A stretch of DNA of 32,410 nt from an uncultured Alsobacter sp. (lineage in GTDB: Bacteria; Pseudomonadota; Alphaproteobacteria; Rhizobiales; Beijerinckiaceae), in the NCBI RefSeq assembly GCF_945952055.1, contig NZ_CAMFHB010000063.1, positions 1-32,410 on the forward strand, read 5' to 3'. Under the pieces are notes generated by a model. It searched no databases. It was not told the origin of the DNA and saw only the letters and a program-made list of their open reading frames with translations. A program made the position numbers and the translations under genes. Numbering within the stretch: the first letter of the stretch is position 1; each line of letters opens with the position of its first letter. Below, in pieces: positions 1-32,410 of this stretch.

Positions 1-1100
1 TCCCCGGGCAGGCCGACCAGGGCGGCCGCGACGGCATCGCGCCGCACCGGCCCGGCACGCCCGAGGAGGCTCGCGACGACCGGAGCCCAGAGCTGTGGCG
101 CGCCCGCGAAGATCGCCGCCACCGCGGCCGGAGCCTCGCCCGCCAGGCCCGCGGCGGCGAGCAATTGCCGGACGCGGCGCGGACGCAGGGCGGGCGGCAG
201 GCCGTCAGCGTCCCGGTCCGCGAGCGTCTCGGCGGCGAGGGCCGGAAACGCCTTCGCCGCCTCGCCCCGCGTGGCGAGCCAGTCGGCGACGATCGCCTCC
301 TCGCTCGCGCCGTGCCCCGGTCCGTCCAGGGAGAGCGCGAAGAGTGACGCATTGGACGCCGCCGGCGCGAAGGGGGCCTCGCCTGGCACCGCAAGGCCGT
401 GGGCCGCCACGAAGCGACGCCGCTGCGCCGCGAGCAGCGGCAGCATGCCGAGCCGCGTCCAGCCCTCGGGCAGGCGCCATCCGGCCGCCTCGGCCGCATC
501 GGCGAGCGCCAGCACGCGCGAACCCGCACGGCCGGCCGCCCAGGCCGAAGCCTCCGCGAGCAGCGCCGTGGCTCTCTCCCCGGCACGCTCGACGTCGTCG
601 AGAACGAGCAGAACCGGCTCGTCCCCGGGCGCACCGGTGCCGTCGCGCGCCATCACCTGCGCCAGCGTGGCGCCCGGTTCCGCGCTCAGCAGGACGGGGA
701 GGGGCCAGGGGCCGGGCCATGCCTCCGGCAGGGCGTCGCCGAGGTCGTTGCGGGCGATCGGCCCGGCGTCCGGCCACGCGCCGGCAAGCCTGGCCTGCGC
801 CAGCGTCTGGGCCAGGTGGCGGGCCAGCGTGGTTCGCCCGCTGCCGGCCTCGCCGGTCAGCAGCAGGGCCGGCGTTTCCTGGACCATCTCCGCCACGGTG
901 AAATGCACGGGGGGCTGCGGCACGGCGTCGGCGGCGAGCTTGCGCAGGCCCTTGGCCGCCTTGTCCTCGTGCGTCCAGGCCACGATGCGCGGGATCGGGC
1001 CGTCGGCCAGGCGGACGAGGGCGCGCCCGTCGGCGGCGGTCAGCAGCGGTTCGCCGGACAGCCGGGCGACGATCCTCCGGCAGGCCTCCTCGGCGGACAT
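1..1100 (-). CDS. P-loop NTPase of unrecognised family, 3' end cut by window edge
   Basis: The frame is open from an ATG at 1100 to the left edge (366 codons) with no stop, so the C-terminus is missing. A Walker A-like loop, GEAGSGRT, lies at residues 83-90 and has Arg89 where Lys is normal. A Walker B-like strand, LLVLDDVE, ends in Asp168-Asp169. The layout (short N-terminal region, P-loop, hydrophobic strand ending in acidic residues, then a long Ala/Leu-rich helical part) recalls STAND or AAA-type signalling NTPases, but I recognise no specific family. It begins 10 bp after the VOC gene, with GAGG about nine bases before the ATG, so it is probably the last or near-last gene of the peptide-transporter operon. 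Function unknown; the NTPase assignment rests on the two motifs only. Confidence 0.7.
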   Translation of the reverse strand, partial: MSAEEACRRIVARLSGEPLLTAADGRALVRLADGPIPRIVAWTHEDKAAKGLRKLAADAVPQPPVHFTVAEMVQETPALLLTGEAGSGRTTLARHLAQTLAQARLAGAWPDAGPIARNDLGDALPEAWPGPWPLPVLLSAEPGATLAQVMARDGTGAPGDEPVLLVLDDVERAGERATALLAEASAWAAGRAGSRVLALADAAEAAGWRLPEGWTRLGMLPLLAAQRRRFVAAHGLAVPGEAPFAPAASNASLFALSLDGPGHGASEEAIVADWLATRGEAAKAFPALAAETLADRDADGLPPALRPRRVRQLLAAAGLAGEAPAAVAAIFAGAPQLWAPVVASLLGRAGPVRRDAVAAALVGLPG

Positions 1101-1110
1101 CGGCGGCGCC

Positions 1111-1494
1111 TCAGCGAAACAGCGCCGCCACGGCCGGATCGTGAAAGCGCTGGATTTCCAGGGCGTAGCCGGCCGGATCCTCGAAGAAGAAGTGGTCGCA
1201 ATAGGTGCCCTTGCGCAGCTCCGTCAGCTTGGGCACGCCGATCCTGGAGAGCCGCGCGTGCCATCCCTCGACGTCCTCGGCCACGATGGTCAGGAGCGCC
1301 GCGTTCTTCTCCTGGTGTCGAAGGTGGCCCTTGTTGCCGTCGACGATGCCGAAATAGCAGTTCGGGGCCAGGCGGTAGATCTTGGCGAGGCCCTGGTCGA
1401 GCACCAGCTCGAAGCCCAGCGTCTCCTCGTAGAAGGGCGCCACCGCGGCGATGTCGGGGTAATAGAAGAAGGTGATGCCGTAGTCGCGGGTCAT
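1111..1494 (-). CDS. VOC (glyoxalase/bleomycin resistance) superfamily protein
   Basis: This 127-residue protein starts at the ATG at 1494; the frame is open further upstream, but that part overlaps the preceding gene. It opens with a beta strand and the phrase FYEETLGFELV, typical of a VOC module, and closes with DHFFFEDPAGYALEIQRF, where the His and the later Glu sit where VOC proteins bind metal. One module of about 125 residues is the usual single-domain size, so it should dimerise. The family covers glyoxalases, dioxygenases, thiol transferases and antibiotic-binding proteins, and nothing here fixes the substrate. It lies 22 bp after the signal-less binding protein and 10 bp before the NTPase gene, so it is probably co-transcribed with the transporter. 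Confidence 0.85.
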   Translation of the reverse strand: MTRDYGITFFYYPDIAAVAPFYEETLGFELVLDQGLAKIYRLAPNCYFGIVDGNKGHLRHQEKNAALLTIVAEDVEGWHARLSRIGVPKLTELRKGTYCDHFFFEDPAGYALEIQRFHDPAVAALFR

Positions 1495-1516
1495 GGGATC
1501 CTCGAGGGTCGTTGGG

Positions 1517-2902
1517 TCAGCCGCCGATGACGAGCGTGCCCTTGCAGTCGATGGAGAGGCCGCCGAGGCCCGGGCGCATGCCCAGCACCTCGACGGGATG
1601 CAGCAGGTAGAGCCATGGCGGGTCCTCGTTGAGGCGCTCCAGGCACCGGGCATAGGCCCGCTCGCGGTCGGCGTCCGGCACGGCCGCGTTGGCCGTTGCG
1701 ATGAGGGCCTCGGCCCGCGCGTCGTCGTAGCCCTGCCACCAGACGGCCTTGTGCCGGCTCGTGATCTTGTCGTCGAGCACGCGGAACGTGCTTTGCGGCG
1801 ATGAGTCGAAGATCGCCAGGTCGCCGATCCGCTTGGCCCCGATCTGGCGGGCGTAGTCAGGCCGGTCGAGCACGAGATCGGTCTGCACCGTGAAGCCGAC
1901 GTTCGCGAGGCTTTCCGCCACGAAGGCGCTGATGGCGGGCGAGCGCTCCGGCATGTGGGTGGGCGTGCGCAGCGTCAGGGTGCCCGGCCCGCCGGCCCGG
2001 TCGAGGAGCGCCCGGGCCCGGTCCGGATCGTGCGGGATCGGCGCGACCCGGGCCCGGCCCATGCCGAGATGGAAGGGGCTCACGATGGTCGCGGCGGGGA
2101 TCGCGAGGCCGTCGAAGACGTCGCGGATCAGCCGGTCCTTGTCGACCGCGAGATTGGCCGCAAGCCTCGCCTCCGCCGAGCGAAAAACGCCCTGGCTGCA
2201 GTTCAGGTAGAACATCACCGACAACGTGTTCGCGCTGCGGCTCCAGGCGATGTCGGGGCTGAAGGCCAGCGGCCCCTCGACCCGCTCGAGGTTGAGCGCC
2301 GCATCGGCGCCGCCGCCCCTCAGCATGGCGAGCCGGGCCTCGGCCTTCGGCTCGCACAGCGCCACGATCCGTTCGGGCCCTGCGCCGGACAGGCGCGCGA
2401 GCTCGGCCCGCGCGTTGGGCGCGTAGGCCGTCACCCGATAGGGCCCGGTGCCGAGCAGCGGCTCGTCGGCCTCGGTGAGGCGACACGGGTAGAACTCGCA
2501 GAAGATGTCGAGGATGTCGGCGAAGGGCTCCGGGTTCGTCACCACGAGCGTCGAGTCGTCCGGCGCGCTGACGACCGCGTCGCGCAGGTAGCGCGCGTAT
2601 GACCACTTCATGCCGAAGGTGTCCACGGATTCGCGGATCGCGTCGACGAAGGCCACGGCGTCGCCTGCCACGAAGGGCCGCCCGTCGTGGAAGCGGGCGC
2701 CTTCGCGCACCTTGAAGGTCCAGACCCGGCCGCCGTCCGTCGCGCTCCAGGAGGCGAGCAGCGCGGGGCGGGCGAAGCCGCGGTCCCACCGCAGGAGCGG
2801 CTCCAGCACGAGGTTCTTGAGCGTCAGAACGCTGGTGTCGTCGGTGACGCGCGTCGGCGGCAGGAAAGCGACCTTTTCCAGCGCGATGGTGAGCGTGGTC
2901 AT
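1517..2902 (-). CDS. Peptide-type (family 5) solute-binding protein homologue without signal peptide
   Basis: The 461-residue product has the family 5 extracellular solute-binding fold: an N-terminal strand and an LEPLLRWD segment, then GGRVWTFKVREGARFHDGRPF, the hallmark of DppA/OppA relatives, then LGTGPYRV. It has no signal sequence; the protein starts directly at what would be the mature domain. No upstream extension is possible, because the stop codon of the permease gene lies in this same frame two codons before the ATG (TGA GCC CTC ATG). As read, it must stay in the cytoplasm unless another route exports it. It is the fourth gene of the transporter operon, after binding protein, permease B and permease C. 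It may act as a cytosolic ligand sensor, or be a paralogue that lost export; both are inferences. Confidence 0.85.
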   Translation of the reverse strand: MTTLTIALEKVAFLPPTRVTDDTSVLTLKNLVLEPLLRWDRGFARPALLASWSATDGGRVWTFKVREGARFHDGRPFVAGDAVAFVDAIRESVDTFGMKWSYARYLRDAVVSAPDDSTLVVTNPEPFADILDIFCEFYPCRLTEADEPLLGTGPYRVTAYAPNARAELARLSGAGPERIVALCEPKAEARLAMLRGGGADAALNLERVEGPLAFSPDIAWSRSANTLSVMFYLNCSQGVFRSAEARLAANLAVDKDRLIRDVFDGLAIPAATIVSPFHLGMGRARVAPIPHDPDRARALLDRAGGPGTLTLRTPTHMPERSPAISAFVAESLANVGFTVQTDLVLDRPDYARQIGAKRIGDLAIFDSSPQSTFRVLDDKITSRHKAVWWQGYDDARAEALIATANAAVPDADRERAYARCLERLNEDPPWLYLLHPVEVLGMRPGLGGLSIDCKGTLVIGG

Positions 2903-2908
2903 GAGGGC

Positions 2909-3748
2909 TCAGTCCCGTTCGGCCCGGCGGCGCGGATCGAGCCAGTCGGCGAGACCGTCGCCGACGAGGTTGATGGCCAGCACCGCCAGCAGGATCGCTC
3001 CGCCCGGTGCCAGCGCCACCCACGGCGCGCTGCGGACATAGTCGAGGTTCAAGGACACGTCGGCCCCCCATTCGGGTGCGGGCGGCTGCGCGCCGAGGCC
3101 GAGGAAGCCCAGGCTCGCCGTCTGCAGGATGGCACTGCCGAGCGACAGCGTCGACTGGACGAGGAGCGGACCGACGCCGTTGGCCAGCACGTAGCGGGTA
3201 AGGATGCGACCGCGCGTCAGCCCGAGCGTCACGGCGGCCTCGACATAGGGGCGCGAGGCGATGGCGACGGCCTGCCCGCGCGCCACGCGGGCGAATTGCG
3301 GGGCGAGCGTGATGGCCACCGCCAGCATGGCGTTCTGCAGGCTTGGCCCGAAGGCCGCCGCCAGCGCCGTGGCGAGCACCAGTCCGGGGAAGGACAACAT
3401 GGCGTCGACGACGCGCATGATGACCGCGTCCACCCAGCCGCCCGCATAGCCCGCCAGCGTGCCGAGCGGCACGCCGACGAGGAAGGCGAGCGCCACGACG
3501 CCGAGCCCGATCGCCAGCGTCACCTGCCCGCCATAGAGCACCCGGGTCGCCACGTCGCGGCCGAACGCGTCGGTGCCGAGCCAATGCGTCGGCCCGGGCG
3601 GGGCGAGCTTGTGCAGGATGTCGAGGCGCGTCGGCGTGTAGGGCGAGAGCCACGGCACGAGCGCCGAGCCGATGGCGAGCGCCAGAAGCAGCACGAGGCC
3701 GGCGAGGGCGAGCGGGTTGGCCCGCAGGAAGGCGACCGCGTCCTTCAC
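2909..3748 (-). CDS. ABC transporter permease, DppC/OppC/GsiD type
   Basis: This 279-residue inner-membrane permease belongs to the peptide/nickel/glutathione importer class. The N-terminus has one membrane segment (about residues 12-32) and then the family phrase HWLGTDAFGRDV, typical of DppC. A run of hydrophobic segments follows. The cytoplasmic EAA loop, YVEAAVTLGLTRGRILTRYV, near residues 168-187 contacts the ATPase, and the GFLGLGAQPPAPEWG segment is typical of the C-terminal half. It overlaps permease B by 4 bp (ATGA-type overlap at 3745-3748), so the two are translationally coupled. Its stop codon is in frame with the next gene. It should pair with permease B and the fused ATPase at 7773-9587. 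Confidence 0.94.
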   Translation of the reverse strand: MKDAVAFLRANPLALAGLVLLLALAIGSALVPWLSPYTPTRLDILHKLAPPGPTHWLGTDAFGRDVATRVLYGGQVTLAIGLGVVALAFLVGVPLGTLAGYAGGWVDAVIMRVVDAMLSFPGLVLATALAAAFGPSLQNAMLAVAITLAPQFARVARGQAVAIASRPYVEAAVTLGLTRGRILTRYVLANGVGPLLVQSTLSLGSAILQTASLGFLGLGAQPPAPEWGADVSLNLDYVRSAPWVALAPGGAILLAVLAINLVGDGLADWLDPRRRAERD

Positions 3749-4758
3749 GAGGCCACCTTGCGGCGGATGCGCGGGTCGAGCAGCGCGTGCAGGATGTCGA
3801 CGACGATCGAGCTCGCCACGAAGATAAGGGCGAAGAGCAGCGTCGTGCCCTGGATGACGGGGTAGTCGCGGTTGCGGATCGCCTCGAACATGTAGCGGCC
3901 GATGCCCGGCCAGGCGAAGATCGTCTCGGTGAGCACCGCGCCACCGAGCATCTCGGCGAACTTCAGCCCGACGACGGTGATCGCCGGCAGCAGCGCGTTG
4001 CGCAGCCCGTGGCCATAGACGACCTCGGCCCGCGTCAGCCCCTTGGCACGTGCCGTGCGGATGAAGTCCTCGCCGAGCGTCTCCATCAGAGCGTTGCGCA
4101 CGAACCGCCCCAGCGTCGCGGCGAGGAAGGCGGCGAGCACGGTGGCGGGCAGGATCACGTGGGCGAGGCCGTCGAGGAAGGCCCTCGGGTTGCCGGCCAG
4201 GAGGCTGTCCAGGAGCGCGAATCCGGTCGCGCCGGCGCCCGTCGCGAACGGGCTGGCGCGGCCCGACACCGGCAGCCAGCCGAGCCAGACGGAGAAGACG
4301 AGCTGCAGGATCAGCGCCAGCAGGAAGGCCGGCACGGAGACCCCGACCAGCGAGCCCACCCGCAGCGCGTGGTCGAGCGCCGAGTTCGGCCGCGTCGCCG
4401 AGACCACGCCGAGCGGAATGCCCACCAGGATGGCGCCGATCAGCGCCACGAACGCGAGTTCGAGCGTGGCGGGCAGGCGCGAGAGGAGCTCCCTCGCCAC
4501 CGGCAGGCCGCTCTTCAGCGACTGGCCGAGATCGCCCTGCGCGAGCCCGCCGAGATAGGACACGAACTGCAGGGGCAGCGACTTGTCGAGGTCGAGCTGC
4601 AGCCGCAGCGCGGAAATCTGCTGCTGCGTCGCGCCGGGCCCGAGCAGCGTCACCGCCGGATCGCCCGGGATGAGACGCACCAGCGAAAACACGATCACGA
4701 GCACCAGCGCCAGCACCGGCACCATGGCCAGCAGCCGGCGGATGAGGAAGGCGGTCAT
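3745..4758 (-). CDS. ABC transporter permease, DppB/OppB/GsiC type
   Basis: The 337-residue protein has the DppB layout: a first membrane helix near residues 9-30 followed by LIPGDPAVTLLGPGAT, the long periplasmic loop with LGLAQGDLGQSL-like sequence, then about five more helices. The EAA loop, IRTARAKGLTRAEVVYGHGL, lies in the last third. Its length matches the family. It forms the import channel with the OppC-type subunit, whose start overlaps its stop. The gene is separated from the upstream binding-protein gene by 193 bp that contain a palindromic repeat (4809-4896), so its message level may be lower than that of the binding protein. No strong Shine-Dalgarno sequence is visible before the ATG at 4758. 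Confidence 0.94.
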   Translation of the reverse strand: MTAFLIRRLLAMVPVLALVLVIVFSLVRLIPGDPAVTLLGPGATQQQISALRLQLDLDKSLPLQFVSYLGGLAQGDLGQSLKSGLPVARELLSRLPATLELAFVALIGAILVGIPLGVVSATRPNSALDHALRVGSLVGVSVPAFLLALILQLVFSVWLGWLPVSGRASPFATGAGATGFALLDSLLAGNPRAFLDGLAHVILPATVLAAFLAATLGRFVRNALMETLGEDFIRTARAKGLTRAEVVYGHGLRNALLPAITVVGLKFAEMLGGAVLTETIFAWPGIGRYMFEAIRNRDYPVIQGTTLLFALIFVASSIVVDILHALLDPRIRRKVAS

Positions 4759-4808
4759 GGGGAGGGGACCTGCCGAAACGCCCAGTCCTTCAGCCTTGCC
4801 CTCTCAGC

Positions 4809-4896
4809 CGTCATGGCCGGGCCTGGCCCGGCCATCCACGACTTTGTCTGGGCCGTCCCGAAGTCGTGGATGCCCGGGCCAGGCCCGGGCATGACG
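4809..4896. repeat. Palindromic intergenic element, full copy A
   Basis: An 88-bp element starts CGTCATGGCC and ends GGGCATGACG. Each end forms its own GC hairpin (GGCCGGG..CCCGGCC on the left, GCCCGGG..CCCGGGC on the right), and the inner arms CCACGACTT and AAGTCGTGG can pair with each other across a 17-nt spacer. It is thus two inverted copies of one roughly 35-nt unit. Near-identical elements lie at 6707-6796 and 9611-9695, with a half copy at 16777-16807. This copy sits inside the transporter operon between the binding-protein and permease genes, a classic position for REP-like elements that protect the upstream message from 3' decay. Confidence 0.88.
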
Positions 4897-4951
4897 CGCT
4901 GAGGGGGAGCGACCAGCCTTCGATACGGGCGACTGAGGGGGCGGCGAAGCC

Positions 4952-6514
4952 TCACTGCTTCGACACGCTCCAGTACTCGTTCAGCGGCGGGGCGCTGTTG
5001 ACGACGAGGCCCTTCACGTTGGAGCGGGCGAACACGATCAGCTTGGGGCTGAACAGGTAGGCGCCCGGCACGCGCTTCACGATCTCTTCCTGGATCTGGA
5101 AATAGAGCTGCTTGCGCGCCTCGGTGTCGGCCGTCTGCTGGGCCTTGGTGATCAGGCCGTCGAGCATCGCGTCCTTCGGCATGCGGAAGGTCATCGCCGT
5201 CGCGGCGAGGTCGGAGAGGTAGCCGATCGTGATGTGCGCGTCGGGGTCGTTGTACCAGGGCTGGCGGCCATCGAGCGCGACGTCGAACTGGCCCGAGGTC
5301 TGCAGCGCGCGCAGCGCCGGGAACTCGGTCTGCTGGATCGTGGCCTTCACGCCGATGTCGGCGAGGTTGGCCTGCACGAAGGTGGCCACCGCGCCCCACA
5401 GCGCGCCCTGGAAGCTGTAGAGCTTCAGGTCGAGCTTGGCGGGGTCGACGCCGGCCTCGGCGAGCAGCGCCTTGGCCTTCTTCGGATCGTAGTTCGGGGC
5501 GAGATCCTTGACCTTCGGGTTGAAGGCCCAGTTGTTGCTCGTCAGCGGCCCGTAGACGCGCTCGGCCGTGCCGCCGAAGATGCCCGACAGCAGGCCGTCA
5601 TAGTCGATGGCATGGGCGATGGCGCGCCGCACGCGGACGTCCGTGAAGGGACCCTCGGTCTTGTTGTTGTTGAACTCGAGCTGCCGGATGATCTGGCTCG
5701 GGCTCGTCAGGATGGCGACGTTCGGGTTCTTCGCGAGCGCCGCGACGTCCTCGGCCGCGATGGCCGCGAGCTGGCCGCCCTGCTGCACCACGTCCACGCC
5801 GCCGCTCTCGATCTCGAGGCGACGGGTGGAGGCCGCCGGGATCACCCGGAAGACGAGGCGGGAGAGCTTCGGCGCCCCCCGGAAATAGGACGGGTTGGCC
5901 TCCAGCACGACCTCGGTGTCGGCCTTGTAGCTCTTGAAGACGAACGGCCCGGTCCCGACCGGGTTGGTCGCGAACTTGTCGCCCGACGCCTTCGCCGCGG
6001 TCGGGCTGACGATGGCCGACTGCGGCTGCGCCAGGATCGACAGGAAGGCGGGATAGGGATCCGAAAGCGTGATGCGCACGCCGGTCGGCGAGGTGACGGC
6101 GATCTCCTTGATGAGATTGAAGGTCGCCTGGACGTAGGGATTGGTCGTCTTCGTGCGCTCGAGCGAGAACTTCACGGCCTCGGCGTCGAAGGGCGTGCCG
6201 TCGTGGAACTTCACGCCCTCGCGCAACGTGAAGTCGAACACCTTGCCGTCGGGCGACACCGTCCAGGCGGTGGCGAGGCGGCCTTCGAGCTTGCCGAACT
6301 CCGGCGGCGTCCAGGCCACCAGCGTGTCGAACACGTTGAGGATCACCTCGCTGCCGATCGGCTCGGCGCGGTTCGTCCCGGGCTCGAGGTTGACCGGGTC
6401 GGAAGGCACCGCGACGACCAGTGTCTTGGCCCGGTCGGCGTCCTGCGCGAGAGCCGCGCCGGAGAGCAGCGGCACGGCCACGAAGGCCGCCAGGATGTGG
6501 GTCGTCAGGCGCAT
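4952..6514 (-). CDS. Secreted family 5 solute-binding protein of a peptide-type ABC importer
   Basis: This 520-residue periplasmic binding protein starts MRLTTHILAAFVAVPLL and has a standard Sec signal peptide cleaved after ALAQ or ALA near residue 23. The mature part begins KTLVVAVPSDPVNLEP and contains the family 5 hallmark DFTLREGVKFHDGTPFDAE, the VGTGPFVFKSY segment and the PNYDPKKAKALLAEAG segment near the C-terminal lobe. AGAGG lies a few bases before the ATG at 6514, so the start is well supported. It is the first gene of the importer operon. The family binds dipeptides, oligopeptides, glutathione, opines or metal chelates; sequence alone does not tell which. Nearby sulfurtransferase and C-S lyase genes make a sulfur-containing ligand plausible. 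Confidence 0.94.
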   Translation of the reverse strand: MRLTTHILAAFVAVPLLSGAALAQDADRAKTLVVAVPSDPVNLEPGTNRAEPIGSEVILNVFDTLVAWTPPEFGKLEGRLATAWTVSPDGKVFDFTLREGVKFHDGTPFDAEAVKFSLERTKTTNPYVQATFNLIKEIAVTSPTGVRITLSDPYPAFLSILAQPQSAIVSPTAAKASGDKFATNPVGTGPFVFKSYKADTEVVLEANPSYFRGAPKLSRLVFRVIPAASTRRLEIESGGVDVVQQGGQLAAIAAEDVAALAKNPNVAILTSPSQIIRQLEFNNNKTEGPFTDVRVRRAIAHAIDYDGLLSGIFGGTAERVYGPLTSNNWAFNPKVKDLAPNYDPKKAKALLAEAGVDPAKLDLKLYSFQGALWGAVATFVQANLADIGVKATIQQTEFPALRALQTSGQFDVALDGRQPWYNDPDAHITIGYLSDLAATAMTFRMPKDAMLDGLITKAQQTADTEARKQLYFQIQEEIVKRVPGAYLFSPKLIVFARSNVKGLVVNSAPPLNEYWSVSKQ

Positions 6515-6561
6515 GGAAAACCTCTCGGGCTTCGGCAGGGGCGGGCTGTGGAAAGCGGTCT

Positions 6562-6570
6562 AATATATCA
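6562..6570 (-). promoter_or_regulatory. Possible extended -10 promoter element for the transporter operon
   Basis: On the minus strand this reads TGATATATT, an extended -10 box (TG-N-TATATT), about 50 bp upstream of the binding-protein ATG. It is the most AT-rich spot in the 330-bp gap at 6515-6844. No convincing -35 hexamer lies 16-18 bp upstream, which an extended -10 can tolerate. The rest of the gap holds a 14-bp palindrome (6674-6687) and a repeat element (6707-6796). Confidence 0.35.
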
Positions 6571-6673
6571 GGCGAACCTTAGCCACGGCGAAGGCGAAGT
6601 AAAGGCCGATCGGACGGCAGGTTGCCTCTTCGAAACGCCTGTTCTCTGGGCAGGACGCCTGGGAGACGATTAT

Positions 6674-6687
6674 TCTCTGGCCAGAGA
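6674..6687. promoter_or_regulatory. Perfect 14-bp palindrome, possible operator
   Basis: TCTCTGGCCAGAGA is a perfect inverted repeat without a spacer, lying about 105 bp upstream of the candidate -10 of the transporter operon. The size suits a dimeric repressor or activator. No regulator gene is adjacent, and I saw no second copy elsewhere in the window. Confidence 0.35.
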
Positions 6688-6706
6688 TGATCCTCCCTCT
6701 CTCCGC

Positions 6707-6796
6707 CGTCTTGGCCGGGCTCCGGCCCGGCCATCCACGACTTGAGGGCGGCCCCGGCAAAGTCGTGGATGCCCGGGCCGAAGCCCGGGCAGGACG
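6707..6796. repeat. Palindromic intergenic element, full copy B
   Basis: A 90-bp copy of the same element as at 4809-4896. It runs from CGTCTTGGCC to GGGCAGGACG, with inner arms CCACGACTT and AAGTCGTGG around a spacer that differs from the other copies. The outer ends carry matched changes (CGTCTTG and CAGGACG in place of CGTCATG and CATGACG). It lies between the sulfurtransferase stop and the start region of the transporter operon. Confidence 0.87.
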
Positions 6797-6844
6797 CACG
6801 AAGGGGGCTCATGAACCGATCAACGTCCCTCTTGCGAGGCCCTC

Positions 6845-7702
6845 TCACCGCGGCTTCGCTCCCACGACCACAGGCCGGCCGGGATCGTGCACCCAGGCCG
6901 ACCACGAGCCCGGATACATGGCGGCCTCCACCCCGATCGAGGCCAGCGCCAGCACCGTGTGGGCGGCGGACATGCCGGCGCCGCAATAGACGCCGACCGG
7001 CCTGCTGCCGTCGGCGCCCAGCGAGCCGTAGAGCTCCCCCAGCGCGAAGGCATCGATGAAGGTGCCGTAGTCGGTGACGTTGTCGGGCGCGGGCGCGCTG
7101 AGGGCGCCGGGGATATGGCCGCGCGGGGGCTGGCCGGCCGGCACGGGGCCGCCGATGTAGTTGGTGCGGATGCGAGCGTCGAGCAGCACCCCGGCCTCGG
7201 CAAAGCGCGCGGCCTCGTCCGGGCCGAATTCGGGAACGTTGCCAGGGGTCAGCACGATATCGCTGGGCGCGGGCCGGCCGGGTTCGGACGCCGTCGGCAG
7301 GCCGGCCTTCTCCCAGGCCCACAGCCCGCCGTCGAGGACGCGCACGTCCTTCAGGCCCGCCCAGCGCAGCACCCACCAGGCGCGCGCGGCGGTCAGGCTG
7401 CGATCGTCGTCGTAGACGATGACGGTGTGATCGTGGGTCAGCCCCCAGCGCCGCGCGGCCGCCTGCAGCGTTTCGATGCGCGGCAGGGGGCGCTGGCCGG
7501 CCTCGGGAGAGGGAGGCGACTGGAAGTCGGTGTAGGCCTCCGCATCGACCGCGCCGGGCACTCGCCGGTCGCGCACCGACGGGCGGCCCGTGTAGTGGTT
7601 GATCGACTGCACCGCGATGACGCGGACGGGCCTCCCGCTTTTCATCAACGCGTCCGCCTCCAGAGGCGTCGGCAGCACGCGCTGGCGGTGAGTGTCCGTC
7701 AT
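6845..7702 (-). CDS. Two-domain sulfurtransferase (rhodanese / 3-mercaptopyruvate sulfurtransferase type)
   Basis: The 285-residue protein has two rhodanese domains. The N-terminal one (about residues 10-140) has VIVYDDDRSLTAARAWW where an active site would lie, so it lacks the catalytic Cys, as is normal. The C-terminal one carries VYCGAGMSAAHTV with Cys240 as the persulfide residue. The loop CGAGMSA is closer to the CGSGVTA of mercaptopyruvate sulfurtransferases than to the CRKGVTA of thiosulfate enzymes. RGHIPGALSAP is the usual domain motif. It would move sulfane sulfur from mercaptopyruvate or thiosulfate to an acceptor. The ATG at 7702 faces the ATPase gene 70 bp away, so the two share a divergent promoter region. 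Confidence 0.9.
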   Translation of the reverse strand: MTDTHRQRVLPTPLEADALMKSGRPVRVIAVQSINHYTGRPSVRDRRVPGAVDAEAYTDFQSPPSPEAGQRPLPRIETLQAAARRWGLTHDHTVIVYDDDRSLTAARAWWVLRWAGLKDVRVLDGGLWAWEKAGLPTASEPGRPAPSDIVLTPGNVPEFGPDEAARFAEAGVLLDARIRTNYIGGPVPAGQPPRGHIPGALSAPAPDNVTDYGTFIDAFALGELYGSLGADGSRPVGVYCGAGMSAAHTVLALASIGVEAAMYPGSWSAWVHDPGRPVVVGAKPR

Positions 7703-7772
7703 GGCTGGTCCCCGGCTTGCAACGCGGGCATGATCGCCCGCCGCCGCAGGTGGTACAACCGGAGAGCCTTGC

Positions 7773-9587
7773 GTGACCATTCTCGCCGTCGACGATCTCA
7801 CCGTCAGCTTCCGCCGGGCCGGGGCGTGGTCGACCGTGGTCGACGGCGTGGCGTTCCGGGTCGATGCCGGCGAGACGCTGGCCATCGTCGGCGAGTCGGG
7901 CTCCGGCAAGAGCGTGACGGCGCTTGCGACCATGCGCCTCCTGCCGGAGCGCACCGCCCGCGTGACCGGCTCCGTTCTCCTGGAAGGCCGCGACCTCCTC
8001 GCGCTGCCCGAGACCGAGATGGAGCGCGTGCGCGGGCGCGACATGGCCATGATCTTCCAGGAGCCCATGACCTCGCTGAACCCGGTGCTGACCGTGGGCC
8101 GGCAGATCGCCGAGGCGTTGCGCCGGCACGAGGGGCTCGACAAGGCGGCCGCTCGCGCGAGGACCGTGGCCCTGCTCGACCGGGTGCGGATTCCCAGCGC
8201 CTCGAACCGCTTCGACGAATATCCGCACCAGCTGTCCGGCGGCATGATCCAGCGCGTCATGATCGCGATGGCGCTCGCCTGCCGGCCGCGCCTGCTGATC
8301 GCGGACGAGCCGACGACGGCGCTCGACGTGACCGTGCAGGCCGAGATCCTGGCGCTGCTGCGCGACCTCCAGCGCGAGGACCGCATGGCGGTGGTGTTCA
8401 TCACCCACGACATGGGCGTGGTGGCCGAGATGGCCGACCGCACCCTCGTGATGCGCCGCTCGAAGATGATCGAGAGCGAGCCGACGGCGGCCCTGTTCGA
8501 TCATCCCGCCCAGCCCTACACCCGCGCGCTCCTGGCCGCCGTGCCGCGCCTCGGCACCATGGCCGGCCATCCGGGGCCCGCGACCTTCCCGATCGTCGAT
8601 GCGGAGACGGGCGGCCAGTCACCGGCCCGCGACATGCCGGCGGTCGCGGCGGACGCGGCGCCTGTGCTCGAGGTGGAGAACCTCGTGGCCCGCTTCGACC
8701 TGCGCAAGGGCGTCCTGGGCCGCGTGCGCGAGCGCGTGCACGCCGTCGAGAACGTCTCCTTCACGGTGTCGGCCGGCGAGACGCTGGCGCTCGTCGGCGA
8801 ATCCGGCTGCGGCAAGTCGACGACCGGGCGCTGCATCCTGCGCCTCGTCGAGCCGAAGTCCGGGGCGATCCGAGTCGACGGCCAGGACGTGCTGGCGCTG
8901 GAGGGCGAGGCGCTGCGCCGGCAGCGCAGCCTGGCCCAGATGATCTTCCAGGACCCCTTCGCCAGCCTCAACCCGCGCCTGCGCATCGGCGAGGCGCTGG
9001 TCGAGCCGCTGCTGGCGCTCGGCAAGGCCGACCGCGGCGAGGCCCGCGACCGCGTGGCCGAGCTGCTGCGCCGGGTCGGCCTCGACCCCGCCATGGCGGC
9101 CCGGTTCCCGCACGAGTTCTCCGGCGGCCAGCGGCAGCGCATCGCCATCGCCCGTGCACTCGCCCTGCAGCCGCGCCTCGTGGTGGCCGACGAGGCCGTG
9201 TCGGCGCTGGACGTGTCGGTGAAGGCCCAGGTCGTGAACCTGCTCCTCGAGCTCCAGGCCGAACTCGGCCTCGCGCTCCTCTTCATCTCCCACGACATGG
9301 CCGTGGTGGAGCGCGTCAGCCACCGGGTGGCGGTGATGTATTCCGGCGAGATCGTCGAGATCGGCCCCCGGGCCGCCGTGTTCGGCAACCCCCGCCACCC
9401 CTACACGAAGCGGCTCCTGGCCGCCGTGCCCGCCATGGACCCCGCCCGCCGCCACGGCGCCGGCGCCCCGCCGCCCCGCGAGATCGCGAGCCCGGTGCGC
9501 CCGGTTGGCTTCGTTCCGCCCGTCCGGCGCTACGTGGAGGCGGGGCCCGGGCACTTCGTGCAGGAGGCGGAGAGGCTCGCCGGCTAG
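7773..9587 (+). CDS. Fused double ATPase of a peptide/glutathione-type ABC importer (DppD-DppF fusion)
   Basis: This 604-residue protein has two complete ABC ATPase domains. The first has Walker A GESGSGKS at 40-47, signature LSGGM at 154-158, Walker B LLIADEP at 174-180 and the switch His212. The second has Walker A GESGCGKS at 342-349, signature FSGGQ at 449-453, and Walker B LVVADEAVSALD ending at 480. Each is followed by the oligopeptide-transporter tail HPAQPYTRALL or HPYTKRLL. Fused double ATPases of this length are known from GsiA (glutathione), YejF and related importers. It should power the permease pair at 2909-4758, although it is encoded divergently. A palindromic repeat follows the stop. 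Confidence 0.94.
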   Translation: MTILAVDDLTVSFRRAGAWSTVVDGVAFRVDAGETLAIVGESGSGKSVTALATMRLLPERTARVTGSVLLEGRDLLALPETEMERVRGRDMAMIFQEPMTSLNPVLTVGRQIAEALRRHEGLDKAAARARTVALLDRVRIPSASNRFDEYPHQLSGGMIQRVMIAMALACRPRLLIADEPTTALDVTVQAEILALLRDLQREDRMAVVFITHDMGVVAEMADRTLVMRRSKMIESEPTAALFDHPAQPYTRALLAAVPRLGTMAGHPGPATFPIVDAETGGQSPARDMPAVAADAAPVLEVENLVARFDLRKGVLGRVRERVHAVENVSFTVSAGETLALVGESGCGKSTTGRCILRLVEPKSGAIRVDGQDVLALEGEALRRQRSLAQMIFQDPFASLNPRLRIGEALVEPLLALGKADRGEARDRVAELLRRVGLDPAMAARFPHEFSGGQRQRIAIARALALQPRLVVADEAVSALDVSVKAQVVNLLLELQAELGLALLFISHDMAVVERVSHRVAVMYSGEIVEIGPRAAVFGNPRHPYTKRLLAAVPAMDPARRHGAGAPPPREIASPVRPVGFVPPVRRYVEAGPGHFVQEAERLAG

Positions 9588-9610
9588 TTTTTTTGCCGCA
9601 CTCTCTCAGC

Positions 9611-9695
9611 CGTCATGCCCGGGCTTGGCCCGGGCACCACGACTTGCGCTGCCGGACCGAAGTCGTGGGTGGCCGGGACAAGCCCGGCCATGACG
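9611..9695. repeat. Palindromic intergenic element, full copy C
   Basis: An 85-bp copy of the element at 4809-4896, from CGTCATGCCC to CGGCCATGACG, with inner arms CACGACTT and AAGTCGTG. The left and right half-units are swapped compared with copy A (CATGCCCGGG first, GGCCATGACG last), so it lies in the opposite orientation. It sits between two convergent genes, the ATPase and the C-S lyase, where it could end or protect both messages. Confidence 0.87.
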
Positions 9696-9717
9696 GTGGA
9701 GGGAGTGAGGGAAGCGA

Positions 9718-10866
9718 TCACCGCCCCGCCAGCGCCCGCTCCATCCGGTCCAGCCCCTCGTCGAGCAGCGCCCGCGGGCAGCCGAAGTTGAGGCGGACGT
9801 GCTGGCCGTAGGGCGTGCCGAACTCGTGCCCCGCGCTGAAGCCGACGCGGCCCTTCTCGAGGAAGAAGGCCTGCGGGTCGGGCAGCCCCAGCGCGGCGCA
9901 GTCGAGCCAGGCCAGGAAGGTCGCCTCGGGCGCGATGCAGCGGATCGTGGGGAAGCGGCGGGCGAGCTCGCGCATCAGGTGGTCGCGGTTGGCGCCGAGA
10001 TAGGCCAGGAGCGCCTGCCGCCAGGGCTCGCAGTCGCGGAAGGCCGCCTGCGTCGCCACCAGGCCCAGCGCGTTGACGCTGTCGACCATGCCGAGCCGGC
10101 ACGCCGCGAACCGCGCGCGCAGGTCAGGGTCCGGGATGATCGCGAAGGCCGTCTTCAACCCCGCGATGTTGTAGGTCTTGCTCGCCGCCATGAGCGTGAT
10201 CGTGCGGCGGGCGACCTCGGGCGACAGCGACGCCAGGGGAACGTGGCGCCGCCCGTCGAACAGCAGGTCGCAATGGATCTCGTCCGAGATGATGGCCACG
10301 TCCCGGACGAGGCACGCCTCGGCGATGGCCTCCAGATCGGCGCGGTCGAAGGTCCGCCCCGTCGGATTGTGCGGGTGGCAGAACAGGAAGGCCTTCGAGC
10401 GGTCGAGCGCCGCCGACAGCGCGTCGACGTCGAGCCCGTGCCGGCGCTCGCCGGGCACCAGGGGCACGTCGTGGCGCACGAGCCCCCAGTGGCCCGGAGC
10501 CGACAGGATCGGCCGGTACATGGGCGTCTGCACGGTCACGCCGTCGCCCGGCTGCAGCTGCGCCCGCAGGGCCATGTTGAAGCCGGGCTCCACGCCCGGC
10601 AGGAAGACGAGGTCCTCGGGCGCGATCGTCCAGCCGTAGCGCTGCGCCATCGCCGCGACGATGGTCTCGCGCAGCCCGTCCTGCGCCACCGCATAGCCGA
10701 GCACCTGATGGGCGAGCCGGTCCTGCAGGGCGGCGACGACGGCCGGCGGCGCGGCGAAGTCCATGTCCGCCACCCACATCGGCAGCACGTCCGAGGGATG
10801 GCGCGACCACTTCGAGCTGCCGGTTCCAAGGCGGTCGATGACCGTGTCGAAGGCGAAGGTGGCCAT
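9718..10866 (-). CDS. MalY/PatB-type PLP-dependent C-S lyase (cystathionine beta-lyase-like aminotransferase family)
   Basis: The 382-residue fold-type I PLP enzyme starts at the ATG at 10866. The MalY/PatB hallmarks are all present: LPMWVADMDFAAP at 28-40, NPTG at 167-170, SDEIHCDLLF at 194-203 with PLP-binding Asp195, ASKTYNIAGLK with Schiff-base Lys230, and the carboxylate-binding Arg358 in VRLNFGCPR. These enzymes split the C-S bond of cystathionine, cysteine or cysteine S-conjugates into a thiol, pyruvate and ammonia; a few members are aminotransferases. It ends convergently with the peptide ABC ATPase, which fits release of thiol or sulfide from an imported substrate. It may equally serve methionine synthesis. 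Confidence 0.9.
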   Translation of the reverse strand: MATFAFDTVIDRLGTGSSKWSRHPSDVLPMWVADMDFAAPPAVVAALQDRLAHQVLGYAVAQDGLRETIVAAMAQRYGWTIAPEDLVFLPGVEPGFNMALRAQLQPGDGVTVQTPMYRPILSAPGHWGLVRHDVPLVPGERRHGLDVDALSAALDRSKAFLFCHPHNPTGRTFDRADLEAIAEACLVRDVAIISDEIHCDLLFDGRRHVPLASLSPEVARRTITLMAASKTYNIAGLKTAFAIIPDPDLRARFAACRLGMVDSVNALGLVATQAAFRDCEPWRQALLAYLGANRDHLMRELARRFPTIRCIAPEATFLAWLDCAALGLPDPQAFFLEKGRVGFSAGHEFGTPYGQHVRLNFGCPRALLDEGLDRMERALAGR

Positions 10867-11080
10867 GGGCACTCCGGTGTTGGCAGGCGGTCCTTCTACA
10901 CGCTCCCGGCCGGGGTGGCACGGCGGCGAACGGATTCCGACGAATTGTCCATGAGTGCCATGGGGAAAAGTCGCCGTCGTACGAACGTCACAATGGTCAT
11001 CGGCGGCGTTATGGGACATGGAAGGGCGGTGCCGGGCCGAGTGCGGCGATCCGGCCGACTGCCGCGTGGAGATCCCGGTC

Positions 11081-11725
11081 ATGATGCGCTGGTTCCAGAA
11101 GCTCCTGCCCCGCGAGGACGCCTTCTTCGACCTCTTCGAGAAGCACGCGCAGACGCTGGTGGCGGGTGCCGACGCTCTGCACGCCATGCTCCAGGGCGGC
11201 GAACAGGTTCCGCACTGGTGCAGGGAGATCGTCACCCACGAGGCCCGGGCCGACGCCATCGCCCACGACGTGCTGGTGGCCGTGCGGCGCACCTTCATCA
11301 CGCCATTCGACCGCAGCGACATCAAGGACCTCATCCAGTCGATGGACGACGCCATCGACCAGATGAACAAGACGGCCAAGGCCATCACGCTGTTCGAGGC
11401 CCGCACCTTCGATCCGCCGATGCGCGAGATCGCGGGGCTGGCGGTCGACGCCGCCCGGCGCACCGCCGTGGCGCTGCCGTACCTGCGCGAGATCGGCCGG
11501 CATGCCTCGGCCATCAACAGCTACACCGAGGAGGTCGTGAAGCTGGAGGAGCGGTCGGACCAGCTGCACGACGAGGGCCTGCGCGAGCTCTACCGCCGCC
11601 ACAAGGACGGCAACGCCATGGCCTTCATCGTCGGCGTGGAGATCTACGACCACCTGGAGAAGGTGGTGGACCGTTTCGAGGACGTCGCCAACGAGATCAA
11701 CGGCATCGTCATCGAGCACCTGTGA
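11081..11725 (+). CDS. DUF47 (PhoU-like) accessory protein of a PiT phosphate transporter
   Basis: The 214-residue, all-helical protein starts MMRWFQKLLPREDAFFDLFEKHA, the usual opening of the DUF47/TIGR00153 family. It continues with ITPFDRSDIKDLIQSMDDAIDQM and ends in a helix containing DVANEINGIVIEHL. GGAG at 11068-11071 supports the ATG at 11081; a GTG-started extension from 10955 has no family support. Such proteins resemble a PhoU three-helix bundle and are encoded with PiT permeases, which they appear to regulate. The permease gene begins 13 bp after the stop, so the two form an operon. The 214-bp gap before it carries no clear Pho box. Confidence 0.92.
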   Translation: MMRWFQKLLPREDAFFDLFEKHAQTLVAGADALHAMLQGGEQVPHWCREIVTHEARADAIAHDVLVAVRRTFITPFDRSDIKDLIQSMDDAIDQMNKTAKAITLFEARTFDPPMREIAGLAVDAARRTAVALPYLREIGRHASAINSYTEEVVKLEERSDQLHDEGLRELYRRHKDGNAMAFIVGVEIYDHLEKVVDRFEDVANEINGIVIEHL

Positions 11726-11738
11726 GGGGCCGGGCGCC

Positions 11739-12743
11739 ATGACCGAGATCCTGAGCCTTCCGATCCTCGTCGGCCTCATCGCGGTCGCGCTCGCCTTCGA
11801 TTTCCTCAACGGCCTCCACGACGCGGCCAACTCGATCGCCACGATCGTGTCGACCCGGGTCCTTCGCCCGTCCTACGCGGTGTTCTGGGCGGCGTTCTTC
11901 AACTTCATCGCGTTCCTGTTCTTTGGCCTGACCGTGGCCGAGACGGTCGGCAAGGGCATCGTCACGCCCGACATCGTCACGCCGGGCGTCATCTTCGCGG
12001 CGCTGACCGGCGCCATCGCCTGGAACGTGATCACCTGGGTGCTGGGCATTCCGTCCAGCAGCTCGCACGCGCTCATCGGCGGGCTCGTGGGCGCCGGCAT
12101 CGCGCGCGCCGGCTTCGGCGCGGTGGTCTGGTCGGGTTTCGGCAAGACGGCCGCGGCGATCGTCCTGTCGCCGCTCTTCGGCTTCGTGCTCGCGCTCCTG
12201 CTCGTGGCGGCCGTGTCGTGGATCTTCGTGCGCTCGACGCCGCTGGCCGTCGACAAGACCTTCCGCACCCTGCAGTTCATTTCCGCCGCGCTCTATTCGC
12301 TGGGCCACGGCGGCAACGACGCGCAGAAGACCATGGGCATCATCGCCGTTCTGCTCTACTCGCAGGGCTACATGCCGGGCGGCTTCCACGTGCCGTTCTG
12401 GGTGGTGATCTCCTGCCAGGCGGCCATGGCGCTCGGCACCCTGTTCGGCGGGTGGCGGATCGTCCACACCATGGGGTCCAAGATCACGCGGCTCACGCCC
12501 ATGCAGGGCTTCTGCGCCGAGACCGGTGGGGCGATGACGCTGTTCCTGGCGACCTGGCTCGGCGTGCCCGTCTCCACCACCCACACCATCACCGGCGCCA
12601 TCGTCGGCGTGGGCGCCGCGCGGCGCACCTCGGCGGTGCGGTGGAACGTCGCGAGCAACATCGTCTTCGCCTGGGTCCTGACCCTGCCGGCGGCGGGCCT
12701 GATCGGCGCAGGCACCTATCTCGTCGTCCGGGCGGTGTCCTGA
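11739..12743 (+). CDS. pit: PiT-family inorganic phosphate transporter
   Basis: This 334-residue membrane protein shows the duplicated PiT signature: DFLNGLHDAANSIATIVSTR in the first half and LGHGGNDAQKTMGIIAVLL in the second. SSSSHALIGGLVGAG and VSTTHTITGAIVGVG are the matching helix-hairpin motifs. About ten hydrophobic segments are visible. The family imports phosphate, usually as a metal-phosphate complex, with proton or sodium ions, at low affinity and high capacity. It is somewhat shorter than E. coli PitA (about 500 residues), which has a large loop this protein lacks; the short form is common in alphaproteobacteria together with a DUF47 partner, as here. Confidence 0.94.
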   Translation: MTEILSLPILVGLIAVALAFDFLNGLHDAANSIATIVSTRVLRPSYAVFWAAFFNFIAFLFFGLTVAETVGKGIVTPDIVTPGVIFAALTGAIAWNVITWVLGIPSSSSHALIGGLVGAGIARAGFGAVVWSGFGKTAAAIVLSPLFGFVLALLLVAAVSWIFVRSTPLAVDKTFRTLQFISAALYSLGHGGNDAQKTMGIIAVLLYSQGYMPGGFHVPFWVVISCQAAMALGTLFGGWRIVHTMGSKITRLTPMQGFCAETGGAMTLFLATWLGVPVSTTHTITGAIVGVGAARRTSAVRWNVASNIVFAWVLTLPAAGLIGAGTYLVVRAVS

Positions 12744-12900
12744 GAGGGCCGCCCGCAGGCAACCTTCGGCGCGCATCCGCCGTTGCAAGCTGTGACGGTG
12801 CAGACCTGCCATGACGGCGGGGGCTCGTCACACGTCCGCCACTGCCCCATGTTCCGATCACGCGCTGCGCCGGCCAGCGGCGAACCCGCCTGGAGCTCTC

Positions 12901-13392
12901 ATGACCCATTCCCTGACGCTCACCGTCAACGGTGAGGAGAAAACCGTCGCGCTGGATGATCCGCGCGTCACCCTGCTGGATCTCCTGCGCGAGCGCCTGG
13001 GCCTCACCGGCGCCAAGAAGGGCTGCGACCGCGGCCAGTGCGGCGCCTGCACGGTGCTCGTCGACGGCCGGCGGGTGAACGCCTGCCTCACGCTCGCGCT
13101 CACCGTCGACGGCAGCGACGTGCTGACCATCGAGGGTGTCGCGCGGAACGGGTCGCTGCACCCGGTGCAGGCGGCCTTCATCGCCCATGACGGCTTCCAG
13201 TGCGGCTTCTGCACCCCCGGCCAGATCATGAGCGCCATCGGTCTCATGGCCGAGGCGGGCCCGCTGGACGATCCCGAGCGCATCCGCGAGGGCCTGAGCG
13301 GCAACCTTTGCCGCTGCGGCGCCTATGCCGGCATCACCGAGGCGGTGCGCGACGCCAGCAAGATCCTGTCGGGCAAGGGAGGTGCGGCATGA
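12901..13392 (+). CDS. Molybdenum hydroxylase 2Fe-2S subunit (xanthine dehydrogenase/aldehyde oxidase small subunit)
   Basis: The 163-residue protein has both iron-sulfur domains of the family. The plant-ferredoxin-like domain has Cys42, Cys47, Cys50 and Cys62 (CDRGQCGACTVLVDG). The C-terminal four-helix domain has Cys101, Cys104, Cys137 and Cys139 (CGFCTPGQ and CRCGAY). It passes electrons from the molybdenum centre to FAD. The ATG at 12901 has GGAG about six bases upstream and begins just before the first strand. Unlike periplasmic PaoA there is no twin-arginine signal, so the enzyme should be cytoplasmic. Its stop overlaps the next ATG (ATGA at 13389-13392). A 157-bp gap separates it from the phosphate transporter. 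Confidence 0.95.
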   Translation: MTHSLTLTVNGEEKTVALDDPRVTLLDLLRERLGLTGAKKGCDRGQCGACTVLVDGRRVNACLTLALTVDGSDVLTIEGVARNGSLHPVQAAFIAHDGFQCGFCTPGQIMSAIGLMAEAGPLDDPERIREGLSGNLCRCGAYAGITEAVRDASKILSGKGGAA

Positions 13393-14447
13393 AGCGCTTC
13401 GCCTATGTGAGGCCCTCCACCCTCGACGAGGCGCTCGCCGCGGGGGCGCGCCCCGGCGCCGCCTATCTCGCGGGCGGCACCAACCTGCTCGACCTCATGA
13501 AGACGGGCGCGCGCCGCCCGGACGTGGTCGTCGACATCACTCGTCTTCCCGATCTCTCCGCCGTCACGGTGCTGGAGGACGGCGACGTGCGCGTGGGCGC
13601 GCTCGTGCGCAACGCCACGCTGGCGGCCGACCCTGCCTTCGCCAGGGCCTACCCGGCAATCGCCGAGGCGCTGCTGTCGGGGGCTTCCGGGCAGCTGCGC
13701 AACATGGCGACGCTGGGTGGCAACCTGCTGCAGGAGACGCGCTGCGCCTACTTCGCGGACCCCGCCAGCGCCTGCAACCGGCGCCGGCCAGGCACGGGCT
13801 GCGACGCGCGCGGCGGCGAGAACCGGCTGCACGCGGTGCTGGGCTGGAGCGAGGCCTGCATCGCCACCCATCCGTCGGACCTGTGCGTGCCTCTCGCGGC
13901 ACACGACGCAGTCGTCGAGATCGTCGGCCCGGCCGGGGCGCGCGAGGTGCCGTTCGGTGAATTCCATCGGTTGCCCGGCGACGAGCCGCAGGTCACGACG
14001 GCGCTGGAGCCGGGCGAGATCGTCGCCGCCGTGCGCCTGCCGGGCCACGGCAAGGCCTTCGCCCCGCATGCACGCTACCTCAAGGTCCGGGAACGCACGT
14101 CCTACGCCTTCGCCGTCGTCTCCGCCGCGGCCATGCTGCGGCTCGACCGCGGCCGGATCGCCGAGGCGCGCATCGCGCTGGGCGGCGTCGCCGCACGGCC
14201 CTGGCGCGCCGCGGCCGCCGAGGCCGCCCTCGTGGGGGAGGTGGCCGACGATGCCGCATTCCACCGCGCGGGCGAGCTGGCGCTCGCCGAGGCGCGGCCT
14301 TCGGGCGAGAACGCCTTCAAGATCGAGCTCGGCCGCCGCGCCGTGGCCCGCGTCCTGCGGCTCGCCGCGGCCGGCACGCCGGACTTCGCGCCCGCCTTGC
14401 CGGCATCCCCCTTCGCCTCCACGACCGGAGTGGCCCTCCATGGCTGA
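13389..14447 (+). CDS. Molybdenum hydroxylase FAD-binding subunit with an extra 4Fe-4S site (PaoB-like)
   Basis: The 352-residue protein is the medium (FAD) subunit, with AGGTNLLDLMK near residue 30 and the FAD-loop motif TLGGNLLQETR near residue 110. Between these and the C-terminal domain lies a Cys-bearing insertion: Cys119 (TRCAYF), Cys129 (SACNRR), Cys138 (TGCDAR) and Cys157 (EACIAT). The same four positions bind an additional 4Fe-4S cluster in E. coli PaoB and in 4-hydroxybenzoyl-CoA reductase; ordinary xanthine dehydrogenase medium subunits lack it. Translation is coupled to both neighbours, by 4 bp at the start and 8 bp at the stop. Confidence 0.94.
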   Translation: MKRFAYVRPSTLDEALAAGARPGAAYLAGGTNLLDLMKTGARRPDVVVDITRLPDLSAVTVLEDGDVRVGALVRNATLAADPAFARAYPAIAEALLSGASGQLRNMATLGGNLLQETRCAYFADPASACNRRRPGTGCDARGGENRLHAVLGWSEACIATHPSDLCVPLAAHDAVVEIVGPAGAREVPFGEFHRLPGDEPQVTTALEPGEIVAAVRLPGHGKAFAPHARYLKVRERTSYAFAVVSAAAMLRLDRGRIAEARIALGGVAARPWRAAAAEAALVGEVADDAAFHRAGELALAEARPSGENAFKIELGRRAVARVLRLAAAGTPDFAPALPASPFASTTGVALHG

Positions 14448-16707
14448 GACGCTTCCCATCCGCGAAACGGCCCAGGGCTCGGCCCATGCCCGCCACGGTT
14501 CCAACATCGGCCAGCCCGTGACCCGCCGCGACGGCGAGCTCAAGGTCACGGGCGCCGCACGCTATGCTGCCGATCACCGTCCGCCGGGGCTCGCCTATGC
14601 CGCCATGGCCGTGAGCACGGTGGCGCGCGGACGCGTCGCCGGGCTGGACGTGGCGGCCGCCAAGGCCCATCCCGGCGTGATCGAGGTGATGACGCCGGCC
14701 AACCGGCCCGCGCTGGCGCAGGATCCGGACGCCAAGCACCATCCCTTCATGTTCCGCATGGATCTCCTGCAGAACGACCGGGTGCGCTACGCCAACCAGC
14801 CCATCGCGGTCGTCATCGCCGAGACGCTGGAGGCGGCGACGGAAGGGGCGGCGCTGCTGGCGCCCCGCTACGAGGCCGAGGCTCCGGCCGCGACGCTTGC
14901 GGACGGCGAGGTCTTCGTGCCCAGGGCCGTGGGGGTCGGCAGCCCGGCCGACCTGGCGGTCGGCGACGTGGAGGCGGGGATCGCCGGGGCCGTCCACCGT
15001 GTCATGGCGACCTACGACACGCCCGCGCAGTACCACAACGCGATGGAGCCGCACGCCATCGTCGCGGAGTGGACCGGAGACGGCCTGTCCATCGACACGC
15101 CCAGCCAGGGCCTGGCCATGGCCCGCGGCCGCATCGCCGGCCTGTTCGGCCTGAAGCCGGAGGCGGTCGCGATCCGCAGCCCGTTCCTCGGCGGCGGGTT
15201 CGGCTCCAAGGGCATGCTCTCCGGGCCGCAGGTGCTGGGCATCCTGGCGGCGCGCCTGGTGGGGCGGCCGGTGAAGCTGGTGCTCAGCCGGGCGCAGATG
15301 TACGGCCCCGTCGGGCACAGGGCGCCGACGCGCCAGACGCTGCGCCTTGGGGCGGACGGCGAGGGCCGGCTCACGGCCGTGCACCATCACACCCGCACGG
15401 CGAGCAGCCGCTTCGACGACTTCTTCGAGGCTGCGTCCGACGTGTCGCACACGGTCTATGCGAGCCCGGCCATCCGCACGTCCTACGACGCGGTGCGGCT
15501 CGACACCGGCACGCCGCTGTTCATGCGCGCGCCCGGCGAGGCGCCCGGCTCCATCGCCCTGGAGAGCGCCATCGACGAGATGGCGGCGGCCTGCGGCATG
15601 GATCCGCTGGCCTACCGCCTCCTCAACTACGCCGAGACCGAGCCGATGTCCGGGAAGCCGTTCTCCTCCAAGGCGCTGCGCGCCTGCTACGAGGAGGGGG
15701 CCCGCCGCTTCGGCTGGGAGGGCCGGCCGCTCGCGCCGCGGACGATGCGCGACGAGCAGGGACTGCTGGTGGGCTGGGGCGTCGGCACGGCGACCTTCCC
15801 GGCCCTGATGTTCGAGGCGCAGGCCCGCGCCGTCATTCGCCGCGACGGCCGCGGTATCGTCGAGACAGGGGCGCACGACATGGGGCAGGGGGCCTGGACG
15901 GCCTTCGCCCAGATCGCCGCCGACAGCCTCGGCCTCGACATCGACGCGGTGGACTTCCGCGCGGGTCATTCCGACCTGCCGGACGCCGGCATCGCGGGCG
16001 GCTCTGCCCACACGGCCACCGCCGGCATGGCGATCCACCATGCCGGGGCGGCGGTGATCGCCCGGCTGGCGGAACTCGCCATGGGCGACGAGCGCTCGCC
16101 TTTGTTCGGCGCGGGCAATGCCGGCGTCGTGGCCCGCGGCGGGCGGCTCCTGCGCCGCGACGATGAGACGCGCGGCGAGACGTTTTCGGCGATCCTGGAC
16201 CGTGCCGGGCTTGCCGAGGTCGAAGGCAAGGGATCGTCGAGCGACGGCGGGCCGGCGGCGGGCGACTATGCCAAGCACGCCCACGGCGCGGTGTTCGCCG
16301 AAGTGAAGGTGGATCCCGATCTCGGCCAGGTCCGCGCCACGCGCCTCGTCGGGGCCTTCGCCGCGGGCCGGATCGTCAACCCGCACCTCGTGCGCAGCCA
16401 GTATCTCGGCGGCATGATCTGGGGCGTGTCCTTCGCGCTCCACGAGAAGGCCGTCGTCGATCCGCGCACCGGGCGCGTGTTGAACGCCGATCTCGGCGAG
16501 TATCACGTGCCGGTCAATGCCGACGTCCCGTCGCTGGAGGCGATCCTGGTCGCTGAGGAGGACCCGCACGTCAACGCGCTGGGCATCAAGGGTGTCGGCG
16601 AGATCGGCGTCACGGGTTCCGCGGGCGCCGTCGCCAACGCGGTCTGGCACGCCACCGGCGTGCGCGTGCGCCAGTTTCCCATCCCGATCGAGGCGCTGAT
16701 CGTGTGA
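14440..16707 (+). CDS. Molybdenum hydroxylase catalytic subunit (aldehyde oxidase/xanthine dehydrogenase large subunit, PaoC-like)
   Basis: The 755-residue subunit binds molybdopterin cytosine dinucleotide. The ATG at 14440 overlaps the FAD gene by 8 bp. Visible motifs are VTGAARYAADH near residue 35, the molybdopterin loop FLGGGFGSK at 249-257, GAHDMGQGAWTAFAQIAADSLG, and KGVGEIGVTGSAGAVANAVW, in which Glu721 is the catalytic base of the family. The length matches PaoC/YagR (about 730) rather than a fused xanthine dehydrogenase. It would hydroxylate an aldehyde or N-heterocycle with water as the oxygen source; the 4Fe-4S FAD partner favours an aldehyde oxidoreductase, but the substrate is not readable from sequence. 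No XdhC/PaoD-type maturation gene lies in the window. Confidence 0.94.
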   Translation: MAETLPIRETAQGSAHARHGSNIGQPVTRRDGELKVTGAARYAADHRPPGLAYAAMAVSTVARGRVAGLDVAAAKAHPGVIEVMTPANRPALAQDPDAKHHPFMFRMDLLQNDRVRYANQPIAVVIAETLEAATEGAALLAPRYEAEAPAATLADGEVFVPRAVGVGSPADLAVGDVEAGIAGAVHRVMATYDTPAQYHNAMEPHAIVAEWTGDGLSIDTPSQGLAMARGRIAGLFGLKPEAVAIRSPFLGGGFGSKGMLSGPQVLGILAARLVGRPVKLVLSRAQMYGPVGHRAPTRQTLRLGADGEGRLTAVHHHTRTASSRFDDFFEAASDVSHTVYASPAIRTSYDAVRLDTGTPLFMRAPGEAPGSIALESAIDEMAAACGMDPLAYRLLNYAETEPMSGKPFSSKALRACYEEGARRFGWEGRPLAPRTMRDEQGLLVGWGVGTATFPALMFEAQARAVIRRDGRGIVETGAHDMGQGAWTAFAQIAADSLGLDIDAVDFRAGHSDLPDAGIAGGSAHTATAGMAIHHAGAAVIARLAELAMGDERSPLFGAGNAGVVARGGRLLRRDDETRGETFSAILDRAGLAEVEGKGSSSDGGPAAGDYAKHAHGAVFAEVKVDPDLGQVRATRLVGAFAAGRIVNPHLVRSQYLGGMIWGVSFALHEKAVVDPRTGRVLNADLGEYHVPVNADVPSLEAILVAEEDPHVNALGIKGVGEIGVTGSAGAVANAVWHATGVRVRQFPIPIEALIV

Positions 16708-16776
16708 GGGGGACGGCTATACCCTCCACCCGTGACGCACCTCGGCTCATTCTCAGGTTCGCGACGACCTCTCGGC

Positions 16777-16807
16777 CGTCCTGCCCGGGCCAGGCCCGGC
16801 CAAGACG
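16777..16807. repeat. Half copy of the palindromic intergenic element (copy D)
   Basis: Thirty-one bases, CGTCCTGCCCGGGC to GGCCAAGACG, match one half-unit of the elements at 4809, 6707 and 9611, including the GCCCGGGC..GCCCGGCC core hairpin. The inner CCACGACTT arm and the second half-unit are absent. It lies between the convergent molybdenum hydroxylase and GlsB/YeaQ-type genes. Confidence 0.75.
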
Positions 16808-16864
16808 GCTGAGGGGTTGCCGCAAACTGGAAGCCACCTGCGGGCCCCCGTCGCAAGCCCGCCC

Positions 16865-17110
16865 TCAGGCGCGCTTCACCAGCCCGATGATGAACAGCAG
16901 GATGCAGGCGCCGATCGCGGCGTTGATGATGTCGCCGATGACGCCGCCGCCGATGAACAGGCCCAGGCGCGGCAGGATGGCGCCGGCCAGAGCCGCGCCG
17001 ACGATGCCCACGACGATGTTGCCGAGCAGGCCGAAGCCCGCGCCCTTCATGATCAGGCCCGCAAGCCAACCGCCGACGGCTCCGATGAAGAGCCAGATGA
17101 TGACGCCCAT
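16865..17110 (-). CDS. GlsB/YeaQ/YmgE family small membrane protein
   Basis: This 81-residue protein starts MGVIIWLFIGAVGGWLAGLIMKG and is almost wholly hydrophobic, with three membrane helices and the Gly-rich NIVVGIVGAALAGAIL segment typical of the transglycosylase-associated (PF04226) family. Members are inner-membrane proteins often induced by envelope, acid or osmotic stress, and their biochemical role is unknown. The ATG at 17110 has GGAGG about eight bases upstream. It ends convergently with the molybdenum hydroxylase operon, and slyX lies 85 bp upstream on the same strand. Confidence 0.92.
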   Translation of the reverse strand: MGVIIWLFIGAVGGWLAGLIMKGAGFGLLGNIVVGIVGAALAGAILPRLGLFIGGGVIGDIINAAIGACILLFIIGLVKRA

Positions 17111-17195
17111 TTCCACAACCTCCGCGGGAGAACCGGAGCGGCCATGGTGAAGCCGAGTTAACGGTTTCGGCAAGTTGAATTCTGGAATGGCAATA

Positions 17196-17420
17196 TCAGT
17201 AATGCGGCGGGGGCGGCTCGTCCTGGACGTCGTGCCCCTGCGACTCGCGCATCTCCCTGAGCCGCTCCTCGAGCTCGGCCACCTTGCGCAGCGCATGGTC
17301 GAGCTTCGTCCACTGCTGGACGACCATCTCGTTCAACTCCTCGATCGCCTGGTCCTGGTAGGCGCAGCGGACCTCGAGCGTCTCCAGGCGGGCGGCGAGG
17401 GCTTGCAGGTCGTCTGTCAT
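17196..17420 (-). CDS. slyX: SlyX family protein
   Basis: This 74-residue protein has one long coiled coil: LQALAARLETLEVRCAYQDQ, then AIEELNEMVVQQWTKLDHAL, with clear heptads to about residue 60. It ends in the short Pro-rich tail PPPPHY that closes many SlyX proteins. The length and the R-x-AYQ-x-AIEELN motif match the family. SlyX is widespread in proteobacteria and its role is not established, despite its name coming from proximity to slyD in E. coli. It is divergent from the LysE-type exporter, with 89 bp between the starts. Confidence 0.92.
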   Translation of the reverse strand: MTDDLQALAARLETLEVRCAYQDQAIEELNEMVVQQWTKLDHALRKVAELEERLREMRESQGHDVQDEPPPPHY

Positions 17421-17509
17421 CGAATGATCCGGTCGGTGGGTGTTGCCGGTTGCGCCGGCCGCCGCGGAAGCAGAGGATCGCCCCAGCCAGCAGCCGCTCG
17501 GGACTTAGC

Positions 17510-18142
17510 ATGCCGACCGCCAGCAATCTCCTCGCCTTCGCCGTCGTGGCGCTGGGCATGGTGCTCACGCCGGGGCCGAACATGCTCTACCTCGTCTCAC
17601 GCTCGGTGTGCCAGGGCAGGGCGGCCGGCTTCGTGTCGCTGGCGGGCGTGGCCGCGGGCTTCCTCGTCTACATGCTGTGTGCCGCGCTTGGCATCACCGC
17701 GCTCGTCATGGCCGTGCCCTTCGCCTACGACGCGTTGCGCCTCGCGGGCGCCGTCTATCTCCTCTGGCTGGCTTGGCAGGCGGTGCGCCCCGGTGGGCGC
17801 TCGGTCTTCCACGTGCGCGAGCTGCCGGCCGACTCGCCCCGGAGGCTCTTCGCGATGGGGCTCGTCACCAACCTGCTGAACCCGAAGATCGCGGTGATGT
17901 ACCTCTCGCTGCTGCCGCAGTTCGTGACGCCCGAGACCGGCAACGTGCTCGCCCAGTCGATTGCGCTGGGCCTCGTCCAGATCGCGATCAGCCTGTCGGT
18001 GAACGCCTGCATCGTGCTGGCGGCCGGCACGATGGCCCTGTTCCTCGCAAGGCGGCCCGGCTGGCTGCTCGTGCAGCGCTGGATCATGGGCACGGTGCTC
18101 GCGGCGCTCGCCGTGCGCATCGCCACGGAAGCCAGGCGGTGA
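17510..18142 (+). CDS. LysE/RhtB family amino acid exporter
   Basis: The 210-residue inner-membrane protein starts MPTASNLLAFAVVALGMVLTPGPNMLYLVSR; the TPGPNM motif at the end of helix 1 is diagnostic for LysE/RhtB translocators. Six hydrophobic segments follow, with GLVTNLLNPKIAVMYLSLLPQF in the middle, another family motif. Such proteins export amino acids or their analogues by exchange with protons. The ATG at 17510 gives the standard length. The racemase-like gene starts 10 bp after the stop behind a strong GAGGAGG, so the pair is an operon; the exported compound may therefore be an amino acid or derivative handled by that protein. Confidence 0.92.
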   Translation: MPTASNLLAFAVVALGMVLTPGPNMLYLVSRSVCQGRAAGFVSLAGVAAGFLVYMLCAALGITALVMAVPFAYDALRLAGAVYLLWLAWQAVRPGGRSVFHVRELPADSPRRLFAMGLVTNLLNPKIAVMYLSLLPQFVTPETGNVLAQSIALGLVQIAISLSVNACIVLAAGTMALFLARRPGWLLVQRWIMGTVLAALAVRIATEARR

Positions 18143-18152
18143 GGAGGACGCG

Positions 18153-18833
18153 ATGCATATAGGTCTCATCGGCGGCATCGGGGTCGCGGCGACAGTCGTC
18201 TACTACCAGCGGCTCACGGCGGCGGTGGCCCGGCGCGGGGCAGGGCGGCTGGACCTGACCATCGCCCATGGCGACATCCAGGAGCTCATCCGCAACAACC
18301 TCGCCGACCGCCGCCAGGAGCAGGCGGAGGCGTTCCTGCCCCTGGTCCGCCGGCTCGCCGATGCGGGTTGCGACGCGGTGGCGCTGACCTCGCTGGGCGC
18401 GCACTTCTGCTTCGACGAACTCGCCGCGCTGTCGCCGGTCCCGCTCGTGTCGGGCGTGACGCCCCTCGACGACCATTTCGCCGCCGAAGGCATCGGCAGC
18501 GTCGGTCTTCTCGGGACCCGCGTGATCATGCGCACGCGGCTCTACGGCCAGCTGCGGAAAACCCGTGCCCTGGCGCTCGATGGCGAGATCGACACGATCG
18601 GCCAGACCTACCAGGAGGTCGCCGTCGCCGGCACCTGCACCGCGGCCCAGCGCGCGCTCCTTCTCGACGCGGGCCGCCGGATGATGGCGGAGGGAGCCCA
18701 GGCCATCGTGCTCGCCGGCACCGACCTGAACCTCGCCTTCGATGGGGCGGAGCCGGGCTACCCGGTCATCGACGCGCTGGACGTGCACGTGGCGTTGCTG
18801 GCGGAGATGGCGGCGGGGCGATCGACGCCCTGA
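18153..18833 (+). CDS. Aspartate/glutamate racemase superfamily protein lacking both catalytic cysteines
   Basis: The 226-residue protein has the two-lobed Asp/Glu racemase fold: MHIGLIGGIGVAATVVYYQRL at the N-terminus, a DIQELIRNNLADRR segment and PLVSGVTPL before the second lobe. The family uses two cysteines, in CNT-A-H and G-CTE. Here the first region reads ALTSLGAHF, with Ser where the Cys should be, and the second reads VLAGTDLNLAF, with Gly. A Cys two residues after the first motif's His is not at the catalytic position. Racemisation by the usual two-base thiol mechanism is therefore unlikely. It may be a binding protein, hydrolase or isomerase of related fold. It follows the LysE exporter gene with a strong GAGGAGG site. 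Confidence 0.87.
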   Translation: MHIGLIGGIGVAATVVYYQRLTAAVARRGAGRLDLTIAHGDIQELIRNNLADRRQEQAEAFLPLVRRLADAGCDAVALTSLGAHFCFDELAALSPVPLVSGVTPLDDHFAAEGIGSVGLLGTRVIMRTRLYGQLRKTRALALDGEIDTIGQTYQEVAVAGTCTAAQRALLLDAGRRMMAEGAQAIVLAGTDLNLAFDGAEPGYPVIDALDVHVALLAEMAAGRSTP

Positions 18834-18857
18834 CGGGTGAGCGGACGGAGGAAGCGG

Positions 18858-18889
18858 GTTACCCCACAAAAAGTGCGTTGTGGGGTAAC
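18858..18889. repeat. Palindrome 1 of a tandem pair (12-8-12)
   Basis: GTTACCCCACAA at 18858-18869 is inverted perfectly at 18878-18889 (TTGTGGGGTAAC) around an 8-nt spacer, AAAGTGCG. It lies 24 bp after the racemase-like stop and 13 bp before a second palindrome with the same arms and spacer length. No T-tract follows, so a terminator is a poor explanation. Confidence 0.9.
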
Positions 18890-18897
18890 GAACCCTT

Positions 18898-18939
18898 GTC
18901 GAGTTACCCCACAAATGATAGTTTGTGGGGTAACTCGAC
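18898..18939. repeat. Palindrome 2 of a tandem pair, overlapping the nucleotidyltransferase leader
   Basis: The same 12-bp arms occur at 18903-18914 and 18923-18934, again 8 nt apart. Here the match extends inward and outward to perfect 18-bp arms (GTCGAGTTACCCCACAAA, 18898-18915, and its inverse, 18922-18939) around TGATAG. The right arm ends at the GAGG ribosome site (18940-18943) of the next gene, so folding of the message or binding of a protein here would hide or flank the translation start. Confidence 0.92.
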
Positions 18940-18948
18940 GAGGCCGCC

Positions 18949-19998
18949 ATGTCCGCGATGCTCTCCCTGCAGTTCCAGACGATGTATGCCCAACTGGTCG
19001 ACATTGCCCATTTGGGTCGGCTGCAGTCGGATTTTGCCTCTACCGGAAACTTCGTCTCGCGAACGATCAAGGGCCGCCGCTACTGGTATTTCAGGACACC
19101 GATGGAGGGGGGGAACCGGCGCGACCGGTACGTCGGACCCGACAGCCCCGAACTGGAGGAGCGGATCCGAAGGCACGGCGAGCAAAAGGAGAGCCGCCGG
19201 GAACGGCGTACACTCGTGACGGGACTGCAGCGGGCCGGTCTCAAGGGGCCCGATGCGCGCACCGGCGCCATTCTCGAAGCTCTAGAGGCTGCGGGCATCT
19301 TCAGGATGCGGGCGGTCGTCGTCGGCACGGTCGCCTACCAGGCTTATGCGGGGCTTCTCGGCGCGAAGCTGCAGGACCGCAACTTCATGACCCAGGACCT
19401 CGACGTCGCGCAGTTCGATGCGATCTCGATCGCGGTCGGGGACGCCGTGGCCACGCCTTTCCTTGACATCCTGAGGCAGGTCGATCCTTCAGCCGACGCG
19501 ATTGCCGAGACCTTCGAGCCGACCAAGGCCTGGCGATATCGCCTGGGCACCTACCAGGTCGAGATCCTGACCCCCAAGCGCGGCCCTGACGGGGATGCGC
19601 TCGTTCACCTTCCCGCCCTGAAGACCGATGCGAGACCCCTGCGGCATCTGGACTTCCTGATCTACCGGGAGATCCCGGCCGTGATCCTCCATGGGCTGGG
19701 GATCGCGGTCAATGTGCCGGCCCCCGAACGCTATTGCCTGCACAAGCTGATCGTCAGCCAGCGGCGACAGGCCACCGATGCCGTCTCCTACGCGAAATCG
19801 AGAAAGGATCTCGCGCAGGCGCAAGAGCTCATGGCCGCACTGATCCAGCAGAAGCCCCACGAGTTGCGTGACGCGTGGGACGAATTGCAGGACCGTGGGC
19901 CGAAGTGGCGCGAGCGTGTAGCGAAGGGCCTGGCGATGATCGACCCCGGCGTTCGCTCCGCCTTCGAGGGATTGGTCGGCCCGTCCGGGCCGACCTGA
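18949..19998 (+). CDS. GSU2403-type nucleotidyltransferase-fold protein (NTP_transf_8)
   Basis: The 349-residue protein resembles the GSU2403 nucleotidyltransferase-fold family. Residues 1-115 are a helical region with the motif GRRYWYFRTP. The catalytic domain begins RAVVVGTVAYQAYAGLLGA (121-139), with GT-AY in place of the classic GS loop, and the DLD metal site follows at 150-152 (TQDLDVAQFD). A later GIAVNVPAPERYCLHKLIVSQ segment is also typical. GAGG five bases upstream supports the ATG at 18949. The polymerase-beta fold transfers a nucleotide to RNA, protein or small molecules; the target of this family is unknown. No partner gene is adjacent, and two large palindromes precede it. GC is visibly lower than in neighbours, hinting at transfer. 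Confidence 0.82.
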   Translation: MSAMLSLQFQTMYAQLVDIAHLGRLQSDFASTGNFVSRTIKGRRYWYFRTPMEGGNRRDRYVGPDSPELEERIRRHGEQKESRRERRTLVTGLQRAGLKGPDARTGAILEALEAAGIFRMRAVVVGTVAYQAYAGLLGAKLQDRNFMTQDLDVAQFDAISIAVGDAVATPFLDILRQVDPSADAIAETFEPTKAWRYRLGTYQVEILTPKRGPDGDALVHLPALKTDARPLRHLDFLIYREIPAVILHGLGIAVNVPAPERYCLHKLIVSQRRQATDAVSYAKSRKDLAQAQELMAALIQQKPHELRDAWDELQDRGPKWRERVAKGLAMIDPGVRSAFEGLVGPSGPT

Positions 19999-20072
19999 TC
20001 GAGCGCGCGTCCACTCTTGCCTTTCCGCTGCGCCGAGCCACGTCCGGCGTGTCGTGCAAAGGAGGACACCCC

Positions 20073-20567
20073 ATGACACCGCAGCCCGATCCCGTCGCGC
20101 CCGGCCAGGAAAGCGTCTGGCGCTATCCCCGCCCGGCCATCGCCGAGCCAACCTCGGCCCACATCGTCATCGAGCACGCGGGCCTCGTCATCGCCGACAC
20201 GCGATCGGCCATCCGCACGCTCGAGACGAGCCACCCGCCGAGCTACTACATTCCGCCGTCCGACATCCGCCCCGGCGTCCTGCGGCAAGCCACCGGCAGC
20301 TCCGTCTGCGAATGGAAGGGCAGGGCGGCCTACTGGGACGTCGTGGTCGGCGACACCGTTCTGGCCCGCGTCGGCTGGAGCTACCCGGACCCGACACCAC
20401 CCTTCGCTCTGCTGCGCGACCACGTCGCCTTCTACGCCCGCCCCTTCGACTGCTGCACGGTCGACGGCGAGACAGTCGTGCCGCAGGAAGGCGACTTCTA
20501 TGGCGGCTGGATCACGAGCAAGGTCGCCGGCCCGTTCAAGGGCGCGCCGGGCAGTTGGGGGTGGTGA
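20073..20567 (+). CDS. DUF427 domain-containing protein
   Basis: This 164-residue protein has one DUF427 domain (PF04248). HIVIEHAGLVIADTRSAIRTLE is the first hairpin and PPSYYIPPSDIR follows; CEWKGRAAYWDV and HVAFYARPFDCCTVDGE complete the fold. AAAGGAGG at 20058-20065 gives a near-perfect ribosome site seven bases before the ATG at 20073. DUF427 is a small beta-rich fold common in actinobacteria and alphaproteobacteria with no assigned function. The gene lies 74 bp after the nucleotidyltransferase and ends convergently with the D-aminopeptidase gene. Confidence 0.92.
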   Translation: MTPQPDPVAPGQESVWRYPRPAIAEPTSAHIVIEHAGLVIADTRSAIRTLETSHPPSYYIPPSDIRPGVLRQATGSSVCEWKGRAAYWDVVVGDTVLARVGWSYPDPTPPFALLRDHVAFYARPFDCCTVDGETVVPQEGDFYGGWITSKVAGPFKGAPGSWGW

Positions 20568-20625
20568 GAGGGGGCTGGGGGGGAGCAGCGCTGACGGCAG
20601 GATCCCGGCCGTCTCCTCGTGCCCC

Positions 20626-22188
20626 TCAGCGACGCTCGAACACGACCGTTCTCGCCAGGAGGCAGCCGACGGAGAGGGAACGCACCGCCCCTCCCGGATC
20701 GCGTCGGACCTGGACCGTCCACTCGCCCGGCGCCGGCGCGTCCAGCGAGCGATGGCAAGCCAGGCGCCAGACATCACCTGCTGCTGGCGTGAGCGGCATG
20801 AGCGGTCCGTCTCCCAGCGGTCCCGAGAAGCCGGCAAACCAGCTTCCGCCGGCATCCACGACCTCCATGTCCGCTTCGAGTTCGGGCGAGTGGTAGGTGC
20901 CGGCGACGTCCGTGGCTGCGGGGCCGGACAGGCGGGCGGCGCGCGATCGGATCGCGTCGGCAGCCCGGGTGATGGCGAGCATGGTGCCGTCGGGAGCCAG
21001 AGCCATGTCCGAGCCGCGCGCGACGCCGTCGTGTCCGATGGCCAAGCTGTCGGCCACACCGCCGTAGACGGTCCGCAGCGCTCCCGAGGACTCACGCACG
21101 ACCTCGAGCAGCAGGCCGGTGTCCTGGTCGAGCCAATGTCCTTCGAAAAAGCTTGTACTGCCGGGCACCGGCGTGGTCGTCGGCTCGGCTTCTCCCAGTG
21201 CCGACGCGAGAACGCGCATCGCGGCGCCCTTGCTGTCGCTTTCGTGATTGAATGCGACAGCAACCGACAATCGTTCCGAAGCAACGTGCAGACGTTGCAA
21301 CCGCCACCCGCGGATCGCACCGCCGTGGCGTGTCATCGCGCGGCCCCAGACCGTCTTGCGGGAGAGACCCAGACCATAGGAGGCCGGTGAGCCGTCCCTG
21401 TAGGTCACCGGGGCGGACAGCCTGCCGTAGACACCGTCGGGGTCATCGCGCGTGCGGTCGATGAACTGCTCCCAGGCGATCATGTCGTCGAGCGAGGCAT
21501 GGAGGCCCGCATCACCGCACCAGTGGATGCGATTGACGCCCGGCCTCCATCCGGTTGCCATCGTTCCTTCATATCCCATGGCTCCGCCGGGAACCGCACC
21601 GGTATCGGCCTGGAACACGGCGGTGTTCATGGCGGCGGGGCCGGCGATCCGGTCGATGAGGAGCTCGCCGAAGTCGCGGCCCGAACGTTCGGCGATGGCG
21701 GCCGCCAGCATCCGGAAATTGCCGTTCGAATACGAGTAGGCCGTTCCCGGCCTGAAATGCAGGCTGCTGGTGAGCCTGACCAGGGCGTTGGCGTCCGCGA
21801 GCGTGAAGACGCCCTCCGGCATCGCGCCAGCCAGCACTGTGAGCGCCCAGTAGTCGCGCAGCCCCGACTGGTTATTGGCCAGATCGAGAGTGCTCGGCCT
21901 CTCGCCCTCGAGCCGAGGGAGGGAAGCGGCGATCACGCCATCGAGAATCGACGGGTCCGGTGCGACGGACAGAAGCGTCGCGCACGTGAACTGCTTGGTG
22001 ATGGAGCAGATCGGCGCCAGCGTGGCGGGCGTATAGGGGATCCGTCGTTCGAGATCCGCGAAGCCCCATGCGTGGCGGACGACGGCCACACCATCCTTGA
22101 CGACGCAGACGGCCCCGCCTGGACCCGGATAGCGGCGGGGCAGGTCCTCGATGACATCGTCCAGGGATTGCGACACAGGAACGCGCAT
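20626..22188 (-). CDS. dap: D-aminopeptidase, serine peptidase family S12
   Basis: The 520-residue protein closely resembles D-aminopeptidase (DAP, EC 3.4.11.19) of Ochrobactrum anthropi, including its length. The penicillin-binding-type catalytic residues are Ser62-x-x-Lys65 (CSITKQFTC), Tyr153-Ser-Asn155 (YSYSNGN) and His288-Gly-Gly. After the catalytic domain (to about 330) come two lipocalin-like beta domains, the last with YHSPELEADMEV and MDAPAPGEW-like sequence that matches DAP (here LDAPAPGEW). It releases N-terminal D-residues, mainly D-Ala, from short peptides and amides. No signal peptide is seen at the ATG at 22188, in line with cytoplasmic DAP. A role in recycling D-Ala-containing wall peptides is inferred. 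It is divergent from the toxin-antitoxin pair. Confidence 0.93.
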   Translation of the reverse strand: MRVPVSQSLDDVIEDLPRRYPGPGGAVCVVKDGVAVVRHAWGFADLERRIPYTPATLAPICSITKQFTCATLLSVAPDPSILDGVIAASLPRLEGERPSTLDLANNQSGLRDYWALTVLAGAMPEGVFTLADANALVRLTSSLHFRPGTAYSYSNGNFRMLAAAIAERSGRDFGELLIDRIAGPAAMNTAVFQADTGAVPGGAMGYEGTMATGWRPGVNRIHWCGDAGLHASLDDMIAWEQFIDRTRDDPDGVYGRLSAPVTYRDGSPASYGLGLSRKTVWGRAMTRHGGAIRGWRLQRLHVASERLSVAVAFNHESDSKGAAMRVLASALGEAEPTTTPVPGSTSFFEGHWLDQDTGLLLEVVRESSGALRTVYGGVADSLAIGHDGVARGSDMALAPDGTMLAITRAADAIRSRAARLSGPAATDVAGTYHSPELEADMEVVDAGGSWFAGFSGPLGDGPLMPLTPAAGDVWRLACHRSLDAPAPGEWTVQVRRDPGGAVRSLSVGCLLARTVVFERR

Positions 22189-22310
22189 CCGACAGTCTCC
22201 GAGAGCCACCGCGACCCGATTGTGCCGCGTCAGCCGCGTCGTGAACAGCCGGCCAATCCGACACGGCGGCGCCACTGCAAGCGAAACGCCGTGACGGCAC
22301 CGTTCTGTGT

Positions 22311-22390
22311 CCAGCACAATTGCTGGCCGGCAGGGGCCAGTGTTGGTGGAACAGACCGCCTGTGTGTGACACAATCGCGGCCTGTGCACA
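22311..22390. promoter_or_regulatory. Cluster of inverted repeats between dap and the toxin-antitoxin genes
   Basis: Three symmetric sites lie in the 223-bp divergent gap: CCAGCA-CAAT-TGCTGG at 22311-22326, TGTGTGACACA at 22363-22373, and TGTGCACA at 22383-22390. The last two share TGTG..CACA halves and start 20 bp apart (two helical turns), just before the antitoxin ribosome site (GGAG, 22402-22405). That is the usual place for an operator bound by an RHH antitoxin that represses its own operon. Binding is inferred only from symmetry and position. Confidence 0.45.
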
Positions 22391-22411
22391 CATCCCGCTG
22401 CGGAGTCCGCC

Positions 22412-22747
22412 ATGACGCCTCGCAAGTCCTCGGCCAAGCGCGGGCCCGGCGTGGAGCGATCCACGCGCGGGTCTTCCCGAACCGCGCGGATGCCGATGGC
22501 CGCGGCCCATGCTTCGCTCCTCGAGGAGGCTCGCGTCGCCGGGCTCCTCGACGGCGAGAAGTCGGAGCATGTGAGCTTCAGGGCGCCGCCGGCCCTGATC
22601 GAGGCCGCCAAGCGCGAGACCGGGCTGAGCTCGATGAGCGAACTCGGCACGCTGGCTTTGGCCATGCTGGCCCAACCGGATCCCGCGGGCCGCTTCCTCA
22701 AGCGGACGCGGGGGCGCCTGGGGAAGGCGCACACGCTTGAAACCTGA
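22412..22747 (+). CDS. Ribbon-helix-helix antitoxin-like protein
   Basis: The 111-residue protein has a basic, disordered N-terminus (about residues 1-30) and then a short helix. Residues 52-90 fit a ribbon-helix-helix unit: strand EHVSFRAP, helix ALIEAAKRETG, turn, helix SMSELGTLALAML. A basic tail follows. GGAG six bases before the ATG at 22412 supports the start. It overlaps the PIN-domain gene by 11 bp in a different frame, the usual arrangement of type II toxin-antitoxin pairs with the antitoxin first. It would bind the PIN protein and repress the operon. I do not recognise a named antitoxin family, so the role comes from fold and context. Confidence 0.72.
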   Translation: MTPRKSSAKRGPGVERSTRGSSRTARMPMAAAHASLLEEARVAGLLDGEKSEHVSFRAPPALIEAAKRETGLSSMSELGTLALAMLAQPDPAGRFLKRTRGRLGKAHTLET

Positions 22748-23294
22748 TCTGCGTGCAGCGCTGCGGCGGCGGAAGCCGGAGCGGCAGCGCGACGCACTCG
22801 TTCCCCGCAGTCCGTCTGCCCAGGTCAGCGCCATGGATCTGCGTGGCAGGCGCGTGGCGCTTGTCCTCGACACCAACGTCTACATCAACGCTGCGGCCGG
22901 GCGCCTCGACCCGCAGGTGGGAGCGCTCGTCGAGAACGCCCTGCTGTTTCACTGCAGCGTCTGCTTGAGCGAAATCGCTCTCGGCATCGGCAATGCTGAC
23001 CCTCGGCACCAGACGTGGACGGCCACGCGCGACCACTATGCCGAACTCTTCGCGAGCATCCCGGCATCGCGCCTGCTGACCCCGGACGATGGGATCTGGA
23101 CAGAGGCCGGGCTGATTGCCGGCACCCTGGCCCGGACGCAGGGCCTGCAACCATTCCAGCGCAAGGACCTTCTGAACGACGCGCTCATCTACCTGACCGC
23201 CAGCAAGGCCGGGGTTCCCGTGCTCACGCAGAATCGCGTCGAGTTCGATTTCATCCAGCAGTTGGCTCCGGAGGGGAGCTTCATTCACTACTGA
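22737..23294 (+). CDS. PIN-domain ribonuclease toxin (VapC-like)
   Basis: This 185-residue protein has the PIN acidic residues in order: Asp45 in VLDTNVYINA, Glu79 in CLSEIALG, Asp148 in KDLLNDALIYLTA, and TQNRVEFDF near 164-172 for the last position. PIN toxins are magnesium-dependent RNases that cut tRNA, rRNA or mRNA. I chose the TTG at 22737 because GGGAAGG lies nine bases upstream and the following 32 codons have coding-like GC-rich third positions; the ATG at 22833 has no ribosome site but would give a more standard length of 153 residues. It follows the RHH gene with an 11-bp overlap. A terminator shared with the convergent nrdJ lies 50 bp beyond the stop. Confidence 0.84.
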   Translation: MKPDLRAALRRRKPERQRDALVPRSPSAQVSAMDLRGRRVALVLDTNVYINAAAGRLDPQVGALVENALLFHCSVCLSEIALGIGNADPRHQTWTATRDHYAELFASIPASRLLTPDDGIWTEAGLIAGTLARTQGLQPFQRKDLLNDALIYLTASKAGVPVLTQNRVEFDFIQQLAPEGSFIHY

Positions 23295-23343
23295 ACTGCG
23301 GATGGCCACGTAAGGGGTCCTTCCGCCGCTACCCGAACGAAAC

Positions 23344-23363
23344 GGGCCCGCCGAAGCGGGCCC
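23344..23363 (-). terminator. Rho-independent terminator of nrdJ
   Basis: On the minus strand the sequence GGGCCCGC-TTCG-GCGGGCCC forms a perfect 8-bp GC stem closed by the very stable TTCG tetraloop, followed by GTTTCGTT. It starts about 32 bp after the nrdJ stop. The stem also lies 50 bp after the PIN gene on the other strand, where the tail (GACACAATC) is less T-rich, so it mainly serves nrdJ. Confidence 0.8.
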
Positions 23364-23395
23364 GACACAATCAGCATTGTCTTAGGCGCACCCCC

Positions 23396-26300
23396 TCACG
23401 AGCAGCCGGTCGTCCCGCCGCAGGTGTCGCACTTCAGGCAGGTCCCGTTGCGGACGAGGGTGAAGTTGCCGCATTCGCCGCAGGCGTCACCCTGGTAGCC
23501 GCGCATCAGGGCTTCCGCGCGGCGGGAGCCGGAGGTCGGGGCCGGGGCGGTGGCTTCCTCGCGCTTGGCCGCGGGCGGCTGGAAGGCGAGGTTGGCGATG
23601 CCGGTCTCGTCGAGCGCCCGCTCCACCTGCTGGGCGACGTCGGTCTTGAGCGCCGTGGCGCCGGCGGTGGCGAAGCCCGCCGAGGCCGGGGTGGCACGCA
23701 GCTCGCCGCGGGCCTCCACGGCGGCGGCGCCGCCGTCGATGGCCAGGAAGCTCGTGGGCTTGCCGCGCACGAGGCCCTTGGACACGACCCGCGCCGCGGT
23801 CGGGGTGCCGGCCGGAGCCTTGCCCTCGTTCTCGCCCTTGCCCAGCGCGTCGAAGCCGATCGACTCCGGCGAGACATGGGCGAGGTCGTTGCGGCCCAGA
23901 TAGGAGATCGCCAGCTCGCGGAACACGTAGTCGAGCACCGAGGTGGCGTTCTTGATCGCGTCGTTGCCCTGCACGAAGCCCGCCGGCTCGAAGCGGGTGA
24001 AGGTGAAGGCATCGACATACTCGTCGAGCGGCACGCCGTACTGGAGGCCGAGCGAGATGGCGATGGCGAAGTTGTTCATCAGGCTGCGGAAGGCGGCGCC
24101 TTCCTTGTGCATGTCGATGAAGATCTCGCCGATGCGCCCGTCCTCGTACTCGCCGGTGCGCAGGTACACCTTGTGGCCGCCCACGATCGCCTTCTGGGTG
24201 TAGCCCTTGCGGCGATCGGGGAGCTTCTCGCGCTCGCGCAGGCGCTCGATGCGCTCCACCACGCGCTCGACGATCTTCTCGGCCACCGCGGCGGCGCGGG
24301 CCGAGGCCGGCTGCGCCACGAGGGCGGCAAGCGCCTCGTCGTTCTCGTCCTCGTCGTCGTTGTCGGCGATGAGCTGCGAGTTGAGGGGCTGCGACAGCTT
24401 GGAGCCGTCGCGGTAGAGGGCGTTCGCCTTCAGCGCCAGGCGCCAGGAGAGCAGGTAGGCCTGCTTGCAGTCATCGACCGTGGCGTCGTTGGGCATGTTG
24501 ATGGTTTTGGAGATCGCCCCCGAGATGAAGGGCTGCGCTGCGGCCATCATGCGGATGTGGCTCTCGACCGAGAGGTAGCGCTTGCCGATCCGTCCGCACG
24601 GATTGGCACAGTCGAAGACCGCGTAGTGGGCGAGCTTCAGGTGCGGCGCGCCTTCGAGCGTCATGGCGCCGCACACGTGCACGTTCGCCGCCTCGATGTC
24701 CGCCTTGCTGAAGCCGAGGAACGAGAGGAGCTCGAAGGAGGGGTCCGCCAACTTCTCCGCCGGAACCTTGAGGGTCCCGGTGAGGAAGTCCTCCCCGAGC
24801 GTCCACTTGTTGAACACGAACTTGATGTCGAAGGCCGACCCCAGTCCGCGTTCCACGGCCGCGATCTTCTCGTCCGTGAAGCCACGGGCGCGAAGGGTGG
24901 TGTGGTTGATGCCGGGCGCCTGGGCGAGGGAGGCATGTCCCACCGCGTAGGCGACGATCTCGGCGATCTCGGCTTCACCGTAGCCCAGGCTGCGCAGGGC
25001 CTCCGGCACCGCCTGGTTGATGATCTTGAAGTACCCGCCGCCGGCGAGCTTCTTGAACTTCACCAGGGCGAAGTCGGGCTCGATGCCGGTGGTGTCGCAG
25101 TCCATCACCAGGCCGATCGTGCCGGTGGGCGCGATCACCGTGGCCTGCGCGTTGCGGAAGCCGTGCTCCTCGCCCAGCGCCAGCGCCTTGTCCCAGGCGG
25201 CCTGGGCATGGGCGACCAGCGCCTTGTCGGCGCAGGAGGCATGGTCGAGCGGCACCGGGTTCACCGACAGGCCCTCGTAGCCCGAGGACAGGCCGTGGGC
25301 GGCGCGGCGGTGATTGCGGATCACGCGCAGCATGTGCGTCGCGTTCTCCTTGTAGCCCGGGAAGGGCCCAAGCTCGCGCGCCATCTCGGCCGAGGTGGCA
25401 TAGGCCACGCCGGTCATGATCGCGGTCAGCGCGCCGCAGATCGCCCGGCCCTCGGCCGAGTCATAGGGGATGCCGGCCGTCATCAGCAGGCCGCCGATGT
25501 TGGCGTAGCCCAGCCCCAGCGTGCGGTACTTGTAGGAGAGCTCGGCGATGGCCTTGGACGGGAACTGCGCCATCAGCACCGAGACCTCGAGCACCACCGT
25601 CCACAGGCGGCAGGCGTGCTCGTAGTTCTCGATCTCGATCTTGCCGTCGGCGCCACGGAACTGCAGCAGGTTCAGCGAGGCGAGGTTGCAGGCCGTGTCG
25701 TCGAGGAACATGTACTCGGAGCACGGGTTCGAGGCCCGGATCCGGCCGGCGGTGGCACAAGTGTGCCAGTCGTTCATGGTGGTGTTGAAGTGCAGGCCCG
25801 GATCCGCCGACGCCCAGGCGGCGTGGCCGATCTTCTCCCACAGGTCGCGCGCCTTCAGCGTCTTGGAGATCTTGCCGTCGGTGCGGCGCACGAGGTTCCA
25901 GTCGGCGTCGCTCTCGACGGCGCGCAGGAAGTCGTCGGTCAGCGACACTGAGTTGTTGGAGTTCTGGCCGGAGACCGTGAGGTACGCCTCGCTGTCCCAG
26001 TCCGTGTCGTAGGTGTCGAACTGGATGTCGGTGTAGCCCTGCTTGGCGAACTGGATGACGCGCTTGATGTAGCTGTCGGGCACCAGCGAGCGGCGCGCGA
26101 TCTTGATCTCGCGCTTCAGGGCCGGGTTCTTCTCCGGGTCGAAGCAGGCGTCATCGGGCCCGTCGCAGTTGACGCAGGCCTTCATCACCGCCTTGAGGTG
26201 CTTCTGGCAGAGTTTGGAGCCGGTCACGAGCGCGGCGACCTTCTGCTCCTCGCGCACCTTCCAGTCGATATAGGCCTCGATGTCCGGATGGTCGGCATCG

Positions 26301-27148
26301 ACGACGACCATCTTGGCGGCGCGGCGCGTGGTGCCGCCCGACTTGATGGCGCCGGCGGCGCGGTCGCCGATCTTCAGGAACGACATCAGGCCCGAGGAGC
26401 GGCCGCCACCGGCCAGGCGCTCGCCTTCGCCGCGCAGCTTGGAGAAGTTGGAGCCGGTGCCCGAGCCGTACTTGAAGAGACGGGCCTCGCGGACCCACAG
26501 GTCCATGATGCCGCCCTCGTTGACGAGGTCGTCCTCGACCGACTGGATGAAGCAGGCATGCGGCTGGGGATGCTCGTAGGCCGTCTTCGACTTCACGAGC
26601 TTGCCGGTCTTGTAGTCGACGTAGAAGTGGCCCTGCGAAGGCCCGTCGATGCCATAAGCCCAGTGCAGGCCGGTGTTGAACCACTGCGGCGAGTTCGGCG
26701 CCACCATCTGGCGGGCGAGCATGAAGCGCAGCTCGTCGTGAAACGCGCGGGCATCCTCCTCGGAGGAGAAATAGCCGCCCTTCCAGCCCCAGTAGGTCCA
26801 GCAGCCCGCCAGCCGGTCGAAGACCTGCTTGGCGCTCATCTCGGAGCCGGTGCGCTCCTTCTCGGGCAGGGCTGCGAGCGCGGCCTCGTCGGGGACCGAG
26901 CGCCACAGCCACGACGGAACGTCGTTCTCCTCGACGCGCTTCAGGCGCGCCGGTACGCCGGCCTTACGGAAATACTTCTGCGCGAGGACGTCCGACGCGA
27001 CCTGGCTCCAGACCTCCGGAACCTCGATATTCTCGAGCCGGAACACCACCGAGCCGTCCGGATTGCGGATCTCGCTCGTGGCGGCCCGGAACGCGATCGA
27101 CGCATAAGGTGACTGTCCGCTGGTCGTGTATCGGCGATCGATCCGCAT
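23396..27148 (-). CDS. nrdJ: Adenosylcobalamin-dependent (class II) ribonucleotide reductase
   Basis: The 1250-residue single-chain enzyme reduces ribonucleotides to deoxyribonucleotides without oxygen, using B12 to make its thiyl radical. The N-terminus, [18 protein letters not shown], is typical. [12 protein letters not shown], the [16 protein letters not shown] segment, [22 protein letters not shown] (Cys476 in NPCSEY) and the finger-loop and barrel motifs follow. The C-terminus ends in a zinc-ribbon-like tail, [14 protein letters not shown], with the last Cys pair able to re-reduce the active site. The ATG at 27148 has GGGGA six bases upstream and matches the family start; ATG 27154 is the alternative. 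It is monocistronic, with a strong terminator and upstream NrdR boxes. No nrdAB or nrdEF is in the window. Confidence 0.95.
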
Positions 27149-27404
27149 CTTCATTCCCCAGATTCGGGCGGCAAACGCCCGCAGAGCCGGCGTCCCGCCG
27201 TGCCCCATGCCCCTGATGTCAGTCCTTTGGTAACGCCACACGGCAGCCGGGCCGCCGAGATCAACACCTGCCCTGACCCGGTGTTCCGGGTCGTCCTCCG
27301 GTTCTGGCACCGGCACCCGTGTTGCCTCGTCGGGCGGGTGCCATAGCCGGCGGACAGGGAGCTTCAGCCCCGGGAGACCCGGGTCCGCAGCACCGTGCGA
27401 CATG
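27149..27404 (-). other. Long 5' leader of nrdJ
   Basis: About 250 bases separate the likely transcription start from the nrdJ ATG. A frame in register with nrdJ is open through all of it (from an ATG at 27412), but the 86 extra residues do not look like the family. One small hairpin, CCCGGG-AGA-CCCGGG (27369-27383), is present. I found no convincing cobalamin riboswitch (no B12 box). The leader may hold another control element or simply be long. Confidence 0.4.
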
Positions 27405-27410
27405 GGGGGC

Positions 27411-27440
27411 ACACTAGGCTTCAGCCCCCCGAACCGTCAA
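27411..27440 (-). promoter_or_regulatory. Likely nrdJ promoter
   Basis: On the minus strand TTGACG (27435-27440) and TAGTGT (27411-27416) are 18 bp apart. The -35 matches five of six consensus bases and lies inside the downstream NrdR box; the -10 is weak, as often in this class. A GGGGGGC..GCCCCCC inverted repeat (27404-27430) also overlaps it. Confidence 0.5.
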
Positions 27441-27481
27441 GAACTTGTGTCCGCGAAGGCAGTGGACACCATATCTAGTGA
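27435..27481 (-). promoter_or_regulatory. Tandem NrdR boxes upstream of nrdJ
   Basis: On the plus strand, ACACCATATCTAGTGA (27466-27481) fits the 16-bp NrdR box ACACWATAT..GTGT closely, and CGTCAAGAACTTGTGT (27435-27450) fits its right half perfectly and its left half poorly. The two start 31 bp apart, three helical turns, which is the usual NrdR pair spacing. The proximal box covers the -35 hexamer. NrdR senses dATP/ATP and represses ribonucleotide reductase genes, so nrdJ is probably under this control. Confidence 0.75.
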
Positions 27482-27983
27482 ACGAAAGGTTAAGAATGGG
27501 TTTTTTCCGCCACACGCATTCTAAGCATCGGATTCAACGAGCGGATTCGCAACGGGGGCTGGCGCCTCCGTCCCCGTCATCCCCGTGATGCACCGATCGA
27601 TGCTGGGGATGAGGAGAACCGCGCTTGACAGGAGGCCCCGCTTTCCGATCGCGCGCCGCCGGCTGATGGGGCGTCTGCGCCGGATCCGGCAACGCTAGGC
27701 ATCACAAGCATAAAGGGCTCCCGCTTCACCACCACTCCGCGAATCTCGGTCCACCGACTCGCCTGTGAATCACGTCGGCACCGTCATCCCACTGCCGTGG
27801 TTCAGCCACGAATCGCGGTCAGGTCCCGAGACTGGCCGGCTGCCATGCAAGCGAGGCTCCGGTGCAGAGCCTGTGAACCCTCGTCCTTCGACGCACTGGA
27901 CAGCACGCGCCCCTCTCGCCATAGTCCGCGCGATTTCGGCGGGGGCCCAACTGGGTCCCGCGCACCTCACCGGCGGATCGCGC
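27482..27983. other. Gene-free region between nrdJ and the NDUFA12 gene
   Basis: Five hundred bases with no supported gene. The left end is AT-richer (GGTTAAGAATGGGTTTTTTCC). An inverted repeat with 8-bp arms, TCATCCCC..GGGGATGA, spans 27577-27612, and a small CGTGG-TTCAG-CCACG hairpin lies at 27796-27810. A TTGACA hexamer (27624-27629) has no good -10 partner. No tRNA arms or riboswitch core were recognised. It presumably holds the promoter of the NDUFA12 gene. Confidence 0.5.
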
Positions 27984-28394
27984 ATGAAGAAACTCCTGCT
28001 TCAGATCTTCACCTGGTGGCACGGCCAGACGCTGGGCACCCAGTTCTACACCTCGCGCAACGGCGAGCTTGTGGGCGAGGATCAGTTCGGCAACCGCTAC
28101 TACCAGACGCGCGGCGGCAAGAAGGACCCCACCATCGGCGTCGTGCGGCGCTGGGTCGTGTTCAAAGGCGAGATCGAGGCCACCTCCGTCCCGCCGGGCT
28201 GGCATGCCTGGTTGCGCAACACCACCGACGTGCCGCCCAGCCAGGACGGCTACAAGCCGCGCGAGTGGCAGAAGGACTGGCAGCCCAACATGACGGGCAC
28301 GCCGCTGGCCTACCGGCCCAAGGGCTCGACGCTCGCTTCCGGCCAGCGCCCCCCCGCGACCGGCGACTACGAAGCCTGGTCCCCCGGCGCCTGA
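27984..28394 (+). CDS. NDUFA12-family NADH:ubiquinone oxidoreductase accessory subunit (B17.2-like)
   Basis: This 136-residue protein starts MKKLLLQIFTWWHGQTLGTQFYTSR and carries the NDUFA12 core: GEDQFGNRYYQTRGGKKDP, RRWVVFKGEIEATSVPPGWHAWL and HNT/DVPPS-type sequence, then YKPREWQKDWQPNMTGTPLAY. In mitochondria and alphaproteobacteria this subunit sits on the complex I peripheral arm near the NuoG/NuoI junction. It is absent from most other bacteria, so it is a good lineage marker. The gene stands apart from the nuo operon here, as is usual in this group. The ATG at 27984 is chosen by family start; a long upstream open frame has no support. The OsmC gene follows by 25 bp. Confidence 0.94.
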   Translation: MKKLLLQIFTWWHGQTLGTQFYTSRNGELVGEDQFGNRYYQTRGGKKDPTIGVVRRWVVFKGEIEATSVPPGWHAWLRNTTDVPPSQDGYKPREWQKDWQPNMTGTPLAYRPKGSTLASGQRPPATGDYEAWSPGA

Positions 28395-28419
28395 GCGCCG
28401 GCGGGCCCTGGAGGACACC

Positions 28420-28878
28420 ATGGCCCGCACGCACACCTACACGGCCACCGTCACCTGGACCGGCAACACCGGAGCGGGCACCGCCTCCTACCGGGGCTAT
28501 TCGCGCGACCACGTGATCGCGCTGCCCGGCAAGGCGCCCATCGCGGGCTCGTCCGATCCCGCCTTCCGTGGCGATCCCTCCCGGGTGAATCCCGAGGAGA
28601 TGCTGGTTTGCTCCCTCTCCACCTGCCACATGCTCTGGTTTCTTCACCTGGCCTGTGAAGCCGGCATCGTCGTCGAGAGCTACGAGGACGAGCCCCACGG
28701 CGAGATGGCCGAGGCGGCCGACGGGGGAGGGCAGTTCACCAGGGTGACGCTGCGCCCGAAGGTGAGCCTCTCCAAGGGCGATGCCCAAGCGCTTCACGCG
28801 ATCCACGAGCGCGCCCATGCGCTGTGCTTCATCGCGCGGTCGGTCAATTTCCCGGTCGCGTGCGAGGCGCGGGACTGA
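28420..28878 (+). CDS. OsmC-like peroxide/hydroperoxide reductase family protein
   Basis: The 152-residue protein has the OsmC fold with the two redox cysteines, Cys69 in CSLSTCHMLWFLHL and Cys136 in RAHALCFIARSVNFP. VNPEEMLVCSLSTCHM, on the first central helix, is a hallmark. OsmC/Ohr enzymes reduce organic hydroperoxides with these two thiols, re-reduced by lipoyl proteins in the best-studied members. Here the N-terminal half contains the DPAFRGDPSRVNPEE segment seen in the OsmC-like subgroup, rather than Ohr proper. GGAGGA lies six bases before the ATG at 28420. It follows the NDUFA12 gene by 25 bp and is likely co-transcribed. Confidence 0.93.
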   Translation: MARTHTYTATVTWTGNTGAGTASYRGYSRDHVIALPGKAPIAGSSDPAFRGDPSRVNPEEMLVCSLSTCHMLWFLHLACEAGIVVESYEDEPHGEMAEAADGGGQFTRVTLRPKVSLSKGDAQALHAIHERAHALCFIARSVNFPVACEARD

Positions 28879-29000
28879 TCGGCGCCGTCCCGGCGCGCCG
28901 CGGCCCTTGCCCTTTCTCCGCCTTGTTCCGCGTGTTAATCGTCCGCCGCGCCAGGGGCCGGCGACTCAGGCCCCCGACACGACGAAGCGAACGATCTCCC

Positions 29001-29645
29001 ATGCGCCTTGCCCGTGCCCTCGCCGGAGCCGCCTTCGCCACTGCCGTGGCGCTGCCCGGCGCGGCTTTCGCCGACAAGATCAAGAACCCCACCGCGATCT
29101 TCGCCGGTCTCGACAAGATCACCGGGCGCATCATCAATTTCGAGGCGCAGGTCGACGAGACCGTGCAGTTCGGCGCGCTGCAGATCACCACCCGCGTCTG
29201 CTACACGCGTCCGCCGACGGAGCCGGTCAACACCACCGCCTTCGTCGAGGTCGACGAGGTGACGTTCACCAACGAGGCGCGCCGCATCTTCGGCGGCTGG
29301 ATCTTCGCCTCCAGCCCGGGCCTCCACGGCATCGAGCACCCCATCTACGACGTCTGGCTCACGGGCTGCAAAGGCGGCACGGTGGTCATCCCCGACGCGC
29401 CGGATCCGGACAAGGTGCCGCCCAACGCGCAGCCCCAGGTCAGCGATCGCCGCCAGCGCCAGCAGCAGCAGCAGCCCGGCCTGCCGGCGGGCACGCCGCC
29501 GGTCGTCGAGGGCGGCCGCATCGGCGTGGCCGGTCCCGCGGGCGTCCCGGTGGAACCGCGCCGCCCGAGCCAGAGCTTCTTCCCGGCGCGCAGCAACACC
29601 CCGGTCCCCAACTACGACCCGCTGCAGAACAACCCGAACCGGTAG
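29001..29645 (+). CDS. DUF2155 domain-containing secreted protein
   Basis: This 214-residue protein has a Sec signal peptide (residues 1-24, cleaved at AFA-DKI). The DUF2155 domain (about 30-130) contains ITGRIINFEAQVDETVQFG, two Cys residues (TRVCYTRPP and LTGCKGG) able to form a disulfide, and FGGWIFASSPGLHGIEHPIYDVWL. A Gln- and Pro-rich, probably disordered tail follows, with five Gln in a row near residue 155. The family is periplasmic, almost confined to alphaproteobacteria, and of unknown role. It commonly sits beside aat and the acetyl-CoA carboxylase genes, as here, where aat ends convergently 7 bp away. The ATG at 29001 is set by the signal peptide. Confidence 0.93.
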   Translation: MRLARALAGAAFATAVALPGAAFADKIKNPTAIFAGLDKITGRIINFEAQVDETVQFGALQITTRVCYTRPPTEPVNTTAFVEVDEVTFTNEARRIFGGWIFASSPGLHGIEHPIYDVWLTGCKGGTVVIPDAPDPDKVPPNAQPQVSDRRQRQQQQQPGLPAGTPPVVEGGRIGVAGPAGVPVEPRRPSQSFFPARSNTPVPNYDPLQNNPNR

Positions 29646-29652
29646 GCGGTCC

Positions 29653-30321
29653 TTACCGCAGCGCGGCCAGCGCCTCTTCGCCGCTCACGGGCACGCCGCG
29701 CGGCCAGGCGTAGAACTCGGCGGGCTGGGTCACGGCGTCGTCCAGCAGCAGCCGGTAGCGCTCGCGCGGCACCTCGACCGCGCCGAAGCGGGCCAGGTGA
29801 TCGGTGACGAACTGGGTGTCCAGCAGCACGAAGCCACCGGCGCGCAGCCGCCCGACCAGATGCACCAGCGCGACCTTGGACGCGTCGCGCGCGGTGTGGA
29901 ACATGCTCTCGCCGAAGAAGGCCGCGCCGAGCCGCACCCCATAGAGCCCGCCGACCAGCTGGCCCCCTTGCCACGCCTCGACCGTGTGGGCGTGGCCGAG
30001 GTCGAACAGCGCGCCGTAGAGAGCGCGGATGCGGGTGTTGATCCAGGTCTGCCGGCGCCCGGGCGCCACGGCGGCGCAGCCCGCGATCACGCCCTCGAAG
30101 TCGGTGTCGACTCGGATCTCGAACGCGTCGGAGCGCACCGTGCGCGCCAGCCGGGACGAGACGTGGAAACCGTCGAGCGGGATCACGCCCCGTTCGCGCG
30201 GCTCCACCCAGTAGAGCGCCGGATCGTCGGCGCTCTCGGCCATGGGGAAGATGCCTGCCGCATAGGCGCGCAGCAGCAGTTCGGGGGTGATGTCGAGGCC
30301 GCTGTCGCGCTGTCGCCCCAT
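29653..30321 (-). CDS. aat: Leucyl/phenylalanyl-tRNA-protein transferase
   Basis: This 222-residue enzyme attaches Leu or Phe from aminoacyl-tRNA to the N-terminal Lys or Arg of proteins, marking them for ClpAP (the N-end rule). The start, [30 protein letters not shown], gives the typical YAAGIFPMA motif. [24 protein letters not shown], the [28 protein letters not shown] core and [16 protein letters not shown] complete the family pattern. The length is standard. It starts 11 bp after accC, so it is part of accB-accC-aat, an order common in Hyphomicrobiales. Confidence 0.96.
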
Positions 30322-30332
30322 GCTCGCTCCGC

Positions 30333-31697
<1,365 letters not shown>

Positions 31698-31704
31698 CCG
31701 GTGC

Positions 31705-32217
31705 TCACTCGATGATCATCAGCGGCTCGCCGTATTCCACCGGCTGCCCGTCCTCGACGAGGACGGCGGTCACGGTGCCGGCGCGGTTCGCGACGATCTC
31801 GTTGAAGGTCTTCATGGCCTCGACCAGGAGCACCCGGTCGCCCACCTTCACCACCGAACCCACCTCGACGAAGGCCTTGGCCTCGGGGGAAGGGCGGCGA
31901 TAGGCGGTGCCCACCATCGGCGATGTCAGCGCGCCGGCATGGGGCGGCGCCTCGGTCTTGCCGCTGCCCGGAGCCGCCGCCGGGGCGGCCACGGCCGCAG
32001 GCATCGGCGCGGCCACGGGGGCGGGAACATGCATCACGGCGGCCGGCGCAGCGGTGAGCTGGCGGGCCACGCGGATGCGCAGGTCACCCTTTTCGACCTC
32101 GATCTCGCTCAAGTCGGTCTCGGCGAGGAGGCGCGCCAGTTCACGCACCAGCTTGGGGTCGATCGCTTCGTCTTTGCTCATCGTCTTCGTGGTCGCCCTG
32201 GTTGCGGGTCCCGCCAT
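31705..32217 (-). CDS. accB: Acetyl-CoA carboxylase biotin carboxyl carrier protein
   Basis: The protein has an N-terminal helix ([32 protein letters not shown]), a flexible Ala/Pro linker of about 40 residues, and a biotinyl domain ending in [10 protein letters not shown] with Lys136 as the biotin site. Met precedes Lys as usual, but TFNEI replaces the commoner VMNEI or TMNQI. It shuttles carboxybiotin between AccC and the carboxyltransferase. I chose the ATG at 32217 (170 residues), with GGAG eight bases upstream; the ATG at 32181 (158 residues, [12 protein letters not shown]) fits the family as well but has a poor ribosome site. It heads the accB-accC-aat operon. The usual upstream aroQ is not seen before the window edge. 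Confidence 0.95.
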
Positions 32218-32320
32218 GGTCGTTGCTCCGGGCCGCTCAGCCCGACTCAAGCGGGCACCCACGCGCCTGTCGCGCGCGAGCGTCGTCATATCTGCTTGCG
32301 GGCGCGAGGGGAAGCGTGGC

Positions 32321-32372
32321 TGGTGCGTCCTTCGACACGGCCGCTGCGCGGCCTGCTCATCCTGGAGACCTT
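32321..32372. repeat. REP-like palindromic element of a second type
   Basis: The sequence runs GGTGCGTCCTTCGACACGG, then the hairpin GGCCGC-TGC-GCGGCC (32339-32353), then TGCTCATCCTGGAGACC. This phrase (CCTTCGA.AC, a GC hairpin, CTCATCCTG) is, from memory, a frequently repeated intergenic element in Hyphomicrobiales genomes. There is one copy here, upstream of accB. It is unrelated to the element at 4809, 6707 and 9611. No gene was seen between 32218 and the right edge. Confidence 0.6.
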
Positions 32373-32410
32373 TGCACGAGCGGGACGGTTCTGATTCACT
32401 GACGACGTGA

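Follow-up and report, generated by a model that had tools for sequence, protein, structure and literature searches.

Tandem dyads upstream of a solitary NTP_transf_8 nucleotidyltransferase gene as probable operators of its own product

In the window, i.e., the whole stretch of 32,410 nucleotides of Alsobacter DNA analyzed here, a gene for a GSU2403-type nucleotidyltransferase is preceded by two palindromes (dyads) for which the best explanation is that they serve the encoded protein as operators in tandem. The locus would then probably be a one-gene, self-repressing cargo nucleotidyltransferase. Most of the relatives examined have a palindromic site in the corresponding position, each with letters of its own, and this suggests that every enzyme represses the gene that encodes it.

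The two dyads (Table 1) were described in an earlier note on this DNA as twin 12-8-12 palindromes with shared arms, 8-nt gaps, a 45-bp offset and an 18-bp extension of the second, and every part of that description was confirmed. Both have the 12-mer GTTACCCCACAA as left arm and its reverse complement as right arm, with a gap of 8 nt and unlike spacers, and both their starts and their centres lie 45 bp apart. At 95% match, the arms of the proximal dyad lengthen to 22 bp (18894–18943) and reach up to the GAGG of the possible ribosome site. With up to two mismatches, the 12-mer occurs four times in the window against 0.40 expected and a maximum of three in 100 shuffles, and the best inverted repeat 5' of the gene scores 19 against a maximum of 8 in 100 dinucleotide shuffles; the dyads are not a product of chance. 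With up to three mismatches, the dyad is confined to these two sites in the genome to which the window belongs (G000, 98.7% complete, 106 contigs). The candidate promoter overlapping the proximal dyad scored 8.0 on a home-made scale that has no null.

Table 1. Features of the nucleotidyltransferase locus (positions in the window; proposed functions are putative)
Feature	Positions	Strand	Remarks
Distal dyad, proposed operator O2	18858..18889	.	GTTACCCCACAA at 18858-18869, reverse complement at 18878-18889; 8-bp spacer
Proximal dyad, proposed operator O1	18898..18939	.	Perfect 18-bp arms 18898-18915 and 18922-18939; ends beside ribosome site
Core 12-8-12 of proximal dyad	18903-18934		GTTACCCCACAA at 18903-18914, reverse complement at 18923-18934; centre 30.5 bp 5' of start codon
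Weak sigma-70-like candidate promoter TTGTCG-17-TAGTTT	18896..18924	+	Overlaps proximal dyad; consensus match
Possible ribosome site GAGG	18940..18943	+	From sequence; 5 nt 5' of ATG at 18949
Gene for 349-aa NTP_transf_8 (GSU2403-type) nucleotidyltransferase	18949..19998	+	
N-terminal domain, residues 1-97	18949..19239	+	Proposed operator reader; AlphaFold2 pLDDT 75.7
Nucleotidyltransferase domain, residues 104-313	19258..19887	+	Pfam and conservation

Dyads at this position are a property of the family. After the removal of identical upstream regions, unaligned N-termini and upstream regions shorter than 100 bases, 111 ORF hits were reduced to 95 homologues, and an inverted repeat scoring at least 10 lies upstream of 69 of these (at least 9 in 75/95), leaving 26 of the 95 below 10. 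The same score was reached in only 6/268 control windows, which had been shifted upstream by another 300, 450 and 600 bp, in the downstream regions of 3/95 homologues and, among the other ORFs of 150 aa or more that these loci contain, upstream of 12/184. With seven viral loci added to the 95, a dyad of at least 9 was found within the range used in 71/102, and in a separate scan 14/102 lacked any dyad scoring 8 or more. A further batch, searched with slightly wider arms and without a matching control, comprised 22 copies with an aligned N-terminus, of which 16 showed a dyad scoring 9 or more (hand count). Since the loci are related by shared ancestry, none of these counts represents independent events. 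The earlier note had expected the window's palindromes to recur upstream of close homologues, and this held for the layout and failed for the letters: the closest relatives (L021 and L020, 56–58% identical) have similarly laid-out dyads of the TTTACCCACAAATTG and TTACACACAA types in place of GTTACCCCACAA. The family thus keeps the position and rough layout of the dyad while its letters change by lineage.

A symmetry profile was drawn up from 132 dyads; a locus may contribute several of these, and some are inner dyads that arise where arms of twin sites adjoin. Symmetry is 0.94 or more at half-distances 8–13, drops to 0.36–0.50 in the central 8 bp and is about one half at 15. Because the dyads were chosen for symmetry, the height of this profile is partly built in and its edges are the finding: the dyad consists of two half-sites of ~11 bp with a spacer of ~8 bp, about two turns apart. 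Some bases recur in the half-sites (T at 13 in 75%, C at 6 in 52% and A at 3–5 in 52–59%) and the others vary. The operator is duplicated in 40 of the 71 loci with a good dyad, the twin copies being 34–38 (24 loci), 44–47 (4 loci), 53–57 (10 loci), 61 or 67 bp apart. In a circular test at 10.5 bp, which ignores relatedness, this clustering has a p of about 1e-5 for all 40 loci and of 0.009 for the distinct values; for all 40 the test is stronger at 9.5–10 bp than at 10.5 bp. Clustering near 36, 46 and 55 bp suggests that two dimers may occupy a similar face of the DNA.

A mechanism can be proposed on this basis. Locus-specific dyads, kept in position and rough geometry, overlap or adjoin candidate promoter elements (consensus matches). 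As the covariation described below suggests, each dyad would be read by a dimer of the protein, every subunit contacting one 11-bp half-site with its N-terminal domain, and the promoter would thereby be repressed, such that the enzyme is made only until it shuts itself off, or upon relief of repression.

The product itself is a clear member of PF12281 (NTP_transf_8; E 1.1e-60, 205.7 bits against a gathering cut-off of 26.3), and no NCBIfam model matched it at E ≤ 0.1. Ten residues that are each conserved in 94–100% of 95 proteins (G126, T127, T148, D150, D152, H265, K266, K283, D287 and Q290) are all present. In one Rhizobium-type clade the protein changes slowly (dN/dS 0.06–0.11 in six pairs among four copies) and is, judged by these ratios, under purifying selection. 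The lower GC content that the earlier note had seen in the gene was borne out by measurement (65.2%, GC3 0.817, against 70.5–71.8%, GC3 0.896–0.943, in three neighbours). For the 97 N-terminal residues, a helix (7–22), three strands (34–40, 43–49 and 59–64) and a second helix (67–96) are predicted; the domain gave no convincing fold match or relative, a Pfam hint being sub-threshold, and the quality of the model for the whole protein is low (pLDDT 59.8). In four relatives (L115, L074, L052 and L061), a C-terminal DUF1488 domain is fused to the nucleotidyltransferase.

The gene is patchily distributed, being present in 46/199 genomes of the family and in 44/299 sampled from the phylum, and NTP_transf_8 occurs in 455 plasmid records. 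In plasmid pRlX2 of Rhizobium johnstonii, it lies between two hutC genes, and two R. leguminosarum plasmids (L180, L181) have the same hutC-hutC place without it. Additional Rhizobium plasmid records showed the same two- or three-piece pattern at the hut place, which in strain WSM1325 is occupied instead by a Crp/Fnr gene together with a hypothetical one; the cargo of the hutC-hutC gap thus varies among Rhizobium strains (L179 4716–6351; L180, L181, L182). Twin operators of the Rhizobium type remain in Rhizobium beringeri (L217 2001–2103) with no homologue found beside them, and three copies (L022, L128 and L129) are apparently split over two frames. On phage contig L119, the gene and its twin operators are located between the portal and scaffold genes, and contigs L120–L122 have portal and scaffold neighbours in common with it. 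In phage PAE2, whose coat protein is 46% identical, just two hypothetical ORFs lie between the portal and coat genes. The four contigs L119–L122 represent phages with P22-type head genes, in which the NTP_transf_8 gene resembles a moron. The gene was also seen twice, about 7.7 kb apart, in a 36.8-kb viral contig (IMGVR_UViG_3300043251_000087; L116, L117), either by duplication or as an assembly repeat. Gene and operators appear to travel together as a unit, on plasmids, on chromosomes and in phages, mobility being supported indirectly. The earlier note's idea of a mobile unit gains from the recurrence of one unit in unlike contexts and from the filled and empty hut sites, and for the window itself no empty site was shown.

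What the enzyme does after its release from repression is a matter of analogy. As in AbiE and MenAT, it may be a toxin or defence effector whose target is an RNA or protein of the cell or of an invader, a plausible guess to which we would give somewhat less than an even chance. According to PMC3985639, AbiE (AbiEi/AbiEii) of Streptococcus agalactiae is a type IV toxin-antitoxin system whose winged-helix antitoxin AbiEi autorepresses through inverted repeats. The likeness lies in a pol-beta-type nucleotidyltransferase gene behind promoter inverted repeats, in an hG[G/S]..DhD-type motif and in a conserved H-K-L with a later arginine that by eye resembles AbiE motif III. The difference is that AbiE comprises two genes with AbiEi as a separate repressor, whereas the window unit is a single gene with another N-terminal domain and no partner seen. 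One hhalign comparison with ten script-picked AbiEii-matched proteins aligned 44 columns around motifs I–II but was not convincing (probability 2%, E 0.024), and PF08843 is absent among the Pfam matches of 25 A1 members at E ≤ 10, a search in which weak matches can be filtered out. By Pfam, the NTP_transf_8 enzyme stands outside AbiEii/DUF1814, a remote common origin with AbiEii being possible.

In MenAT (PMC7319586, PMC11375011; see also PMC10435456), two pairs of inverted repeats overlap the promoter of the nucleotidyltransferase toxin operon, and neither the MenAT antitoxin Rv2827c nor AbiEi bound the other's repeats (PMC7319586, PMC11375011). MenAT has two genes, 23-bp repeats and a regulator apart from the enzyme, in contrast to the single gene of the window. 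Inverted repeats at the promoter are shared with both systems, the promoter overlap being judged here by consensus match, whereas the adjoining antitoxin gene of both has no recurrent counterpart in the compared flanks of the 102 loci. No ORF family (at least 60 aa, blastp E ≤ 1e-6) recurred in the flanks of more than four of these loci, the flanks compared being mostly about 1.5 kb, such that shorter, diverged or distant partners may escape. The self-contained unit proposed in the earlier note fits this result, and control of the unit by the protein it encodes, acting at the palindromes, is probable. An ORF that by eye resembles a Phd-type antitoxin was noted in four flanks (L010, L087, L021 and L040), at scattered distances and on either strand. 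The best reading is that the window unit follows a logic like that of AbiE and MenAT with regulator and enzyme in one chain, short of membership in either system. Among the open-licence papers searched, one names GSU2403, in an RNA-seq table (PMC7962754); in these papers we found neither a mention of the PF12281 name or number nor a description of the self-operator feature.

The same operators would serve a self-regulated housekeeping or metabolic nucleotidyltransferase equally well, an explanation that parts from ours only in giving the enzyme no role as toxin or in defence. Purifying selection is in its favour, as is PADLOC-DB 2.0.0, in which no family matched the window protein at E ≤ 0.1. 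The patchy presence, the plasmids and the phage contigs with the gene between head genes fit cargo better, and so do the apparently split copies and the operator remnant without a gene beside it; we regard a housekeeping role as rather unlikely, while giving it real weight. Going further than self-repression, the family could consist of widespread one-gene selfish or defence units in which the enzyme is its own repressor and operator specificity diversifies like that of phage repressors, with the dyads defining immunity groups. Copies with the same operator would then silence each other on entry, and a naive cell would express those whose operator is new. This extension is speculative, and we think it improbable as it stands.

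If self-repression is true, an uncharacterised enzyme family becomes a testable system in which one protein is both enzyme and repressor and the private operator of each lineage is legible in the genome sequence. The system would represent a compact variant of the AbiE/MenAT logic and, in a single small domain whose fold has no known match, a natural collection of many DNA specificities; it could also point the way to a new toxin or defence effector. The true start of the gene and decayed copies are easier to recognise with the operator as a guide. In rhizobial copies (L183, about 3100–3193), a ATGAGCGAAG-type start was seen by eye between the operator and the start used, and the protein may be longer.

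Dyads of the 12-8-12 layout are typical of many dimeric regulators, and a separate host regulator could use them while the nucleotidyltransferase itself does not bind DNA. The operator sequence, however, follows the protein lineage rather than the host: G000 has GTTACCCCACAA, same-genus genomes G002 and G003, with more distant proteins, have TTGTAGACAAA types, and the two paralogues within G022 (L005 and L127) have unlike operators. A counter-case is G057, where one operator is common to two copies (L004 and L019). Occurrence at many unrelated loci, which according to the earlier note would speak against its reading, was seen in none of the three genomes tested (G000, G022 and G049), each operator standing only at its own gene; nor does a regulator gene recur in the compared flanks.

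Covariation between operator and protein bears on the same choice. When operator similarity was regressed on the identity of protein regions, N-terminal residues 1–64 gave a beta of 0.385, with 0/500 permutations as large, against 0.041 for residues 65–103 (118/500), −0.005 for 104–215 (249/500) and 0.138 for 216–330 (37/500). The N-terminal correlation is positive but uneven across bins of core identity (0.10, 0.43, 0.13 and 0.36), and below 30% N-terminal identity the mean operator similarity is 5.85 against 6.1 for shuffled half-sites. The per-column scan did not point at the N-terminal domain, which, like the lack of a recognised DNA-binding fold there, favours a host regulator: the enzyme domain holds all four columns above the 95% permutation level (286, 257, 261 and 273), and 4 of the top 15 covarying columns fall in residues 1–64, where 57/325 columns lie. 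The proposed N-terminal DNA binding rests on covariation, since the domain gave no convincing fold match; with the region regression for it and the per-column scan against it, this domain is the best candidate for the operator reader, not a demonstrated one. Taking both sides together, we consider a host regulator distinctly unlikely.

Repression of the gene by its own product presupposes that the dyads act as DNA. They could instead form a hairpin in the leader that controls translation or stability of the message, a form of control that the earlier note had also entertained, and the proximal dyad of the window can indeed make an 18-bp stem ending at the ribosome site. Among 166 arm mismatches, however, 37 are of the G-U type and 35 of the A-C type, and this lack of a G-U preference makes the dyads look like DNA operators rather than RNA hairpins. 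The recurring candidate promoters, identified by consensus match, have the form TTGnnn-17-TATACT/TATGTT with the −10 element inside the left half-site, so that many transcripts would be without the left arm; in many loci the best candidates place the start within or after that arm. In another layout, TTGAC lies near the dyad centre (L018, L086 and L090, and by eye L139, L140, L141 and L143), and in 57/71 loci a −35 or −10 candidate is located at most 17 bp from the dyad centre, a count for which no null was made. The clustered spacings of twin sites likewise argue against a hairpin, and we see very little chance that message structure is the explanation.

The boundaries of the unit can be compared in the plasmids. 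Filled and empty hut sites (L180, L181) differ by a piece of ~1.6 kb that begins ~90 bp ahead of the distal dyad and runs on for ~270 bp after the stop codon, and against L182 the edges lie ~50 bp before the distal dyad and ~145 bp past the stop. For the units with other flanks, on plasmids of Ensifer and S. meliloti, homology to the Rhizobium unit sets in 2–3 nt ahead of the distal operator; it ends 3–4 nt after the stop in two cases and about 150 bp later in a third. Because the hut insert is longer than the shared unit, the dyads are not the edges of the insert. A role of the dyads as sites at which a mobile unit recombines or inserts, for which one could cite the start of this homology at the distal dyad, the presence or absence of the unit between hutC genes, the tyrosine recombinase gene directly upstream in L178 and a group of tyrosine-integrase-like ORFs (by eye) in the flanks of three loci, is scarcely credible given that neither edge of the hut insert falls at a dyad, that the 12-mer is found nowhere in the window but in its two dyads, where the earlier note had seen a resemblance to tyrosine-recombinase sites, that no matching second site lies at the unit's other end, and that none of the six window ORFs scanned encodes a recombinase.

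On the Agrobacterium plasmid L178 (3012–4809, 7206–7797), the homologue that follows the recombinase gene is located among VapBC and RelE/ParE pairs. A ~97-bp stretch upstream of an S. meliloti copy (L177, about 4788–4884) recurs in other plasmids, and the whole L177 query was found at 252 places in 66 records. In the window, the next gene downstream (20073–20567) encodes a DUF427 protein, named NTP_transf_9 in Pfam, a likeness in name to NTP_transf_8 that is meaningless. Further on (22412–23294), a small ORF overlaps a PIN-domain gene (E 4.3e-05), and the two may form a toxin-antitoxin pair.
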